Origin: an uncultured Amylibacter sp.
Lineage (GTDB): Bacteria; Pseudomonadota; Alphaproteobacteria; Rhodobacterales; Rhodobacteraceae
Length of the DNA stretch: 64,000 nt
Assembly: GCA_947497475.1 (NCBI GenBank)
Contig: CANMGS010000001.1
Span: 434,001-498,000, forward strand
Direction of reading: 5' to 3'
The number at the start of each line of letters is the position of its first letter. Position 1 is the stretch's first letter. Both the position numbers and the translations under genes were made by a program. Of the stretch, positions 1-64,000 are shown one piece after another. The notes beneath the pieces were generated by a model. That model searched no databases, had not been told where the DNA came from, and saw only the letters and a program-made list of their open reading frames with translations.

Positions 1-359
1 TCTTCCGCATTATCTTCACGCACAACTAAACTTTTTAGAATATATAATTCTGGACGTAGCTCTTTTAGTCTTTTCATTTCTGCGATTTCTACATCGCCAT
101 GTAATTGAACTGCTTTAACACCAAGCTCATTACAAAACATGCTCACATCTTCAGCTTTCGTGAGATAGCTAATTAAAACACCAGCATGTTTTTGAGGAAG
201 ATTCGAGATAATTTGTGTGGCCGCTTCTTCGCTGATATCATCTTTACCAGATGGCAAGCGCAGGGGGAAACCCAGCCAATCCACGTTCTCTTTTATAAGC
301 ATATCTGCTTCTGCTGCATCAATAATACCCGCAACTTGTATAATATTTTCCATCTTCAT
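1..359 (-). CDS. TrpF-like (phosphoribosylanthranilate isomerase fold) protein, truncated by window edge
   Basis: The 3' part lies outside the window, so only 119 residues from ATG at 359 are visible. The N-terminal half of a TrpF-type TIM barrel is recognisable: a beta-1 segment QVAGI (residues 8-12), a WLGFPLRLPSGKDDIS stretch matching the family's LGF...SPR..S region, and VQLHG. In true phosphoribosylanthranilate isomerase beta-1 reads KICGI and its Cys is the general base. Here that position is Ala10 (codon 330-332). The protein therefore belongs to the fold family but probably does not catalyse the tryptophan step. No trp genes are seen beside it. A divergent paralogue with an unknown substrate is the best description. 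Confidence 0.6.
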   Translation of the reverse strand, partial: MKMENIIQVAGIIDAAEADMLIKENVDWLGFPLRLPSGKDDISEEAATQIISNLPQKHAGVLISYLTKAEDVSMFCNELGVKAVQLHGDVEIAEMKRLKELRPELYILKSLVVREDNAE

Positions 360-656
360 TCCTTTTCGCTATAGCGCGCCATATAGTTTTACGAAAATAG
401 TCGTAACACATTGAAAAAATAAGTTTAATTATTAGCCGTTAGGCCTAAGCGATTCATCATCGCTTAAAGGTAGAGTGCCTAATTATTTTTATTTTCACAC
501 CTGTAAGATGTTACAGGTTCTTGGCATCAGCCCAGTCTTCTGTGTGAAGTTGGCGAATTTACGCCGACCTGGATTTTGTAAATAATCATTTTCCACAGTT
601 GTTCATTGCTTGAAAATGACATTTTTCAACTTCAAGGGGTTTAGAATTTATATGAA
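360..656. other. Intergenic region with several hairpins, no gene seen
   Basis: No convincing ORF lies here. The stretch holds a perfect 10-bp palindrome TTAGGCCTAA (439-448), a stem taagcgat/atcgctta with a 5-nt loop (446-466), a stem acctgtaa/ttacaggt with a 4-nt loop (499-518), flanking arms ttcacac/gtgtgaa (495-501 and 542-548) and an AT-rich hairpin (611-628). It separates two minus-strand genes, so it should carry the TrpF-like gene's promoter and the end of the MarR transcript. A small structured RNA is possible but not shown. Confidence 0.4.
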
Positions 657-1175
657 TTATGTATTGAGCTTTTGTAATAACTTTTGCAGCTGAGCACGTT
701 CTAGCGTTGATAATTTCTTCAAAGCATCTTTCTCTGTTGCAACATGCGAAGAGACAAGTTCATCTACAAGGTCAAAGCCTTTTTGTGTTAAACTAATTTT
801 CAAACCACGACGATCATTTGCATCTTGAGTTCGTTCAACAAGACCTTTTTCTTCTAACCTGTCCAACCGGTTGGTCATTGCAGATGTCGAACGCATCATT
901 TCCTTGCTCAACTCTGACGGTGAAAGCGTTTGCCTGTAGCCTTGCCTTCGGAGTGTCAGCATGACATCACCTGCAGCAAGATCCAAATCAAACCGCTTCA
1001 TGTTATCTGCTACTGCAGCTTTTATAGATCGCCCTGCTTTCCAAATCTCACCACATAAAGACATTATGGATGCGTCTACATCTGGGCGCTCACGTTTCCA
1101 TTGGCCTGATATCTTATTTAAAGTGGTTTTTTTTTGCTCATTTGAAGTCGCACGAGAAGTCGTCTCTTGACACAT
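657..1175 (-). CDS. MarR family winged-helix transcriptional regulator
   Basis: A 172-residue MarR-type repressor or activator. The winged helix covers roughly residues 65-135: LSPSELSKEMMRSTSAMTN is the helix-turn-helix, and the DxRR-type wing appears as DANDRRGLKISLT (118-130). The start is ATG at 1175 because an AGGTGG Shine-Dalgarno lies 4 nt upstream; an in-frame ATG at 1244 exists but would run through a direct-repeat region that looks regulatory. The N-terminal 35 residues are polar and longer than in typical MarR proteins. The effector and targets are unknown. Three 15-nt-spaced repeats upstream are candidate operators for autoregulation. Confidence 0.88.
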   Translation of the reverse strand: MCQETTSRATSNEQKKTTLNKISGQWKRERPDVDASIMSLCGEIWKAGRSIKAAVADNMKRFDLDLAAGDVMLTLRRQGYRQTLSPSELSKEMMRSTSAMTNRLDRLEEKGLVERTQDANDRRGLKISLTQKGFDLVDELVSSHVATEKDALKKLSTLERAQLQKLLQKLNT

Positions 1176-1202
1176 ATTTCCACCTATAATATTTTGACGT
1201 GG

Positions 1203-1239
1203 TAATACTTTATACCGTAATACTTCACATCGTAATTTT
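1203..1239. promoter_or_regulatory. Three direct repeats with 15-nt period upstream of the MarR gene
   Basis: The words taatactt (1203), taatactt (1218) and taattttt-like taatttt (1233) recur at exactly 15-nt spacing, each preceded by g or cg. They lie 28-65 nt upstream of the MarR start codon, in the gap shared with the divergent LuxR-type gene. An array of direct repeats here fits an operator or promoter-proximal binding site. The binding protein is not known; MarR proteins usually prefer inverted repeats, so another regulator is possible. Confidence 0.4.
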
Positions 1240-1377
1240 AACATAACTAGATTTAATATTTTAGTCTAGAGGAATGCGAAAACCAAATGAATTTCTGAAA
1301 GACCAATTGACCTTACATTTCTATTTTTATTCTCTGAAACCAATGTGTTTCAGTCTATTTCATGACTGGGAAGCAAA

Positions 1378-2106
1378 ATGAAAACTGGTGATTTCGAAGA
1401 TATTATTACCCAAACCCGCAATGCGTTATCTATGGTAGATATTGAAGCAATTCTTGAATGTATAAAAATACAATATGCTTTGTCAGGAATAGCATATTGC
1501 GGATCAAACTTTGACCAAATCCAAGATGAGAAAGCTTTATTAGTAAGCACGTGTCCGTTAAAATCAATGACACAACATATTAAGCCCCAGTTTTTTTGGG
1601 ATGATCCAGTTTTACAGCAAAGTTTTGAATCCTTTCTTCCATTAGATTGGCATACAATAGACAATAAAGACTCCAAAATAATTGATTATTTCCGCTACCA
1701 AGTCGAAAACCGTTCTAGCATGCAAGGCATGTCATTCTGTTTGCGCGGCTGTGGAAGTGAAAAGGGGGCTCTTTTGGTAGCATCTTATTGTGAATATAAT
1801 TACTGGATTTCAATATCACAAAAGATGGCAAGCCATTTTCAATTGATATGCTATTATTTACACGATCGAATTCAAAAAATAAAGGAAGCATCATCTCCAA
1901 AAATAACCATAACAAAGCGCGAAAATGAATGTTTATATTGGGCTAGCCTTGGAAAGACCGCTGGGGAGACGGCTTGTATATTAGGCATCTCAGAAAGAAC
2001 TGTTCGTTTCCACCTTAATGCGTCTAAACAAAAATTAAATGCTACAAATATCACTCATGCAATATCTACTGCTATCAAACAAAATTTAGTTTCAAATATT
2101 TGGTAA
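1378..2106 (+). CDS. LuxR-type regulator (orphan/solo), autoinducer-binding-like N-terminus plus LuxR HTH
   Basis: A 242-residue protein with the two-domain layout of quorum-sensing LuxR proteins. Residues 177-236 form a LuxR helix-turn-helix (TKRENECLYWASLGKT, then LGISERTVRFHL). The N-terminal half carries the WDDP and DWHT words that match the conserved Asp-Pro and Trp of the acyl-homoserine-lactone pocket. By ungapped alignment from the DP pair, the positions of the pocket Trp and Tyr in TraR are Ser64 and His68 here, so the ligand may differ or be absent. No luxI homologue lies nearby. The gene is divergent from marR. It is probably a LuxR solo; its target is unknown. Confidence 0.8.
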   Translation: MKTGDFEDIITQTRNALSMVDIEAILECIKIQYALSGIAYCGSNFDQIQDEKALLVSTCPLKSMTQHIKPQFFWDDPVLQQSFESFLPLDWHTIDNKDSKIIDYFRYQVENRSSMQGMSFCLRGCGSEKGALLVASYCEYNYWISISQKMASHFQLICYYLHDRIQKIKEASSPKITITKRENECLYWASLGKTAGETACILGISERTVRFHLNASKQKLNATNITHAISTAIKQNLVSNIW

Positions 2107-2608
2107 GGCCTACCATCTATATATCCTATAAATTTTAACAGGCTGCATAGCCCCATTTTTATTTACTATTGCAACCTGTAATAGAAAATACGCTCACTAC
2201 AGTGCTCATATAGCTGCCCTGTAAATGGCTATAGGAAGCGCAAGATAATCCGCGTGTGGGGAGTTCAAGTCCCTCTCCCGCTGCCAAAGTCTTTTCATAA
2301 AATCAGTGATTTATTTTACCCGGCCTAGCATTCGCTTGGGTAAGGTTAATGTTGAATTCAATAAAGACGATCTTGTTCCAGTCGCTATTGAGACCCCAGT
2401 AAGGATATACCGCAAAGTACCCCACATTAATACTTAATCATCCGAAATGTACCTACCTACATCCTACTTCGACCAACTTAAAGCTCACTTAAATCGAGTA
2501 ATTTTACTGGCCTAAAAATTAATCCAATTAAAAAAGTCAGGTATTGCATTTATTAACTTTACTGCTATGAAATGACCAATACCCGAATCTTTTAGTCAGA
2601 TTTAACCT
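2107..2608. other. 502-bp intergenic region containing a tRNA 3'-end remnant
   Basis: No confident gene is seen. The stretch holds a tRNA-like 3' half (2244-2286, listed separately) and an imperfect hairpin tatagc/gctata at 2209-2232. An open frame without a good start runs directly behind the CCA end (2291-2437, about 48 codons) and has no recognisable product. The last 100 bp should contain the hemP promoter, but I saw no TGA-N9-TCA iron operator there. The layout resembles the scar of an element that once integrated at a tRNA gene. Confidence 0.4.
2244..2286 (+). pseudogene. tRNA 3'-half remnant (most like elongator tRNA-Met)
   Basis: The sequence reads ATAATCCGCGTG, then a T arm with GTTCAAGTC, then an acceptor 3' strand tcccgct followed by GCCA at 2283-2286. 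This matches the 3' half of an alphaproteobacterial tRNA, most similar from memory to elongator tRNA-Met. The complementary 5' acceptor strand (agcggga), D arm and 5' anticodon strand are missing upstream, and the T stem has one A-C mismatch. It is therefore not a functional tRNA. Integrases commonly recombine at tRNA 3' ends and leave such copies, so this may be an attachment-site scar. Confidence 0.5.
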
Positions 2609-2797
2609 GTGGGAAATATCGTGGATGAACTTGCGACCATAGAACTTGATGAATATCAAAAAGAAGAGTTAGAAAATCTTCCAACTTATGACGTTGAAGA
2701 TATTCTTGGACGTACGAATATTGCGCGTCTTGTTTTTGGTTCACAAGTTTACTTCCTCCGTAGAACCCGACAAAACAAGTTGTTACTTACAAAATGA
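2609..2797 (+). CDS. hemP: HemP family hemin uptake protein
   Basis: A 62-residue protein whose C-terminal 35 residues fit HemP: DVEDILGRTNIARLVFG is the approach, and YFLRRTRQNKLLLTK matches the family's Y.LR.TR.gKLiLTK ending. HemP proteins are small cytoplasmic factors linked to heme/iron uptake genes; their biochemical role is still unclear. The start is GTG at 2609; a second in-frame GTG at 2621 is an alternative. The next gene begins inside the last codons (ATGA overlap at 2794), so the two are translationally coupled, and an imelysin gene follows. This places hemP at the head of an iron/heme acquisition operon. Confidence 0.82.
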   Translation: MGNIVDELATIELDEYQKEELENLPTYDVEDILGRTNIARLVFGSQVYFLRRTRQNKLLLTK

Positions 2798-3273
2798 TAT
2801 CACATTCAAAATCCAGAGGCGCTGCCCCTATTGGATACATAGACGAATTGCCACCATTAGAGATGACTTCGATTGTCTATCTGCGGATGTGGTGCGGTGG
2901 TGGCGCATCCCGTGAGCAGGTTCGCGATGACTTTATCCTAGCATTCGGCCAGTCCGTTGGTTCAATGCACAGCGCAACCTTTTCATCTTTCATGTTATTA
3001 CTCATCCATAAAGCTCGCCGTAAAATCATGCGTCATCAGACACATTGTCAGTGTTATGGTGGCGATGAAAGTGCTGTAGCAAACATGATTGCAGCCGCAG
3101 CAGCGGGCGACACGGAGGACGCACTTTTATTAGCGTCACACTTAATGCCATCAGAGGCAGCACCAGAGCTCGTAAATTCTGCTGAGGAAATCGGTTTGGC
3201 ATTCGATCACATGCTTGGACAAATGCATATGAAACTCATGCCAACACACAAAACACCGAAATCAAAACACTAA
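2794..3273 (+). CDS. Conserved small protein of the hemP-imelysin operon, function unknown
   Basis: A 159-residue protein without signal peptide or clear membrane segment. I do not recognise a named domain. Visible features are a hydrophobic helix around residues 55-72, then RRKIMRHQTHCQCYGGDE with a CxC pair at 85-87, an Ala-rich acidic helix (92-118) and a C-terminal Met/His-rich tail (HMLGQMHMKLMPTH). Cys, His and Met together suggest heme or metal handling, but that is inference. It overlaps hemP by 4 nt and precedes imelysin by 20 nt, so it very likely works with them. The compact operon position argues that it is a real gene. Confidence 0.7.
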   Translation: MISHSKSRGAAPIGYIDELPPLEMTSIVYLRMWCGGGASREQVRDDFILAFGQSVGSMHSATFSSFMLLLIHKARRKIMRHQTHCQCYGGDESAVANMIAAAAAGDTEDALLLASHLMPSEAAPELVNSAEEIGLAFDHMLGQMHMKLMPTHKTPKSKH

Positions 3274-3293
3274 ACTCCCAAAAAGGATATCAT

Positions 3294-4550
3294 ATGAAAA
3301 CCCTAGTTATTGGTCTTATGACGACAGCATTAACAGCAGTTCCTGCATTGGCAGATAAAACTGCTGTATTGGATAACTATTCAAACATTGCTGCTGCAAA
3401 ATTTGAAGACAGCCTTTTAACGGCTAAAGCATTGCAAGCGGCAGTGGATGCTTTGATCACATCACCATCTGCGGAAACATTAGAGACGGCTAAAACAGCA
3501 TGGTTAGCATCACGTGTGCCATACCAGCAAACAGAGGTATACCGTTTCGGCAATGCAATCGTTGATGATTGGGAAGGTAAAGTAAATGCATGGCCATTGG
3601 ACGAAGGTCTGATCGACTATGTTGATGCTGACTATGGCGGAGCAACAGATGAAAACGCTTATGCTGTTTTGAATGTTATCGCGAACCCAAAAATCACATT
3701 GTCAGGTAAAGACATTGATGCCTCTGTCATTACACCTGCATTGCTAGAAGGTGCATTGCATGAAGCTGATGAAGTGGAAAGCAATGTAGCAACGGGCTAT
3801 CACGCAATTGAATTTCTTCTTTGGGGTCAAGATTTGAATGGTCACGGCGAAGGCGCTGGTAACCGCCCATGGAGCGATTATGCATCAGGCGACACTTGTA
3901 CAAATAACAACTGTGATCGTCGTGGTGAGTATTTGAAAGCAGCTACAGATCTGTTGGTTTCTGATTTGGAATGGATGACTGCACAATGGCAAGATGGCGG
4001 TGCAGCGCGTGCCGAAGTCTTGAAAAACGAAGGCGCTGGTATTTCAGCAATGCTGACTGGTATGGGTTCTCTTTCATATGGCGAACAAGCTGGCGAACGT
4101 ATGAAGCTTGGCCTGTTGTTGAATGATCCAGAAGAAGAGCATGATTGTTTTTCTGACAATACGCACAACAGCCATTTTTATGACGGCTTAGGTGTGCAGA
4201 ATGTTTATTTGGGCACTTATACACGTGTAGATGGAACAGTTGTTTCAGGTGCTTCATTGTCCGAGCTTGTTGCTGCGGTTGACGCAGAATTAGACAATGT
4301 TCTTAAAGCTGAATTGGTCGCTACTATGACTGAATTGGGCGATATCAAAACAGCTGCAGATAATGGCTTTGCTTACGATCAGATGCTGGAACGTGGCAAG
4401 AAAAAAGGTGAAGCGCTTATTACAGATGCCGTAAACGCTTTGGTTACTCAAACAAAATCTATTGAACGTGTGACAAATGTGCTTGGCTTAGAAAAAATTT
4501 CATTTGAAGGCTCTGATAGTCTGGACAATCCAAACGCAGTGTTTCAATAA
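3294..4550 (+). CDS. Imelysin family (M75) periplasmic iron-regulated protein
   Basis: A 418-residue exported protein with a signal peptide ending near ALA (residues 18-20). The imelysin signature GxHxxE is intact as GYHAIEF (168-174), followed by LLWGQDLNGHG. A second conserved part is rich in helices (260-400). Imelysins such as IrpA/ICMP are iron-regulated periplasmic or outer-membrane-associated proteins; the proposed peptidase activity is doubtful for most members and iron or heme binding is favoured. A CxxxxxC pair (TCTNNNCDRR) is also visible. It sits 20 nt behind the CxC protein and 62 nt ahead of a porin-like gene, forming an uptake operon. Confidence 0.9.
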   Translation: MKTLVIGLMTTALTAVPALADKTAVLDNYSNIAAAKFEDSLLTAKALQAAVDALITSPSAETLETAKTAWLASRVPYQQTEVYRFGNAIVDDWEGKVNAWPLDEGLIDYVDADYGGATDENAYAVLNVIANPKITLSGKDIDASVITPALLEGALHEADEVESNVATGYHAIEFLLWGQDLNGHGEGAGNRPWSDYASGDTCTNNNCDRRGEYLKAATDLLVSDLEWMTAQWQDGGAARAEVLKNEGAGISAMLTGMGSLSYGEQAGERMKLGLLLNDPEEEHDCFSDNTHNSHFYDGLGVQNVYLGTYTRVDGTVVSGASLSELVAAVDAELDNVLKAELVATMTELGDIKTAADNGFAYDQMLERGKKKGEALITDAVNALVTQTKSIERVTNVLGLEKISFEGSDSLDNPNAVFQ

Positions 4551-4612
4551 GACTGTTACGTTATAACATAACATTTATAAGCTGCTTGCTTATTAAAAAA
4601 CGAGGACAAAAA

Positions 4613-5638
4613 ATGACTAAATTAACAGGTGCGCTTGCCGCAACTGCGCTGGTTTCGGCTGGGCAGCTGGCCTATGCAGAGGGCAGCTCTGGCTTTACAG
4701 TAGACTTGGAAATTGAAACCGCTGCTATTTCAACATTCTCTGCTGACGACCCAGCGGCAGAATTTACAGACGTTAATGCCGAAGTTACATTGGTTGCTGA
4801 AGTAGAATTGGGTTGGGGATTTTCTGCTTTCACAGAAATTCTATTTGAAACAGTAGAAGACCCAACAGACGATGTCTTCTTTGACAACCATGGTTTGTTC
4901 GTTAGCGAAATCGGTCTTGCGTATTCAAATGATCACTTCTCTGTTGCTGCTGGTAAAATCAGCCCAGCATTTGGTTTGGCTTGGGATGCGGCCCCTGGTT
5001 ACTTTGGTGCCGATCTTGCCGAAGATTATGAATTAGGCGATTCAATTGGTGCAGCCGTAGAAGTGCCGTTTAATCTTGCTGGTGGCGAGCATTCTGTATC
5101 TGCTGCTGTATTCTATTTGGATACAACTCTATTGAGCCGCTCAACAATCACGAAGCGTGGTCGCACAACTACAGATGATGGTGGTGCTGGTAATACAGAA
5201 AAGTTGGATAACTTTGCAGTGCAATTCGCAGGTGCTTTTGGCGACACAGAATACAACCTAAGCTTCCGTCAATTGTCAGCTGGTGTAGGCGATGTCGATG
5301 ATGACAGAGGTGTTTCATTGGGTCTGCAACACGCTTTTGGTGACTTTACACTTCTAGGTGAAATTGCAAGTTTTGATAACTTTAATGGTACAGCTGATGA
5401 CGTGACATATGGCACATTGGGCGGATCATACGCTTTGGATAAATGGACATTCTCTGCTAGCTACACAGCGCGTAACGGCGTTGCAGATGCAGATGATTAT
5501 CTTGCGTCTATTGGTGTTGATTACGACTTTGGTAATGATCTTGTAGCATCATTTGGCCTAAACCAATTTGAAGAGGCAGATCAGAAATCAAATTCAGTGG
5601 CACTGTCTTTGTATAAGGCATTCTCTTTCGGAGGATAA
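4613..5638 (+). CDS. Porin-like outer membrane beta-barrel protein
   Basis: The likely start is ATG at 4613 behind a GAGGACA ribosome site, giving 341 residues; an upstream in-frame ATG at 4586 would only lengthen the signal sequence. Residues 1-22 form a signal peptide ending in AYA. The mature part is acidic, Gly-rich and built of alternating hydrophobic strands (for example FTLLGEIASF, WTFSASYTARNG, SVALSLYKAF), as expected of a roughly 16-strand barrel. It ends in FGG rather than in terminal Phe. It follows the imelysin gene and precedes a strong terminator, so it may be the outer-membrane partner of that iron/heme module. The substrate cannot be read from the sequence. Confidence 0.72.
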   Translation: MTKLTGALAATALVSAGQLAYAEGSSGFTVDLEIETAAISTFSADDPAAEFTDVNAEVTLVAEVELGWGFSAFTEILFETVEDPTDDVFFDNHGLFVSEIGLAYSNDHFSVAAGKISPAFGLAWDAAPGYFGADLAEDYELGDSIGAAVEVPFNLAGGEHSVSAAVFYLDTTLLSRSTITKRGRTTTDDGGAGNTEKLDNFAVQFAGAFGDTEYNLSFRQLSAGVGDVDDDRGVSLGLQHAFGDFTLLGEIASFDNFNGTADDVTYGTLGGSYALDKWTFSASYTARNGVADADDYLASIGVDYDFGNDLVASFGLNQFEEADQKSNSVALSLYKAFSFGG

Positions 5639-5650
5639 TCCCAACCTTAT

Positions 5651-5681
5651 GTGCGGCAGGGTTGCACCTTGCCGCACTTTT
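5651..5681 (+). terminator. Rho-independent terminator of the hemP-imelysin-porin operon
   Basis: Stem gtgcggca (5651-5658) pairs with tgccgcac (5670-5677). The stem can extend inward by gggt/acct with one wobble, and a TTTT tract follows (5678-5681). It lies 13 nt behind the porin stop codon. Confidence 0.85.
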
Positions 5682-5739
5682 CAAAACCTTTTACGCAAGT
5701 TAAATCACATTTAGTGAACGCAACCAGCGGATAGATAAA

Positions 5740-5994
5740 ATGGCAAAAATTCCATCACCATGTGTTGATGTTTGCAAATACAAGCGCCAAGGACATTGCA
5801 TCGCTTGCTCTATGACCAAAGCGCAAAAATCACTTTTCAAAGAACTGAAAAAACCAAAACACCAACAGGCCTATATTGACATGTTGGTGCTTCAACAGGA
5901 ACGTTTAGGCAAATATGAACATTGGCTTGAAGCCTATGCCAAAAAATGCCGTAAGAAAGGCGTAAAGAACCCTTTATCCAAGATGGGATCTTAG
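5740..5994 (+). CDS. DUF1289 domain protein (Fe-S-like Cys motif)
   Basis: An 84-residue protein starting SPCVDVC, with further Cys in GHCIACSMT (residues 24-32). The SPC.dvC...g.C.gC pattern is the hallmark of DUF1289, a small family of unknown function whose four cysteines suggest a bound metal or iron-sulfur centre. The C-terminus is basic (KKCRKKGVKN). It stands alone between the porin terminator and dps. Its last 21 bases overlap the 3' end of the convergent dps gene. A metal-binding role is inference. Confidence 0.85.
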   Translation: MAKIPSPCVDVCKYKRQGHCIACSMTKAQKSLFKELKKPKHQQAYIDMLVLQQERLGKYEHWLEAYAKKCRKKGVKNPLSKMGS

Positions 5995-6444
5995 GAACCA
6001 CGCAAACTTTTCATGCGTTTGGCCACGTGCAATACATAGATCTTCTGTAAGGGTATCCCCAGCTTCTGCCGCAAGCTCGCCTGCACCAGCAATTGTTGCT
6101 GCAAGTGTCTCTTGCGCTTCGAGCATCATCTGAATCATTTCTTTATCAGATGCTTTGCCTTCAAATTCTGAAACTTTTGAACGTTTGATCATGCCAGCCA
6201 AAGTGCCTTCCGCATGCACGTTAAGTGCCTTCACACGTTCGGCCAAATCGTCTTGGGCAACGAAATGGTCTTCGTACATTTTTTGGAATAGATCATGTAA
6301 TGGGCCAAAAGCCATTCCAGTTACATTCCAGTGGAAATTTTGTGCCAGCATTGTTGTCACTGCAGTTTCTGCAACACACTGATTTAAAGCATCTGCAATT
6401 GCTTCTTTTTGGGATGGGGCAAGGTTTGCCGCTGTCTGGGTCAT
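5974..6444 (-). CDS. dps: Dps/ferritin-like DNA-protecting iron storage protein
   Basis: A 156-residue Dps family member, which oxidises and stores iron in a dodecamer and protects DNA. The intersubunit ferroxidase ligands are visible: His38 in NFHWNVTG, His50 in PLHDLF, Asp65 and Glu69 in DDLAERV, spaced as in E. coli Dps (H51/H63/D78/E82). I chose ATG at 6444 (MTQTAANLAP) over an upstream in-frame ATG at 6480 because the family begins there. A perfect Irr-type iron box lies 92-108 nt upstream, so expression should respond to iron. The 3' end overlaps the convergent DUF1289 gene. Confidence 0.93.
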   Translation of the reverse strand: MTQTAANLAPSQKEAIADALNQCVAETAVTTMLAQNFHWNVTGMAFGPLHDLFQKMYEDHFVAQDDLAERVKALNVHAEGTLAGMIKRSKVSEFEGKASDKEMIQMMLEAQETLAATIAGAGELAAEAGDTLTEDLCIARGQTHEKFAWFLRSHLG

Positions 6445-6535
6445 TACAATCTCTTTCGCTAATGGGCGGGTGGCTTGCAATTAGGCTGGCTTCCCTAACA
6501 TCAATATAAGCAAGGAAAAGCAGTTGTCCAGAATT

Positions 6536-6552
6536 TTTAGAATGATTCTAAA
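6536..6552. promoter_or_regulatory. Irr box / iron control element (ICE) upstream of dps
   Basis: TTTAGAA-TGA-TTCTAAA is a perfect palindrome with 3-nt centre, matching the ICE consensus TTTAGAA-N3-TTCTAAA bound by Irr in alphaproteobacteria. It lies about 90 nt upstream of the dps start and overlaps the stop codon of the upstream minus-strand gene. Irr usually represses iron storage genes when iron is low, which fits dps. Confidence 0.75.
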
Positions 6553-6976
6553 TTTGAGTGATTTGCTCGGATACATTACCGATTAAAAACGTGATCGATC
6601 TGCGGTAAGGCTGTGCAATACGGCTTTGAACCAAGAACCTTACAGACGCTTTATCATTATGTTTTGCACGCATTAAAGCACGTAAAAGCCATGTTTCATC
6701 GAACGAATAATCCTTTGAATTCGGCGTGTAAAAAACGGGCGAGCGATTAAGCCCCTGTTTCATAGTACGCAACAGAGCATCGGCAAAATGCTCTGCCATT
6801 GCCTCGTCATCGCGGATCAACAAACGGCACGCTTCAAAAATATCGACATGCGCAGAACTGCGGCACCGCATAGATAACATACGTAGCTTGTTCAGAAACT
6901 GGATGGCTTCTGCTGAAAACGGCGTTTGCGTTATTTCACGATCTTCGACCGGGGTATATTTCAGAACTGCTGACAT
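6548..6976 (-). CDS. Conserved hypothetical protein, 142 residues
   Basis: I do not recognise a named domain. The protein is soluble and mostly helical, with no signal peptide, and is rich in Arg and Ala. Notable words are RMLSMRCRSSAHVDIFEACR (residues 32-51), FADALLRTMKQGLNRSPVFY and ETWLLRALMRAKHNDKASVRF; the C-terminal part RSITFLIGNVSEQ is hydrophobic. The order and compactness are those of small alphaproteobacterial helper proteins, but no function can be given. It ends inside the Irr box that controls dps, is on the same strand as dps, and is divergent from the di-heme oxidoreductase gene. Confidence 0.7.
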   Translation of the reverse strand: MSAVLKYTPVEDREITQTPFSAEAIQFLNKLRMLSMRCRSSAHVDIFEACRLLIRDDEAMAEHFADALLRTMKQGLNRSPVFYTPNSKDYSFDETWLLRALMRAKHNDKASVRFLVQSRIAQPYRRSITFLIGNVSEQITQI

Positions 6977-7020
6977 GTTTTCGGTCCATGCTACCTTTTG
7001 ACGACTCGTAAAAATTCATT

Positions 7021-7039
7021 CCTGACTGTATTTATCAGG
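7021..7039. promoter_or_regulatory. RirA-type iron-responsive operator (TGA-N9-TCA)
   Basis: ccTGActgtatttaTCAgg matches the TGA-N9-TCA iron-responsive operator with two extra base pairs of symmetry on each side. It lies 26-44 nt upstream of the di-heme oxidoreductase start, where binding would block transcription when iron is sufficient. The motif is short, so chance occurrence is possible; the iron-related neighbours support it. Confidence 0.55.
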
Positions 7040-7064
7040 TAATCCAATAGAATCAAGACTTGCC

Positions 7065-8576
7065 ATGAAACCTCTGATCACATTTCTATCATTGACCGTA
7101 ACGGTATCTGCTGCATATGCATTGGAACCAACGCTAGACAATATTGTGCCGCGCACAGCTGAAGAAACTGAACGTGTTCAAAATATAATCGCACCGACGA
7201 ATGATTTTTCACAAGCAGAAGCTTTTGAAACATTTTCAGCAGGCGCTGCAAGTGTGAGGTACAGCAAAACCAACAATGCATTTTCATTACCGTCTGGAAA
7301 TGTCGATTTTGAAGGTGAATTAGATTTCAAATTGGGCAATGCATTGTTTCGGAAACTTTGGGTATCATCCCCATCATCCACATTAGCATCCGACGGTTTA
7401 GGCCCCCTTTATAACGCACGTTCATGTCAGCGTTGCCATCTAAAAGATGGTCGTGGACATCCACCAGAAAACGCAGAGGATAGCCCCGTATCATTGGTGA
7501 TGCGACTTGCCCGACCAGGCGCTGAGAACCCGTATATGGAAGAGATTGAGGATTATCTAGGCTCCCTACCCGATCCAACATATGGCGGACAATTCCAAGA
7601 TTTTGCGATTCCAGGACATGCTGCCGAAGGGCGGTTTAGAATAGAATACACGGATGAACAGATCACATTATCTGATGGTTTGGTTGTCACACTTAAAGCG
7701 CCTACATATCGTCTAGAAGACCTAGCCTATGGCGCATTGCACCCAGACACAATTGTTGCGCCGCGTATTGCGCCCCAAATGATTGGGTTGGGCTTATTAG
7801 AAGCCATTCCAACGGCGGATATTATGGCAAATGCAGATCCCGATGATTTGAACGGGGATGGCATTTCTGGTCGTGCGAATATTGTATATTCGCGCCAACT
7901 TGGCGACCTTGCATTGGGTCGTTTTGGCCTGAAAGCACATAACGCAACGATCATGGATCAATCAGGCGCAGCGTTTCAAAATGACATTGGAATATCATCC
8001 CCGCTTTATCCCGAAGGATGGGGGGATTGTACGGATGCACAAGAAGCCTGTCAGTTGGCCCCTGACGGGAATACAGATGTGCATGATGGCGCAGAAATAT
8101 CAAATGACGGGATGGATTTGGTGAATTTCTACGCGCGAAACCTTGGCGTTCCAATTCGGATCAATCACGAAGAACCAGACGTTCTGCGTGGCAAAGAAGT
8201 GTTTTACAAATCTGGCTGCATTGCATGTCATACACCAAAGTTTGTGACCAACCGCTTAGAAGGACAAGACGAGCAAAGTTTTCAACTCATCTGGCCTTAT
8301 ACAGACATGCTTTTACACGATATGGGCGAAGGTTTGGCAGACAATACAACAGCAGCACGCGCAACAGGCCAAGAATGGCGCACACCACCGCTTTGGGGTA
8401 TTGGCCTGACACAACAAGTTAGCGGTCATACGCGCTTCCTGCACGATGGACGTGCGCGTAATTTGCTAGAAGCAATTCTGTGGCATGGGGGTGAGGCAGA
8501 AGGTGCAAAAAACAAAATCATCGCTTTATCTAAAGAAGACCGTGATGCATTGATTACCTTTCTGGAAAGCTTGTGA
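7065..8576 (+). CDS. Di-heme oxidoreductase family (DUF1111) c-type cytochrome
   Basis: A 503-residue exported cytochrome with a signal peptide ending near AAYA (residues 16-19). Two CxxCH heme sites are visible: CQRCH (121-125) in the MauG/peroxidase-like first domain and CIACH (385-389) in the second. A Ca-binding-like loop NADPDDLNGDGISGR lies between them (256-270). The family is distantly related to di-heme peroxidases; its substrate is unknown. It is the first gene of a coupled trio with an imelysin-like protein and DUF1513, behind a RirA-type box, so a role in iron acquisition is likely. Heme attachment implies periplasmic location. Confidence 0.9.
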   Translation: MKPLITFLSLTVTVSAAYALEPTLDNIVPRTAEETERVQNIIAPTNDFSQAEAFETFSAGAASVRYSKTNNAFSLPSGNVDFEGELDFKLGNALFRKLWVSSPSSTLASDGLGPLYNARSCQRCHLKDGRGHPPENAEDSPVSLVMRLARPGAENPYMEEIEDYLGSLPDPTYGGQFQDFAIPGHAAEGRFRIEYTDEQITLSDGLVVTLKAPTYRLEDLAYGALHPDTIVAPRIAPQMIGLGLLEAIPTADIMANADPDDLNGDGISGRANIVYSRQLGDLALGRFGLKAHNATIMDQSGAAFQNDIGISSPLYPEGWGDCTDAQEACQLAPDGNTDVHDGAEISNDGMDLVNFYARNLGVPIRINHEEPDVLRGKEVFYKSGCIACHTPKFVTNRLEGQDEQSFQLIWPYTDMLLHDMGEGLADNTTAARATGQEWRTPPLWGIGLTQQVSGHTRFLHDGRARNLLEAILWHGGEAEGAKNKIIALSKEDRDALITFLESL

Positions 8577-9559
8577 TGAGATTGATCTTATTTCTCATAT
8601 GTATGTTTTCAGCACCTGCATACGCAGGTGTCAAAGAAGCGGTTGATGTGACAAAGAGTTTTCACGAAAACTTTGCAATACAAGCTCAGTTGCTTGCATC
8701 AGATGCAGAAAAAAGCTGTGGGCCAGACTTCTTAAAGCCTGTTTATCACAAAGCTTTCGATGCTTGGGTTACAGCAAGTATAATTCAATTTGGCCCCATC
8801 GATGATGTTGGTGGGCCTCTTTCAATCGCATTTTGGCCTGATAAAAAAGGTTTCACGGCTAAGACTATAAAACGGCTGCTGCAAGAGAATGGTGAAATCA
8901 TTACGGATAAAAATCAGTTCGCAGAAGTATCAATTGCTGGTAAAGGTTTCTTTGCATTAGAACGCCTTTTGTTTGATCCTGAATTCAGCATGTACTCAAC
9001 GACCAGTGCAGAGTGTCTTTTGGTTAAAAATATTGCGAAAGACATTGCACAAAAAGCAGACCGTATGAATGATCTGTGGCAGACAATGTTTTCTGATTTC
9101 TTGTTAACGGCTGGCGAAGAAGACAACACCGTATTTTTATCAAAGGAAGAAGCCGCACAAGCCTATCTGACATCTGTGATTGGTGCTTTGGAATTTATCG
9201 AGACAACGCGCCTTGCAAGACCTTTGGGTACATTAGAGCGCCCACGCCCAAAGCGAGCAGAAGGATGGAGATCAGAACGACCTTTGCGTAACATCAGAAT
9301 TTCTTTGGCTGCATTAGATGATATGGTCTCTGCGCTTGGAGATAACGAAGCCCCTGCAACCCAAGAAGAATTATCAATCGCTCTGTCATTCATTCCATCT
9401 ATTCAAGATAAAAGTCTGCAGTCCATTACAGATATATCTGTTCGGTTCAAAGTGGAAAGCCTATTGCAAATGGTCATAAATATTAAAGAAGCCGCGACCG
9501 AAGAATTAAGTTTACATCTCGGCGTCACAACAGGCTTTAACGCATTGGATGGAGATTAG
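8576..9559 (+). CDS. Imelysin-like periplasmic protein (GxHxxE motif altered)
   Basis: A 327-residue exported protein with signal peptide MRLILFLICMFSAPAYAG-like (cleavage near residue 18). ATG at 8576 overlaps the preceding TGA by one base; GTG at 8573 is an alternative. The fold matches imelysin, with WVTASIIQFGPIDD and PSIQDKSLQ-type helices. At the signature the sequence is GKGFFALERLLF, so the His of GxHxxE is Phe while the Glu is kept. It may therefore bind metal differently from the imelysin at 3294. It lies between the di-heme oxidoreductase and DUF1513 genes with almost no spacing, so the three form one operon. Confidence 0.85.
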   Translation: MRLILFLICMFSAPAYAGVKEAVDVTKSFHENFAIQAQLLASDAEKSCGPDFLKPVYHKAFDAWVTASIIQFGPIDDVGGPLSIAFWPDKKGFTAKTIKRLLQENGEIITDKNQFAEVSIAGKGFFALERLLFDPEFSMYSTTSAECLLVKNIAKDIAQKADRMNDLWQTMFSDFLLTAGEEDNTVFLSKEEAAQAYLTSVIGALEFIETTRLARPLGTLERPRPKRAEGWRSERPLRNIRISLAALDDMVSALGDNEAPATQEELSIALSFIPSIQDKSLQSITDISVRFKVESLLQMVINIKEAATEELSLHLGVTTGFNALDGD

Positions 9560-10633
9560 ATGACCACGCGTCGTGCATTTTTATCTGGTTTATTAGCAGC
9601 ATCCACAACTCCAAATCTTACATGGGCCGATGCTGGCAGCCCAGCTTATTTGGCTGCAGCAAAGCTACCAAATGGCAGCTTCGCGCTTTTTGGCCTGTCA
9701 GCTACTGGGAAAGATATCTTTCAAATCCCATTGCCTGGGCGTGGCCATGCAGCCGCTGTTCATCCAGAAAGACCAGAAGCTGTTGCTTTTGGCCGCAGAC
9801 CGGGGCGTTTTGCATTAGTGATTGATTGTACAACAGGTCTGTTCACCCAAAGGTTGGATGTCCCGAATGAGCGGCATTTTTATGGGCATGGGGCCTTTAT
9901 CCATAATGGCGAAATTTTATGTACGACAGAAAATAACATCAAAACAGGTGAAGGTGTTATTGGCCTTTGGGCGCGGTCTGAAAATTATCGTCGTATAGGT
10001 GAGTTTTCTTCGGGCGGCATAGGACCGCATGAATTGAAAACAATGCCCGATGATAAGACTGTTGCAATCGCAAATGGGGGTATCAAAACCCACCCTGATA
10101 CGGGACGTGAAAAGCTTAATTTAAATACTATGCGTCCAAATTTATCCTTTCTTGACGATGCTGGGATAATACAGAGCAAAATTGAATTAACCCCTGAATT
10201 ACATCAAAACTCGATCCGGCATTTGGATGTATCTATGGGAGGCAGAGTTGCCTTTGGTATGCAATGGCAAGGTGATCCATCGGAGACGCCAGATCTTGTT
10301 GGGCTTATAGAGCCAGACGATAAGGTAAGGACGTTTAATTCAGGTTTAAGCCAACAGAGTGGGTTGCAAAACTATATAGGAAGTGTTGCGCTCTCTTATG
10401 ATGGGAACACAATCGGTGTGACTGCACCTAAAGGTAACAGAGCCCATTTTTACAGTCGCAATACTGGTTTCATCCACACTATAAAACGCAATGATATATG
10501 CGGGATAGCGACAAAAAATGACAGCTTTATCACCACGGATGGAACCGGTGGCGTCTTTAATGTTAATGATCGTAATCTAACCATTTTAGCACATACATCA
10601 CGCGCATGGGACAATCATCTGGTTAAGATATAA
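9560..10633 (+). CDS. DUF1513 family protein, Tat-exported beta-propeller-like
   Basis: A 357-residue protein that starts directly behind the imelysin stop. The N-terminus TTRRAFLSGLLAAST is a twin-arginine signal, so the folded protein is probably exported by Tat. The body has repeated short strand patterns (PGRGHAAAVHPERPEAVAFGRR, GIGPHELKTM, IGSVALSYDG) as in WD/NHL-like propellers. DUF1513 is regularly found with imelysin and di-heme oxidoreductase; function is unknown, and it has been considered an iron-uptake accessory. A cofactor would explain Tat use, but no ligand set is evident. It converges with the histidine kinase gene 61 bp downstream. Confidence 0.88.
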   Translation: MTTRRAFLSGLLAASTTPNLTWADAGSPAYLAAAKLPNGSFALFGLSATGKDIFQIPLPGRGHAAAVHPERPEAVAFGRRPGRFALVIDCTTGLFTQRLDVPNERHFYGHGAFIHNGEILCTTENNIKTGEGVIGLWARSENYRRIGEFSSGGIGPHELKTMPDDKTVAIANGGIKTHPDTGREKLNLNTMRPNLSFLDDAGIIQSKIELTPELHQNSIRHLDVSMGGRVAFGMQWQGDPSETPDLVGLIEPDDKVRTFNSGLSQQSGLQNYIGSVALSYDGNTIGVTAPKGNRAHFYSRNTGFIHTIKRNDICGIATKNDSFITTDGTGGVFNVNDRNLTILAHTSRAWDNHLVKI

Positions 10634-10694
10634 AGCATTTACTTAATTCAACTATTGTTCTCAAAGCATCACCACATATTGAAGCTTGGCTCAC

Positions 10695-12053
10695 TCAATT
10701 TCCGCTGGTGAGTGCATCCGCCATTACCTGAAATAACATATTTTTCTTCACTGGCTTTGCCAGATGATTATCCATGCCTGCTTCGATGTAACCTGCAACT
10801 TGGTGCACCATAGTATTGGCGGTTAATGCAAGAATTGGAATACTTTTTCGGCCCATAGCATGGTCTCGTTTACGGATATTTTCGGTTGCCGTTACACCAT
10901 CTACTATTGGCATATTGATATCCATAAAGATCACATCGAACTCTATGTCCTGTGTTGCATCAATTGCCTCTTGGCCATTTGCGGCGACGGTTATGTCTAA
11001 ATCAAACTGTTTTAAAAACTTTTTAAACACCAGTTGATTGGTGCGATTATCCTCTGCCAATAATACCCGCCATTTTTTTTTGGAAATTATTGCAATCGCA
11101 TCACCGATATCTATTTTAACTTCGTTTTGAGCTTCGTCTTCAACAGTCACTTTCATTGTCGCAGTAAAACATGACCCAACACCTTCGGTACTTTCGATAT
11201 GTATATCACCATCCATCAAGGCGCAGATTTGCTTGGAAATAGATAGACCTAACCCTGTACCGCCATGCTTACGCGCGATTGATGCATCCACCTGAACAAA
11301 GGGTTGGCATAGGGCTGAGATTTTATTGGCAGGTATCCCTAAACCTGTGTCTCGCACCTCTACGATAATATCTGCATCTTGGCCGTTTTTTGTGTGCAAC
11401 CGAACATCTACAGTAACGCTTCCCTTACTTGTGAATTTGATCGCATTAGAGATCAGGTTTCCAACCACTTGGCGTAACCGCACAGGATCGCTTTTGATCC
11501 AACATTTTGCGGTATCATTTACATTCACATGGAATGCGATGTCTTTTTCGATAGCTTTAAATGAATACAATTGCTGGGTAGCAACAAACAACGCGTTTAA
11601 ATCAAAAGGCACCGTTTCGATTTCTAATTGCCCTGCTTCAATTTTAGAAAGATCTAAAATATCGTTTAATACAGCTAACAAAAGTTGCCCTGAGTCGACA
11701 ATTGTGGCCGCCATAGAAGTCTGTTCATCAGAAAGCTGTGTATCAGTTAGTGCTTCCGCCATACCCAAAACACCATTCAACGGTGTTCTGATTTCATGAC
11801 TCATACTCGCCAAGAATACGCTTTTTGCGTGGCTCGCAGCTTCGGCAATTTCGCGTGCTTTTTCCAGATCAGCCGTTCTTTCCTGGACCACTTTTTCCAA
11901 ACCATCTGCCTGCTGGATTAGCTTCTGATTCACATCCCATAATTCACGGCTTTTACCATCAAGCAATTGTTCCGCTTCTTCGCGCGCTAGGCGTTCGCGG
12001 TTGTAGCGTCTACGGGAAACATATGGGTTCTCTTCTGTAGATGTTTGCAGCAT
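10695..12053 (-). CDS. Hybrid sensor histidine kinase with receiver domain, H-NOX partner
   Basis: The 452-residue form starts at ATG 12053, 10 nt behind the H-NOX stop; a GTG at 12104 inside H-NOX is an alternative. Order of domains: a coiled coil (about 15-75), HisKA with phospho-His86 in MSHEIRTPLNG, HATPase_c with N box NLISNAIKF, DTGLGIP and GGTGLGLSISK, and a receiver with the acidic pair in LLAEDN, phospho-Asp in FMDINMP and LAKPVKK. There is no membrane segment or sensor domain, so input must come from a partner. The H-NOX gene just upstream is that partner: in known HnoX/HnoK pairs NO-bound H-NOX inhibits the kinase. No output regulator is adjacent. Confidence 0.9.
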   Translation of the reverse strand: MLQTSTEENPYVSRRRYNRERLAREEAEQLLDGKSRELWDVNQKLIQQADGLEKVVQERTADLEKAREIAEAASHAKSVFLASMSHEIRTPLNGVLGMAEALTDTQLSDEQTSMAATIVDSGQLLLAVLNDILDLSKIEAGQLEIETVPFDLNALFVATQQLYSFKAIEKDIAFHVNVNDTAKCWIKSDPVRLRQVVGNLISNAIKFTSKGSVTVDVRLHTKNGQDADIIVEVRDTGLGIPANKISALCQPFVQVDASIARKHGGTGLGLSISKQICALMDGDIHIESTEGVGSCFTATMKVTVEDEAQNEVKIDIGDAIAIISKKKWRVLLAEDNRTNQLVFKKFLKQFDLDITVAANGQEAIDATQDIEFDVIFMDINMPIVDGVTATENIRKRDHAMGRKSIPILALTANTMVHQVAGYIEAGMDNHLAKPVKKNMLFQVMADALTSGN

Positions 12054-12063
12054 ATAGGTCTCT

Positions 12064-12609
12064 TTACGCTGCCATAGAGATTTTAAAATCTGCTTTAAAT
12101 TCACCAGAAGAACTATGATCTATCTTATCAATATCAGCTGGTTCCTTAAAATGCTCCACGCAAGCTTCTATCATACCTTGGCAAAAATCAATCAAAGGAC
12201 GCTCAGAACAATAAACCATTCTTAACGTTTTTTCATCGATACGTTCAGTTGCAAATGTTGGCAATTCCACTTCAGGATATAATTTACGCACTTCAACATG
12301 CACTTCATTTTCTATCGATTCAAGCATCGTAAAAGCATCATTCTTACCGACAAAAAAGGCTGGGTACCCTTCGGCGAAACGCATGAACATCCAGCGGCCA
12401 AACTTATTTTGCAATTCAGAAACTGGTGCATTTAATTTTTCGCTAAACGCCTGCACGAGGATCATCAGTTCACTGCATGGATAATTCCCAACAGATGTAA
12501 AAGCACCGTTTGTTTCCAAAGGGCATTCATCCAAAATTGCATCTACAGCATCTTCGCCTGCTATAGACTCTGCCATATTCAACAACTCCACAAAAACCAC
12601 ACCCTTCAT
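12064..12609 (-). CDS. H-NOX (heme nitric oxide/oxygen-binding) sensor protein
   Basis: A complete 181-residue H-NOX domain. Start ATG 12609 has an AGGAGG site 6 nt upstream. The proximal heme ligand is His104 (NEVHVEVRK), Pro117 sits where the heme-distorting proline is expected, and the heme-propionate motif YxSxR is Y133-C-S-E-R137. The N-terminus MKGVVFVELLNMAE is typical. H-NOX proteins of facultative aerobes bind NO with high affinity and signal to a kinase or cyclase. The hybrid kinase follows in the same operon and cytochrome genes lie upstream on the same strand, so NO probably tunes respiration or a phosphorelay. Confidence 0.92.
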   Translation of the reverse strand: MKGVVFVELLNMAESIAGEDAVDAILDECPLETNGAFTSVGNYPCSELMILVQAFSEKLNAPVSELQNKFGRWMFMRFAEGYPAFFVGKNDAFTMLESIENEVHVEVRKLYPEVELPTFATERIDEKTLRMVYCSERPLIDFCQGMIEACVEHFKEPADIDKIDHSSSGEFKADFKISMAA

Positions 12610-12697
12610 ATTCAGCCTCCTACAGTTCGTTAGAAGCATCGTTAGAGGACGGATGTTAAAAAGAGGTTTAACTTTAGCTGTTTGTTTTGATCAAAGT

Positions 12698-13195
12698 TTA
12701 TGTACCCTGATACAATAATGCGACCCATATATGGATAAGCACCAGTGGTATCATCACTGTTGATAGGGTCATATGCACCCAAAACCAAACCAGATACATC
12801 CACCTTTGCGGGTATGGAATGATCTCGCGGTTCAAGATGCCTGTTATAGCTGTTAATACAAATACAATCGCTAATGCTGATGTCCACATATGCCCCGCAC
12901 TTATCGCGTGCAGCGCGAACATCCCTGTTGCAGTCACCCCGACCCACCTATGCGCCAAATAATGAAAACGCGCATGTTGGGTTCTTTGCGTTTGCCGCAG
13001 ATAAAATAGATACCATTGATATGTTAATGCTATGACCAACAATGAGCCTGTTATCCACTGCCATAAAAACTCGGGGGTTGCCGGTGATAAAACGCCTTGG
13101 ATCAGTTCAAATAAAGCTAAGAGAGCTAAGACAACCGTAAAGCCGCCAAATATAAGATAGGGTTGTTTTTTGGCTTTTAAGATAATTGCGTTCAT
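12698..13195 (-). CDS. Membrane cytochrome b-like protein (about 5 TM)
   Basis: A 165-residue integral membrane protein with about five hydrophobic helices (roughly 13-33, 43-64, 78-105, 108-124 and 133-160). Histidines suited to heme ligation lie in helices 3 and 5: HRWVG, ALHAISAGH, VWFWVHM and VLIHIW. This pattern fits a small cytochrome b561 or ferric-reductase-like quinol-linked subunit; I cannot assign a named family. It overlaps the preceding c-heme gene by 4 nt (13192-13195), so it is translated with it, and it likely passes electrons between quinone and the two cytochromes c. Confidence 0.72.
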   Translation of the reverse strand: MNAIILKAKKQPYLIFGGFTVVLALLALFELIQGVLSPATPEFLWQWITGSLLVIALTYQWYLFYLRQTQRTQHARFHYLAHRWVGVTATGMFALHAISAGHMWTSALAIVFVLTAITGILNREIIPYPQRWMYLVWFWVHMTLSTVMIPLVLIHIWVALLYQGT

Positions 13196-14025
13196 TGTGA
13201 CGTTTCCTTTCCACCGTTTGATGTCAATTGGGTTAAAATCGTTTCTGCAGATGCACGTCTTACAGCTGCCATAAAAGTCTCAGTGTTTGGCAGTGCAATA
13301 CGGTCTTCGCTTGGCCATTCATCAGTCACAGGAATGGGGGTTTGAAACGCAACAGCTTTTTCCAGATACAAAGCATAAGCCTCTTCAATTGATTGAAACA
13401 CAGCATCTAATGTTTCCATATATTCTGATGTTCCAATGCGACCTTTGGGATAAGTCCATGTCGTCGCCCCCATCATATCGTCTAGTTTCCAATCCTTTTT
13501 GGGACTGTCCAAATGATCATTATGGCAAGTCACACACGCCATAACCCCTGCTACATCTGGATACATAGCAACAAACCCACTTGCTGCATCGTTTGAAAAA
13601 ATTGGTGCTCTTGTTTGTTTTAAAGTGACAAATGCTTTGGCTTGCTCTCCAGTAAACAAGTTGGATTGATTGATCGGTTCATCAGACCCAAGATAAAGCC
13701 CTAGCAATGGAGGTTTGGTTTCAAGTTGTTGTGCCGCCAATCGTAGGAATAATGCGGGTAAAGGGCCTTTTTCTACATTGGGTTCGGCCCAATCTTCACC
13801 AAACTTCAAGCCGATTTTCGCCCCAGCACTCACGATACGTTTCGTATAAATTGTCCGTGCCGCATCATTGGCTGCATTCACAGCATTGAACATTTTCTGC
13901 ACCTCTACAGTGCGGCCGTCTGTGGCATTTGCATCTATATCCTCTAGTGGCATTGGAGCAGATGCAAAAAGATACACCCCCATGCACATAAAAATTCCAA
14001 CTAAGATAATTTTCGTTCGTGTCAT
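13192..14025 (-). CDS. Periplasmic c-heme protein, Tll0287-like/DUF3365 domain
   Basis: A 277-residue protein with an N-terminal membrane anchor or signal (residues 5-23). A single CxxCH, CVTCH (164-168), sits in VMACVTCHND, followed by DDMMGA; this is the layout of DUF3365/Tll0287-like heme domains, which occur as redox or gas sensors and as electron carriers. Earlier conserved words include PLPALFLRL and TGEQAKAF. It overlaps both neighbours by 4 nt. In this setting it may accept electrons or sense redox/NO in the periplasm; that is inference. Confidence 0.78.
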   Translation of the reverse strand: MTRTKIILVGIFMCMGVYLFASAPMPLEDIDANATDGRTVEVQKMFNAVNAANDAARTIYTKRIVSAGAKIGLKFGEDWAEPNVEKGPLPALFLRLAAQQLETKPPLLGLYLGSDEPINQSNLFTGEQAKAFVTLKQTRAPIFSNDAASGFVAMYPDVAGVMACVTCHNDHLDSPKKDWKLDDMMGATTWTYPKGRIGTSEYMETLDAVFQSIEEAYALYLEKAVAFQTPIPVTDEWPSEDRIALPNTETFMAAVRRASAETILTQLTSNGGKETSQ

Positions 14026-14699
14026 TGGTTCTCCGCCTTATATGTTTTTTCATTCCCATATGGGCTTGGCCCATTTTTTAAATAATTTTGTATTTCTTCT
14101 ACTGAATGTGCTTCTTCTAATTTTAATGGCGCCGCGACAGGGTGATTGCCGTGAAAGTCATGGCACCCCAAACAGGTCCCCCATGAATTTTGCGCAATAA
14201 GCGTTTTATGCGGCACATCTATCGTGTCGTTTTTCACAATCAGTTTTGAATGACAGGCCTGACAGTTGTCATGTTCTGCAAAAACGCGTTCATCCGAATG
14301 TTCCGAATGGCATCCAAGACATGTCGTTGCATTAACAGTCTCTAGAGCTTTCAAAAATCTTGGCTCACGAAAACGGTATATTGGATGGCGCTCATTCTTA
14401 CGCTCATGACAATCTAAGCACTGCACAGATGTCACTGGGCCATATCCAAAATCTACAGGCTGTTTACGCTGCCCTAGAATGTATAAAAAATTTGCTTGGA
14501 TTTGCTGGCGGTATGTCCCAGCGCTTTGCACATGGCAGCCACTGCAATCGACATCCTCATGCCCTGCTTGGATAGGCCCGTGTGCAATCAAAGTCTTTGG
14601 CATATCAGAAAGCAAGATTAACAGACCTAGTACTGCAATCGGAACAGCAATGATAAAAGCAAACAATCTTAGCTTTGGAAGCGTAAACTTCTGGGGCAC
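14022..14699 (-). CDS. Membrane-anchored pentaheme cytochrome c
   Basis: A 225-residue protein with an N-terminal membrane helix (residues 11-31) and five CxxCH motifs: C52-H56, C94-H98, C127-H131, C146-H150 and C176-H180. Extra His residues near the motifs (GHEDV, SEHSDE, FAEHDN, DFHGNHP) could be distal ligands, giving bis-His hemes as in NapC/cytochrome c3-like proteins. It is the first gene of the operon that continues with the c-heme and cytochrome b proteins. It probably carries electrons in the periplasm; the donor and acceptor are not known. Confidence 0.87.
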   Translation of the reverse strand: MPQKFTLPKLRLFAFIIAVPIAVLGLLILLSDMPKTLIAHGPIQAGHEDVDCSGCHVQSAGTYRQQIQANFLYILGQRKQPVDFGYGPVTSVQCLDCHERKNERHPIYRFREPRFLKALETVNATTCLGCHSEHSDERVFAEHDNCQACHSKLIVKNDTIDVPHKTLIAQNSWGTCLGCHDFHGNHPVAAPLKLEEAHSVEEIQNYLKNGPSPYGNEKTYKAENQ

Positions 14700-14780
14700 G
14701 AAACAAAACCTTATTCTAAAAATATTAAAATTAAGGCTATTTCAGTTAATATTATTTAAGAATTGATTAAAAATATCATA

Positions 14781-14808
14781 AAAAAACGCGACTGATAAAG
14801 CCGCGTTT
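14781..14808 (-). terminator. Terminator of the substrate-binding protein gene
   Basis: On the minus strand, aaacgcg (14808-14802) and cgcgttt (14790-14784) form a 7-bp stem around an 11-nt loop, followed by T residues (14783-14781). It lies 24 nt behind the ABC substrate-binding protein stop and just before the cytochrome operon start region. Confidence 0.8.
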
Positions 14809-14831
14809 CATTTTCAGTATGAATTATTTTA

Positions 14832-15605
14832 TCAAAGGCCCCATTTTTCACGCGTTGCGGAAAAGAAGCCTTTTGCCTCTTTTAACTCAATCCAACTGTT
14901 CACGTAATTGATCCAAACTTGATCAGCTTGTGGCAACAACATCGCAATTGGTGTTGGCGCACGCGCTTCTACATCAATGGCAGCCACTTCTGGGAATTTA
15001 GTCACCAATGTTGAGCCTTCGATATTCGAGGTCACAAACACATCTGCACGACCTGCAAGCACTTCTTGGTATCCGCGTGCTGGTGCTTCAACCGTTTTAA
15101 TGTCTGCATTTGGGAACCAATCTTTGACCAATTTTTCAAATGATGTTCCCAAAGTCGTTGCAACTTTCACACCTGGTTGATTAATTGCATCCCAGCTGGT
15201 GAATTTATCCGCCTTATCTTTTGTCGTAAACGGCAACATTTCCACGTAAATATAGCTGTCAGAATATCCCGCAACTTTCATGCGCTTCGTACTGATCGAT
15301 GCAGAACCTGTCATGTGGTAATTCCCTGCAACGATGCCGTTAACCAGAGTTTTCCAATCGGTTGGCACCATCTCCAACTCAACGCCCAAATCTTTGGCAA
15401 GCTCAGTTACGATGTCGATATCATAACCCTTGTAAGAGTTCGTCGCTGGGTCTTTCACTGACATAGGGTTCCAATCCCCTGTCGTGCCAACTTTCAATTT
15501 ACCATTGTTCAAAATGTCATTTAACGCAGATTGTGCAGATGCAGGAGCACCAAAGAAAAGTGACAAAGCTGTCGCAGCCAATCCAAGTGTTTTAAGTAGT
15601 TTCAT
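14832..15605 (-). CDS. ABC transporter substrate-binding protein, polar amino acid type
   Basis: A 257-residue periplasmic binding protein. The true start is ATG 15605 with AGGGA upstream; residues 1-24 are a signal peptide ending ASA. The SBP_bac_3 fold is plain: LKVGTTGDWNPMS (ligand strand), YKGYDIDIVTELAKDLG, STKRMKVAGYS and VATTLGTSFEKL. Its resemblance is strongest to cyclohexadienyl-dehydratase-like binding proteins, but it should act in uptake. It is divergent from the ATPase and permease genes across a 112-bp gap. The ligand is not predictable; an amino acid or small carboxylate is likely. Confidence 0.9.
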   Translation of the reverse strand: MKLLKTLGLAATALSLFFGAPASAQSALNDILNNGKLKVGTTGDWNPMSVKDPATNSYKGYDIDIVTELAKDLGVELEMVPTDWKTLVNGIVAGNYHMTGSASISTKRMKVAGYSDSYIYVEMLPFTTKDKADKFTSWDAINQPGVKVATTLGTSFEKLVKDWFPNADIKTVEAPARGYQEVLAGRADVFVTSNIEGSTLVTKFPEVAAIDVEARAPTPIAMLLPQADQVWINYVNSWIELKEAKGFFSATREKWGL

Positions 15606-15717
15606 CGTATACCGTCCCTTATTTATTTCACTTAACTTATAGCCGATACGGAATTTGTCGAGTTTATTTCCTGCACTATTTGTGTGTAGATAGGCGCAAA
15701 AGGGTTGGGGAAACTGA

Positions 15718-16428
15718 ATGCCAAGCGAACAACATGCGATTGAAATCACGAATTTGAACAAATGGTTCGATGATTTTCACGCGTTAAAAGACATTAACCT
15801 GACCATCAATCAAGGGGAACGTGTTGTGGTTTGCGGGCCCTCTGGCTCTGGCAAATCGACACTGATCCGTTGCATCAATGATCTTGAAACTCATCAATCT
15901 GGCAAAATCACTTTAACCGATACACAGACCAATATTGGCATGGTGTTTCAGCAATTCAATCTGTTTCCACATTTGACTGTCATGCAAAACCTGACACTCG
16001 GCCCAATGAAAGCTTTGGGTATGTCAAAAGCAGATGCAGAAGCCCGCGCTATGAAATTCTTGGAACGTGTGCGTATTCCCGAGCAAGCTGATAAAAAACC
16101 GCGACACTTGTCAGGCGGACAACAACAAAGGGTCGCGATTGCCCGATCCCTTTGCATGTCGCCAGAGGTACTTTTGTTTGATGAGCCGACATCTGCGCTT
16201 GACCCTGAAATGATCGCAGAAGTTTTAGACGTGATGACCGATTTGGCTGGAGACGGTATGACTATGATTGTCGTCACGCATGAAATGGGATTTGCACGCA
16301 AAGTTGCCGATCGTATGGTGTTTATGGATGCTGGCGAAATCATCGAGACAGGATCACCAAAAGAGTTTTTCTCTAAGCCAAAATCAAAACGCTGCAAGCT
16401 GTTCTTAGAACAGATTTTGCAACATTGA
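15718..16428 (+). CDS. Amino acid-type ABC transporter ATP-binding protein
   Basis: A 236-residue ATPase of the GlnQ/HisP type. Walker A is GPSGSGKST (40-48), Q-loop FQQFNLFPH, signature LSGGQQQR, Walker [13 protein letters not shown] and switch His in VVTHEMGFA. It powers import of the ligand bound by the divergent binding protein. The permease gene follows after 10 nt and the acyl-CoA ligase gene after that, so the three form one transcript from the shared divergent promoter region. Confidence 0.94.
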
Positions 16429-16438
16429 GGGGGCTGGT

Positions 16439-17206
16439 ATGCGATTAAAAAACTTATGCTTTCTAGCCCTACCCCTTCTGATCACAGGATGCGCAAGCAC
16501 TAGTGGGACATGGGGATGGTATGTTATCAATCCAAACACCCCAAGTGGGTTGGCAAATATCAAGTTCCTGCTGAATGGATTTGGCGCAACGATAACCCTA
16601 TCCATTATCGCAGCTTTACTTTCTATGACGATCGGTATGTTCGTGGCCTTACCCAGTATTTCGCAAAACCGCTGGGTGCGTTTACCCTCACGTATTTATG
16701 TAGAAGTCATCCGCGCAATCCCATTGCTGCCCATGCTATTTTGGGTGTTTTACGGACTTCCTGTAATCTTTAAATCAATGGGGTTAAACATATCAATTGA
16801 TCCGTTTTGGGGGGCTATCATAACGCTCGCTATTTCAGACAGTGCATTTACCGCAGAAATATATCGATCTGGCATACAATCTGTGAGCAAAGGCCAGACT
16901 GAAGCGGCTAAAACTGTTGGCCTGAATTACACCCAAACCATGCGCTATGTGATCCTGCCTCAAGCGATCCGCCGCATTCTGCCGCCACTGGCAAACCAAT
17001 TCATATACATCGTGAAGATGTCGGCCTTTGCCTCTGTGATTGGTATGCAAGAATTAACGCGCCGCGCCAATGAATTGGTGGTTACAGAATACCGACCGTT
17101 AGAGATTTATTCTCTGTTGATTTTAGAGTATCTGGTTCTTGTGCTTATCATCAGCTTTGGGGTACGATGGTTGGAACGCAAAATGGATGCGGACGAAAGC
17201 AAATAG
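16439..17206 (+). CDS. Amino acid-type ABC transporter permease
   Basis: A 255-residue permease with about five to six membrane helices. The EAA loop that contacts the ATPase is visible as EAAKTVGLNYTQTMRYVILP (residues 158-177). An oddity is the N-terminus: residues 1-18 look like a lipoprotein signal with a LITGC lipobox-like word, ahead of a short periplasmic-type segment. An internal start is possible but no better ribosome site was seen. It is a single permease subunit and so probably forms a homodimer. It is followed after 3 nt by the acyl-CoA ligase. Confidence 0.9.
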   Translation: MRLKNLCFLALPLLITGCASTSGTWGWYVINPNTPSGLANIKFLLNGFGATITLSIIAALLSMTIGMFVALPSISQNRWVRLPSRIYVEVIRAIPLLPMLFWVFYGLPVIFKSMGLNISIDPFWGAIITLAISDSAFTAEIYRSGIQSVSKGQTEAAKTVGLNYTQTMRYVILPQAIRRILPPLANQFIYIVKMSAFASVIGMQELTRRANELVVTEYRPLEIYSLLILEYLVLVLIISFGVRWLERKMDADESK

Positions 17207-17209
17207 CCT

Positions 17210-18745
17210 ATGAAATTTGATCCTAAAAACCCTCCGAAAGGGACTGTACGTGATTGGATAGATCACCGTGCGGATACAACCCCTGATGAGGTCAGTCATT
17301 TCTTTCCCGATAAGGGCACTACGCTCACTTGGGGCGAACTGCGCGATGCGGCCAAAGATGTGGCCCTGCGTCTGACGGCTTTGGGTATTGATAAGGGTGA
17401 AAGCGTTGCGATTTGCAAGCCGAATGGGCGCAACGCTATTATTTGTCTTTTTGGGATTTTTTATGGGGGGTTCCGTGCAACCCCGCTTGATCTATCGGTC
17501 GAAGCGTCCCAGTTGGGACATTCTATAAGCCATTGTAAGTGCAGATATATTTTTCTAGGTAAGAGTCAGGTTGGCCTGTTTGGTGCTGCTTTATCGCATG
17601 TGGATGCACACCCTTGTACCATTCCAGTAGACAGCCGCATTATGTTCCCAGGGGCTGGAAAACTGAAAAATGTTAAGCTGCATGAGATCACCGCGGAAGA
17701 TCATGCATTACTGATGTACACATCGGGCACCACTGGTATTCCTAAGGGTGTGGTACATACACAAGCAAGCCTTTTGGCAGGTGGTTGGGCAACCTGTGTG
17801 GCGCATAACCTAACACCTGAGGATCGCGCATTTTGTGTTTTGCCTTATTACAATATCAACGGTCTTTGTGTGACATTGATTGCCCCGCTTGTTTCTGGCG
17901 GGCAAGTTGCGATGGCAATCAAGTTCAACACCAAAACATTCTGGCAGCATTGCGAGGATTATGAGATCACCTGGTTCTCGGCAGTTCCAACTATGCTGTC
18001 GCATCTGGCGCATGATGAACGTGTGCCGAATGACGCCGCCAAAGCCCGCATTCGGTTTGGGCGATCTGCCTGTGCGCCATTGGCGCCTGAAATGCAGATT
18101 AATTTGGAAGAGCAGTTCGGGATAAAAATCATTGAAACCATGGGGTTGACCGAGGCTGCCGCCGCAATCCTTGCCAGCCCAATGTCGCGTGATAAACGCA
18201 AGATTGGATCATCTGGCAAAGGTTGCAGTACAGAGGTTGCGATTTTCAACCATAAGCAAGAACCTGTGAAGACAGGAATGATCGGCGAATTGGTTGTACG
18301 TGGCCCCAATATTCTGAAGGAATACTTAGATAATCCAGAAGCAACTAAAGCCGTGCTTTTGGAAAACGGTTGGTTCCGCACGGGCGATATGGGGTATCAG
18401 GATGAAGACGGCTATGTGTTCGTCACGGGCCGTTTGAAAGAACTGATTATCAAAGGCGATGAAAATATCGCACCGCGTGAAATTGATGATGTGCTTTATA
18501 GCCACCGTTCAGTGATTGAGGCGGCAGCCTTTGCCAATGCATGCGAAGACCATGGGCAGCGGATCGAAGCGGCTGTTGTTGTAGGCAAAAGTAGCGAAGT
18601 GACAGATGCCGAACTGATTGAGTTGTGTAAGAATCGCCTTGGCCCGTTTAAATCCCCCGACCGCATTCATTTCGTTAAAGAGCTGCCCAAAGGTGCATCA
18701 GGGCAGATACAACGTTTAAAGCTGAAAGAGCTTTTTTCTGAATAA
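17210..18745 (+). CDS. AMP-forming acyl-CoA synthetase/ligase (class I adenylate-forming)
   Basis: A 511-residue enzyme that activates a carboxylic acid with ATP and transfers it to CoA. The phosphate loop is MYTSGTTGIPKGV (about 169-181), the adenine motif is MGLTEAAA, the hinge region is WFRTGDMGYQDEDGY, GRLKELI and the catalytic Lys near the C-terminus is in PKGASGQIQR. The start 3 nt behind the permease stop means it is co-transcribed with the transporter. The transported compound may therefore be its substrate. The acid cannot be read from the sequence; oxalate/fatty/aryl ligase subfamilies look similar at this level. Confidence 0.88.
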   Translation: MKFDPKNPPKGTVRDWIDHRADTTPDEVSHFFPDKGTTLTWGELRDAAKDVALRLTALGIDKGESVAICKPNGRNAIICLFGIFYGGFRATPLDLSVEASQLGHSISHCKCRYIFLGKSQVGLFGAALSHVDAHPCTIPVDSRIMFPGAGKLKNVKLHEITAEDHALLMYTSGTTGIPKGVVHTQASLLAGGWATCVAHNLTPEDRAFCVLPYYNINGLCVTLIAPLVSGGQVAMAIKFNTKTFWQHCEDYEITWFSAVPTMLSHLAHDERVPNDAAKARIRFGRSACAPLAPEMQINLEEQFGIKIIETMGLTEAAAAILASPMSRDKRKIGSSGKGCSTEVAIFNHKQEPVKTGMIGELVVRGPNILKEYLDNPEATKAVLLENGWFRTGDMGYQDEDGYVFVTGRLKELIIKGDENIAPREIDDVLYSHRSVIEAAAFANACEDHGQRIEAAVVVGKSSEVTDAELIELCKNRLGPFKSPDRIHFVKELPKGASGQIQRLKLKELFSE

Positions 18746-18814
18746 ACTTTCGGGTTTTCGCAACAGCACCTTGCCGCTTGAACCCCTGAACAGATTATCT
18801 TACAAGATCATCAT

Positions 18815-18904
18815 ACCGTTGGAGATCCCCAATTGAGGGGCTGAGAATTGCAATTGCATAAATCCATCGAACCTGATCCGGGGCAAACCGGCGTAGGGAA
18901 CGGT
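18815..18904 (+). ncRNA. TPP riboswitch (THI element) of the thiamine operon
   Basis: P1 is accgtt (18815-18820) pairing with aacggt (18899-18904). The conserved cores are present: gaggggCTGAGA on the pyrimidine-binding side and GAACCTGATC...CCGGCGTAGGGAA on the pyrophosphate-binding side. It lies 65 nt upstream of thiD. Downstream, ttccgc (about 18931-18936) could pair with the thiD ribosome site gcggag, so control of translation initiation is plausible. Confidence 0.95.
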
Positions 18905-18969
18905 CACGACTTATGTCCCCCGCTCCCCATTCCGCAAAACCTTTGATCGTTATGAATGCGGAGTAGATT

Positions 18970-19770
18970 ATGACAGCTATTGCTTTAACAATTGCAGGAT
19001 CAGACAGTGGCGGTGGCGCTGGTATTCAGGCAGACCTGAAAGCGTTTTCTGCACTGGGCGCTTATGGTGCCAGTGTGATTACAGCGATTACAGCACAGAA
19101 CACACAAGCGGTGACTGCTGTTCAGGAAATATCCACGGATGTGATTGCGGCACAGATTGATGCGGTACTAAACGATCTTTCTGTCAATGCTGTCAAAATC
19201 GGCATGCTGTCTTCGCCAGAGATTATTTCTGTGGTGGCGAATGGCCTAAAGGACTTTGACGGCCCTATCGTTTTGGATCCTGTAATGGTGGCGAAATCAG
19301 GCGATGCTTTGCTAAAAGATGAAGCCGTGTCCGCCTTAATTTCAGACCTCTTACCATTGGCAACAGTATTGACGCCGAATCTGCCAGAGGCTGCGAAATT
19401 ATTGGGTATAGATGAAGCGGCATCATCAGAAGATATGCAAACACAAGGGCAAGCTTTGTTGAAGCTTGGCCCGCAAGCCATTCTTATGAAAGGTGGTCAT
19501 GCAAGTGGGGATGTTTGTAGTGACTTCCTTATTTCAGATGGTGATACTGTTGAGCTTACCGCCAAACGTGTTGATACGAAAAACACACATGGCACAGGTT
19601 GTACATTATCCTCATCTATTACAGCGGGATTAGCTAAACGATTGCCACTAAATGCTGCTGTTCGTGAAGCACATACATACCTGCAACAAGCGATCCTAAA
19701 AGCGGATGATTTGAATATCGGATCAGGCCATGGCCCCGTGCATCACTTTCATCAAGTTTGGACTGAATAG
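18970..19770 (+). CDS. thiD: Hydroxymethylpyrimidine/phosphomethylpyrimidine kinase
   Basis: A 266-residue ThiD, which phosphorylates HMP and HMP-P to HMP-PP for thiamine assembly. Substrate motifs are DSGGGAGIQADLKAF (residues 10-24) and TAITAQNT; the ribokinase-family anion hole is NTHGTGCTLSSSITAG near the C-terminus. It is the first gene behind the TPP riboswitch. Because no thiC is seen, ThiD probably works on HMP brought in by ThiXYZ or released by TenA. The stop codon shares one base with the thiO start. Confidence 0.96.
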   Translation: MTAIALTIAGSDSGGGAGIQADLKAFSALGAYGASVITAITAQNTQAVTAVQEISTDVIAAQIDAVLNDLSVNAVKIGMLSSPEIISVVANGLKDFDGPIVLDPVMVAKSGDALLKDEAVSALISDLLPLATVLTPNLPEAAKLLGIDEAASSEDMQTQGQALLKLGPQAILMKGGHASGDVCSDFLISDGDTVELTAKRVDTKNTHGTGCTLSSSITAGLAKRLPLNAAVREAHTYLQQAILKADDLNIGSGHGPVHHFHQVWTE

Positions 19771-20741
19771 TGGTTGATGTTTCTATCATAGGTGCAGGAG
19801 TGGCTGGGCTGTGCATGGCCACAGAAATTGCTGCGCGTGGCGGCACAGTCCAGCTGTATGACCGCGAAACATCTATTGGTGAACACGCGTGTTCTTGGTG
19901 GGCAGGTGGTATGCTGGCGCCCTTTTGCGAAGGCGAAAATACCGAAGAACCTGTTGTGCGATTGGGGCAAGAATCCATCGATTGGTGGGACAAGAACGCT
20001 GGTGGCGTTCAACGCAATGGATCATTGGTTTTGGCAATGGGGCGTGATCAATCAGAGTTGAAACGCTTTGCGCGGCGCACCAGTGATTTTGATCATGTAA
20101 GTGGCGATTTCATTACAGAAAAAGAACCTGATTTAGAGGGTCGTTTCAATGCTGGTTTGTTTTTTGGAAGTGAAGCGCATCTGACGCCAAGAGTGGCGTT
20201 GAGTGCGTTGTCTGAAAAGCTGGCCACGAAAGGTATTCACGTTCAAACGAGCTCCGCGCCCGAACAAACCACAATCGATTGTCGTGGGTTATCTGCAAAA
20301 GATGCCTTGACAGATTTGCGCGGTGTTAAAGGTGAAATGCTGGTTTTGAAATGCCCTGACATTACCCTATCCCGCCCTGTGCGATTGTTGCACCCACGTA
20401 TCCCGCTTTACATCGTGCCACGTGGTGATGGTGTTTTCATGTTGGGCGCCACAATGATCGAAGCAACCGAACGCAACCGTATTACGGCACGCTCTATGTT
20501 GGAATTACTGTCAGCGGCCTATGCGCTGCACCCAGCGTTTGGTGAGGCTGAAATATTGGAAATTGGTGTGGATGCACGCCCTGCGTTTCCAGACAACCTG
20601 CCGCGCATTCGGAAACGCGGTGATGTGATTTATGCAAACGGTTTGTACCGCCATGGGTTCCTGTTGGCACCTGCTTTGGCACGTATGACCGCAGACTACT
20701 TATTCGAGGGCAAACGCCCAGAGGTGATGGATGAAGATTAA
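19770..20741 (+). CDS. thiO: Glycine oxidase for thiazole synthesis
   Basis: A 323-residue FAD enzyme of the DAO family that makes iminoglycine for the thiazole ring. The dinucleotide motif is VSIIGAGVAGLCMATEIA (residues 4-21); the AGGMLAPFCE region and the C-terminal ANGLYRHGFLLAP are typical of ThiO. Translation starts at GTG 19770, overlapping the thiD stop by one base, and thiS starts inside its last codons, so coupling is tight. Use of ThiO rather than ThiH indicates the aerobic route. Confidence 0.94.
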   Translation: MVDVSIIGAGVAGLCMATEIAARGGTVQLYDRETSIGEHACSWWAGGMLAPFCEGENTEEPVVRLGQESIDWWDKNAGGVQRNGSLVLAMGRDQSELKRFARRTSDFDHVSGDFITEKEPDLEGRFNAGLFFGSEAHLTPRVALSALSEKLATKGIHVQTSSAPEQTTIDCRGLSAKDALTDLRGVKGEMLVLKCPDITLSRPVRLLHPRIPLYIVPRGDGVFMLGATMIEATERNRITARSMLELLSAAYALHPAFGEAEILEIGVDARPAFPDNLPRIRKRGDVIYANGLYRHGFLLAPALARMTADYLFEGKRPEVMDED

Positions 20742-20928
20742 TGTAAACGGCGAAAGCCAAAGTGTATCAGCCGTGACATTGGCGGATGCTTTGATCGAGT
20801 TGGGCTTTGGCGATGCAAAGGTCGCGACAGCGGTGAACGAAGATTTTGTGCCTGCTGGTTTGCGAGCTGCTCACATATTGAACGAAGGGGACAGACTGGA
20901 AGTTCTGGCCCCGATGCAAGGGGGTTAA
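20731..20928 (+). CDS. thiS: Sulfur carrier protein ThiS
   Basis: A 65-residue ubiquitin-like protein ending in the essential Gly-Gly (PMQGG). The C-terminal glycine is adenylated and thiocarboxylated by ThiF, then delivers sulfur to ThiG. The beta-grasp pattern starts MKINVNGES and includes [10 protein letters not shown]. It overlaps thiO by 11 nt and precedes thiG by 2 nt. Confidence 0.95.
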
Positions 20929-20930
20929 TC

Positions 20931-21704
20931 ATGCGCCAATTCTACGGTGTCACTTTAGACAATCCTTTGATGTTGGGTACTGCGCTTTATCCGTCGCCTG
21001 CGATTTTGGCGGATGCTTTTGAAGAGTCTAAGGCGGCAGTGGCGACTGTGTCTTTGCGCCGTGAAAGTGGGCAGGATAAAGCTGGGCAAGAATTTTGGTC
21101 TATGATCCGCGACCTGGGCGTTGCTATCCTGCCGAATACGGCTGGGTGCCATACAGTGAAAGAGGCTGTAACCACAGCACACATGGCGCGTGAGGTGTTT
21201 GATACGAAATGGATCAAGCTTGAGGTCATTGGGCATACGGATACGTTGCAGCCTGATGTGTTTGGCTTGGTGGAAGCGGCACGCATTTTGACCGAAGATG
21301 GGTTTCAAGTGTTTCCTTATACGACTGAGGATTTGGTTGTTGCGGATAAGCTGCTGAATGCGGGTTGCGAGGTTTTGATGCCTTGGGGGGCACCGATTGG
21401 ATCAGGTCAGGGGTTGAACAATATCCTTGGATTGCGGACATTGCGTGCACATTTTGAGGATGTGCCTTTGGTGGTTGATGCAGGCATTGGTTTACCGTCC
21501 CATGCGGCGCAAGCGATGGAATTGGGCTATGATGCTGTGCTTTTAAATACAGCCGTTGCGAAAGCGGGTGATCCTGCGCAAATGGCGCGTGCTATGGCAT
21601 TGGCTGTTGAGGCTGGACAATTGGCAGCTGTGGCTGATCCGATGGAGCCGCGCGATATGGCCGCACCTTCTACCCCTGTTATTGGAAAGGCGTTTTTGGA
21701 ATGA
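20931..21704 (+). CDS. thiG: Thiazole synthase
   Basis: A 257-residue TIM-barrel enzyme that condenses deoxyxylulose 5-phosphate, iminoglycine and ThiS-thiocarboxylate into the thiazole phosphate. The Schiff-base Lys is in the [10 protein letters not shown] segment (about residues 90-99), and the phosphate-binding glycines are in [13 protein letters not shown] and [12 protein letters not shown]. The first residues [21 protein letters not shown]-like strand are typical. It overlaps thiE by 4 nt. All thiazole-branch partners (thiO, thiS, thiF) are adjacent. Confidence 0.96.
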
Positions 21705-22297
21705 ACTTAGATCGTTTCTACCCTATTTTTGACCGTGCAGAATGGTTGCCACGCATGTTGCCACTGGGTGTAAAGCTGGTGCAATTGCGCATCAAAGACC
21801 AGCCATTGGATGTTGTGCGGTCTGATATCAAGATCGCCAAAAAGCTTTGTGCAGATCATGGATGCGAGTTGGTCATCAACGACTTTTGGGAAATCGCAAT
21901 GGATGAAGGGTGTGATTTCATCCACCTAGGCCAAGAGGATATGGATACGGCAGATATGGCTGCCATCCAAAAAGCGGGCATTCGGTTTGGTCTGAGTACG
22001 CATGATGAAACTGAATTAGATCGCGCGCTATCTTATAAACCTGAATACGTCGCCCTTGGGCCTGTTTATCCGACAATCTTGAAAAAGATGAAATGGACAG
22101 AACAAGGTTTGGGCCGTGTCACCGAGTGGAAAAAACTTGTGGGGGATACACCACTTGTGGGTATCGGTGGCATGTCTGTGGAACGGGCTGCGGGTGTTTT
22201 TGCAGCGGGTGCCGATATCGTATCTGTTGTCACGGACATCACATTAAACGCTGACCCTGAAGCGCGATTAACAGAATGGGTGAAAGCCACACGATGA
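21701..22297 (+). CDS. thiE: Thiamine-phosphate synthase
   Basis: A 198-residue ThiE that joins HMP-PP and thiazole phosphate to thiamine phosphate. Recognisable are [12 protein letters not shown] (pyrimidine site), [22 protein letters not shown], the pyrophosphate loop [12 protein letters not shown] and GIGGMS. It starts at an ATGA-type overlap within thiG and shares its stop with the thiF start. It is slightly shorter than the usual 205-220 residues but has all core motifs. Confidence 0.94.
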
Positions 22298-23268
22298 ACC
22301 GTTATGCCCGCCAAATAATCCTGCCAGAGGTTGGCGCATCAGGGCAAAAAGCCCTAAAGGATGCCCATGTATTAGTTGTGGGTGCCGGTGGGCTGGGCGT
22401 ACCTGTTTTGCAATATTTGGTTGGCGCTGGGATTGGGCGGATCACGTTGGTGGACGGCGATGTTGTGGATGAAAGCAATCTGCACCGTCAGACGCTTTAT
22501 GGGCAATCCTGGATTGGCAAAGCAAAAGCAGACGCTGCGCAGGAAATCCTGCAGAACCTTAACCCAGAATGTGCAGTCGCATCTGTAGTTACATATCTTG
22601 ATCCCGTGAATGTTCACACGCTTATCCAAGATGTCGATATCGCGCTAGATTGCGCAGATAGTTTTGCAGCCTCTTACATCCTGTCGGATACATGCTTTGA
22701 CCAAAACATCCCATTGATCAGCGCTTCAGCTCTTGGTCTTGCAGGATATGTTGGTGGATTTTGCGCAGGAGCACCCAGTTTGCGCGCCCTCTTCCCTGAT
22801 CTGCCTGACCGCGCTCAAAGTTGTGCCACGGCAGGCGTTCTTGGCCCTGTGGTTGGCACAATCGGGGCTATGCAAGCGCAAATGGCGTTGTCAGTATTGC
22901 TTAATCTAAAGCCCAGCCCGCTTGGGCAATTGGTGCGTTTTGATGCTGCAACATTCCGATCATCAAGCTTTCGATTTGATGCTGCACCCGAGCCAGAAAA
23001 CGCCCCCTATACTTTTATTGCATCTTCACAGATAAACGATACGGATTATGTTGTGGAATTACGTGGTGATATCGAAGCACCCACACCTGTGACACCCAAC
23101 GCTTTGCGCGCCAATGCGAAAGAGTTTGGACAGAACGAGCCATTGCCCCAACAGGGACAACGCGCTGTTATGTGTTGCAAAAGTGGGTTGCGAGCTTGGA
23201 CAGCTGCGAACAGATTGAACGACATATGGGACGGCCAAATCGTTTTGGTCGCCATGGGAGATAACTAA
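22294..23268 (+). CDS. thiF: ThiF/MoeB-type adenylyltransferase with C-terminal rhodanese-like domain
   Basis: A 324-residue E1-like protein that adenylates the ThiS C-terminus and assists sulfur transfer. The start is ATG 22294, overlapping thiE TGA; the N-terminus [20 protein letters not shown] is the family hallmark. The nucleotide loop is VVGAGGLGVPVLQYL, followed by DESNLHRQTLY. The usual zinc CxxC pairs are not evident. Residues about 250-324 form a short rhodanese-like domain with AVMCCKSGLRAWTAA, whose Cys could carry the persulfide. ThiF-rhodanese fusions remove the need for a separate ThiI. Confidence 0.9.
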   Translation: MNRYARQIILPEVGASGQKALKDAHVLVVGAGGLGVPVLQYLVGAGIGRITLVDGDVVDESNLHRQTLYGQSWIGKAKADAAQEILQNLNPECAVASVVTYLDPVNVHTLIQDVDIALDCADSFAASYILSDTCFDQNIPLISASALGLAGYVGGFCAGAPSLRALFPDLPDRAQSCATAGVLGPVVGTIGAMQAQMALSVLLNLKPSPLGQLVRFDAATFRSSSFRFDAAPEPENAPYTFIASSQINDTDYVVELRGDIEAPTPVTPNALRANAKEFGQNEPLPQQGQRAVMCCKSGLRAWTAANRLNDIWDGQIVLVAMGDN

Positions 23269-23285
23269 TTAAGGGGAACACGCTG

Positions 23286-24221
23286 ATGCGTATCTTTGCG
23301 ACTATATTGATGATGATTATTGCGGCACCTGCAATGGCTGCTGATAAGATGACCGTTCTATTGGATTGGTTCATCAATCCAGACCACGGCCCGATTATTG
23401 TGGCACAAGAAAAGGGCTATTTTGCTGATGAAGGTCTGGAAGTTGAAATCGTAGCCCCTGCTGACCCTGCTGATCCCCCTAAACTGGTTGCTGCTGGTCA
23501 GGCTGACTTGGCAATTTCGTACCAACCATCACTACACTTACAAGTCGCTGAAGGTTTGCCGTTGAAACGTGTCGGTACATTGGTTGCGACACCACTAAAC
23601 TGTTTGTTGGTTTTAAAAGACGGCCCAATCCAAAACATTGCTGACCTTAAAGGCGGCAAAGTTGGGTTTTCTGTTGCTGGTGTAGAAGAAGCTGTTCTGG
23701 GTGCGGTTTTGAAAACACACGGACTTACAGTGGATGATGTTGAGCTGGTAAATGTTAACTGGTCTTTGTCGCCTTCTTTGATGTCAAAGCAAGTTGATGC
23801 TGTGATTGGCGCTTACCGTAACTTTGAGCTGAACCAGATGGAAATCGAAGGCGTAGAAGGTAAATGTTTTTACATCGAAGAAGAAGGTGTTCCAACATAT
23901 GATGAGCTGATCTATGTTGCGAACCCATCAACTATGGACACTGATAAGATCAAACGGTTCTTGGCAGCGACTGAAAAAGCGACACAGTTTATTGTGAACA
24001 ACCCTGGAACAAGCTGGGACGTTTTCTCGGGTTCTTCAAAAGAACTACAAGACGAGTTGAACGCAAAAGCTTGGGTCGATACGTTGCCACGTTTTGCACT
24101 GCGCCCAACTGCACTTGACCATGGTCGTTACGCACATTTCGAAAACTTCCTGTTGGAAAGTGGTTTGATCAAAGAGGCAAAATCCGTTTCTGATTTGGCA
24201 ATTGATTTGAACGCGCAATAA
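23286..24221 (+). CDS. thiY: Pyrimidine precursor ABC transporter substrate-binding protein (ThiY-like)
   Basis: A 311-residue periplasmic protein of the NMT1/THI5 family with signal peptide ending AMAA (about residue 18). Family words are LLDWFINPDHGPIIVAQEKG and EGLEVEIVAPADPADPPKL, then GQADLAISYQPS. ThiY binds formylaminopyrimidine or HMP-type precursors for uptake by ThiXZ. It sits within the riboswitch operon and is followed at once by tenA, whose product processes such pyrimidines. Confidence 0.92.
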   Translation: MRIFATILMMIIAAPAMAADKMTVLLDWFINPDHGPIIVAQEKGYFADEGLEVEIVAPADPADPPKLVAAGQADLAISYQPSLHLQVAEGLPLKRVGTLVATPLNCLLVLKDGPIQNIADLKGGKVGFSVAGVEEAVLGAVLKTHGLTVDDVELVNVNWSLSPSLMSKQVDAVIGAYRNFELNQMEIEGVEGKCFYIEEEGVPTYDELIYVANPSTMDTDKIKRFLAATEKATQFIVNNPGTSWDVFSGSSKELQDELNAKAWVDTLPRFALRPTALDHGRYAHFENFLLESGLIKEAKSVSDLAIDLNAQ

Positions 24222-24907
24222 TGGCTGGCCTCCCAACATATGGCAGCGTTTTTACCGCATTGCGGGACGCTGCCTCTACCCCATGGCAGGCTTATACGCA
24301 TCATGACTTTGTGGAGGGGTTGCGTGATGGCAACCTGCCCAAAGAAGCGTTTATTCACTACCTGATACAGGACTATGTGTTTTTAGTGCATTTTTCCCGC
24401 GCATGGGCTTTGGCTGTAGCCAAGGCCGATACATTGGATGAAATGAAAACCTGTGCCGCGACTGTGAATGCATTGGTGAATGAGGAAATGCAGTTGCATG
24501 TGGAAACATGTGCGGCTTTGGGTATTTCTGAGGCGCAGTTATTTGAAGCCAAGGAAGAAGCGGAAAATCTGGCCTATACACGCTATGTGTTAGAGGCCGG
24601 TTATTCTGGTGATTTTCTGGATTTAATGGCAGCTTTGGCACCTTGTGTGATGGGATATGGCGAAATCGGCGCACGTTTGGGTGCTGATAAAACATCCGAT
24701 GCTTATGAGGATTGGATCGGTACCTATGCGGGTGCTGAGTACCAAGAGGTTTGTGTGATGGTTGGCGATATGCTGGACAGTGCTTTCGCCGCACGGTTGG
24801 GCAAGGATTACACCCAAAGCCCGCGCTGGGCTGCATTGGTGAAACGTTTTGAAACCGCGACGGAGCTGGAAGTATCCTTTTGGGATATGGGATTGCGCGG
24901 CGCGTGA
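24221..24907 (+). CDS. tenA: TenA family aminopyrimidine aminohydrolase
   Basis: A 228-residue TenA of the Cys class: LAPCVMGYGEIG holds the catalytic Cys. Other family words are HDFVEGLRDGNLP, FIHYLIQDYVFL and NEEMQLH. TenA converts aminopyrimidine from degraded thiamine into HMP, so it salvages thiamine breakdown products. Its ATG shares a base with the thiY stop, and the next gene begins in its last codons. With thiC absent here, this salvage step may be the main pyrimidine source. Confidence 0.94.
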   Translation: MAGLPTYGSVFTALRDAASTPWQAYTHHDFVEGLRDGNLPKEAFIHYLIQDYVFLVHFSRAWALAVAKADTLDEMKTCAATVNALVNEEMQLHVETCAALGISEAQLFEAKEEAENLAYTRYVLEAGYSGDFLDLMAALAPCVMGYGEIGARLGADKTSDAYEDWIGTYAGAEYQEVCVMVGDMLDSAFAARLGKDYTQSPRWAALVKRFETATELEVSFWDMGLRGA

Positions 24908-25632
24908 CAGGTGGTGTTGGTATAAAGTTTTCAGGGTCTGCGACCATTGATGGTACGCCCCTCTTTATGCCCATTACACTTGATATCAAGCCAAACGAAT
25001 GGACCTGTTTGTTAGGGCCATCTGGGGTTGGGAAGACAACTGTCTTACGTGAGATTGCAGCATTGGATACGGCTGTTGATTTTGATGGCAGCATTACGAC
25101 GAGCGATACCAAACCACTCACAGATCGCGTGGCCTATATGGCGCAAAATGATCTGCTGTTTCCGTGGTTATCCGTTTTGGACAACATATGCATTGGGGCG
25201 AAGTTACGCGGGAAATCGGCTGATCTGGAACGTGCAAAAAAGCTGTTAGACTGGGTCGGTTTGACTAATCATCGAAGTAAGAAACCAAAGGCTTTATCAG
25301 GTGGCCAACGCCAGCGCGTTGCCCTTGCACGCACACTGATGGAAGACCGTCCTGTTATTTTATTAGACGAACCTTTTTCTGCATTGGACGCAAAAACACG
25401 TGCAGAAATGCAAGAGTTATCAGCCGAGCTTTTGACAGGTAAAACAGTTTTATTGGTCACACATGACCCAGCAGAAGCTGCGCGTTTAGGGCATTCTGTT
25501 TATGTAATGGAGCAAGATGGGTTACAGGCCGTAGATATGCCAACCAGCCCCCCTGTTCGTGCCGTTGATGATCCTGAAACACTCACTACCCAAGGTGCTT
25601 TGTTCCGTATTTTGCGGGGTACCGTGCAATGA
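24904..25632 (+). CDS. thiZ: Thiamine-precursor ABC transporter ATP-binding protein
   Basis: The likely start is GTG 24904, overlapping the tenA stop (GTGA), which gives 242 residues; an upstream in-frame ATG at 24880 would lie inside tenA. Walker A is GPSGVGKTT, Q-loop MAQNDLLFPW, signature LSGGQRQR, Walker B VILLDEPFSALD and switch VTHDPAEAA. The layout is that of NitT/TauT-type ATPases that energise ThiXYZ. It overlaps thiX by 4 nt. Confidence 0.92.
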   Translation: MTGGVGIKFSGSATIDGTPLFMPITLDIKPNEWTCLLGPSGVGKTTVLREIAALDTAVDFDGSITTSDTKPLTDRVAYMAQNDLLFPWLSVLDNICIGAKLRGKSADLERAKKLLDWVGLTNHRSKKPKALSGGQRQRVALARTLMEDRPVILLDEPFSALDAKTRAEMQELSAELLTGKTVLLVTHDPAEAARLGHSVYVMEQDGLQAVDMPTSPPVRAVDDPETLTTQGALFRILRGTVQ

Positions 25633-26360
25633 CTTGGAAGCATGGAATTCTATCTGCGATCATCCTGATACTCATCTGGCAAACTGTTGTGGTATTATCA
25701 GGAGTTCCGTCCTTCATTCTACCGCCACCAGCGGACGTGGCCTATACTCTATGGGACAGTCGCGAAATCATTTCTGAAAATGCTTGGGTCACAATGGGTG
25801 AGGTTATTTTGGGCCTCTTGATTGGTTCCATCCTCGGCGTGTTGACGGCTGTAAATCTTGCTACATCAAATACAGCGCGTGCTGTTCTGCGCCCCATTCT
25901 TGTGTTTTCACAGGCTATTCCAGTCTTTGCGCTTGCCCCAATTTTAACGCTTTGGTTTGGCTATGGCATTACATCCAAAATCGTTATGGCCGTGTTGATC
26001 ATCTATTTCCCTGTCGCTTCTGCCTTTTTCGATGGGTTGATGAAAACGCCCATTGGGTATTTAGATTTGGCAAAAACAATGGGCGCATCACCTATGCGTA
26101 CATTGTGGCATGTACGGTTTAAATCGGCATTACCTTCATTAGGGTCGGGTTTGCGATTGGCAGCTGTTTATGCGCCAATTGGGGCCGTGATTGGGGAATG
26201 GGTTGGTGCATCAAAAGGACTTGGGTATTTGATGCTATTGGCAAATGGACGCGCTAAAACAGACCTATTGTTTGCCGCACTCATTGTCTTAGCAGTGCTA
26301 ACCGTCTGTTTGCATTTCGCCGTAGATGCTTTTGCCAGACGGTTAGAGAAAGATCATTAA
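25629..26360 (+). CDS. thiX: Thiamine-precursor ABC transporter permease
   Basis: A 243-residue permease with about six helices and the family loop DLAKTMGASPMRTLWHVRFK (EAA motif). It closes the thiamine operon and should form the membrane channel with ThiZ and ThiY. It starts at an ATGA overlap behind thiZ. Its TAA stop shares bases with the TAA stop of the convergent glycerate kinase gene (TTAA at 26357-26360). Confidence 0.92.
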   Translation: MTWKHGILSAIILILIWQTVVVLSGVPSFILPPPADVAYTLWDSREIISENAWVTMGEVILGLLIGSILGVLTAVNLATSNTARAVLRPILVFSQAIPVFALAPILTLWFGYGITSKIVMAVLIIYFPVASAFFDGLMKTPIGYLDLAKTMGASPMRTLWHVRFKSALPSLGSGLRLAAVYAPIGAVIGEWVGASKGLGYLMLLANGRAKTDLLFAALIVLAVLTVCLHFAVDAFARRLEKDH

Positions 26361-27604
26361 CCGACGATTGCAACTTGCAAGTCAGCCACATTTGTTCCTG
26401 TTGCGCCAATCTTAATCAGTGCATCAATGCGCTCTAAAACAGGGTAGGAATTGTTCTGTGCAAGTTCTGCATCCATATCGAATCCAGCTTCTGATATCTG
26501 TGTAAGTGTTGCACCATTTACAACAGCGCCTGCTGCATCTGTTGGGCCATCAATGCCATCTGTACCGCCACTTAGAAATGCCCAATCACGATCTAACACT
26601 TGATCTTTCATCAAGCGAGCAACACGCAAAGCAAGCTCTTGGTTACGGCCGCCCATACCTTTGCCGTTCAATTGCACAGTGGTTTCTCCACCCCAAAGAA
26701 AAACAGTCTTTTGGTCTGTTGGGACATTCAATATAGCATCCACGATTTCACGTGCTGCATCATTCACATCACCCGTCATAGGCGCATCTGCAAACACTGT
26801 GTTAAAATCATTCGGGATAGACTTGGCCATCGCCTCAACGCTGACAGTGTTCCCTGCGATCAACATGTTATGTGCAGGTGCAACAGCACGTTTTTCAGGG
26901 GCGCTAAGATAGTTTTGTACATCTGTAGGCAATTTATCCCACAGACCTGCCCCATTCAAAATATCAATCGCCTCGAACATACAATCAGGGGCCGCAACAG
27001 TTGGGCCGCTGGCAACATCTGCCAGATTATCATCGGGCACATCAGACAGGATAAACGCATATAGATTTGCAGGAGTAGCCAAACGTGCAAAGCCTCCACC
27101 CTTTAACTGCGAGAGTGATTTACGTACGACATTCATCTTGCCAATCGGCAGACCAGAGCCAACAAGAATGTCATTCACTTTGATTTTGCTGTCAAAACTG
27201 ATCTCGGGCACAGGCGCTGGTAGTAACGCCGATGCACCACCGCTTAGCAGTAAAAGAACAGTGTCGTCCACTTCGGCCGCAGAGATTTTGGCTATGATCG
27301 CTTGAGCCGCTTTCACACCTTGAATATCAGGCGTTGGATGGCTTGACCCGAGAACAATGCAATTGTCCAACTCTTTCAAGTTTTCATAGTTTGTCACGGC
27401 CATAGCACTGTCTGGCTGACACAATTCTAACGCCTGTTCCATCATTGCCATCGCCGCTTTGCCAGCAGCAATGACATGCAGTTTACCTTTAACTTGCAAA
27501 GCTTCTGGGCAATCTGCCAAGGCGTTTTTCAACGCCAATGCAGGATCGGCTGCTGTTACGCCCGCATCGAAACAATCTCGTGTCAGCTGAACCAGTGTCG
27601 TCAT
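26357..27604 (-). CDS. Glycerate 2-kinase (DUF4147/MOFRL family)
   Basis: A 415-residue enzyme that phosphorylates D-glycerate to 2-phosphoglycerate. The start is ATG 27604, 2 nt from the dehydrogenase stop; longer in-frame starts lie within that gene. Typical words are VIAAGKAAMAMMEQAL (N-terminal DUF4147), LSGGASALLPAPV, NVVRKSLSQLKGGG and the MOFRL end GGRNQELALRVA with SGGTDGIDGPTDAAGA. It is coupled to a hydroxyacid dehydrogenase that makes glycerate, giving a glyoxylate/hydroxypyruvate to 2-phosphoglycerate route as in the serine or tartrate pathways. Confidence 0.93.
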   Translation of the reverse strand: MTTLVQLTRDCFDAGVTAADPALALKNALADCPEALQVKGKLHVIAAGKAAMAMMEQALELCQPDSAMAVTNYENLKELDNCIVLGSSHPTPDIQGVKAAQAIIAKISAAEVDDTVLLLLSGGASALLPAPVPEISFDSKIKVNDILVGSGLPIGKMNVVRKSLSQLKGGGFARLATPANLYAFILSDVPDDNLADVASGPTVAAPDCMFEAIDILNGAGLWDKLPTDVQNYLSAPEKRAVAPAHNMLIAGNTVSVEAMAKSIPNDFNTVFADAPMTGDVNDAAREIVDAILNVPTDQKTVFLWGGETTVQLNGKGMGGRNQELALRVARLMKDQVLDRDWAFLSGGTDGIDGPTDAAGAVVNGATLTQISEAGFDMDAELAQNNSYPVLERIDALIKIGATGTNVADLQVAIVG

Positions 27605-27605
27605 G

Positions 27606-28577
27606 TTATCCCTGTACCAAGTTTGGCGGTGTGTCCCCATCAAAGAATGCGATTGCATTGTCTGTCGCCATGTTACCCATTGCTTCGCGTGTTTCCAATG
27701 TAGCGCTGCCCAAATGAGGAGCAAGAACAACATTATCTAGAGCTTTTAAATCAGCAGGAATACTTGGTTCTTTTGCAAATACATCAAGACCAGCACCCGC
27801 AATGCGACCTTCTTTCAAAGCTGCTGTCAAAGCCGCCTCATCAACAACATCACCACGCGCAGTGTTGATCAAATGCCCGCTTGGTTTCATAGCTGCCAAT
27901 GCTGCTGCATTCACAATCGGCTCTGCCTGACCACCAGGACAATGCAGAGATACAAAATCAGAAGCTGCCATGACTTCAGCAACTGTGTCCAACTGGGTTG
28001 CATTCGTTTGTGCGGCAATATCATCAGCCACTTTAGAACGGTTTTGGAAAACCACTTTCATGCCAAAGCCATGATGTGCGCGGTGCGCCATCGCTTGGCC
28101 AATGCGGCCAAAACCGATGATACCCAATGTAGCACCTGTAACTTTTGCCCCAATCATGTGTGTTGGACGCCAGCCTGTCCAATTGTCAGAGCGCACTTCG
28201 CGTTCACCTTCGCCAATGCGGCGTGCGGATGATAACAACAGACCCATCGCAATATCAGCTGTACAATCCGTCAAAACACCCGGTGTGTTTGTAACTGTCA
28301 TACCTGCGGCATGCGCTGCTGTTATATCAATGTGGTTATACCCAACACCAAAGTTTGCTAATAGCTTCGTGCGCACATTTGGTGTGGTATATGCGTCAGC
28401 AGGTATCTTATCTGAAACAGTCGGCAGTACCGCATCATAATTTTGAAACGCCGATACAAATTTAGCTGCATCAAATGGCTCATCCGTTTCATTCAATGTC
28501 ACATCAAAGGTTTCGCGCAAGCGCGCCTCAACAGATGCAGGCCATTTGCGTGTTACAATTAACTTAGGTTTTGTCAT
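27606..28577 (-). CDS. D-2-hydroxyacid dehydrogenase (glyoxylate/hydroxypyruvate reductase type)
   Basis: A 323-residue NAD(P)H-dependent reductase. The start is ATG 28577 with GGGAGAG upstream. The Rossmann motif is GIIGFGRIGQAMAHRA, the catalytic Arg is in INTARGDVVDE, Glu in LDVFAKEPSIP and His in APHLGSAT, the usual set of the family. The NFGVGYNHID word fits glyoxylate reductase/GhrB-like enzymes. It precedes glycerate kinase by one base, so glycerate is the probable shared intermediate. The exact substrate (glyoxylate or hydroxypyruvate) is inferred. Confidence 0.9.
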   Translation of the reverse strand: MTKPKLIVTRKWPASVEARLRETFDVTLNETDEPFDAAKFVSAFQNYDAVLPTVSDKIPADAYTTPNVRTKLLANFGVGYNHIDITAAHAAGMTVTNTPGVLTDCTADIAMGLLLSSARRIGEGEREVRSDNWTGWRPTHMIGAKVTGATLGIIGFGRIGQAMAHRAHHGFGMKVVFQNRSKVADDIAAQTNATQLDTVAEVMAASDFVSLHCPGGQAEPIVNAAALAAMKPSGHLINTARGDVVDEAALTAALKEGRIAGAGLDVFAKEPSIPADLKALDNVVLAPHLGSATLETREAMGNMATDNAIAFFDGDTPPNLVQG

Positions 28578-28676
28578 ATTCTCTCTCCCACACACCTTTG
28601 AAAAACAAATAGGTGCCTTCACACCCTATATGACTTGGTATAACCTTTTAGTGAATAGGTATTATTAGGTGAAGAT

Positions 28677-29447
28677 ATGAACTCTAAAATTTTAACTCTA
28701 GCTTTGTTTCCTTTCGTAGTCGGTTGTGTAGAAACAACTGCTCCACCACCGCAGCAAAAAAAGCCTGCCCCAACAGCTGCTCCTGCTAAACCACAAGTTA
28801 CAAAATTACGCAGCGCATCCTCTGGTTTGGCTGCCTATAAACGTGTGTCGCGTCGTGTAGAACCCGTTGCAGAACGCTCTTGCCGCGAAATGCACCCGAA
28901 AGCACCGCAAAAATTCTGCGATTTTCAACTGAAAGTGTTGAACAATCCTAAGCAACCGCCAAATGCCTTCCAATCTATTGGCAAAGATGGTCGCCCCGTT
29001 ATTACGTTTAATATCAACATGCTACGCTCGATCCAAAATGACCATGAGGTTGCTTTTATTATGGGTCACGAAGCGGGCCACCAAATGGCAACGCATTTGA
29101 TCAAGCAAAGGCAGAACGCAACAGCGGGTGCTTTGATCGGTGGTATTTTGGCTGGAGCATTGGGCGCCAGCGTGAATACGGGCACTGATTTGGGCGGTTT
29201 CGTTGGTGCACGCAGCTATTCAAAGAACTTTGAATTACAAGCGGATCGCATTGGTGCATATATTGCTGATCGTGCTGGATATAATCCTGTGATTGGTGCG
29301 CGATCTTTTAACCGTACAAGGGGTTCTAGTGCGTTTTTGGCAACCCATCCGCCATCACAAGATCGTATCAATACAGTGAATCAAACAGCGGCTCAGATCA
29401 AAGCGGCTAAGGCCAGAGGTGTTCGTACACCGCCTATTAGATTCTAA
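28677..29447 (+). CDS. M48 family metallopeptidase, lipoprotein
   Basis: A 256-residue zinc peptidase with a lipoprotein signal: VVGC places the lipidated Cys at residue 17, so the protein is membrane-anchored in the periplasm. A Pro/Ala/Gln-rich linker (22-40) follows. The zinc motif is HEAGH (131-135) and the third ligand is in FELQADRIGAYIAD. The fold is that of BepA/LoiP-type M48 proteases, which handle outer membrane protein quality control. It is directly followed by the next gene with no gap. Confidence 0.92.
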   Translation: MNSKILTLALFPFVVGCVETTAPPPQQKKPAPTAAPAKPQVTKLRSASSGLAAYKRVSRRVEPVAERSCREMHPKAPQKFCDFQLKVLNNPKQPPNAFQSIGKDGRPVITFNINMLRSIQNDHEVAFIMGHEAGHQMATHLIKQRQNATAGALIGGILAGALGASVNTGTDLGGFVGARSYSKNFELQADRIGAYIADRAGYNPVIGARSFNRTRGSSAFLATHPPSQDRINTVNQTAAQIKAAKARGVRTPPIRF

Positions 29448-29990
29448 ATGACTGCAGCTAAAACTTCGTTTTTTGGATATGGGTCGCTGGTTAATCTGGC
29501 GACCCATATATATCAAAACCCTCAGAAAGCTTCTATATCAGGGTGGCGGCGCGAATGGGTTACGGCAAACAACCATAATGTCGCGTATCTAAGTGTCAGA
29601 CCTGATCCCAACTGTACAATTGATGGCATGAAAGCAGATGTAGCGGGTATTGGTTGGGATGCCCTTGATGAGCGTGAGACAGGGTATAACCGACTTGATC
29701 CCACGGATACAGATTTTCAGATTTATGTCGTTGACCCGCATTCTATTGTTTCCACAGGCCCCGCAAAACCAATCCTATTAAGCTATCTGGATTGCGTAAT
29801 CCAAGGTTTCCATACGCATTACGGCACTGATGGCGTGGCGCGTTTTTTCGAGACGACCGCAGCTTGGGACAGGCCAGTTTTAGATGACCGTAAAGCCCCG
29901 TTATATCCACGTGCTCAGGTTTTATCACCAACAGAGATTGGGCTTGTAAATGAGCATTTAGAACATTTGAAAGTTCAAATTATCCGTTAG
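29448..29990 (+). CDS. Gamma-glutamylcyclotransferase-like (AIG2/GGCT fold) protein
   Basis: A 180-residue protein opening with FFGYGSLVN (residues 8-16), the diphosphate-like loop of the GGCT family, then ISGWRREWV, GIGWDALDERETGYNR with the catalytic-type Glu, and LSYLDCVIQGF. Family members cleave gamma-glutamyl compounds or are of unknown activity. It begins on the base after the M48 stop, so both are probably co-transcribed. Its TAG stop overlaps the convergent gltX stop by 4 nt. The substrate is not predictable. Confidence 0.82.
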   Translation: MTAAKTSFFGYGSLVNLATHIYQNPQKASISGWRREWVTANNHNVAYLSVRPDPNCTIDGMKADVAGIGWDALDERETGYNRLDPTDTDFQIYVVDPHSIVSTGPAKPILLSYLDCVIQGFHTHYGTDGVARFFETTAAWDRPVLDDRKAPLYPRAQVLSPTEIGLVNEHLEHLKVQIIR

Positions 29991-31303
29991 AAATTAACAC
30001 GTTGCAGTAATGGCATCAGTTTTGACATGTCTGGGCCATGCTCCATACCAGTCAATGCTTTGCGCAATGGCATAAACAAACCTTTGCCTTTGCGGCCGGT
30101 TGCTTCTTTCACTGCACCAGTCCAAGCTTTCCATGTTTCACCTGTCCATGGCTGTGCTGGAAGCAAAGATTTTGCAGTTTCAACAAACTCTTTATCTTCG
30201 TCATCAATCAATGGGTCAGCACCTTCGGAACACAATGCCCACCATTTGGCAGCTTCAAGACGTGTCGCAATATTTTCGCGTGTTACATCCCAAAACTCAG
30301 CCATGATATCCGCAGGAACATCCATAGCTGTTAGCTGATCGGTAACGTCTTCAACAGAAAGGCTTGCAACATAACGCGATGTCAAAGGTTTCAAATCCTC
30401 GACGTCGAATTTTGTAGGGGCAGCACCAAATGTTGATATCTCAAATCCTGCGATCAATTCATCCAAAGAATCACAAAGCTCGATCGGTTGCGATGATCCA
30501 AGACGCGCCATATGTGACAAGATCGCCATTGGTTCCAAACCCTGTGCACGTAAGTCACGTAAGGCCAAAGTACCAAGGCGTTTTGACAAAGCTTCCCCTT
30601 GTGGACCAGTAAGCAATGAGTGGTGTGCAAAATCAGGAACAGCACCGCCAAGCGCTTGAATAATTTGAATTTGTGTCGCCGTGTTCGTCACGTGATCAGA
30701 GCCACGGACAACGTTTGTAATGCCGAAATCGATATCATCGCATACGGATGCTAATGTGTATAAGAACTGTCCATCACCACGGATCAAAACTGGGTCTGAT
30801 ACATGCGAGCCTTCGATGGAACGATCGCCCAAAATACCATCGGTCCATTCGATTGCAGACCAATCCAACTTAAACCGCCAGTGGCCAGAACGATCGGCGC
30901 GTAATGTATTTTTTTCGTCATCTGACAACTTTAAAGCAGACCGATCATATACAGGTGGCTTGCCCATATTCAATTGTTTTTTGCGTTTTAAATCCAACTC
31001 TGTGGATGTTTCAAAACACTCATAGAAACGACCCATATCACGCAATTCTTGTGCGGCTTCTTCATAGCGCTCAATACGATCTGATTGTTTTTCAACACGA
31101 TCCCATGTCAGACCCAACCATTCCAAGTCTTCCATGATCGCATCTGAATATTCTTGTTTTGAACGCTCTGGATCTGTGTCGTCCAAACGCAGAATAAACT
31201 CGCCACCCTGCTTGCGGGCAATCATGTAGTTGAACAATGCTGTGCGCAGGTTGCCTACGTGAATATAGCCTGTTGGGCTGGGTGCGAAACGTGTGACGGT
31301 CAT
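29987..31303 (-). CDS. gltX: Glutamate--tRNA ligase
   Basis: A 438-residue class I synthetase that charges tRNA with Glu. The start is ATG 31303 (MTVTRFAPSPTGYIHVGN); in-frame ATGs further upstream are not at the family start. The HIGH-type motif is PTGYIHVGNLR, and the KMSKS-type motif is EALSKRLG. The length is a little below the usual 465-480, as in the shorter of the two GltX copies common in alphaproteobacteria. In such pairs one copy may charge tRNA-Gln for later amidation; which role applies here cannot be told. It is divergent from the DMT exporter. Confidence 0.93.
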   Translation of the reverse strand: MTVTRFAPSPTGYIHVGNLRTALFNYMIARKQGGEFILRLDDTDPERSKQEYSDAIMEDLEWLGLTWDRVEKQSDRIERYEEAAQELRDMGRFYECFETSTELDLKRKKQLNMGKPPVYDRSALKLSDDEKNTLRADRSGHWRFKLDWSAIEWTDGILGDRSIEGSHVSDPVLIRGDGQFLYTLASVCDDIDFGITNVVRGSDHVTNTATQIQIIQALGGAVPDFAHHSLLTGPQGEALSKRLGTLALRDLRAQGLEPMAILSHMARLGSSQPIELCDSLDELIAGFEISTFGAAPTKFDVEDLKPLTSRYVASLSVEDVTDQLTAMDVPADIMAEFWDVTRENIATRLEAAKWWALCSEGADPLIDDEDKEFVETAKSLLPAQPWTGETWKAWTGAVKEATGRKGKGLFMPLRKALTGMEHGPDMSKLMPLLQRVNF

Positions 31304-31392
31304 GATCGGGATTCCATTTGAATTTGGGGTCATATAGCCCGACATGGTGCAAACGCCAAGGGGCATTAATTTTTATGAAAGGGCAAAAAAGA

Positions 31393-31438
31393 CTGTATGG
31401 AACCCGTATGGAAAGTGTATGGAATCCGTATGGCACTC
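31393..31438. promoter_or_regulatory. Four direct repeats of gtatgg with 11-bp period
   Basis: The hexamer gtatgg begins at 31395, 31406, 31417 and 31428, that is at exactly 11-nt spacing, in the context gtatggaaccc/gtatggaaagt/gtatggaatcc/gtatggcactc. All repeats face one side of the helix. Direct repeats at 11 bp are the footprint of OmpR/PhoB-type response regulators. The array ends 36 nt upstream of the DMT gene start and lies about 90 nt upstream of gltX. Confidence 0.55.
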
Positions 31439-31473
31439 TGCCAGATCACAAATCGTTAAGGAATGGATGCTAT

Positions 31474-32343
31474 ATGAGCCCTAAAACACGCACTGCGTTA
31501 ATTCCATTCCTGTTTGTTTGGTTGTGGTCTACGGGATTTATCGGGGCACGTTTTGGCCTGCCTTACATCGAGCCGTTTCATTTTATAAGTATTCGCTTTG
31601 GCATCGTAATCGTGTTGTTCGCAATCATGATCTATATTGCAAAAGCGTTATGGGTGCCGCTTCGCGAAATTGGCTTGCAAATGCTTGTAGGGTTCCTGCT
31701 GCATGGGCTTTATTTGGGCGGCGTGTTTTATGCAATCAGCCGTGGTTTTCCCGCAGGGCTTTCTGCAATCATTGTGGGTGTGCAACCGATCCTGACAATT
31801 ACAGTCAATCGCTTATTCTTTGGAACTTTGGTCTCACAGAAACAAGCCATAGGCGTGATTTTGGGGTTTGCAGGGTTATTGGCTGTGATTTTAGGCAGTG
31901 CTGAAATTGATGGCTCTGATGTTGGAACCGTTGGGTTAACCGCTTGTATCGTCGCGCTGTTTGGAATTGCTGCGAGTACTATTATTCAAAAGAGATATTG
32001 TGCAGACATTCCCCTGTTGGCAGGATCATTCTGGCAATATGTTGGGGCATTCATCACTGTACTACCAGCGACATTACTGTTGGAAACACATTGGGTGGAA
32101 CACACATGGCAGCTTTATGCCGCTATTATCTGGGCAATCGTTGCCTTATCAATTGTTGCCGTATTATTGCTTATGTACATGATCCGCGAAGGCGAAGTGG
32201 CAAAGGTCACCAGTTATTTCTATTTGGTACCACCCGCAGCCGTTATTCAGGCGTGGTGGCTGTTTGGCGAAACGTTAAGTTTGGTTTCCATACTTGGATG
32301 TTTGGTGGTTATGCTTGGGGTCGCATTGGTGGTCAGGAATTAA
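31474..32343 (+). CDS. DMT superfamily (EamA) transporter
   Basis: A 289-residue membrane protein of about ten helices in two EamA repeats. The start is ATG 31474 behind AAGGAATG; the in-frame extension to 31318 would translate the repeat array and is unlikely. The words FVWLWSTGFIGARFGLPY (N-terminal half) and the second-half PPAAVIQAWWLFGETLS are typical of EamA exporters of metabolites or amino acids. The repeats immediately upstream suggest control by a response regulator. The substrate is unknown. The GNAT gene follows after 4 nt. Confidence 0.9.
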   Translation: MSPKTRTALIPFLFVWLWSTGFIGARFGLPYIEPFHFISIRFGIVIVLFAIMIYIAKALWVPLREIGLQMLVGFLLHGLYLGGVFYAISRGFPAGLSAIIVGVQPILTITVNRLFFGTLVSQKQAIGVILGFAGLLAVILGSAEIDGSDVGTVGLTACIVALFGIAASTIIQKRYCADIPLLAGSFWQYVGAFITVLPATLLLETHWVEHTWQLYAAIIWAIVALSIVAVLLLMYMIREGEVAKVTSYFYLVPPAAVIQAWWLFGETLSLVSILGCLVVMLGVALVVRN

Positions 32344-32347
32344 GTGA

Positions 32348-32833
32348 ATGGCGTCAAAATCCAACCATCAGATTACATTCACACGGCTTCCCACTATTTC
32401 GCCTGATGAAATCATAGCGCATATGTCCGACCCACGTGTGGCTGAACACATGCCGCTTCTGACATTCGAATGGAACCACGACACGCTTACAGATTTTATT
32501 GCGGCAAAAGAAGCGTGTTGGGCGCGTGATGGGTTGGGGCATTGGGCGATATTATGTAACGGCAACTATGTCGGATGGGGTGGGTTTCAAAAAGAAGGTG
32601 ATGAATGGGATTTTGGGTTGGTATTGAAACCCGATCACTTTGGTCTTGGCCTTTCCATTACAAACAAGGCTATTCAATTTGCCAAAGAAGATGAAAACAT
32701 CCCTTATGTGACATTCCTTTTGCCCCCGTCACGGACGCGGCTTAAAGCTTTGGAGCGATTGGGTGCTCAGTTTATTGAGACGATCAAATATGATGGTCAG
32801 GACTTTTTAAAATATCGGTTAGAAACGCTCTAG
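32348..32833 (+). CDS. GNAT family N-acetyltransferase
   Basis: A 161-residue acetyltransferase-like protein. The fold is suggested by TISPDEIIAHMSDPRVAEHM (helix 1-2), HWAILCNGNYVGWGGF (strands) and a central DFGLVLKPDHFGLGLS, which stands where the acetyl-CoA loop R/QxxGxG/A normally lies, followed by ALERLGAQFIETIKYDGQ. The acetyl-CoA loop is weakly conserved. It sits 4 nt behind the DMT gene and is probably co-transcribed. Such GNAT/exporter pairs sometimes modify and export the same compound; that is inference here. Confidence 0.75.
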   Translation: MASKSNHQITFTRLPTISPDEIIAHMSDPRVAEHMPLLTFEWNHDTLTDFIAAKEACWARDGLGHWAILCNGNYVGWGGFQKEGDEWDFGLVLKPDHFGLGLSITNKAIQFAKEDENIPYVTFLLPPSRTRLKALERLGAQFIETIKYDGQDFLKYRLETL

Positions 32834-32893
32834 CGGACTCATGCTGACGTGGATGTCATTTGATCCGTTTGTGGTTTTCAATAAACTGAACAT

Positions 32894-33391
32894 ATGAAAT
32901 GGGTTGGTTTGAAAATTGCTAAAGCGGTGAGCATGCTTGCTCTTATCCTAGGGTTCACATCAACCGCCTTTGCGCAAGACATCCCATTGATGCAAGAAAA
33001 CTGGCTGCGCTACAAAGTAAACGGCACGGATATCCCTGGGTTAAAGCATTCCATTTCCATCCGTGGGCCAGATGGGTTTTGGGCGTTTACGGAATGGCGT
33101 TTGCGTGCAACTGAGCTGTGTTTTGTCACCGTCACCGTTAATTATTACATCCCAGAAATACGCGACCGGAGTGCTGTGCCCGCAGATGTATTGGTAAAAT
33201 GGGATAGGATGATCGAAAACTTGGTAGCCCATGAAAAGAAGCATGGGCAGAATGGATTTGAAGCCGCCAAAGAAGTTATGGCGAATAAATGTGAAAATAC
33301 GGTTGAGATCACCAAACGTTGGGCAGAGAAAGACCGGCTATTGGATCAAAAGACCCGCCATGGTGTTTTGGATGGGGTGGTTTTGGAGTAG
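32894..33391 (+). CDS. DUF922 family exported protein with HExxH zinc motif
   Basis: A 165-residue protein with a signal peptide ending AFAQ (about residue 27). The HExxH motif is HEKKH (113-117), followed by GQNGFEAAKEV, the DUF922 pattern; these proteins are predicted secreted zinc proteases but no activity is established. Earlier words RYKVNGTDIPGL and AFTEWRLRA fit the family's N-terminal strands. The gene appears monocistronic, 60 nt behind the GNAT gene. A Cys pair (C76, C133) may form a disulfide in the periplasm. Confidence 0.82.
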   Translation: MKWVGLKIAKAVSMLALILGFTSTAFAQDIPLMQENWLRYKVNGTDIPGLKHSISIRGPDGFWAFTEWRLRATELCFVTVTVNYYIPEIRDRSAVPADVLVKWDRMIENLVAHEKKHGQNGFEAAKEVMANKCENTVEITKRWAEKDRLLDQKTRHGVLDGVVLE

Positions 33392-33430
33392 TCGTACCTC
33401 GAAATATAAAAGAAAGAGTTTTACTAAGAA

Positions 33431-33676
33431 TTAGTATGTAATTAAATTATCAAACATATTCTGGATAAACTCTTTAACCTCAACATTTGAATATTTCTCA
33501 GACAAAAACATTAGCTCCCTTTTTAACTCTACTGTTTCACTTTCTGTCAAAGTACTCAACTCAGCAGCTGTTGCTTCCATAATTCTAACAGAAAAGTCGA
33601 TGTTAATATCATCATCATTCGCAAACTCGATTGATACTATCTGATCAACCAAGCATTTTAGTAACTTAGCTTTCAT
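33431..33676 (-). CDS. Small acidic orphan protein coupled to nadE, function unknown
   Basis: An 81-residue acidic, helical protein that I do not recognise. ATG 33676 has AGGTGG upstream, both inside the end of nadE, so the ORF overlaps nadE by 11 nt and is likely translationally coupled. Visible features: KLLKCLVDQIVSIEFANDDD, a middle Glu/Thr-rich helix and an ending FIQNMFDNLITY. Its bases are clearly more AT-rich than those of nadE. Size, acidity and composition would suit an immunity-like or phage-derived protein, but nothing proves it. Confidence 0.55.
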   Translation of the reverse strand: MKAKLLKCLVDQIVSIEFANDDDINIDFSVRIMEATAAELSTLTESETVELKRELMFLSEKYSNVEVKEFIQNMFDNLITY

Positions 33677-35324
33677 CCCGCCACCTGTTTGCAATTGGGT
33701 ATCGTCTATCTAGCCAAAACGCTTTCAATGACAGACGTGCGCCTGGTGCGGATTGGAAGCGTTTGTATTCGGATATGTAGAGCAAATGTTCCACGCGATT
33801 TACGGTGGCGCGGTCGTAGCCTGCAGCAACGCAATCGGCAACGGATGCATCCTGATCCATTAGCATTTCCAAGATACCGTCCAGCACATCATATTCTGGC
33901 AAGCTGTCACTGTCTTTTTGGTCGTCGCGCAATTCTGCCGTGGGTGGTTTGCTGATGATATTCTCTGGGATCACCACACCTGCGGGTGCCAACATCCAAT
34001 CGCGGTGATTGTCATTGCGCCAGCGGCAGGTTTCAAAAACACGGGTTTTATAGAGGTCTTTGATCGGGTTATAGCCGCCTGACATATCGCCATAGATGGT
34101 GGCATAGCCCACTGCGACCTCTGATTTATTGCCTGTGGTTAAAAGCATTTCACCGAACTTGTTGGACATCGCCATAAGCAGCAATCCACGTAGGCGGGAT
34201 TGAATGTTTTCTTCGGTGACATCCGCATCGTACCCTTCGAACATGCCTGCCAATGTGTTGGTAATGGCATCGCGGCCTTCGGAGATTGGGACATTGTGGT
34301 ATTGGCATCCAAGTGCTTTGGCGACGGCGACAGCATCATCCAAGCTTTCTTGGGATGTGTATTCGGATGGCATCATCACGCAGCGCACATTTTCTGGACC
34401 CAGCGCATCGGCGGCGATTGTGGCGACGATTGCGGAGTCTATGCCGCCTGACAGGCCAAGCAGTACTTTTTTAAACCCTGTTTTTGCCATGTAGTCGCGC
34501 AAGGCCAAAACCATGACGTGGTAATCCTGTTCCCATTCATCAGGGAAGCTGGCTTTTGCGCCCTCTTCTGCACGCCAACCATCATCAGTGTTGGTGAAAT
34601 CAACATGGGCGATGGCCTCTTCGAACAGAGGCATTTGTAGGGCGAGTTTACCGCCTGGGTTTAGGACAAAGGAACCACCGTCAAAGACTTGGTCGTCTTG
34701 ACCACCAATCAGGTTTAGGTAGACGAGTGGCAGTTCGGTTTCGATAACACGGGACACCATAGTATTGATGCGTTTTTCGAACTTGCCACGGTAGTATGGG
34801 GAGGCGTTTGGCGATACGAGGATTTCGGCGCCAGTTTCTTCGAGCGTTTCACACACATCTTCGTACCATGCATCTTCGCAAATCGGCGATCCAATACGCG
34901 CTGGGCCGATAGCATATGGGCCTGACATGTCGCCACTTTCAAATGTGCGCGGCTCGTCAAAAACTTTGTAGTTCGGCAAGTGGTGTTTGCGGATGATGTT
35001 ATCCACTTTGCCGTTTTTCAGAATGGCGTAGCAATTATAGATGCTTTCACCATCGCGCATGGGCAGGCCGATACCAACGGCTGGACCGTCTGTACATATG
35101 GCAGCAAATTCCTCTAACTTGGCTTTTGCATCCGCTGTGTAGGCTGGTTTTTGCACCAAATCTTGGGCTTGATAGCCTGATAGGAACATTTCTGGCAGCA
35201 CCAACATATCGGCATCCGCTGCTTTGGCCTGATCCCAAGCATCCTTTGCTTTGGCAAGGTTGCCCTTAAAATCACCCATCGTTGGGTTTAATTGTGCCAG
35301 CGTTAACCTTAATTTATCGGTCAT
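33666..35324 (-). CDS. nadE: Glutamine-dependent NAD+ synthase
   Basis: A 552-residue two-domain enzyme that amidates NaAD to NAD with ammonia from glutamine. The N-terminal nitrilase domain shows Glu in LVLPEMFLSGY, Lys in IIRKHHLPNY and Cys in GSPICEDAWY. The synthetase domain starts with the PP-loop GLSGGIDSAIVATIAADAL (about residues 290-308), followed by MPSEYTSQ and TGNKSEVAVGYATIYGDM. The start is ATG 35324; the extra upstream Met at 35339 lacks support. A small acidic gene overlaps its 3' end. Confidence 0.95.
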   Translation of the reverse strand: MTDKLRLTLAQLNPTMGDFKGNLAKAKDAWDQAKAADADMLVLPEMFLSGYQAQDLVQKPAYTADAKAKLEEFAAICTDGPAVGIGLPMRDGESIYNCYAILKNGKVDNIIRKHHLPNYKVFDEPRTFESGDMSGPYAIGPARIGSPICEDAWYEDVCETLEETGAEILVSPNASPYYRGKFEKRINTMVSRVIETELPLVYLNLIGGQDDQVFDGGSFVLNPGGKLALQMPLFEEAIAHVDFTNTDDGWRAEEGAKASFPDEWEQDYHVMVLALRDYMAKTGFKKVLLGLSGGIDSAIVATIAADALGPENVRCVMMPSEYTSQESLDDAVAVAKALGCQYHNVPISEGRDAITNTLAGMFEGYDADVTEENIQSRLRGLLLMAMSNKFGEMLLTTGNKSEVAVGYATIYGDMSGGYNPIKDLYKTRVFETCRWRNDNHRDWMLAPAGVVIPENIISKPPTAELRDDQKDSDSLPEYDVLDGILEMLMDQDASVADCVAAGYDRATVNRVEHLLYISEYKRFQSAPGARLSLKAFWLDRRYPIANRWRDES

Positions 35325-35458
35325 TTTGCATCCTATCACCTAGACTTGGGTTCGTTTTATCAGATTAGCCGCCCATGGAAAGCGAAAGTGATCAGGATGC
35401 TTGTCAGATTGTGTGGCGCATCATAAAGTCCGAGTGAAACCGTAAGGGAATATATGAA

Positions 35459-36886
35459 GTGACCGTGACACAGCCATTGAAAATTCTAACTGTTCTGCTG
35501 GCAAGTGCTGTTTTTGTGGCACCTGCTCAGGCGCAAACGACCAAAGTGTTGACTAAGCAATATGATACGGGCGGGGTTTATACGGGTACGTTTAAGGATG
35601 GGCGTCAGCATGGTCAGGGTAAATATGTTTTACCCAATGGTTACGAATATGATGGGCAATGGGTTGAGGGGAAAATCCAAGGCGAAGGCACTGCAAAATT
35701 TCCAAACGGATCGCTTTATGAAGGTCAGTTTGAAGATGGGAAACCACAAGGTTTGGGGAAGATAACCTTTGCGGATGGTGGTACCTATGTGGGCACGTGG
35801 AAGAACGGTAAAATTGGCGGGCAAGGTATTGCGCGCTATGCCAATGGTGAAACCTATGAAGGGGCATTTGATAAGGCTAATCATCATGGCAAAGGTATTT
35901 TAACCAGCGAAACTGGATATCGGTACGAAGGTAACTGGGTTGAAGGACAAAAAACGGGTGTTGCGGATATCGTTTATCCTGATGGGTCGAAATATAAAGG
36001 CGATGTCGTTAATGGTTTGCGACATGGCACGGGCACTGTGACCTTGGCCGATGGTGTGACCTATACGGGCGAATGGGTTGAAGGGCAGATCAGTGGCTCT
36101 GGTACCTTAGCACTGGCAAATGGGGAAACCTATGAAGGCGGGATGCTGAAAGGGCAAAAGCATGGTCAGGGGAAACAGGTTTTATCCAATGGCGATGTTT
36201 ATGAAGGTGGTTTCATCAAAGGTTTGCGTGAAGGCGCGGGGCGTTTAGCACGCAAAGATGGATCTGCGTCCTCTGGCACTTGGGTTCAGGGAAAATTGCA
36301 GGGGTCTGGGCAGATCAATCATACGGACGGATCTGTTTACATTGGCAATCTGAAAGATGGGCTGCCAGAGGGCACTGGCAAGATCACATATGCAAATGGA
36401 AGCACATATGAGGGTGGTTGGCTTGCGGGTGTCATTGAAGGTTCTGGCTTGGCAAAATTCGCCAATGGCACTGTTTATGAAGGTGAGTTCAAGAATGCCA
36501 AGAACCACGGCCAAGGTAAAATCGTTTATGCTGAAGGTTATACATATACAGGTCAGTGGGTGAATGGCATTCGGGATGGGCAAGGTATTGCAACGTTTTC
36601 GGATGGCAGCGTCTATGATGGCCAGTTCAAAGCAGGCAAACGCCACGGCGCTGGGCGTTTGGCGACGAATGATGGTTTTGAATATGACGGGCAATGGGTT
36701 GACGGCCAAATAGAAGGCACAGGCATTGCCAAATATGCCAATGGTGATGTTTACGATGGATCATTCGCAAATGGTGTGCGTGCAGGTGTTGGTGTTATGA
36801 CCTATGCCAATGGCGAAGTGTTTGATGGCGCTTGGGAGAATGGACAACCTGTTGTAGTTGAAGATGCGCCTGAGGCCACGCAATAA
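35459..36886 (+). CDS. Exported MORN-repeat protein (about 19 repeats)
   Basis: A 475-residue protein with a signal peptide ending AQA (residues 23-25), starting at GTG 35459. The rest is a near-continuous run of about 19 MORN repeats of 23 residues, with pattern xYxGxWxxGxxxGxGxxxxxxG, from YTGTFKDG to VFDGAWENG. Repeat 11 lacks the Tyr (SSGTW). MORN repeats form extended beta-hairpin stacks that bind lipids or proteins; bacterial roles are poorly known. Export places it in the periplasm or on the outer membrane. The underlying DNA is an imperfect 69-bp tandem repeat, so copy number may vary between strains. Confidence 0.92.
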   Translation: MTVTQPLKILTVLLASAVFVAPAQAQTTKVLTKQYDTGGVYTGTFKDGRQHGQGKYVLPNGYEYDGQWVEGKIQGEGTAKFPNGSLYEGQFEDGKPQGLGKITFADGGTYVGTWKNGKIGGQGIARYANGETYEGAFDKANHHGKGILTSETGYRYEGNWVEGQKTGVADIVYPDGSKYKGDVVNGLRHGTGTVTLADGVTYTGEWVEGQISGSGTLALANGETYEGGMLKGQKHGQGKQVLSNGDVYEGGFIKGLREGAGRLARKDGSASSGTWVQGKLQGSGQINHTDGSVYIGNLKDGLPEGTGKITYANGSTYEGGWLAGVIEGSGLAKFANGTVYEGEFKNAKNHGQGKIVYAEGYTYTGQWVNGIRDGQGIATFSDGSVYDGQFKAGKRHGAGRLATNDGFEYDGQWVDGQIEGTGIAKYANGDVYDGSFANGVRAGVGVMTYANGEVFDGAWENGQPVVVEDAPEATQ

Positions 36887-36977
36887 ATATACGATGGTGA
36901 CTTAAGTTAAGCACTCAGTTTTGAACATCACATCGAATACTATTGGATGATGCTCCATATCTCATTACAATTACAGA

Positions 36978-37589
36978 ATGTCCGTAGAAGCAGATCAGAT
37001 CATTAAAATATATCGTCGACATGCACACACATGGGCAAGTCGGCGCGGAACAGAGTTATCTGAACAAAAGTGGCTTGATAGATTCATAGAACTTCTTCCC
37101 GACACCTCTTTAGTTTTAGATTTGGGATGCGGGTCTGGGGAGCCAATCGGACGGTATCTGTTAGAAAACGATAGTATTTTAACGGGCGTTGATGCCTCCC
37201 CAGAACTAATTGAGATTGCGCAAGACCGCGTTCCAAATGCCAACTGGATTGTATCGGATATGCGAACCCTCCAATTAGATGCAAAATTCCATGGTATTAT
37301 AGCTTGGAATAGCTTTTTTCATCTGACGCCAAATGATCAGCGGAAAATGTTTCCTATCTTTGAGCAGCATGCGGCAGCTGGGGCAGCTCTGATGTTCACG
37401 AGCGGGCCAGATCATGGAGAGGTAATTGGTGAATTTGAAGGGGAGCCGCTTTATCATTCCAGTCTTAGTCCTGATGAATACGCAGCATTGCTAGATCGGC
37501 ATGGTTTCGATTTGATAGATCATTTTTTAGAAGACCCAGATTGTAATCTTCAAACTGTTTGGTTGGCTCAATTTAGACGTTCAAAGTAA
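36978..37589 (+). CDS. SAM-dependent class I methyltransferase
   Basis: A 203-residue methyltransferase. Motif I is VLDLGCGSGEPIGRYL (residues 46-61), followed by GVDASPELIEIAQDRVP (motif II), WIVSDMRTLQL and IIAWNSFFHLTP (motif IV region). The substrate is not indicated by sequence or by neighbours. It stands alone between the MORN gene and the convergent SDR gene. Confidence 0.87.
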   Translation: MSVEADQIIKIYRRHAHTWASRRGTELSEQKWLDRFIELLPDTSLVLDLGCGSGEPIGRYLLENDSILTGVDASPELIEIAQDRVPNANWIVSDMRTLQLDAKFHGIIAWNSFFHLTPNDQRKMFPIFEQHAAAGAALMFTSGPDHGEVIGEFEGEPLYHSSLSPDEYAALLDRHGFDLIDHFLEDPDCNLQTVWLAQFRRSK

Positions 37590-37614
37590 ATGCCTTTAAT
37601 GATTATGTTTAATT

Positions 37615-38289
37615 CTACCAAACCGATTTTTTTCCTGCCCAATCCAAGAATTCGCCTGTATCGCGGGGTGAGAGGTTATCCGCCACATTCAGCAAATCTT
37701 GTGCGGCGTCCCTTGGCGATACAAAAGTGCGGTTTTTTAGGTATTTCTTTGTAAGATCGGTACCAACTGTTCCAGGGTGATAAGCAATACAAATTGCATT
37801 TGGGTTCTTGCGTTCTAATTCAATCGCTGTGGTGTGGATAATTTGATTTAGAGCTGCTTTTGCGGATCGGTAAGATATCCAGCCGCCTAGATGATTGTCG
37901 CCGATGGAACCAACACGGGCAGACAATGTCATCACCACACAACGGCGGGATTTGGTGAGTTTTGGCGTGAAATGCTTCAGTAATAATGCAGGTCCAAGGG
38001 CATTGATTTGGAATTGCGTCATCAATTTTTCGGCTGTCATGGATTGGATAGTTTTTTCGGGACGCAGCCCATCCACCTCTAATACGCCTGTGGCAATGAC
38101 GATCATATCAAGGCCGCCTGCTATGGTATCTGCGGCGGCTTTGATGCTGTCTTCGTCAGTGATATCTAGGCCGTCGTCGCGGCGAGATATGGTAGATACG
38201 GCATAGCCACGTTCATTACATAATTGCGCCAAAGCGGACCCTATGCCGCCTGATGCTCCTATGATGAGTGTTTTTTTAGCTGCTGCCAT
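37615..38289 (-). CDS. Short-chain dehydrogenase/reductase (C-factor-like)
   Basis: A 224-residue NAD(P)-dependent SDR. The cofactor loop is IIGASGGIGSALAQL (10-24), the active-site Ser lies in VVMTLSARVGS and the Tyr-Lys pair in SYRSAKAALNQI. The short length and the C-terminal FLDWAGKKSVW are typical of the CsgA/C-factor-like subfamily with no defined substrate. It follows the RraA-like gene by 9 nt on the same strand, so both are probably co-transcribed. Confidence 0.88.
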   Translation of the reverse strand: MAAAKKTLIIGASGGIGSALAQLCNERGYAVSTISRRDDGLDITDEDSIKAAADTIAGGLDMIVIATGVLEVDGLRPEKTIQSMTAEKLMTQFQINALGPALLLKHFTPKLTKSRRCVVMTLSARVGSIGDNHLGGWISYRSAKAALNQIIHTTAIELERKNPNAICIAYHPGTVGTDLTKKYLKNRTFVSPRDAAQDLLNVADNLSPRDTGEFLDWAGKKSVW

Positions 38290-38298
38290 TCACTATCC

Positions 38299-38958
38299 TT
38301 ATACTTTTCGAACCTCTACTTTGCCCATGTATTCTGCTAATGTACCGCCGTTTTGCAAGCTTTCCATTAATTTGGCTTCTTTTGCGAGGATCGCTTGGGC
38401 TGCTTGCAGCACTTCATCCACACGCGCGAGGGGCACAACCACAACACCATCGGCATCGCCAATAACAAGGTCACCTGAGCGCAATTTTACACCACCGCAT
38501 GTAATATCAGCATCGATTGCACCTTCGTTTTGGCGCTTGGGGCGGCATGGTACAACTGAACGGCAAAAGACATTTAAGCCTGCTTCGATAATTTCTTCGC
38601 TGTCACGGACAGAACCGTCTATGACCAGACCACCTACTTTTTGCTCCATAGCAAACAAAGCGATCAAACCGCCAAGTACTGCACGTTCTTCGTAGGCTTT
38701 GGCATCTGCAACGATGACTTCGCCAGCTTCAGCAATTTGTAAGGCGACACGGATTGGGCTGTTGTCCCCTGATAAGCAATCCGCTGTGCGCGCTTGGCCA
38801 CAAATACGCATTTCACGTGTTAATGGGTTAATTGCGCCACCCATAGTCATACGTTCACCAACAGCATCGGAGATCACAGCCGCAGGAATACCTTGAAAAG
38901 CTGCAAGTGTTTCGGCAGGTAATTTTGCGTAATCAGTTGTGTGTTGGAGGATCGTCAT
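38299..38958 (-). CDS. RraA family protein (HMG aldolase/RNase E regulator-like)
   Basis: A 219-residue protein of the RraA/dimethylmenaquinone methyltransferase-like fold. Words are FQGIPAAVISDAVG, VIVADAKAYEERAVLGGL, VGGLVIDGSVRDSEEI with the conserved Arg-Asp, and SGDLVIGDADGVVVVP. Members are divalent-metal aldolases for 4-hydroxy-4-methyl-2-oxoglutarate, or inhibitors of RNase E. The metal site Asp-x20-Arg-Asp pattern favours an aldolase. Partner genes for aromatic catabolism are not seen nearby. Confidence 0.83.
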   Translation of the reverse strand: MTILQHTTDYAKLPAETLAAFQGIPAAVISDAVGERMTMGGAINPLTREMRICGQARTADCLSGDNSPIRVALQIAEAGEVIVADAKAYEERAVLGGLIALFAMEQKVGGLVIDGSVRDSEEIIEAGLNVFCRSVVPCRPKRQNEGAIDADITCGGVKLRSGDLVIGDADGVVVVPLARVDEVLQAAQAILAKEAKLMESLQNGGTLAEYMGKVEVRKV

Positions 38959-39071
38959 ATCTGTACTTTCATTGATTGTTCAAGCTTGGACATAAATCAG
39001 TACATTAGTAAATGGAATAGCTTTGAACTGCCCTCTTCCATTCCCTGCGAATCCCGCTATAAGTCATTTCC

Positions 39072-39155
39072 ATGAAAACTGGCGCACATATCATTCATAG
39101 ATCGGCTCTTTTGGGTCTGAATCTACTTGCGCTAATTCTGCTTAGCCGCCTCTGA
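39072..39155 (+). CDS. leuL: leu operon leader peptide (attenuator)
   Basis: A 27-codon ORF ATG 39072 to TGA 39155 contains nine Leu codons, eight of them within the 14 codons 39108-39149 region and the last just before the stop. Such a Leu-rich leader upstream of leuA is the classical attenuation sensor: ribosome stalling at Leu codons when leucyl-tRNA is scarce changes RNA folding. A 10-bp hairpin overlaps its stop codon. It begins 172 nt upstream of leuA. It is too short for routine gene callers but the codon content is far from random. Confidence 0.88.
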   Translation: MKTGAHIIHRSALLGLNLLALILLSRL

Positions 39156-39185
39156 GCGTGTCTTAATGGCGCGTGCGCTCAGAGG
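39149..39185 (+). terminator. leuA attenuator hairpin
   Basis: cctctgagcg (39149-39158) pairs perfectly with cgctcagagg (39176-39185) around a 17-nt loop. It covers the last leuL codon and its stop, as in attenuators. No long U tract follows, so termination efficiency or the exact antiterminator pairing is unclear. Confidence 0.75.
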
Positions 39186-39243
39186 GTATGAAATTCGCGC
39201 AAATATGAGACTGAAAAGCTAAGTATAAAAACGAGATACCAAA

Positions 39244-40791
39244 ATGACTGATACATCTAAACAAGACCGCGTCTTGATCTTTGACACAACATTGCGCGAC
39301 GGCGAACAAAGTCCTGGCGCCACAATGAGCCATAATGAAAAGTTGGAAATTGCCAGCCTATTGGATGAAATGGGCGTCGATATTATTGAAGCAGGCTTCC
39401 CAATTGCATCTGAGGGTGATTTTGCAGCGGTGTCAGAGATTGCTAAACGGTCAAAGAACTCTGTAATCTGTGGTTTGAGCCGTGCAATTGAGCGCGATAT
39501 TGACCGTTGCTATGAAGCCGTGAAACATGCAGCACAGCCGCGTATCCACACATTTATCGGTACATCCCCGCAGCATCGCGCGATCCCTGATTTGACGATG
39601 GACGAGATGGTAGACCGCATTCATCAGACGGTTAGCCATGCGCGTAATTTGTGTGACAACATTCAATGGTCACCAATGGATGCAACACGTACCGAAGAAG
39701 ATTATTTGTGCCGCGTTGTGGAAACTGCGATCAAAGCAGGTGCTACAACAATCAATATTCCCGACACTGTAGGTTATACTGCGCCGCGTGAAAGCGCCGA
39801 TATTATCCGTATGTTGTTGGAACGTGTTCCAGGTGCCGACGAGATTATTTTTGCCACCCATTGCCATAATGACCTTGGCATGGCGACAGCCAATGCATTG
39901 GCTGCTGTTGAAGGTGGCGCACGTCAAATTGAGTGCACTATCAATGGTTTAGGCGAACGTGCAGGTAACACTGCGTTGGAAGAAGTTGTGATGGCGATGC
40001 GGGTTCGCAATGACATCATGCCTTATGCAACAGGTATTGATACAACGAAATTAATGAACCTAAGCCGCCGTGTGGCGACTGTTTCAGGCTTTGCAGTTCA
40101 GAACAACAAAGCGATTGTTGGTAAAAACGCTTTTGCCCATGAAAGCGGCATTCACCAAGACGGTATGTTAAAATCTGCTGATACGTTCGAGATCATGCGC
40201 CCAGAAGATGTGGGTTTGTCTGAGACTAATTTGGTGATGGGCAAACACTCTGGCCGCGCGGCCTTGCGTTCTAAGTTGGCTGATTTAGGCTATGAGTTGG
40301 GCGACAATCAGTTGAAAGACGTTTTCGTTCGCTTCAAAGCTTTAGCTGACCGCAAGAAAGAAGTTTACGACGATGATTTGATTGCTTTGGTTTCTGACGA
40401 AGGCACGCATCAGGAATATGATTTCTTGCAGGTGAAATTCCTTCGTGTGATTTGCGGAACAGAAGCTCCACAATCTGCAGATTTAACCATGACCATTGAT
40501 GGCGTAGATCATCAAGTGACAGCAACTGGCGATGGCCCTGTGGATGCGACGTTTAATGCTGTGAAAGCTTTGTTCCCGCATGATGCGTCATTGAATGTCT
40601 ATCAAGTGCATGCTGTGACCGAGGGTACAGATGCCCAAGCAACAGTTTCTGTGCGCATGGAAGAGAACGGTAAGATCGCAACAGGTCAATCGGCGGATAC
40701 AGATACGGTTGTGGCATCGGCCAAGGCGTATGTGAATGCGTTGAACAAGCTATTGGTTCGACGCGAAAAGACTGCACCTGACGCTGAGTGA
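39244..40791 (+). CDS. leuA: 2-isopropylmalate synthase
   Basis: A 515-residue enzyme that condenses acetyl-CoA and 2-oxoisovalerate, the first step of leucine synthesis. The catalytic-domain opening FDTTLRDGEQSPGATM (residues 14-29) binds the metal, with the HCHNDLGMATAN His pair further on and GLGERAGN. The C-terminal LeuA dimer regulatory domain (about 390-500) is where leucine feedback acts. It lies behind leuL and its hairpin, so it is under attenuation, and is followed by a terminator; no other leu gene is adjacent. Confidence 0.96.
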   Translation: MTDTSKQDRVLIFDTTLRDGEQSPGATMSHNEKLEIASLLDEMGVDIIEAGFPIASEGDFAAVSEIAKRSKNSVICGLSRAIERDIDRCYEAVKHAAQPRIHTFIGTSPQHRAIPDLTMDEMVDRIHQTVSHARNLCDNIQWSPMDATRTEEDYLCRVVETAIKAGATTINIPDTVGYTAPRESADIIRMLLERVPGADEIIFATHCHNDLGMATANALAAVEGGARQIECTINGLGERAGNTALEEVVMAMRVRNDIMPYATGIDTTKLMNLSRRVATVSGFAVQNNKAIVGKNAFAHESGIHQDGMLKSADTFEIMRPEDVGLSETNLVMGKHSGRAALRSKLADLGYELGDNQLKDVFVRFKALADRKKEVYDDDLIALVSDEGTHQEYDFLQVKFLRVICGTEAPQSADLTMTIDGVDHQVTATGDGPVDATFNAVKALFPHDASLNVYQVHAVTEGTDAQATVSVRMEENGKIATGQSADTDTVVASAKAYVNALNKLLVRREKTAPDAE

Positions 40792-40812
40792 CTTAATCTC
40801 TTAAAATACATA

Positions 40813-40838
40813 CGAATGCAGGAGAAACCCTGCATTCG
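40813..40838 (+). terminator. Terminator behind leuA
   Basis: cgaatgcagg (40813-40822) pairs with cctgcattcg (40829-40838) around a 6-nt loop, and TT then TCGT follows. The poly-T run is short but the stem is perfect. Confidence 0.75.
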
Positions 40839-40921
40839 TTTCGTACAATTTTAAAGATTCGGGGCAAAACTTCGCCTAAATCGTTATTTATTGTGCGACG
40901 TAGGGTATTTAGCCCTGAATC

Positions 40922-40940
40922 CCCCTTTACGTGAAAGGGG
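40922..40940 (+). promoter_or_regulatory. Hairpin in the mreB 5' untranslated region
   Basis: ccccttt (40922-40928) and aaagggg (40934-40940) pair around a 5-nt loop, 38 nt ahead of the mreB start. No T tract follows. It may stabilise the transcript or affect initiation; its role is unknown. Confidence 0.45.
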
Positions 40941-40974
40941 TTCGCAACCTATAAGATTAAGGCTTTCAAGGTGA

Positions 40975-42051
<1,077 letters not shown>

Positions 42052-42082
42052 TACATTAGCCGTCATTTCCAAGGTATAGGAC

Positions 42083-42985
42083 ATGGCAAAACAAAACGGT
42101 CAGGACATAAATTTTGGGCGATCCATTCGTCAGGTTTTGTTTGGCCTAACGCTTTTCTTTTTATTCCTTATTTTCCTGTTCTGGCGAATTGATAACCCAC
42201 GCGCTGAACAGCTGCGTGTTTCTATTTTGGATAAAGTCGTGCCCAATATGGAATGGGCTCTTGCACCGATAACTCGGATTTCGCAGATCGTAGATGATTT
42301 CCAATCATATGGTCGCATCTATGAGCAAAACCAAGAACTTCGCCGTGAATTGCAACAAATGAAAGCTTGGCGTGAAGCCGCTATTCAACTGGAGCAGGAA
42401 AAGGCACGTTTGCTGGATTTGAACAATGTTAAATTGCCTGCAAAACTGTCGTTCATATCGGGCGTTGTTTTAACAGACTCTGGTAGTCCATTTCGTCAAT
42501 CAGCGCTGATTAATCTTGGCCAAAACGATGGTGTTGTTGATGGTTGGGCCGCAATGGACGGATTGGGATTATTGGGGCGCATTTCTGGTGTGGGTAAAAA
42601 CTCATCTCGTGTTGTTTTCCTGACAGATAGCAACAGTAATGTGCCCGTAACGATCAAACCGTCTAACCAAAAAGCTATTCTCACAGGGGACAACAGTTTG
42701 CTTCCTGTTTTGGATTTCATCGAAAATACCGATTTGGTCCAACCTGGGGATCGTATTGTAACCTCGGGCGATGGTGGTGTTTTTCCACCAGATCTTTTGG
42801 TTGGTCAGGCAGTTCTGACGTCTGATAACCGCTTTCGTGTTCGGCTATCTGCCGATTACAGCCGTTTAGAATTCATGCGTATTGTACGTCATTCACCTGG
42901 TTTACCCATCACTGATCCTGATCGTTTAATAGGACCAAAGCTACCTGAAGACGTGGAACAAGCAGCAGAAGGTGTGGACGGATGA
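42083..42985 (+). CDS. mreC: Rod shape-determining protein MreC
   Basis: A 300-residue periplasmic scaffold protein with one membrane helix (residues 16-37). A coiled coil follows at about 70-110 (ELRRELQQMKAWREA, QLEQEKARLLD), then the beta-rich MreC core with FISGVVLTDSGSPFRQSALIN and PGDRIVTSGDGGVFPPDLLVG. It links MreB/MreD to PBP2 and activates the RodA-PBP2 synthase. The stop overlaps the mreD start by 4 nt. Confidence 0.95.
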   Translation: MAKQNGQDINFGRSIRQVLFGLTLFFLFLIFLFWRIDNPRAEQLRVSILDKVVPNMEWALAPITRISQIVDDFQSYGRIYEQNQELRRELQQMKAWREAAIQLEQEKARLLDLNNVKLPAKLSFISGVVLTDSGSPFRQSALINLGQNDGVVDGWAAMDGLGLLGRISGVGKNSSRVVFLTDSNSNVPVTIKPSNQKAILTGDNSLLPVLDFIENTDLVQPGDRIVTSGDGGVFPPDLLVGQAVLTSDNRFRVRLSADYSRLEFMRIVRHSPGLPITDPDRLIGPKLPEDVEQAAEGVDG

Positions 42986-43521
42986 AAGACACAAAGCTTA
43001 ATCTAAACTGGTTAAGACAAGTGGCACTTTTTCTATTTGCTTGCCTGATTATTTTTTACCAGTTGATCCCATTTTCCTTAATTCCAGGTGCATTACCATC
43101 ACCAGATATTATGTTTTGTGCCATCTGTGCGTTTATCATCCGTAGGCCAGAGATCGTTCCTTTTTGGCTCATTGGTATAATCTATTTTACATTCGACGTC
43201 TTTGAGTCCAGACCATTTGGCGTTTGGACCGCCTCTATACTCATCATGACAGAGGTTTTACGCGCAAATCGTAATGCGTTTCGTGAAAACCTTTTCCCCT
43301 TTGAATGGATAGCCATTTCAACGATTTTCATACTCGCATTAGCGGTAAATCAAATATTCCTTGTCATGTCGATTGTTCCAACGCCGCCATTTTACAATTT
43401 GCTTTGGCAATTCATTTTTACAGTACTGTCTTACCCAATTGTGCTGTTCATCATCACATATGTGTTGAGAGTGCGCAAACCTGCCCTAGGTGAGTTTGAT
43501 GTTAAAGGCCAAAAGATATGA
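42982..43521 (+). CDS. mreD: Rod shape-determining protein MreD
   Basis: A 179-residue inner-membrane protein with about five helices, including LFLFACLIIFYQLIPF and FIFTVLSYPIVLFIITYVLRV. Sequence conservation in MreD is low; identity rests on size, topology (P.P.....LLWQ near the end) and position between mreC and mrdA. It overlaps both neighbours by 4 nt, indicating strict co-expression of the elongasome. Confidence 0.92.
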   Translation: MKDTKLNLNWLRQVALFLFACLIIFYQLIPFSLIPGALPSPDIMFCAICAFIIRRPEIVPFWLIGIIYFTFDVFESRPFGVWTASILIMTEVLRANRNAFRENLFPFEWIAISTIFILALAVNQIFLVMSIVPTPPFYNLLWQFIFTVLSYPIVLFIITYVLRVRKPALGEFDVKGQKI

Positions 43522-45443
43522 GGCGGCCTGAGAGAGACAAAAAACCATCAAAGAGGATGTCCCGCCGTGCTTTCATACTTATGGGACTACAGGTTGTGTT
43601 TATGGGTGTTCTTGCCCTGCGTATGCGCCAACTTGGTGTGAAACAATCCGAACAATTTCGACTATTGGCAGAAGAGAACCGTATCAATTTACAATTGGTG
43701 CCACCGACACGCGGATTAATCTACGATCGTAGAGGCACAGCTATTGCTATTAATACACCAGTTTACCGCATTCAAATGGTACGCGAACAAGCCACAAACC
43801 CCAAAGAGGTTTTGCGCAAATTATCAGAAATTGTTCCAATCTCTGATAATGATATTAGCGATATATTAGAAAATATGTCTAAACGCAGACCGTGGGTTCC
43901 TGTAACCGTGACAGAAGATATTACATGGGAACATGTTGCCAGTGTTGCTGCAAACGCACCTTCCTTGCCTGGTGTTACCCCTATTGTTGGGTCTTACCGT
44001 CAATATCCAGCCCCACACGAATATTGCCATATAATAGGATATGTTGGCCCCGTAAGCGATTATGATCTGAGTAAGACCGAAGATGATGATCCACTTCTGC
44101 GCATCCCTCGCTTCCAAATCGGGAAAAACGGCATTGAAACTCGTGTAGACAAAGCCCTGCGTGGCAAAGCTGAGATTAAACGCGTTGAAGTCAACTCTCG
44201 TGGGCGGATTATGCGAGAGATTGACAGCAAAGCTGGTGAAGCAGGGCAAAACTTGCAATTAACAATCGACAGCGCAATTCAAAGAACCGCACTTGAACGC
44301 ATTGGCGCGCAGAGTGCTGCCGCCGTTGTTATGGATGTACGCAACGGTGATATTTTAGCTTTGGCTTCTGCGCCAACGTTTGATGCGAATAAGTTTGTAA
44401 CAGGTATATCCGTTCCTGATTGGAAGGCATTAAACGAAAACAAGTTTCGTCCTTTGGCAAATAAAACAGTTTCGGGGACATACCCACCTGGTTCAACCTA
44501 TAAAATGATTGTTGCGTTAGCAGCACTTGAAGCGGGTGTCGTCAAAACAGACGAACAAATACGCTGTCTTGGTCACGTCGAAGTGTACGGACGCAGATTC
44601 CATTGCTGGAAACGCGGCGGCCATGGCCGTGTTGATCTAGTACGGTCATTGCGCGAGTCTTGTGATGTATATTTCTATGACATTGCAGAACGCGTTGGCA
44701 TCGAGAAGATTTCTGAAATGGCGCGGCGCTTAGGTTTAGGCACACGTCATGATTTACCGCTACCTGCCATTCGCGAAGGTCTAGCACCGACAAAAGCTTG
44801 GAAACAATCCGTTAAGGGTAAAGATTGGGTCGTCGGCGACACATTGAATGCAGGTATTGGCCAAGGCTTTACATTGGCGTCTCCTTTACAGCTAGCCATC
44901 ATGACAGCACGGCTGGGTTCTGGTACAAATATTCAACCTAGATTGATCAACACCATTGGTGATGATCTTGTGCCGATTAAGGGAACGGATGCGATTGATA
45001 TCAACCCAGAACACCTAGAATTAGTACGCCGCGGAATGTTTGAAGTTGTTAATGGTGCACGTGGTACAGCACGCGGCTCACGTATTCGGACCAAGGGTAT
45101 GGAAATGGCTGGAAAAACAGGGACCAGTCAAGTGCGTTTCATTACCAAGGCAGAACGTGCACGTGGTGTGATCCGCAATGAGGATTTACCATGGGAACGC
45201 CGCGACCATGCTTTGTTTGTTGGTTATGCACCTTACGACAACCCCAAATATGCAGTATCGGTCATCGTTGAACATGGTGGCGGCGGTTCAAAAGCAGCAG
45301 CACCCATTGCACGCGACATCATGCTCGCCGCTCTCCAACGCGATGATCATGGATATGGGCCTTTGCCATCGCAAAAACGCCGCACAGACGATCCAGATGA
45401 ACAAACACCTATCTTGCAATCCAACCCAAAGGATCGCGCATGA
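43518..45443 (+). CDS. mrdA: Penicillin-binding protein 2 (elongasome transpeptidase)
   Basis: A 641-residue class B PBP that cross-links lateral peptidoglycan. A membrane helix follows the basic start (about residues 15-33). The pedestal domain includes TRGLIYDRRGTAIA. Transpeptidase motifs are SxxK in PPGSTYKM, SxN-type SCDVYFY and KTG in AGKTGTSQV. It is followed by rodA, its glycosyltransferase partner, with a 4-nt overlap. The C-terminal tail after 610 is polar. Confidence 0.95.
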   Translation: MRRPERDKKPSKRMSRRAFILMGLQVVFMGVLALRMRQLGVKQSEQFRLLAEENRINLQLVPPTRGLIYDRRGTAIAINTPVYRIQMVREQATNPKEVLRKLSEIVPISDNDISDILENMSKRRPWVPVTVTEDITWEHVASVAANAPSLPGVTPIVGSYRQYPAPHEYCHIIGYVGPVSDYDLSKTEDDDPLLRIPRFQIGKNGIETRVDKALRGKAEIKRVEVNSRGRIMREIDSKAGEAGQNLQLTIDSAIQRTALERIGAQSAAAVVMDVRNGDILALASAPTFDANKFVTGISVPDWKALNENKFRPLANKTVSGTYPPGSTYKMIVALAALEAGVVKTDEQIRCLGHVEVYGRRFHCWKRGGHGRVDLVRSLRESCDVYFYDIAERVGIEKISEMARRLGLGTRHDLPLPAIREGLAPTKAWKQSVKGKDWVVGDTLNAGIGQGFTLASPLQLAIMTARLGSGTNIQPRLINTIGDDLVPIKGTDAIDINPEHLELVRRGMFEVVNGARGTARGSRIRTKGMEMAGKTGTSQVRFITKAERARGVIRNEDLPWERRDHALFVGYAPYDNPKYAVSVIVEHGGGGSKAAAPIARDIMLAALQRDDHGYGPLPSQKRRTDDPDEQTPILQSNPKDRA

Positions 45444-46579
45444 GCTATTATGATCTGAACAACGATAATTTACCGTCTGGGTTTGGAAAGATATTAGCCT
45501 ACAACTGGGCTTTAACTCTGCTTATCATCGCCGCCTGTTCCGTTGGCTTTTTAATGCTGTTTTCAGTAGCCGACGGAGATATTAACCGATGGGCAAGGCC
45601 GCAGATGGTAAGATTTGCAATGGGTTTAACATTGATGACCATCATGGCCTTCATCCCTATTTCAGCCTATCGAAGCCTATCATTCTTTGCATACCTTTTC
45701 GCATTAGCATTGCTGGTGGTTGTGGAATATTTTGGGGATGTTGGGAAAGGTTCGCAACGTTGGATAGACTTAGGTTTTATGCGGTTACAACCATCTGAGT
45801 TGATGAAAATTACATTGGTTATGGTCTTAGCTTACTATTATTCATGGCTGGACCGTTCCTTGGTTTCAAAACCGCAATGGTTGCTGCCTCCACTTCTGTT
45901 AACATTACTACCAGTGGCATTGGTTTTACGCCAACCTGATCTGGGAACAGCTATGCTTTTATTTGCAGGAGCTGCCGTAATGATGTTCATTGCAGGTGTA
46001 AGCTGGTGGTATTTTGCGACAGGTGGGGCAGCAGCTGCAGGATTGGTTTATGCAGTTCTGATATCAAAGGGGCAATCTTGGCAGATTCTAAAGGATTACC
46101 AATACAAACGTATTGCAACATTTATAGACCCGTCAAACGATCCTTTAGGAGCTGGTTACCATATCACCCAATCAAAAATTGCTCTGGGATCTGGCGGTTT
46201 TTCTGGGCGGGGGTTCATGCAAGGCACACAAAGCCGTTTAAACTTTCTACCTGAAAAACATACCGACTTTATCTTTACAACTTTGGCAGAAGAGTTTGGT
46301 TTTATTGGCGGCATCGCACTGCTTGTCATCTATCTATTGATCGTAATGTTTTGCGTGGCATCAGCCGCTTCAAATGCCAATAGATTTGGAGCGTTAATAA
46401 CCCTTGGCATATCCGCCACTTTCTTTTTCTATTTCGCTGTGAATATGTCCATGGTTATGGGGCTTGCTCCAGTCGTGGGTGTGCCATTACCCCTTGTAAG
46501 CTACGGAGGTTCTGCCATGTTGGTTCTTATGATGGGCTTTGGTTTGGTTCAAAGCGCACATGTTCATAGGCCTCGATAA
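45440..46579 (+). CDS. rodA: Peptidoglycan glycosyltransferase RodA
   Basis: A 379-residue SEDS polymerase with ten helices. Typical words are SQRWIDLGFMRLQPSELMKI (residues 98-117), RQPDLGTAMLLFAGA with the catalytic-type Asp region, FLPEKHTDFIFTTLAEEFGF and GVPLPLVSYGGSAML. It polymerises glycan with PBP2 under MreCD control and closes the shape operon. The VOC gene follows after 21 nt with its own ribosome site. Confidence 0.96.
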   Translation: MSYYDLNNDNLPSGFGKILAYNWALTLLIIAACSVGFLMLFSVADGDINRWARPQMVRFAMGLTLMTIMAFIPISAYRSLSFFAYLFALALLVVVEYFGDVGKGSQRWIDLGFMRLQPSELMKITLVMVLAYYYSWLDRSLVSKPQWLLPPLLLTLLPVALVLRQPDLGTAMLLFAGAAVMMFIAGVSWWYFATGGAAAAGLVYAVLISKGQSWQILKDYQYKRIATFIDPSNDPLGAGYHITQSKIALGSGGFSGRGFMQGTQSRLNFLPEKHTDFIFTTLAEEFGFIGGIALLVIYLLIVMFCVASAASNANRFGALITLGISATFFFYFAVNMSMVMGLAPVVGVPLPLVSYGGSAMLVLMMGFGLVQSAHVHRPR

Positions 46580-46600
46580 AAATTAAGCAGGAGTTTAACC

Positions 46601-47011
46601 ATGTCTGTTTTTCATCTCGCATACCATGTAACCGACTTAGACAAAGCACGTGATTTTTATGGCGGCGTCTTAGGATGTAAAGAAGGACGCAGCACAGATA
46701 CTTGGGTAGACTTTGATTTTTTTGGACATCAAATTTCACTGCACCTGGGCGTACCTTTTGAAACGACCAATACAGGCAAAGTTGGAGATCACATGGTCCC
46801 GATGCCCCATATGGGCATTGTATTAGATAAAACGGATTGGGATAAATTGGCAAACAGATTGCAAAAAACTAATTTAGATTTTGTTCTACCCCCGACAACA
46901 CGTTTTGCAGGGGAACCAGGGGAGCAAAGTACTATGTTCTTTCGCGATCCATCTGGCAATCCAATCGAAGTCAAAGGCTTTGCCAAAACCGAAGGTTTAT
47001 TTGCGCAATGA
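46601..47011 (+). CDS. VOC superfamily protein (glyoxalase/dioxygenase fold)
   Basis: A 136-residue single VOC protein: FHLAYHVTDLDKARDFYGGV (residues 4-23) is the first beta-alpha-beta unit with metal-ligand-type His8, and FFRDPSGNPIEVKGF the last, with Glu127. HQISLHLG in the middle offers another His. It resembles extradiol-dioxygenase-like members of unknown substrate. It lies between rodA and a hydroxyacid dehydrogenase with a 4-nt overlap to the latter. Confidence 0.87.
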   Translation: MSVFHLAYHVTDLDKARDFYGGVLGCKEGRSTDTWVDFDFFGHQISLHLGVPFETTNTGKVGDHMVPMPHMGIVLDKTDWDKLANRLQKTNLDFVLPPTTRFAGEPGEQSTMFFRDPSGNPIEVKGFAKTEGLFAQ

Positions 47012-47943
47012 GCCGCGCCTTATTCACGGCACGCGAAGCACTTTGGCCCATATATAAAGATGCTTTAGAAAATGGCTTTCGTGAAGCTAATTTAGACATA
47101 GAACTTACTCGAGATAGGTCGAACCCCGAGAACATCGATTATATTATTTATGCCCCAACAGGGCCAGTTACAAACTTTAGTCGTTTCACCAATGTCAAAT
47201 TAGTCCAAAGCATATGGGCTGGTGTGGATACAGCGCTGAATAATAGAACCCTCACCCAGACTTTGGCTCGCATGGTTGATCCTGGAATGAGTGCAGGTAT
47301 GTCAGATTATGTATTAGGTCATGTAATGCGACATCATTTGGGAACAGATCGATTTGCAAATGCACAAGCAGGTGAGTGGTTAAACACTGATGTTCCCTGC
47401 CTAGCGAGACAGCGCGCTGTCGGTTTTTTAGGGATAGGTGAACTTGGAATGTATTGCGCACATTCCGTAGCAAAACAGGGTTTTAACGTTATAGGGTGGT
47501 CACGTAATTTAAAAACAGATGACATCATATCATGTTATGCGGGCGACGATGGCCTTAATCATGTTTTAGAACAGTCTGATATTTTGGTTCTTCTCATGCC
47601 AGATACGCCACAAACTCAAAATATCATCAACAAAACAACTATTCGCAAAATGAAATCTGGAGTGTGTATTATCAACCCAGGCCGTGGGACATTGATCAAT
47701 GATACTGATTTGATTGATGCTTTAAATACAGGTCAGGTTGCAGCAGCTACTCTCGATGTATTTCGGACGGAACCGTTGCCAGACACTCATCCTTATTGGG
47801 CGCATCCAAATGTTTTAGTAACACCCCATATCGCATCGGAAACACGTTTAGAAACAGCTATTCCTGTTGTTATTGAAAACTTCAAACGTGGTGAAACCGG
47901 CAAGCCTTTTTTACACCTCGTCAATCGCAACGCAGGATATTAA
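47008..47943 (+). CDS. Glyoxylate/hydroxypyruvate reductase A-type dehydrogenase
   Basis: A 311-residue D-2-hydroxyacid dehydrogenase of the GhrA subgroup. The cofactor loop is VGFLGIGELGMYCAH (about residues 137-151), the catalytic Arg lies in IINPGRGTLINDTDL, Glu in LDVFRTEPLP and His in VTPHIASET. The subgroup reduces glyoxylate and hydroxypyruvate. It overlaps the VOC gene by 4 nt and shares TTAA stop bases with the convergent SseB-like gene. Compared with the enzyme at 27606, it is a distinct paralogue. Confidence 0.87.
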   Translation: MSRALFTAREALWPIYKDALENGFREANLDIELTRDRSNPENIDYIIYAPTGPVTNFSRFTNVKLVQSIWAGVDTALNNRTLTQTLARMVDPGMSAGMSDYVLGHVMRHHLGTDRFANAQAGEWLNTDVPCLARQRAVGFLGIGELGMYCAHSVAKQGFNVIGWSRNLKTDDIISCYAGDDGLNHVLEQSDILVLLMPDTPQTQNIINKTTIRKMKSGVCIINPGRGTLINDTDLIDALNTGQVAAATLDVFRTEPLPDTHPYWAHPNVLVTPHIASETRLETAIPVVIENFKRGETGKPFLHLVNRNAGY

Positions 47944-48722
47944 TGCAGTTTTGGTGGCTTGTCTGGATTTGAACCTGGAGCTTCCATGACTTGTGCTTTG
48001 GGTTCCAACAATTCTGGCAAATCAAAACGCAGTGCAACTTTAGACATAAGGTCATAGATTGGGTCTGTCGTTCGCAAGAACAAAACATCTAATGTTCCCG
48101 CTTCAATACCGCTGAAAGTTAATGCCTCTGCAACTGCAGATGTGATTGCTGGTTGTGCTGCCTCAATCGCTTCCACAAATGCGATCACATGCCCACGTGG
48201 CGCGTCTTCATACTCTACTTCTGCCAAATATGCGGCTTTTGCCAAACCTGCCATGGCAGCCAATTTTGTATCTAGAGAAGTTACTAACACTTCTGGTACG
48301 GACTTTGGCGCATAAATCGCGACAGGCTTTGCTTGCGCTTGTTCCGGTTCAACCGATAATGTTTCTGCTAACCAACCAACGGCCTCGCTTGGTAATAACA
48401 TCGAAGAAGGAGCAACTGACAAATTCACCCCCAAGCCAATGCTCTGACCATTCAACATCTGAGCGATGGAGCGACCGCTTAAGCTAACAAAGGGTGCAGA
48501 TTGTTGAGCAAATTCGACCAACCGTTCCTCACTATCAAATACCAGTGCAAACTGTTGATCCTCGACAGGAAATAACATTGGCTTGGCCATGTCTTCGGTT
48601 GGCTCTTCTTCTAACAATAAAAACAATTCACTGTCCGCGAGACGTTCATAGAACTGTAAACGGAATGCATCTATATCTGAATTTGCTTCCATTTCAGCAT
48701 GTGCAGCATCTAACGGTGTCAT
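47940..48722 (-). CDS. SseB family protein
   Basis: A 260-residue soluble protein. The start is ATG 48722, 2 nt behind the uracil-DNA glycosylase stop; longer in-frame starts lie inside that gene. The N-terminal SseB-like domain shows FYERLADSELFLLLEEEP (residues 24-41), VFDSEERLVEFAQ and LLPSEAVGWLAETL. A C-terminal half (150-250) resembles the second SseB domain. Despite the name, non-secretion members are widespread housekeeping proteins of unknown role. It closes a three-gene minus-strand set with the glycosylase and the dehalogenase-like gene. Confidence 0.82.
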   Translation of the reverse strand: MTPLDAAHAEMEANSDIDAFRLQFYERLADSELFLLLEEEPTEDMAKPMLFPVEDQQFALVFDSEERLVEFAQQSAPFVSLSGRSIAQMLNGQSIGLGVNLSVAPSSMLLPSEAVGWLAETLSVEPEQAQAKPVAIYAPKSVPEVLVTSLDTKLAAMAGLAKAAYLAEVEYEDAPRGHVIAFVEAIEAAQPAITSAVAEALTFSGIEAGTLDVLFLRTTDPIYDLMSKVALRFDLPELLEPKAQVMEAPGSNPDKPPKLH

Positions 48723-48724
48723 TG

Positions 48725-49330
48725 TCACTCTTTCACTAAAGTCGAAACCTGCTTGCGTAATACGGGTAAAAGATCGGCTTCGAACCATGGATTCTTTTTC
48801 AGCCATCCAGTATTGCGCCAAGAAGGGTGTGGCAATGGGAAAATGAACGGCGCATGCGCTTGCCATCCCGCAACACGTTCGGTCACCGTTTGTTTTTTTG
48901 TTTCGGGCAAATGCCATTTTTGCGCATAACCACCTATTAAAAGGATCAACTTTATTTGCGGCATATGGATCATTGCTTCTGCTCGCCATGTTTTCGCACA
49001 TATAGGTGGTGGAGGCAGATCAGCGCCTTTGTCATTATATCCTGGGAAACAAAATGCCATTGGTAGAATTGAAAACTTACTGCGATCGTAAAACGTTTGC
49101 TCGTCAACATCCAACCAGTCCCGCAAACGGTCTCCTGATGGGTCTGTAAAGGGACGCCCGCTTTCATGTACACGCGCGCCTGGCGCTTGGCCTGCGATTA
49201 GAATAGGCGCTGTTTCAGACAGCCATGCAACAGGGCGTGGTTGATGTCTGGTTTCTGTAACAGCAAAACGATCCGCACAAATATCACAGCCTTTGATTGC
49301 AGTGCTTATATGTTTTAGATCTTTATACAT
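48725..49330 (-). CDS. Uracil-DNA glycosylase family protein
   Basis: A 201-residue protein of the UDG superfamily (PF03167). The water-activating motif region is LIAGQAPGARVHESGRPF (44-61) and the minor-groove motif is PLPHPSWRN near residue 170. Cys pairs in GCDICADRF (15-23) recall, but do not complete, the four-Cys iron-sulfur set of family 4. The biological target may be uracil or another deaminated base. It overlaps the dehalogenase stop by one base. Confidence 0.83.
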   Translation of the reverse strand: MYKDLKHISTAIKGCDICADRFAVTETRHQPRPVAWLSETAPILIAGQAPGARVHESGRPFTDPSGDRLRDWLDVDEQTFYDRSKFSILPMAFCFPGYNDKGADLPPPPICAKTWRAEAMIHMPQIKLILLIGGYAQKWHLPETKKQTVTERVAGWQAHAPFIFPLPHPSWRNTGWLKKNPWFEADLLPVLRKQVSTLVKE

Positions 49331-50205
49331 TATCCTAGAAACTCTTTCAGCGCGCGGGCCACTTCATCAGGCTTTTCATCTATAAAAAAATGCCCTCCTT
49401 CAATTGGACAATTATTCATTTGCGCCAATTGATCTTTCCATGTTTGCGGCACATCAAACATTTTTCCCATTGCACCTGTTGCACCATACATCACCAAACT
49501 TGGGCATTGTACCTTGGTCTTATAGTCAGCTCTGTCATGTTCCAAATCAATCGTTGCCGCTGCTCGGTAATCATTACATGCAGCATGTACTGCATCAGTA
49601 TCATGCCATGTTGCACGATACGCGGCAACCTGGCTTGCATCGAAATCAACCAGTGATGCTGCCCCCCACCCCACAAGACACGTTTCGAAAAAATGGTCTG
49701 GGTCACCATTGATCAATGTTTCAGGAAAAGGTGCGGGTTGGATCAAGAAATACCAATGCCAATATGTGCTCGCGCTCAATTGGTTTGTGTTGTCATACAA
49801 ATACAACGTTGGGACAATATCCATAACAGTGAGCGAAAGAACTTTATTTGGGAAATCCTTAGCCATACGATGCGATACACGCCCACCGCGATCATGTCCC
49901 ACCACATGAAACCTATCATATCCTAACGACATCATAAGCTCTGTTTGATCACGAGCCATTTCCCTGAAAGAATAAGGCATGTTATCTGGCCTGTTTGCAG
50001 GTTTCGAGCTATCACCGTATCCCCGCAAATCAGCGCATACAACAGTGTAGTCCTTGCTAAGCAAGGGCGCCACTTTTGCCCATAGTGCTTTGCATTGGGG
50101 AAAACCATGCAGCAATAAAACAGGTGGACCTTTTCCTGCTGTTACGAAACTGATCTCGACGCCATTTACAGATTTGACACCTGATTTAAAAGTTTCGAAC
50201 ATCAT
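49330..50205 (-). CDS. Alpha/beta hydrolase, fluoroacetate (haloacetate) dehalogenase-like
   Basis: A 291-residue hydrolase. Start ATG 50205 has GGGGG about 7 nt upstream. All catalytic parts of bacterial fluoroacetate dehalogenase are visible: nucleophile Asp105 with Arg106/Arg109 in HDRGGRV, acid Asp129 in VMDIVP, base His272 in GGHFF, and the halide pocket His150-Trp151 (YWHWYF) and Tyr213 (NDYRAA). QPAPFPETLINGDPD also fits closely. The reaction would be hydrolysis of haloacetate to glycolate and halide. Natural epoxide hydrolase members share the fold, but an Asp-Trp-Tyr halide set favours dehalogenation. Confidence 0.82.
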   Translation of the reverse strand: MMFETFKSGVKSVNGVEISFVTAGKGPPVLLLHGFPQCKALWAKVAPLLSKDYTVVCADLRGYGDSSKPANRPDNMPYSFREMARDQTELMMSLGYDRFHVVGHDRGGRVSHRMAKDFPNKVLSLTVMDIVPTLYLYDNTNQLSASTYWHWYFLIQPAPFPETLINGDPDHFFETCLVGWGAASLVDFDASQVAAYRATWHDTDAVHAACNDYRAAATIDLEHDRADYKTKVQCPSLVMYGATGAMGKMFDVPQTWKDQLAQMNNCPIEGGHFFIDEKPDEVARALKEFLG

Positions 50206-50284
50206 AAATACCCCCCATAAGGCCTTAGATATAATAGTGGCCGAATATTCAGAAGATAGAAACACCCAAGCATACATAAAATTC

Positions 50285-50346
50285 ATTTCGATGCTTATCG
50301 AAATAAAAAGCTTGCCTTATTTCGATATTTCTACAATTATCGAAAT
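50285..50346. promoter_or_regulatory. ArsR-type operator: four ATTTCGAT/ATCGAAAT half-sites
   Basis: ATTTCGAT (50285-50292) faces ATCGAAAT (50297-50304) across 4 nt, and a second pair ATTTCGAT (50319-50326) faces ATCGAAAT (50339-50346) across 12 nt. The last half-site abuts the ATG of the ArsR gene. This symmetric 8-mer set is a strong candidate for the repressor's own operator. Confidence 0.75.
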
Positions 50347-50691
50347 ATGAACAGATTCGATGAAACAAAACTCTCCCTAGAACAAGCCGCCAGTGCCTTT
50401 GCCGCATTGGGGTCTGAACAACGCTTAAGCGTTTTACAAACTCTTGTCCGTGCTGGGCCTGACGGTTTGTCGATGGGCGACCTTGGTGAGAAAACAGGGG
50501 TGACAGGGTCAACATTGACCCATCACTTGAAATTTCTAACAGCCGCCGATCTGGTTGTCCAAGCCAAGCAAGGGCGCACAATTATCTGCACATCGGTTGC
50601 ATATGATGTGATTGAAGCCCTTTCAAAATTCCTGCTGCATAATTGTTGTGCTGACAGTAAAAACTCGCATGAAGGACATAACCATGACTGA
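50347..50691 (+). CDS. ArsR family metalloregulator
   Basis: A 114-residue winged-helix repressor: FAALGSEQRLSVLQTLVRAG (residues 19-38), the HTH MGDLGEKTGVTGSTLTHHLKFL and LVVQAKQGRTI. A Cys-Cys pair with His tail (HNCCADSKNSHEGHNHD) could bind metal or arsenic at the C-terminus. Four operator half-sites lie upstream, the last touching the start codon. The permease gene begins within its last codons, so the regulator and transporter are one unit. Confidence 0.92.
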   Translation: MNRFDETKLSLEQAASAFAALGSEQRLSVLQTLVRAGPDGLSMGDLGEKTGVTGSTLTHHLKFLTAADLVVQAKQGRTIICTSVAYDVIEALSKFLLHNCCADSKNSHEGHNHD

Positions 50692-51721
50692 TACGACGTC
50701 GTCGAGTTCCGCTAAAAAACTATCTCTGCGCAACTTAGATGGTGCATGGGTCGCTATTGTGGTCGTAGTACTGGCCGTGGCGATCATTGTACCAAATGAT
50801 CTTGGCTATCTATTAAAATTCACCGTACAGAACATCGCATATACAGGAATATTCATCACTTTCGCAGTTCTGTTAGTTGCCTATCTTCGTGCTTCTGGTG
50901 CAGAAGCACTTGTCGCGTCCGCATTTCAAGGCAACCAGCTTAGAATGGTTATATTAGCTTCTATGGTTGGTGGGTTGCTTCCATTTTGCTCATGCGAAGT
51001 CATTCCTTTTGTGGCTGCTTTGCTGGCATTGGGAACCCCTCTTTCTGCTGTTATGGCATTCTGGCTTGCTTCGCCTATCATGGATCCTCCGATGTTTATG
51101 ATCACTTCAGGTACTTTAGGCGTCGATTTCGCCATTGGTAAAACAATTGCTGCTGTCAGTATTGGCATGATGGGCGGCTTTGGTGTGATGTTGTTTAATA
51201 CATCGCCTATTTTTACAAACCCATTAAAGGAAAACGCACCCTCAACATGCAACAGCTGCTGTGGCTCTGACCCGCTTTCTGGAAAACCAGTCTGGAAATT
51301 TTGGACAGAATCCGACCGTGTGAATACATTCAAAGATGTTGCGATTGAGAATGCATTATTCCTAATCAAATGGTTAACACTTGCTTATTTATTTGAAGCA
51401 TTAATGCTGCGTTTCGTCCCTGCGGAATGGATTGCAGGCTTTTTAGGCGGCGATGGTTTAGGCACCATTATTCTAGGGGCATTTGTTGGCGCGCCCGCCT
51501 ATTTAAATGGCTATGCCGCAGCGCCACTTGTTCAAGGCTTGATCGAACAAGGTATGTCACAAGGTGCTGCCATGAGCTTTATGATGGCAGGTGGTATCAG
51601 TTGTATCCCAGCGGCAATTGCCGTCTGGGCATTGGTTAAGACACGCGTGTTTATCGCATATCTTACCTTTGGTATCGTTGGCTCAATCATCGCAGGACTT
51701 GCGTGGGCAGCTTATATCTAA
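50684..51721 (+). CDS. Permease of the PF03773 (ArsP/YraQ-like) family
   Basis: A 345-residue membrane protein with about eight to ten helices. Family words are LLPFCSCEVIPFVAALLALG (with CSC) and PIMDPPMFMITSGTLG in the first half, then APAYLNGYAAAPLVQGL and GGISCIPAAIAV in the second. A cytoplasmic or loop motif CNSCCGSDPLSG holds three cysteines. ArsP members export organoarsenicals, other members have unknown cargo. The ArsR-type regulator and Cys motifs favour a soft-metal or arsenical substrate. The start ATG 50684 overlaps arsR by 8 nt. Confidence 0.88.
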   Translation: MTDTTSSSSAKKLSLRNLDGAWVAIVVVVLAVAIIVPNDLGYLLKFTVQNIAYTGIFITFAVLLVAYLRASGAEALVASAFQGNQLRMVILASMVGGLLPFCSCEVIPFVAALLALGTPLSAVMAFWLASPIMDPPMFMITSGTLGVDFAIGKTIAAVSIGMMGGFGVMLFNTSPIFTNPLKENAPSTCNSCCGSDPLSGKPVWKFWTESDRVNTFKDVAIENALFLIKWLTLAYLFEALMLRFVPAEWIAGFLGGDGLGTIILGAFVGAPAYLNGYAAAPLVQGLIEQGMSQGAAMSFMMAGGISCIPAAIAVWALVKTRVFIAYLTFGIVGSIIAGLAWAAYI

Positions 51722-51722
51722 G

Positions 51723-53432
51723 CTATACTAAGAAGCTCACAAGTAACGATGCACCTAACAGAACTGCGATAGACAAAACCATCGCTCCTGTTGGCCAGCT
51801 GCGTGCCATTTGACCCTCTGGACCGTGGGAACGATACAAACGTTTAATCGTTCTTTCCGTTGTTTTTGACATCAATGTTGTGATCCAATTGTAGAATGAC
51901 CCAATCACCCAAGTGAACCAATAAATCACTTTTGGTCCAGCTTTGCGATAAATCCAATCAGTATCAATATTAATTGATTTCAACTCTGGCGGATAAATCC
52001 CAGTACGCATCAATACTGTGAAGGCGAGTGCAGAGAAGAACAACAACTGCAACTGTGTGATCACGTGTGTTGTTGTATAGGGTACATAATCCACTTCGTA
52101 AGGCAGTAAATTATAAAGTGGTTCTGGGTAAGCACCTACTGCAATACACAAGAATGAGGTCAGCCCCATTGCCAACAACATATTCCACGGTGCTTCTTTC
52201 GGGCGTAGGCCACTATCATGTGCGAAGAACACAAAATACGGGATCTTGATGCCAGAATGGTGGAACACACCTGCAGATGCGAACAACAGAATGGCCCATA
52301 TGACATAGTAATGATCATGTGCTGCTGCTGATAGGATCAATGATTTTGAAATAAAGCCTGAGAACAGTGGGAAGGCTGAAATAGAAGCCGCACCAATCAC
52401 ACAAAAAATCATAGTCAATGGCATTGTTTTATAAAGCCCACCAAGTTCAGACCCTTTAGCTGTACCCGTACGGAACAACACAGCACCCACTGACATAAAC
52501 AATAGTGACTTATAAAGAATATGCGCAAAAGCATGTGCTGCTGTACCATTCAAAGCAAGCTCTGTACCGATACCAACGCCAACCACCATAAAGCCAAGCT
52601 GATTGTTCAAAGAATAAGCCAAAACACGGCGTAGATCGTTTTCGATTACGGCATAGAAGATCGGGAACAGTGTCATCACCGCACCAATGTAAATCAATAT
52701 TTCTGTACCAGGAAAACCACGCGCCAATGAGTACACGGCTAGCTTTGTAGTAAACGAAGACAAGATTACTGTGCCGGTAATCGTTGCTGCTGGATAACTA
52801 TCCTGCAACCAATTGTGCAGTAATGGGAACGCACATTTGATGCCAAAGGCAAAGAAGATCAAGATCGTGCCGATATCACCTGCAGCAAACAAATCACTCA
52901 TATTCGTGAATTCAACGTTGCCTGTTGTGCGGAAATAAAGAGCCGCCCCCGCAATCAAGATCACACCTGATGCGATTTGAATAATTAGATAACGCATTCC
53001 TGTGTGATAAGCACCTTCGGTTCTGCGCGCCCAAATTAGGAATACAGATGCAATTGCAGTACCTTCCCAGAAGAAGAAGAGTGTGATCAAATCACCAGCA
53101 AAAACGGCCCCTATAGCAGAACCTGCATACAATAACGCTGAGATTTGTTGCACTGTGTCGCGCACATGCCATGCATAAAGTAGAGATAAAAATGCAGCGA
53201 GAGAGAAGATAAGGCCAAAGATTGTAGACAGTTTGTCGACGCGCAACACCGTTAGGTCCAGCCCAACAAAGGTAACTGGCAGATGCAAACCTTCTGGCAT
53301 CGTCCAGATCAACCATGCACTGATAACTGGGAAAATTAAAGAAACTGCGGCGCGCAAGTTACCCTGTGGAATCAGCGGCAATATTGCAGCACCTATTAGA
53401 AAAATCAAAAATGGTGGGAACGGATCAATCAT
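51723..53432 (-). CDS. Mrp-type antiporter, NuoM/L-like subunit with extended C-terminus
   Basis: A 569-residue membrane protein with about 14-15 helices of the proton_antipo_M family. The conserved Glu of TM5 lies in FFFWEGTAIASVFLIW and the Lys of TM7 in GIKCAFPLLHNWLQDSYPAA, followed by FTTKLAVYSLARG. A C-terminal segment SINIDTDWIYRKAGPKVIYW and a terminal helix are like MrpA/NuoL ends. It is the last of three such subunits in this operon and may stand in for the N-terminal half of MrpA. The upstream small gene overlaps it by 8 nt. Confidence 0.88.
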   Translation of the reverse strand: MIDPFPPFLIFLIGAAILPLIPQGNLRAAVSLIFPVISAWLIWTMPEGLHLPVTFVGLDLTVLRVDKLSTIFGLIFSLAAFLSLLYAWHVRDTVQQISALLYAGSAIGAVFAGDLITLFFFWEGTAIASVFLIWARRTEGAYHTGMRYLIIQIASGVILIAGAALYFRTTGNVEFTNMSDLFAAGDIGTILIFFAFGIKCAFPLLHNWLQDSYPAATITGTVILSSFTTKLAVYSLARGFPGTEILIYIGAVMTLFPIFYAVIENDLRRVLAYSLNNQLGFMVVGVGIGTELALNGTAAHAFAHILYKSLLFMSVGAVLFRTGTAKGSELGGLYKTMPLTMIFCVIGAASISAFPLFSGFISKSLILSAAAHDHYYVIWAILLFASAGVFHHSGIKIPYFVFFAHDSGLRPKEAPWNMLLAMGLTSFLCIAVGAYPEPLYNLLPYEVDYVPYTTTHVITQLQLLFFSALAFTVLMRTGIYPPELKSINIDTDWIYRKAGPKVIYWFTWVIGSFYNWITTLMSKTTERTIKRLYRSHGPEGQMARSWPTGAMVLSIAVLLGASLLVSFLV

Positions 53433-53772
53433 TGACGCTCTCCCGATCTAAATCTTCTTCAGGGTATTCTTCGGCCTCGACATCATATGGCGCATAATAA
53501 TCTTCAGGGCGCATCAGGAAGCGGCGCATTAATTTGGCACAAACCACCAATGCTGCACACATGAAGAAACCATAAAGGGCATAGAAACCTGGAAATTTTT
53601 CAAGGTCCATGTAGACTTTTTTATAGTAGAAAAAGTCAGCCAAAAAGAGCGCTGTGCAAAGCGCATAAAGCCCATAAACGATACGGTCGACGTTTTTCTT
53701 TTTGTCCAAGAACATTAACCACCGTCCTAATGCAGGGTAGTTCGCTGGATCATCTTTTGGTGTTTTAGCCAT
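53425..53772 (-). CDS. Small two-helix membrane protein of the Mrp-like operon
   Basis: A 115-residue protein with two hydrophobic helices (about 30-50 and 63-82) and a strongly acidic C-terminus (YDVEAEEYPEEDLDRE). I recognise no domain. It overlaps the following NuoM-like gene by 8 nt and follows another antiporter subunit by 12 nt, so it is very likely a subunit or assembly factor of the complex. Confidence 0.72.
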   Translation of the reverse strand: MAKTPKDDPANYPALGRWLMFLDKKKNVDRIVYGLYALCTALFLADFFYYKKVYMDLEKFPGFYALYGFFMCAALVVCAKLMRRFLMRPEDYYAPYDVEAEEYPEEDLDRESVND

Positions 53773-53784
53773 CTTCGAACCCCT

Positions 53785-55248
53785 TTACAGACCGACGATT
53801 GGCGCAAGGAAATCTTGGATTGCGCCTGCGTATAGGAATAAAATTAAACAACCAAATGCCGTGATTGCAGGTGGCAGCCAACATAGCAAAGGTGCCTCTG
53901 CAAATGATGTTGGCAGTTTATTGTCTGTTGCTGGTCGATAAAAACCGCGCCCAACGATTGGCAAAAGATAGGCTACGTTTAAGAGTGAGCTGAGCATTAA
54001 AACCGCAATGATAATTTGGTGACCCGCATCTGCGGCACCTACCATCAATAAGAACTTCGGCCATGAACCACCCAAAGGTGGCAAGCCAATGATAGACAAA
54101 GCGCCTACTAGGAATGCAATGAATGTGATCGGCATGATGCGACCAAGACCCTGCATCTGGCTGATTTCGGTTTTATGGTAAGCCACGTAAATTGAACCCG
54201 CACACATGAACAATGTAATCTTGCCCATCGCATGCATCGCGATATGCATCCCGCCACCCAATGCGCCCATGCTGGTGGCCAGTGCCATACCAAGCGTTAT
54301 GTAGGACAGTTGGGATACGGTAGAATAGGCAAGACGTGCTTTCAGATTGTCCTTGGTCATCGCAACAACCGATGCGGCGATGATAGAATAAGCCGCCAAC
54401 CACATTAGCCATTCTGAGGCACCTGTTTGGGCAAGAAAGTCGATGCCAAAGATATAGATTCCGACTTTAAGAATTGAGAATACACCAGCCTTCACAACAG
54501 CAACGGCGTGTAAAAGAGCAGATACAGGTGTGGGTGCGACCATCGCGGCAGGCAGCCAGCGATGGAATGGCATCAATGCTGCTTTACCAATACCGAATGC
54601 GTATAGTGCTAATAGGATTGGTACTAAGCTTGGGGCGATTTTACCTTCGAGGATACCACCTTGTACAAAGTCCAATGTACCAGCGGCAACGAATGTCCAG
54701 ATCACACCTGTTAGAAGAAGTGCAATTGATGTGCCGATCAATATACCCAAATAGATACGAGCACCGATGATGGCATCTTTGGTGCCTTTGTGGGCGACCA
54801 GTGGATATGTGGATAGCGTAAGGATTTCGTAAAACACAAACAATGTGAACATGTTAGACGCGAACGCGATGCCCATAACGGCTGCGATTGCGATGCTGAA
54901 ACAGGCAAAGAAACGTGCGTGATTGCCTTCGTTGTTTCCGCGCATGTAGCCGATGCCATAAAGATGCGTCAGTATCCATAAACCAGATGCGATGATTGCG
55001 AACATCAGGCCCAGTGGTTCAACGTGGAAAGCGATTGTTAAGCCTGAGACGACTTCGAACAACGCGATCTCTTCCATTGTGCCGTTACCAACTGCACATA
55101 GAATACACAGGACACATGCAAATGTTAGAAGCGCACAGATAAATGTAAAGCCATCACGCAGGTTTTCACGGTCTTTGAATGCCATGTTCCCAGCCATTGC
55201 GACTGTTGGGATAAGCATTGTTAGAAATAGAGCTGTTGATGTTTCCAT
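53785..55248 (-). CDS. mnhD: Mrp-type antiporter subunit D-like (second copy)
   Basis: A 487-residue protein with about 14 helices of the proton_antipo_M family. FVFYEILTLSTYPLVAHKGT carries the TM5 Glu; GKAALMPFHRWLPAAMVAPTPVSALLHAV carries the TM7 Lys and the PTPVSALLHA signature of proton-pumping NuoN/M/L and MrpD. It is 15 nt behind the other D-type gene. It should be one of three channels in the complex. Confidence 0.9.
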   Translation of the reverse strand: METSTALFLTMLIPTVAMAGNMAFKDRENLRDGFTFICALLTFACVLCILCAVGNGTMEEIALFEVVSGLTIAFHVEPLGLMFAIIASGLWILTHLYGIGYMRGNNEGNHARFFACFSIAIAAVMGIAFASNMFTLFVFYEILTLSTYPLVAHKGTKDAIIGARIYLGILIGTSIALLLTGVIWTFVAAGTLDFVQGGILEGKIAPSLVPILLALYAFGIGKAALMPFHRWLPAAMVAPTPVSALLHAVAVVKAGVFSILKVGIYIFGIDFLAQTGASEWLMWLAAYSIIAASVVAMTKDNLKARLAYSTVSQLSYITLGMALATSMGALGGGMHIAMHAMGKITLFMCAGSIYVAYHKTEISQMQGLGRIMPITFIAFLVGALSIIGLPPLGGSWPKFLLMVGAADAGHQIIIAVLMLSSLLNVAYLLPIVGRGFYRPATDNKLPTSFAEAPLLCWLPPAITAFGCLILFLYAGAIQDFLAPIVGL

Positions 55249-55262
55249 GTCCCCTACCCCCT

Positions 55263-56792
55263 TTAATGCGCCATACCAGCGGAACCCGCCAGCAGACCTT
55301 CAGCTGCAACTTGCGCAGAGCCGAGTGTTAATTCAGTGTCAAAACCAAACCAGATACAAGCACCCGCGAGTATCCACATTGGGATAAGCATAGTGATTGG
55401 TGCTTCTTTAGCTGTGCTGTCTGGGTTTGGTTCCGTGAGGTATAACACTTCAAATATCCGCCAAACGTAAATCACAGCCAAAAGCGATGACAACATGATT
55501 GCAATCGCGATAATCCACCAACCATTTTCAAAAGCTGCTTGAACCAAAACCCATTTCGAAATGAAACCCGCTGTTCCTGGCACACCAATAAGGCTGAGGC
55601 CACTTGCGATCATAGCTGCACCTGTAAGCGGCATTTTACGACCTAAGCCATTTAGGTTGTTATAGAATGCACCGCCTGAATATAGCAGCATTGCGCCAAC
55701 CCCCATAAACAGAGCAGCTTTGGTAATACCGTGGTTGACCAAATGCACAAGCGTTGCTGATAGGCCAGTTGCGTTCAGCATTGCTATACCAAGGAGCATG
55801 TAGCCAATTTGTGCGATAGACGAATACGCCAACATACGTTTGATGTTGGTTTGGAAGACTGCAACGAAGGAAGCTGCAAACATTGCGAGTAAAGAGAACG
55901 GAATAAAGACGATATATAATGTCCATTCTTCGAACACGAAACCTGGGTTGAACACTGAGAACATGAAACGCAGCAAAACGTATATCGCTGCTTTGGTTGC
56001 TGTCGCTGCTAAGAATACAGATACAGCAGACGGCGCGAATGTATATGCATTTGGCAACCAATGGTGTAGTGGATAAATCGCAACCTTTAGCCCCATACCA
56101 ACTACGATGAATGCAAATGCCGCACGAATTGTACGATTTGTGCCCTCCTCAGCGATACGGTCAGCAAGGTCAGCCATGTTTAAGGTACCTGTTGCCATGT
56201 AGAGCATCGCAAGCCCGATGATAAAGAAAGTGGCACCAATCGTACCCATAATAAGATAATCATAAGCTGCTGTTAATGCGCGCTTATTATGCTCAGCGCC
56301 TTGAGCAACTAGAACATACGTAGACAGTGATGAAATCTCTAAGAACACAAATACATTGAATGCATCGCCCGTGGCGACCATGCCCAAAAGACCTGTGAAA
56401 CACAGCATAAAACAAGCGTAAAATAACGTGTGGTTCTTCTTTGGGATTTCGGCCTTCACACTTTCATAGGCAAAAGGCAAAACGATTGTGCCAATTCCTG
56501 AGATCAAAGCCAATACTAGGGCGCTAGCAGCATCAATACGGTATTCGATACCAAGAGGCGGCGCCCACCCCCCAACATGGTATGAGATAAACCCACCATC
56601 TAAGACTTGCATCAGCAAGAGACACGAAATTACAAATGCTGCAGCACTGGCAGCAAAAGCAATTGGCCATGCAAGGCTGCGTTTGCCAATAAAGATTATA
56701 ATAGGTGCCGCAAATAAAGGGATTACAACCTGTAGAACAGGCAAGTGATCCATAAACGTTTTTGCAACGTGATGCGTTTCTTCGGCAGCCAT
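55263..56792 (-). CDS. mnhD: Mrp-type monovalent cation/H+ antiporter subunit D
   Basis: A 509-residue membrane protein with about 14 helices. VFLEISSLSTYVLVAQG has the TM5 Glu, GLKVAIYPLHHWLPNAYTFA the TM7 Lys, and SVFLAATATKAAIYVLLRF the later Lys, as in MrpD. It follows mnhC with a one-base overlap. The C-terminal end is slightly longer than in Bacillus MrpD. Confidence 0.92.
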   Translation of the reverse strand: MAAEETHHVAKTFMDHLPVLQVVIPLFAAPIIIFIGKRSLAWPIAFAASAAAFVISCLLLMQVLDGGFISYHVGGWAPPLGIEYRIDAASALVLALISGIGTIVLPFAYESVKAEIPKKNHTLFYACFMLCFTGLLGMVATGDAFNVFVFLEISSLSTYVLVAQGAEHNKRALTAAYDYLIMGTIGATFFIIGLAMLYMATGTLNMADLADRIAEEGTNRTIRAAFAFIVVGMGLKVAIYPLHHWLPNAYTFAPSAVSVFLAATATKAAIYVLLRFMFSVFNPGFVFEEWTLYIVFIPFSLLAMFAASFVAVFQTNIKRMLAYSSIAQIGYMLLGIAMLNATGLSATLVHLVNHGITKAALFMGVGAMLLYSGGAFYNNLNGLGRKMPLTGAAMIASGLSLIGVPGTAGFISKWVLVQAAFENGWWIIAIAIMLSSLLAVIYVWRIFEVLYLTEPNPDSTAKEAPITMLIPMWILAGACIWFGFDTELTLGSAQVAAEGLLAGSAGMAH

Positions 56793-57247
56793 TATGCGCG
56801 TCCACCCATAGCAGCACCGTATTCTTTGTTATCTTCGGCAGTCATTTGGCGTTCTATTTTTAAAATCTCTTCTTCTTCGATAGTGTCATAAGCCTCGCGG
56901 ATACGTACAATCAACGCGAGGCCTAAAGATGTCGTAGCAATCCCCACCACAATCGCAGTAAGGATCAAAACGTGAGGCAATGGATTAGAATAAACAATGG
57001 ATGGATCTGGTTCGATGTGCCCAGTTAAATCCACAGGATAAATCGGAGCTGTGCCACCTGTAATTTTACCAATCGAGATGTACAGCATGAATACAGAGAC
57101 TTGGAAAATGTTCAGGCCAACGATTTTCTTCACAAGATTTCCGCGCGCGACAACAACGTACAAGCCAGTCATCATTAAAACAATGAACAACCAATAGTTT
57201 ATGTGGCCGACTATAAACGCCCAATCAATAAGTTGTTCCATTACCAA
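56792..57247 (-). CDS. mnhC: Mrp-type antiporter subunit C (NuoK-like)
   Basis: A 151-residue protein with three helices. NYWLFIVLMMTGLYVVVA, KIVGLNIFQVSVFMLYIS and LTAIVVGIATTSLGLALIVRI match MrpC/NuoK. In the NuoK-like second helix the Glu is not evident, as in many MrpC. The acidic tail includes EEEEILKIERQ. It overlaps mnhB by 7 nt. Confidence 0.92.
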   Translation of the reverse strand: MVMEQLIDWAFIVGHINYWLFIVLMMTGLYVVVARGNLVKKIVGLNIFQVSVFMLYISIGKITGGTAPIYPVDLTGHIEPDPSIVYSNPLPHVLILTAIVVGIATTSLGLALIVRIREAYDTIEEEEILKIERQMTAEDNKEYGAAMGGRA

Positions 57248-57684
57248 TCCTCATCTTTCATGGGCGGTGGACGGCCAGCAAAAGCGTAGTAAATCGCCAC
57301 CATTACGCCCGTAACGGTGATGCCCACACCAAGTTCGACTAATAGGATGCCCCAATGCTGCCCGTGGCTTGGGTGATGTGGGGAAAAAGCGTCATAATCA
57401 AGATAGTTGTATCCTAATAACATGCTCACAACACCAACACCTGCGTATAGCAGAACACCCAATGCAACCAGTTTGTGAACCAACCATGGTGGGAAAACTT
57501 GCTCAGCTTTATCCAAACCAAAAACGATACCATATAAGATAAACGCTACGGCCATAATTACCCCAGCCTGAAAGCCACCACCTGGTGAGAAATCACCGTG
57601 GAATTGGACGTAGAATGCGAACAGCATGATCGCACCCACAAGCATTTTGGTAACAACACGTAAGATTAAATGGTGATGATGCAT
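57241..57684 (-). CDS. mnhB: Mrp-type antiporter subunit B (MnhB domain)
   Basis: A 147-residue protein with four helices. The MnhB signature is HGDFSPGGGFQAGVIMAVAFILYG (residues 29-52, shown in part) and ILLVELGVGITVTGVMVAIYYAFA near the end. It starts with a His cluster MHHHHLILRV. It should pair with the MbhD-like subunit encoded just upstream. Confidence 0.93.
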   Translation of the reverse strand: MHHHHLILRVVTKMLVGAIMLFAFYVQFHGDFSPGGGFQAGVIMAVAFILYGIVFGLDKAEQVFPPWLVHKLVALGVLLYAGVGVVSMLLGYNYLDYDAFSPHHPSHGQHWGILLVELGVGITVTGVMVAIYYAFAGRPPPMKDEDW

Positions 57685-58241
57685 TATGCGTCCTCCTCAT
57701 CTTCATCTTTGCGGCGGCGACCCAATCCACTAAGCAATAGTAAAACACCTATTCCAGCTGTGAAAACCACAGCCGTTTCACCAAGCGTATCATAGCCGCG
57801 ATAACTGGCTAAAATTGTTGTCACAACGTTCGGGATTTCAACATCTTCCAGGCTGCCTTTTAGGTATTCAGGTGCAACATGTTGTTGTGCTGGAGCCGCT
57901 GCATCGCCAAAGTTTGGCATATCAATCGTACCATAAACCAATGCAACACCTGTAATCAAAACCACAATAAATGGAAGCGGGCTGGATATACTGGATTTTT
58001 TCTCAGTTCGTGAAGTCAAAGCAATTGTACCGAGCATCAGGACCGTAGAGATACCTGCGCCAACGGCCGCTTCTGTGAAGGCAACATCGACCGCATCCAA
58101 AGCCACAAAAAGTAACGCAGATAATAGACTGAACACACCTGAGAGCATTACAACAGCGAACAAGCGGTCTGTTTTAACAATAGCGAATGCAGTTAACACC
58201 AGCATTGCGAATAAAACGATATCAACAAACGTACCGATCAT
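57684..58241 (-). CDS. MbhD/MbhE-like subunit equal to the MrpA C-terminal part (DUF4040)
   Basis: A 185-residue protein with five to six helices. The first half, SGVFSLLSALLFVALDAVDV then FTEAAVGAGISTVLMLGTIAL, is the DUF4040/MbhD unit. The end with SYRGYDTLGETAVVFTAGIG is the MbhE-like unit. In typical Mrp systems both are fused to the C-terminus of the large MrpA subunit; here they stand alone. It overlaps mnhG by 4 nt and mnhB by one base. The loop after residue 85 is Ser/Lys rich. Confidence 0.88.
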   Translation of the reverse strand: MIGTFVDIVLFAMLVLTAFAIVKTDRLFAVVMLSGVFSLLSALLFVALDAVDVAFTEAAVGAGISTVLMLGTIALTSRTEKKSSISSPLPFIVVLITGVALVYGTIDMPNFGDAAAPAQQHVAPEYLKGSLEDVEIPNVVTTILASYRGYDTLGETAVVFTAGIGVLLLLSGLGRRRKDEDEEDA

Positions 58242-58561
58242 TTTGCAGAATCCTCGTCGCTTTCAGGTGTCTCTCCTGATGTAAGAGCTGCATTTGCAAC
58301 GGCATGTGTCGAAGTTGGACCCGTAATAAAAATGAACCCACCAATAATAATCAGCTTTACAGTGATCAAAGTGAACCCTGAATGCATACACATCCCTGCA
58401 ATCAATAAAATCATACCCGCAGACTCGCTTACAGATGCAGCATGTAACCTTGACCAAAAATCTGGAAATCGTAGCGTACCAACAGCACCAATTACGACAA
58501 ATATGCTCCCTGATAAAATAAGCACCCAAGCGATAATTTCTGAAACAAACTGCCAAGTCAT
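58238..58561 (-). CDS. mnhG: Mrp-type antiporter subunit G
   Basis: A 107-residue protein with three helices and the MnhG pattern GAVGTLRFPDFWSRLHAAS (residues 27-45), then GTLITVK-like FTLITVKLIIIGGFIFITGPTS. It overlaps both neighbours by 4 nt. The C-terminus is acidic (TPESDEDSAK). Confidence 0.93.
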   Translation of the reverse strand: MTWQFVSEIIAWVLILSGSIFVVIGAVGTLRFPDFWSRLHAASVSESAGMILLIAGMCMHSGFTLITVKLIIIGGFIFITGPTSTHAVANAALTSGETPESDEDSAK

Positions 58562-58857
58562 TTCTTAGCCCCCTTGGAATTAGGAACTTGAGATACATCT
58601 CCAATAGCGCGGTATCTAAAGAATTTAAGGATCGCGATTGTACCAACAAAATTGATCAATGCGTATAGCAATGCGATATCTAGAAAGTCTGGGCGGCCAT
58701 TTAAAAAACCAAGAACCGCAATTAGCAAAACTGTTAATGTACCAAAACTGTTAACTGCTAGGACGCGATCATAAAGTGATGGTCCCGCGTACAAACGCAC
58801 CAAAACAAGAGCCATAGAAACAAACAATGCAACCGCTGCGGCTAAGAACATCATCAT
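58558..58857 (-). CDS. mnhF: Mrp-type antiporter subunit F
   Basis: A 99-residue protein with three helices and the family signature RLYAGPSLYDRVLAVNSFGT (residues 22-41), then DFLDIALLYALINFVGTIAILKFFR. It overlaps mnhE and mnhG by 4 nt. The polar C-terminus SQVPNSKGAKK is likely cytoplasmic. Confidence 0.94.
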   Translation of the reverse strand: MMMFLAAAVALFVSMALVLVRLYAGPSLYDRVLAVNSFGTLTVLLIAVLGFLNGRPDFLDIALLYALINFVGTIAILKFFRYRAIGDVSQVPNSKGAKK

Positions 58858-59339
58858 TTTGAATCTCCTTCAATTGCTGTCACTCTGCTATCCATTTCAG
58901 CAAGCGCATCCAAATCATCTGAAGAATATCCAACAGCATGGATCAAAAATTCGCCCTCTTCGACTTCAACTGAAATTGTCCCAGGTGTTAAAGTTATTGA
59001 ATTTGCAAAAATTGCCTGCCCTAAATCAGTTTTCTGTGAATATGGGATTCTAAACATATGTCTGTTGATTGGCATACTTGGAGATAAGATAAGTTTTGTA
59101 ACTGCCCAGTTTGCTTTTGCAATCTCGATCATAAGCCAAGCCCAATATGCGATTGTAGCAAAAACGCCGAGCCTTATTTCCAATCGGTCAGTATCCGCAG
59201 CATTATCCATGCGACGCACAACAATCACAGAAATAATGGCAGATACGACGCCAAATCCGATTATCATGGGTTTGTAAACGCCCGACATTAACAACCAAAG
59301 CGCAAAAAGCGTGAGCGCCGTTAATATTGTTCGAAGCAT
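58854..59339 (-). CDS. mnhE: Mrp-type antiporter subunit E
   Basis: A 161-residue protein and first gene of the operon. Two helices at about 1-22 and 25-45 and a third at 58-75 precede the soluble MnhE part: QAIFANSITLTPGTISVEVE (about 107-126) and FLIHAVGYSS. The LTPGT core is conserved in all MrpE. The operon promoter should lie in the 345-bp gap upstream. Confidence 0.93.
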   Translation of the reverse strand: MLRTILTALTLFALWLLMSGVYKPMIIGFGVVSAIISVIVVRRMDNAADTDRLEIRLGVFATIAYWAWLMIEIAKANWAVTKLILSPSMPINRHMFRIPYSQKTDLGQAIFANSITLTPGTISVEVEEGEFLIHAVGYSSDDLDALAEMDSRVTAIEGDSK

Positions 59340-59684
59340 TCATTCCCCCCCATGCTGTATGTGTAACATACGAGCTATTTTGATTACTGGTCTTTTTTGT
59401 AACACAGTTTTCGACATAAGGTTAACCCCAAGTCTTAAAAATTACTGCATTAATTTCCACGTTTATCGCTTTATAAGTTTCGGCACTTTTTCGCCATATT
59501 AATGCCTTTTTTCAGGAATTATCGGCATATATGGTTCAATATAGGTATATTTGTTCTTCATCAGCATAAATGCATTGCAATTTGGAGGTTAGACGACCCA
59601 TATTAGCGATATAATAATATCTTCAGGAATGAAGTGATAAAAACGCGTAAATACGCAGGGGCAAGTATCGGTTGAGGCATCTGA
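59340..59684. other. 345-bp divergent promoter region, no gene seen
   Basis: The stretch separates the antiporter operon from the capsule export genes. It is AT-rich. A good -10 word TATAAT (59610-59615) lies 70 nt ahead of the capsule ATPase, with a weak -35 candidate TTAGAC 15 nt upstream of it. No ORF, RNA gene or strong repeat was found; atcggcatatatgg-like words occur but are not clearly repeated. Confidence 0.4.
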
Positions 59685-60338
59685 ATGATTGAATTCAGGA
59701 ATGTGAGTAAGTCTTTTTGGACTGGAAAACAACGCAAGGTCATTTTAGATCAGGCATCATTTCGCGTGGATGTCGGCAGGAGTATTGGCATTCTGGCACC
59801 AAACGGAACAGGTAAAACGACATTAATCAATATGATGTGTGGGTTGGAAAAGCCTGACGAAGGCGAAATTTACCGCTCTTCAAAAATATCATTCCCGCTG
59901 GGTTTTATGGGCGGCATTAACAATAAACATACCGCAACAGAAAATTGTCGTTTTATTGCACGCCTATACGGTTTGGATCCTGATTACGTAGAAGCCTTCT
60001 GTAGGTATCTATGTAATTTGAATGAATACTTTGAAATGCCGGTTGCGACTTATTCAAAAGGTATGCGCGCACGTTTCATGTTAGCGCTTTTATTAGCGAT
60101 CGAATTTGATATTTATCTCATAGATGAAGGTATGCCACAATCAACAGATGCTGAGTTCAATAGGAAAGCAGGTTCTGTTTTGCGTGACCGTTTAAAAGCA
60201 TCAACTGTTGTGATTGTTTCGCACCAAGCGGATATTCTGGAAGCATTCTGTGATACTGCAGCTGTTCTAAGAGACGGCAGACTTCATTTCTTTGATACCT
60301 TGGAAGAGGCAAAACAGGTTTATAACTATGCCCAATAA
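59685..60338 (+). CDS. kpsT: Capsule/polysaccharide export ABC ATPase (KpsT-like)
   Basis: A 217-residue ATPase of the polysaccharide exporter class. Walker A reads LAPNGTGKTT, a variant of GRNGAGKST; the Q-loop region is FPLGFMGGINNKHTATEN, the signature YSKGMRARF and Walker B IYLIDEGMPQSTD, which is the KpsT/RfbB form. It should drive export of a capsule glycan with a KpsM permease, which is not adjacent. The next gene overlaps by 11 nt and encodes a KpsE-like partner. Confidence 0.88.
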   Translation: MIEFRNVSKSFWTGKQRKVILDQASFRVDVGRSIGILAPNGTGKTTLINMMCGLEKPDEGEIYRSSKISFPLGFMGGINNKHTATENCRFIARLYGLDPDYVEAFCRYLCNLNEYFEMPVATYSKGMRARFMLALLLAIEFDIYLIDEGMPQSTDAEFNRKAGSVLRDRLKASTVVIVSHQADILEAFCDTAAVLRDGRLHFFDTLEEAKQVYNYAQ

Positions 60339-61902
60339 TGAAAAAAGAATACCACCTATCCGCAGAGCAGAAGCTTCGAATACTGGGCAACAACCCTTTG
60401 GGCGAATTGACCCCAAGCAGGTTGCTCAAGATAGTATGGGTGAAAATTCTGATGCGAAACCACAATTGTCCGCACGTGAAGAAATTGAATTAATAAAACG
60501 TGAAAACTTAACCGGCCGCCAATTACGTATTGCACGCCGTATGGCACAAAAGCACGGCCTTCAAGTAACATCTGATTTAGATGCTATTCGAGTTCTTAGA
60601 AATAAGGGCATTGATCCATTTCAAGGATCAAACAACATGTTGAAGACCGCCGCCCAAGAAAATCAACAAGGCGTTCCAAGTAACTTACCTGCCACAGTAC
60701 GACGTACTGATGTTGGTCAAGCTAACATTCCTATGGATGAAGGCGTTCGCCAGCACGAAGTTCTTACAATACAACGAGATTTAGTTAAGCGGCGACGCAG
60801 ACGTATTGCGGCAACTGTTACAAAGCTCATCTGTTTTATCTTAATACCAACTATGATTGCAGGGTATTACTTTAGCCGTTTAGCAACACCAATGTATGCA
60901 TCCTTTACTGAATTTGTCATTCAAAAGGCTGACAACCCTGCCGCAGCTGGTGCAGGGGTCGGTGGATTATTAAACAGCTCATTATTAGCGACAGCACAAG
61001 ATTCAGTCGCTGTTCAGGGTTATTTATCGTCACGCGATGCTATGACTCGTTTAGATAACGATTTAGGCTTCAAGGCTGCATTCCAAAGTGAAGACATTGA
61101 TATTTTGCAACGTGTTGATGCTGATGCAACTAATGAAGCAGCATATAAAACCTATACAAAACGCGTTCGCATTGGATTTGACCCAACCGAAGGCATCGTC
61201 AAGATGGAGGTTGTAACACCTTCACCTGAACTATCACTCGCATTCTCAAATGCTCTTATTGGTTATGCAGAACAACAAGTGGATCAACTGACACAACGCT
61301 TACGTGAAGACCAAATGAAAGGTGCGCGTGAAGGTTATGAAAAAGCAGAGTTAGATTTTGCAGCTTCTCAGAATCGCGTTGTCGAACTTCAGGAAGAATT
61401 AGGCGTTCTAAATCCTGAGATTGAGATTTCAGCGCAGATGTCATTGATCCAACAGCTTGAAATAGACTTGCAACAAAAACGACTTGAGTTAATTGAATTA
61501 CAAGACAACCCAAGACCGAATCCAACTAAATTAACAGTCTTGGAGCGATCCATTACAAGTCGTCAAAATATGATTAGAGACATGCGTAATGGCCTTACCC
61601 AAGGAAGCTCTGATGCGACATCACTTGCTAAGATCACTGCGGAGCTCCAATCCGCTCAAGCGCAACTCCTTTTACGTCAAGAATTCCTAGCCGCATCGCT
61701 TGCAGGCTTAGAAACATCACGCGTAGAGGCAAACCGCCAAACCCGATACTTGTCGATGGCAGTTGCCCCTATCGCACCTGACGAAGCAAGTTACCCTCGC
61801 GTATTTGAAAATACGTTACTGGCAGCATTGGTTTTTGCGGGACTTTATCTGGTGATATCTTTAACAGCATCTGTATTAAGAGAGCAGTTAACATCCGGCT
61901 GA
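60328..61902 (+). CDS. Capsule polysaccharide export inner-membrane/periplasmic protein (KpsE/CtrB-like)
   Basis: A 524-residue protein starting at ATG 60328. The N-terminal 160 residues are a cytoplasmic, polar region (ELIKRENLTGRQLRIARR). A membrane helix lies at about 164-184, followed by the Wzz-like part ATPMYASFTEFVIQKA, a long periplasmic coiled coil (about 320-470, with QNRVVELQEELGVLNPEIE) and a second helix near the end (LLAALVFAGLYLVISL). This is the PCP-3 layout of KpsE/BexC/CtrB. The long cytoplasmic N-terminus is typical of the alphaproteobacterial members. It overlaps kpsT. Confidence 0.86.
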   Translation: MPNNEKRIPPIRRAEASNTGQQPFGRIDPKQVAQDSMGENSDAKPQLSAREEIELIKRENLTGRQLRIARRMAQKHGLQVTSDLDAIRVLRNKGIDPFQGSNNMLKTAAQENQQGVPSNLPATVRRTDVGQANIPMDEGVRQHEVLTIQRDLVKRRRRRIAATVTKLICFILIPTMIAGYYFSRLATPMYASFTEFVIQKADNPAAAGAGVGGLLNSSLLATAQDSVAVQGYLSSRDAMTRLDNDLGFKAAFQSEDIDILQRVDADATNEAAYKTYTKRVRIGFDPTEGIVKMEVVTPSPELSLAFSNALIGYAEQQVDQLTQRLREDQMKGAREGYEKAELDFAASQNRVVELQEELGVLNPEIEISAQMSLIQQLEIDLQQKRLELIELQDNPRPNPTKLTVLERSITSRQNMIRDMRNGLTQGSSDATSLAKITAELQSAQAQLLLRQEFLAASLAGLETSRVEANRQTRYLSMAVAPIAPDEASYPRVFENTLLAALVFAGLYLVISLTASVLREQLTSG

Positions 61903-61942
61903 CAAGTCAAATCATATGATTTTTATGTATAAGGAATAAAAT

Positions 61943-63439
61943 ATGCCAAAGCCTCTGAGCGAAAGCACACCTAACACGTGGAGCTTTCTTCGCGATGCAA
62001 TGATCACACCAACTGGATTTCGTGAATATGATGCACGTTGGAAATATCCTGATGATGTAAATCTACTAGGTATTACAGCGCTAGGCCTAGGCCTTGGAAC
62101 ACAAATGCACGAAAATGGTATCGAACCTGTAATTGCGGTTGGAAATGATTATCGCGATTATTCGTTATCCATTAAAAACGCTCTAATGCTTGGACTTATG
62201 CAAGCTGGCATTCATGTCAAAGATATTGGCCCTGCTGTGTCGCCTATGGCTTACTTTAGCCAATTCCACTTAAACGCTCCTGCCGTAGCTATGGTTACAG
62301 CATCTCATAACCCAAACGGTTGGACTGGTGTTAAAATGGGGTTTGAACGCCCTCTAACACATGGCCCCGATGAAATGGGTCGTTTACGTGATATCGTATT
62401 GAACGGCGAAGGTGTTGCACGTGATGGCGGGAAATACGAATTCGTAGACGGCGTTAAAGAAGCATATATTGACGATCTATGTGGTGGCTTCAAAATGTCT
62501 CGTAAATTGCGCATTGTTTGCGCAACAGGCAATGGCACCGCATCCGAGTTTGCGCCAGAAGTTTTAAAACGCATTGGTGTAGAGGTCATCCCATCACACA
62601 ATGAGCTAGATTACACATTCCCGCATTACAATCCAAACCCAGAAGCGATGGAAATGCTGCATGATATGGCGGCATCGGTCAAAGAAAGCGGTGCTGATCT
62701 GGCACTTGGTTTTGATGGTGACGGTGATCGTTGCGGCGTCGTTGATAATGACGGTGACGAAATTTTTGCTGATAAAGTTGGGGTCATTATGGCCCGTGAC
62801 TTATCCAAGATTTACCCAAACTCTACATTTGTAGCAGATGTAAAATCCACTGGCCTTTTCGCCAGTGACCCTGAATTGCAAAAGAACGGTGTAAAAGCTG
62901 ATTATTGGAAAACTGGGCACAGCCATATGAAGCGCCGTGTCAAAGAAATTGGCGCACTGGCTGGTTTCGAAAAGTCTGGGCATTACTTTTTGGCGGAGCC
63001 TGTAGGCCGCGGATATGATTGCGGTATGCGTGTTGCTGTTGAGATGTGTAAGCTTTTGGACCGCAACCCTGATATGTCTATGGCTGACCTTAAAAACGCC
63101 CTACCCGTCACATATGCAACACCAACAATGTCGCCGTTTTGCCCTGATCTAGAAAAATACGATGTGCTGGAACGTTTGGTTGCAAAACTCGTTGCAAAAC
63201 ACGAAGCAGGTGAGAAAATTGCAGGACGTAGTATTGCACAGGTTGTGACTGTGAATGGAGCACGCGTAATTCTTGATAACGGTGCTTGGGGGTTAGTTCG
63301 CGCTTCTTCCAATACACCAAATCTGGTTGTTGTTTGTGAAAGCCCTGAATCAGAAGCTGAAATGCGTGCAATCTTTGCAGATGTAGATGCCGTAATACGC
63401 ACTGAACCATCTGTTGGAGAGTATGACCAGACCATTTAA
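61943..63439 (+). CDS. Phosphomannomutase/phosphoglucomutase
   Basis: A 498-residue alpha-D-phosphohexomutase. The phosphoserine loop is VTASHNPNGWTGVKM, the metal loop FDGDGDRCGV, sugar-specificity loop GFEKSGHYF and the phosphate loop RASSNTPNLVV near the C-terminus. It makes mannose-1-P or glucose-1-P for nucleotide sugars. It lies 40 nt behind the capsule gene, so it probably supplies sugars for that polysaccharide. Confidence 0.93.
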   Translation: MPKPLSESTPNTWSFLRDAMITPTGFREYDARWKYPDDVNLLGITALGLGLGTQMHENGIEPVIAVGNDYRDYSLSIKNALMLGLMQAGIHVKDIGPAVSPMAYFSQFHLNAPAVAMVTASHNPNGWTGVKMGFERPLTHGPDEMGRLRDIVLNGEGVARDGGKYEFVDGVKEAYIDDLCGGFKMSRKLRIVCATGNGTASEFAPEVLKRIGVEVIPSHNELDYTFPHYNPNPEAMEMLHDMAASVKESGADLALGFDGDGDRCGVVDNDGDEIFADKVGVIMARDLSKIYPNSTFVADVKSTGLFASDPELQKNGVKADYWKTGHSHMKRRVKEIGALAGFEKSGHYFLAEPVGRGYDCGMRVAVEMCKLLDRNPDMSMADLKNALPVTYATPTMSPFCPDLEKYDVLERLVAKLVAKHEAGEKIAGRSIAQVVTVNGARVILDNGAWGLVRASSNTPNLVVVCESPESEAEMRAIFADVDAVIRTEPSVGEYDQTI

Positions 63440-63482
63440 AGGTCTTGAATTCCTTATAAATCACCCTATTTAAAACACTATG

Positions 63483-63505
63483 CACCGCGCCTAAAAAGCG
63501 CGGTG
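63483..63505 (+). terminator. Terminator behind the phosphohexomutase
   Basis: caccgcgc (63483-63490) pairs with gcgcggtg (63498-63505) around ctaaaaa, followed by the T-rich taattttgtgttt. It ends the capsule-related transcript ahead of the ion channel gene. Confidence 0.85.
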
Positions 63506-63546
63506 TAATTTTGTGTTTGATACATCGATATAATGGAGCCTAATAC

Positions 63547-64000
63547 ATGCTATCCCGCCTAACCCGATTGATAGAAAGCAATGCTTTTCGCAATTTTATT
63601 TTAGGCATCATTATTTTCAACGCATTGTTATTGGGCTTAGAGACGTCTTCATCCATTATGGCCGAATTTGGTGGGCTGATTACCTTTTTAGACGCCGTTT
63701 GTTTGGCAATCTTTTGCATTGAAATTATTGCAAAGTTAGTCGTTCACAGATTTCAGTTTTTCCGCAGTGGTTGGAATATCTTCGACTTTGTTATCGTAGG
63801 TGTTGCACTGGTTCCAGCAGGACAATCTATATCTGTTCTACGTGCCTTACGTGTTTTACGTGTCTTTCGTGTACTTTCATCGGCTCCACGTCTACGGCGC
63901 GTTGTTGAGGGGTTTGTCTCAGCGCTGCCTGGTATGGGATCTGTCTTTTTACTAATGGCAATTATTTTTTACATCAGCTCTGTAATATCCACGAAACTGT
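63547..64000 (+). CDS. Voltage-gated ion channel (NaChBac-like), truncated by window edge
   Basis: The first 151 residues of a six-helix ion transport protein. S1 is NFILGIIIFNALLLGLETS, S3 contains GWNIFDFVIVGVALVP and S4 is the arginine ladder LRALRVLRVFRVLSSAPRLRR, with Arg at every third residue. The S4-S5 linker VVEGFVSALPGMGSVFLL follows, and S5 begins before the window ends. The pore and selectivity filter lie outside, so sodium versus other cations cannot be decided. Bacterial Nav channels of this type are common in marine bacteria. Confidence 0.88.
   Translation, partial: MLSRLTRLIESNAFRNFILGIIIFNALLLGLETSSSIMAEFGGLITFLDAVCLAIFCIEIIAKLVVHRFQFFRSGWNIFDFVIVGVALVPAGQSISVLRALRVLRVFRVLSSAPRLRRVVEGFVSALPGMGSVFLLMAIIFYISSVISTKL

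Follow-up and report, generated by a model that had tools for sequence, protein, structure and literature searches.

A heme-protein trio beside an H-NOX/hybrid-kinase pair in a Rhodobacteraceae genome: a candidate link between trans-membrane electron transfer and NO signalling

Gene content and limits of the locus

The window, that is, the whole 64,000-nucleotide stretch analysed here, carries on its minus strand a block of five genes running from 14699 to 10695: a pentaheme cytochrome c, a Tll0287-like c-heme protein, a membrane cytochrome b, an H-NOX and a hybrid histidine kinase. The original prediction had named all five, with overlaps of 4 nt inside the cytochrome trio and a spacing of 88 nt between the trio and H-NOX, and this layout is borne out. 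The overlaps are ATGA sequences at 14022-14025 and 13192-13195, and the gap lies at 12610..12697 on the minus strand. No terminator that would divide the trio from H-NOX is predicted within it, and the surrounding segment (12605-12720) folds in an ordinary way compared with shuffles (z -1.36).

Where does the block begin and end? The single minus-strand terminator-like site between 10400 and 15000 is a hairpin at 14783..14809, upstream of the block (read from 14809 to 14783) and 3' of the preceding SBP_bac_3 gene. Terminator-like sites in the region are not above chance (2 found versus 4.5 expected), and the segment 14690-14830 folds better than its shuffles (z -3.61); the hairpin is likely to be the upstream limit of the operon. 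Downstream, the block faces a convergent DUF1513 gene that ends at 10633. The identical five-gene order occurs in two further genera, with 40-68% identity per protein and a trio/H-NOX gap of comparable size in both, and thus the arrangement is not due to chance. From this layout the five genes look like one operon, which would be read as a single transcript. FNR/NnrR-type sites were considered as its control signal and rejected: there are 69 matches with at most two mismatches versus 57.7 expected, and the single full match, at 2646, lies outside the operon.

The heme proteins of the trio

The pentaheme c-type cytochrome (14022..14699, minus strand, GTG start) has CXXCH motifs at residues 52, 94, 127, 146 and 176 and an N-terminal hydrophobic stretch that probably serves as a membrane anchor. 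In the alignment of its relatives, five CXXCH motifs are present in 77 of 79 rows, while His 47, 105, 134, 164 and 183 are each conserved in 99% or more of the 80 rows aligned; this conservation makes the five extra histidines likely distal heme ligands.

The second protein (13192..14025, minus strand; 277 aa) is a stand-alone member of the Tll0287-like, or sCache_heme, family. It matches PF11845 with 31.1 bits (cut-off 24.1, E 3.7e-7), has one CXXCH heme motif, CVTCH at residue 164, and begins with a hydrophobic helix, which would place its domain in the periplasm. The AlphaFold2 model has a mean pLDDT of 91.2. When it was used for a structure search, Tll0287 itself (5b82) ranked first of 529 matches (E up to 10) with a probability of 1.00, which supports the Tll0287 fold, although its E value was 1.4e-2 and no match reached 0.001. 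A sequence profile search of the PDB with the same protein did not find 5b82. C164, C167, H168 and M185 are invariant in all 50 aligned rows, 26 of which have only two Cys. Because no Cys is conserved outside the CXXCH pair, the protein is without the redox-type Cys ligand. Nor is it fused to HAMP, kinase, MCP or GGDEF domains, as NO-sensor types are.

PMC12889525 describes stand-alone, cytochrome_c-fused and signalling-fused sCache_heme types, including NO sensors. The stand-alone protein of P. putida was found there to be a weak NO binder that releases NO quickly and was judged redox-related, and stand-alone proteins as a group are given 'likely redox-related roles'. The words 'operon' and 'multiheme' do not occur in its text, and hence it does not describe the conserved trio.

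The third member of the trio is a small membrane b-type cytochrome (12698..13195, minus strand). Its four predicted heme-ligand histidines, H82, H96, H141 and H155, are invariant in 33 of 33 rows and form two H-x13-H pairs in a helical model (pLDDT 91.1). No Pfam family matches over its cut-off, with DUF4405 below it at 22.5 versus 26.7 bits. The structure search with this model gave nothing significant (E 1.6 and above), and searches of PDB sequences with the trio profiles gave no useful match.

H-NOX and the hybrid kinase

The H-NOX gene (12064..12609, minus strand) starts with an ATG at 12609, preceded by AGGAGG. The protein matches PF07700 with 136.9 bits (cut-off 25.5) and 27 distinct PDB sequences at E 1e-3 or better, the best being 6ocv (E 2.8e-38). 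It is a canonical H-NOX: His104 and the YxSxR motif (Y133-x-S135-x-R137) are present, in agreement with the full heme motifs first claimed for it. The genome has a second HNOB copy, with Tyr, Thr, Phe and Lys in the H-NOX motif columns.

The kinase (10695..12053, minus strand) has a HisKA-HATPase-REC architecture. The HisKA, HATPase_c and Response_reg domains are all over cut-off and no sensor domain was found, which upholds the description of a hybrid kinase that lacks a sensor of its own. Its frame is open from a GTG at 12104, but the ATG at 12053 is the more likely start, since orthologues in loci L021 and L022 start at the matching position; with this start the kinase begins 10 nt past the H-NOX stop. 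The pairing itself is regular, as a kinase-profile match adjoins H-NOX in 26 of the 26 high-scoring family loci viewed (L001 and L038-L062). A genome-wide search for a phosphotransfer protein found one PF01627 Hpt protein, at C1:1072157.

The trio across bacteria

Relatives of the trio were surveyed in 80 loci, 17 of which are stretches shorter than 10 kb. All three parts are present in 73 of the 80, which suggests that the trio works as a unit, and the record titles span many phyla: Pseudomonadota, Bacteroidota, Planctomycetota, Nitrospirota, Gemmatimonadota, Methylomirabilota, Myxococcota and Campylobacterota. Judged from sequence, the trio forms an ancient, self-standing unit. In 33 of the 80 loci, a reductase module of the flavin or [2Fe-2S] kind is either fused to it or lies within 7.5 kb. 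For example, Fer2_BFD, FAD and NAD domains share a single chain with the b part in L102, and FAD, NAD and Fer2 domains share one with the pentaheme part in L122. The presence of such modules in distant relatives suggests a trans-membrane electron conduit. An electron route linked to quinol, as in the original prediction, or to flavin is consistent with these modules, with the CXXCH motifs and histidines of the pentaheme protein and with the H-x13-H pairs of the b protein. Some loci have surroundings that point to NO or nitrite. In six flavobacterial loci a globin is found nearby; in one locus, L143, the globin and a Crp-type regulator were confirmed by Pfam, together with a nitrite reductase with NIR_SIR domains.

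Could the trio be a trans-membrane reductase of ferric or cupric ions, with the H-NOX/kinase pair alongside because iron traffic is governed by NO signalling? The plus-strand neighbours of the block are two imelysins, a porin, a DHOR protein and a DUF1513 protein, which are plausibly iron-related. The flavin modules of the relatives resemble ferric reductases (L143 has a 'Ferric reductase NAD binding' match), and Dcytb (5zle) and cytochrome b561 (4o6y) turn up among the weak structural hits for the b protein. The fischeri work, as mentioned in PMC5588039, also favours this idea. However, those structure matches are insignificant and rank below talin bundles. A congener (G120) retains four genes of the iron-type neighbourhood with a different gene at the block's place, and has neither a close trio orthologue nor a canonical H-NOX. 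Moreover, relatives of the imelysin, DHOR and DUF1513 proteins occur in 0 of the 80 trio loci (E 1e-5), so that the idea of iron-type genes as regular companions of the trio is rejected. A metal reductase is therefore quite unlikely.

Association of the trio with H-NOX

Is the trio tied to H-NOX? No adjoining H-NOX was seen in 77 of the 80 relatives, and strict dependence on H-NOX is thereby rejected. Among the Rhodobacteraceae genomes that carry the trio, the two adjoin in three of six and lie apart in the other three; together, these counts indicate that the trio has no need of H-NOX in cis. Both layouts occur in culturable strains: Harenicola maris KMM 3653 has the five genes, and a Shimia strain has the trio and H-NOX apart.

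At the level of whole genomes, a link is found. In a sample of 248 family genomes from 247 genera, a canonical H-NOX is present in all six trio genomes versus 20 of the 242 others (p 7.6e-7; kinship among genera may inflate this co-occurrence). Cuts that assign H-NOX to 25 or 28 genomes give p values of 5.8e-7 and 1.2e-6, and the three trio genomes with an unlinked H-NOX alone give 6e-4 to 1e-3. H-NOX is found in 22 of 26 genomes of the window's trio clade versus four of 24 trio genomes outside it. The control gene nnrS occurs in two of six trio genomes versus 104 of 242 others, which does not support an association of the trio with NO metabolism in general. Thus, of the coupling first proposed, strict adjacency (3 of 80) does not stand, while a looser link between H-NOX and the trio is beyond chance. 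The coupling had also been called unfamiliar; our literature search, with partial coverage and so no proof of absence, found no description of it or of the trio.

A second, distant adjacency, in which the partner is of the chemotaxis type, occurs in L114 and rests on one 6.2-kb MAG contig; a search to repeat it found no trio in 248 other Gemmatimonadota genomes.

These data also bear on the idea that the two modules are accidental neighbours in a variable accessory block, with no common function. Their separation in half of the trio genomes of the family is consistent with this, as are the H-NOX and trio trees, which, compared by eye, do not match in detail. It is unlikely, given the genome-level association (about 7e-4 for the unlinked cases alone), the five-gene order common to three genera and the adjacency in L114.

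A proposed role: an electron wire joined to NO signalling

With moderate confidence, we propose that the operon joins a trans-membrane heme wire to the H-NOX/hybrid-kinase pair and that the two are functionally linked. The b cytochrome, with two b hemes, would accept electrons in the inner membrane, most likely from quinol in this lineage, and pass them to the membrane-anchored pentaheme protein and onward to the sCache c-heme. The latter is the likely reactive or reporting end, because it has no evident conserved His or Cys as a second ligand. On the signalling side, NO on H-NOX would alter kinase activity, by inhibition if studied pairs are a guide, and the receiver would hand phosphate on to a distinct phosphotransfer protein. 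The trio may handle NO, or else some related oxidant of the periplasm, and the response of the cell to the same condition may be tuned by the H-NOX pair. NO may control the wire, or the wire may reduce or report NO on the periplasmic side; the labels 'NO-tuned' and 'c-heme sensor' are interpretive.

Several results weigh against the proposal as a whole. Adjacency to H-NOX is rare, most trio genomes searched outside the window's clade have no H-NOX, and the P. putida protein binds NO weakly. No terminal reductase was recognised in the operon. Searches of the genome for NnrS and for Cu nitrite reductase gave no NnrS match and nothing above cut-off for the latter, and within this scope the genome showed no NO source.

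A more specific version is improbable on present evidence: NO would be handled in two compartments, with the sCache heme at the periplasmic end of the quinol-fed wire binding and reducing, or reporting, NO outside the membrane, and with H-NOX reading NO inside and setting the level of the wire through the kinase.

Alternatively, the trio might sense redox state or NO in the periplasm and signal to the hybrid kinase, while H-NOX would serve as the cytoplasmic arm. The NO-sensor types within the sCache_heme family (PMC12889525), the missing redox-type Cys ligand and the adjacent kinase without a sensor domain all point this way. We regard it as very unlikely: the trio is not connected to the kinase by any HAMP or signalling domain, the kinase shows no evident membrane part, most trio loci have no H-NOX alongside, and a sensor would not need the flavin-reductase modules.

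If the two-compartment version is true, the trio would form a new, membrane-bound class of nitrogen-oxide reductase or NO reporter that occurs in many phyla. More generally, a conserved heme module that seems not to have been described gains a candidate role from the NO sensor associated with it. The trio also names partners for stand-alone sCache_heme proteins, and H-NOX kinases would gain an electron-transfer partner beside c-di-GMP and quorum sensing.

Comparison with known systems

The Tll0287-like protein shares with the sCache_heme/DUF3365/Tll0287 family the CXXCH motif, a Pfam match over cut-off and 5b82 as best structure, but differs from Tll0287-type Cys/His ligation in that the conserved axial Cys is missing. 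At E 0.1 the pentaheme protein matches seven Pfam families; NapC/NirT is absent from them, and in this it differs from quinol dehydrogenases of that type.

The b protein presumably resembles flavocytochromes of the NOX/ferric-reductase type and the heme membrane partners of MsrPQ-like systems. With the former it has in common two H-x13-H pairs in membrane helices, and their flavin module recurs in distant relatives of the trio; the FAD/NAD(P) domain is missing from the window protein, whereas L102 has it. Unlike both kinds of system, the b protein is paired with multiheme c proteins.

NirB-like/decaheme/Tll0287 clusters in other Rhodobacteraceae (L027, L030 and L034) likewise combine a multiheme c protein with a Tll0287-like protein, which is about 26-31% identical to that of the window over part of its length. 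By contrast, they have ten hemes and a flavoprotein with a BFD [2Fe-2S] domain, and no H-NOX match to the window profile is among the matches listed for them.

Pairs of H-NOX and histidine kinase are tabulated in PMC8738867 for Shewanella oneidensis, Vibrio and Silicibacter sp. TrichCH4B. The word 'Cytochrome' is absent from its text, and its neighbourhood-figure legend names no such partner. As in these pairs, the window has a canonical H-NOX followed by a kinase; it differs from them in the heme electron-transfer trio that precedes the pair.

Layout of the block and its heme proteins

The block runs on the minus strand from 14699 to 10695. Its first gene, starting at 14699, encodes a c-type cytochrome with five CXXCH motifs (the pentaheme protein), followed by genes for a Tll0287-like single-heme protein (PF11845), a small membrane b protein, an H-NOX (PF07700, 136.9 bits) and, reaching 10695, a hybrid kinase with HisKA, HATPase_c and Response_reg domains; the original prediction had named all five correctly. 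ATGA overlaps join the first three genes (the trio) and H-NOX lies 88 nt from them. The spacing between H-NOX and kinase is 10 nt if the kinase starts at ATG 12053, the start favoured by comparison with its orthologues.

Are the five genes transcribed together? A terminator between the trio and H-NOX had been considered as a possible break, and a minus-strand scan of 10400-15000 found none in the gap. The sole terminator-like site on that strand, 14809-14783, follows the upstream transporter gene, and the convergent gene downstream of the block ends at 10633. Neither terminator-like sites (2 against 4.5 expected) nor promoter-like sites (9 against 11.1) exceed chance in the region, and the 88-nt gap shows ordinary folding (z -1.36). 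The site at 14809-14783, the end of the convergent gene and the ordinary gap fold thus give the block plausible ends with no visible internal break, and co-transcription is a plausible prediction.

Five CXXCH motifs are present in 77/79 rows of the pentaheme protein (4 and 3 in the remaining two), and His 47, 105, 134, 164 and 183 are kept in 99% or more of the 80 rows aligned; one more His, 186, reaches 94%. Five motifs and five further conserved His residues point to five probable bis-His hemes, which would fit an electron carrier. In the b protein, H82, H96, H141 and H155 are kept in 33/33 rows compared, forming two H-x13-H pairs, an arrangement typical of a pair of stacked b hemes. Its structure model (pLDDT 91.1) has no significant match in the PDB, Dcytb and cytochrome b561 being among the weak ones. 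The Tll0287-like protein keeps C164, C167, H168 and M185 in 50/50 rows, an alignment with no conserved Cys beyond C164 and C167; the best PDB match of its model (pLDDT 91.2) is Tll0287 itself (5b82, probability 1.00, E 1.4e-2).

Distribution of the trio and its association with H-NOX

Do the trio and H-NOX belong together in cis? A scan of genome_contigs (one genome per species, 84,980 species) with a six-protein alignment gave 308 relatives of the trio; the best 80 were taken further. All three parts were matched within the stretch in 73 of these 80; among the seven incomplete loci, one starts close to the end of its contig, and in the other six just the b-protein match is missing. Some of the 80 have an altered gene order or a b part that forms a fusion with further domains. 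As far as sequence comparison goes, the trio is an old unit in its own right.

H-NOX adjoins the trio in 3 of the best 80 relatives, viewed in stretches of 3.4-16.8 kb (17 under 10 kb). Two, from other genera, have the same five genes and order, with 40-68% identity per protein: Harenicola maris (genome G232, L021/L067) and a Paracoccaceae MAG (G223, L022/L069). The third (L114), a MAG contig titled Gemmatimonadetes, carries the trio, a 127-aa ORF, an H-NOX (PF07700, E 2.1e-31) and a protein containing an MCP signalling domain. Because L114 lies far from the window lineage in the trio tree, this neighbourhood, seen on a single contig from a single MAG, probably arose twice; no close trio relative was found in 248 other genomes drawn from its phylum.

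Within Rhodobacteraceae (248 genomes from 247 genera), close Tll0287-like orthologues occur in five genomes besides the own one (55-58% identity, E 1e-99 or lower). Twelve further genomes match weakly (27-53%, with part of the query covered); at L035-L037 the match lies inside a protein of 521-614 aa. H-NOX stands beside the trio in 3/6 trio genomes and elsewhere in the genome in the other 3/6. The proposed coupling has to be weakened, from the two belonging together in cis to co-occurrence in genomes, sometimes as one block. HNOB-family genes are found in 181/248 family genomes, most scoring far below the window H-NOX. With canonical H-NOX defined by a cut chosen in this analysis (E 1.5e-28 or lower), 26/248 genomes have it; in the lowest-scoring (G086, L062) Gln replaces the proximal His. 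Canonical H-NOX is present in 6/6 trio genomes versus 20/242 others (Fisher p 7.6e-7), and the three trio genomes with H-NOX elsewhere give p 7e-4 when taken alone. Cuts giving 25 or 28 canonical genomes change the first value to 5.8e-7 or 1.2e-6, while the three unlinked genomes then give 6e-4 or 9.5e-4. Across the same 248 genomes, trio and any HNOB match are not significantly associated (p 0.15); thus, the association concerns canonical H-NOX, the type paired with a kinase. A marker of NO metabolism, nnrS has no such link (2/6 trio genomes versus 104/242 others).

Fifty of the 80 trio genomes were searched for canonical H-NOX. It occurs in 22/26 from the window clade (all but L078, L079, L082 and L091) and in 4/24 outside it (L106, L108, L114, L119). 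These counts are not independent of the family sample, since at least four of the 26 genomes are shared with it, as their equal coordinates show, and many are Shimia. In the H-NOX tree the window copy belongs to a ten-member group (SH-aLRT 95), with eight members from trio genomes, although four of these eight were fetched because of their trio; in the family sample alone, 4/6 inside the group versus 2/20 outside are trio genomes (p 0.013). By eye, the trio and H-NOX trees differ in their details, which makes a single origin less likely than modules that joined and separated repeatedly.

In the congener (G120) the Tll0287-like match is no more than weak, and the family search found no canonical H-NOX. 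This genome keeps four iron-type neighbours (imelysin, DHOR, imelysin, DUF1513), after which a short-chain dehydrogenase gene occupies the place of the block. In the window, the plus-strand cluster beside the block (3294-10633) comprises imelysin, porin, DHOR, a second imelysin and DUF1513, with a ferritin-like gene on the opposite strand (5974-6480); we take its role to be in iron. Upstream of the first imelysin and of a 159-aa ORF (2794-3273, no Pfam match) is a perfect TTGAT-N4-ATCAA palindrome of FNR/NnrR type (2646-2659), which is matched in full nowhere else in the 64-kb window.

The genome has a second HNOB copy (L026:8715-9329, C1 near 62 kb), with Tyr for the proximal His, no YxSxR and an adjoining GGDEF gene (L026:7705-8715). 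In these features it resembles the group-5 H-NOX described in PMC8738867 and the D. shibae HNOX/Dgc1 pair described in PMC7232146.

Probable electron flow and nitrite/NO surroundings

Which way would electrons flow? Flavin- or BFD-[2Fe-2S]-type reductase modules (phmmer, E 1e-4) lie in the same chain or within 7.5 kb in 33 of the best 80 loci, with FAD, NAD or BFD domains confirmed by Pfam in L143, L117, L104, L102, L100, L133 and L122; distant relatives therefore seem to receive their electrons from a cytoplasmic flavoprotein. By the same search, 0/26 loci of the window clade in the trio tree (L067-L091 and L095) have such a module, and quinol would be the natural substitute. The electron route suggested originally was a good guess, fitting the predicted heme ligands and the relatives' reductase modules. 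One planctomycete chain of 854 aa (L104:4702-7266) combines cyclic-nucleotide-binding domains (two stretches), BFD, FAD and a b-cytochrome match.

Six flavobacterial loci among the best 80 (L135, L137, L140, L141, L143, L144) have a globin beside the trio, together with a separate FAD/NAD/2Fe-2S reductase and relatives of NMT1-type ABC transporters; in 5/6, a relative of NirB-type nitrite reductase lies within reach. At L143, Pfam confirms the globin, a Crp-type regulator, the nitrite reductase (Pyr_redox, BFD, NIR_SIR), an MFS transporter and an NMT1-type ABC binding protein, the last two presumably nitrate carriers, judging from their neighbours. These surroundings are a nitrite/NO setting, short of proof of function. 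Among the weak Tll0287-like matches in other Rhodobacteraceae, those at L027, L030 and L034 have a ten-heme cytochrome next to the Tll0287-like gene, in a cluster with a flavoprotein (Pyr_redox), and BFD too in L027 and L034; at L033, an Rrf2 regulator, a flavoprotein (Pyr_redox) and a globin surround the gene. These clusters are possibly a further nitrite/NO electron system.

Proposed mechanism and comparison with known systems

Most likely, the trio would act as a trans-membrane electron conduit, with a periplasmic c-heme carried by a Cache fold at its end, and H-NOX/kinase as the usual NO switch. PMC12889525 reports tight NO binding by an sCache_heme protein that has a signalling (HAMP) region and lacks an axial Cys, whereas a stand-alone, Cys-ligated one does not hold NO tightly, and its Cys-to-Ala variant also releases NO fast. 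The Tll0287-like protein of the window is stand-alone like the latter and lacks the Cys like the former, so its NO behaviour is not predictable from either as described there. The search of the own genome for phosphotransfer proteins covered PF01627 and matched one 112-aa Hpt ORF, a candidate receiver of the kinase phosphate. The search for NO genes covered NnrS, with no match, and Cu nitrite reductase, with none over the cut-off; NO may be supplied by neighbours or hosts.

H-NOX/kinase pairs and sCache_heme proteins are already known; in the literature searched, we found no description of the trio as a unit or of its tie to H-NOX. The trio alone may deserve more than filing as a variation on H-NOX signalling operons. 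Compared with the known H-NOX/kinase pairs, the locus is a predicted H-NOX signalling operon that adds an electron-transfer partner.
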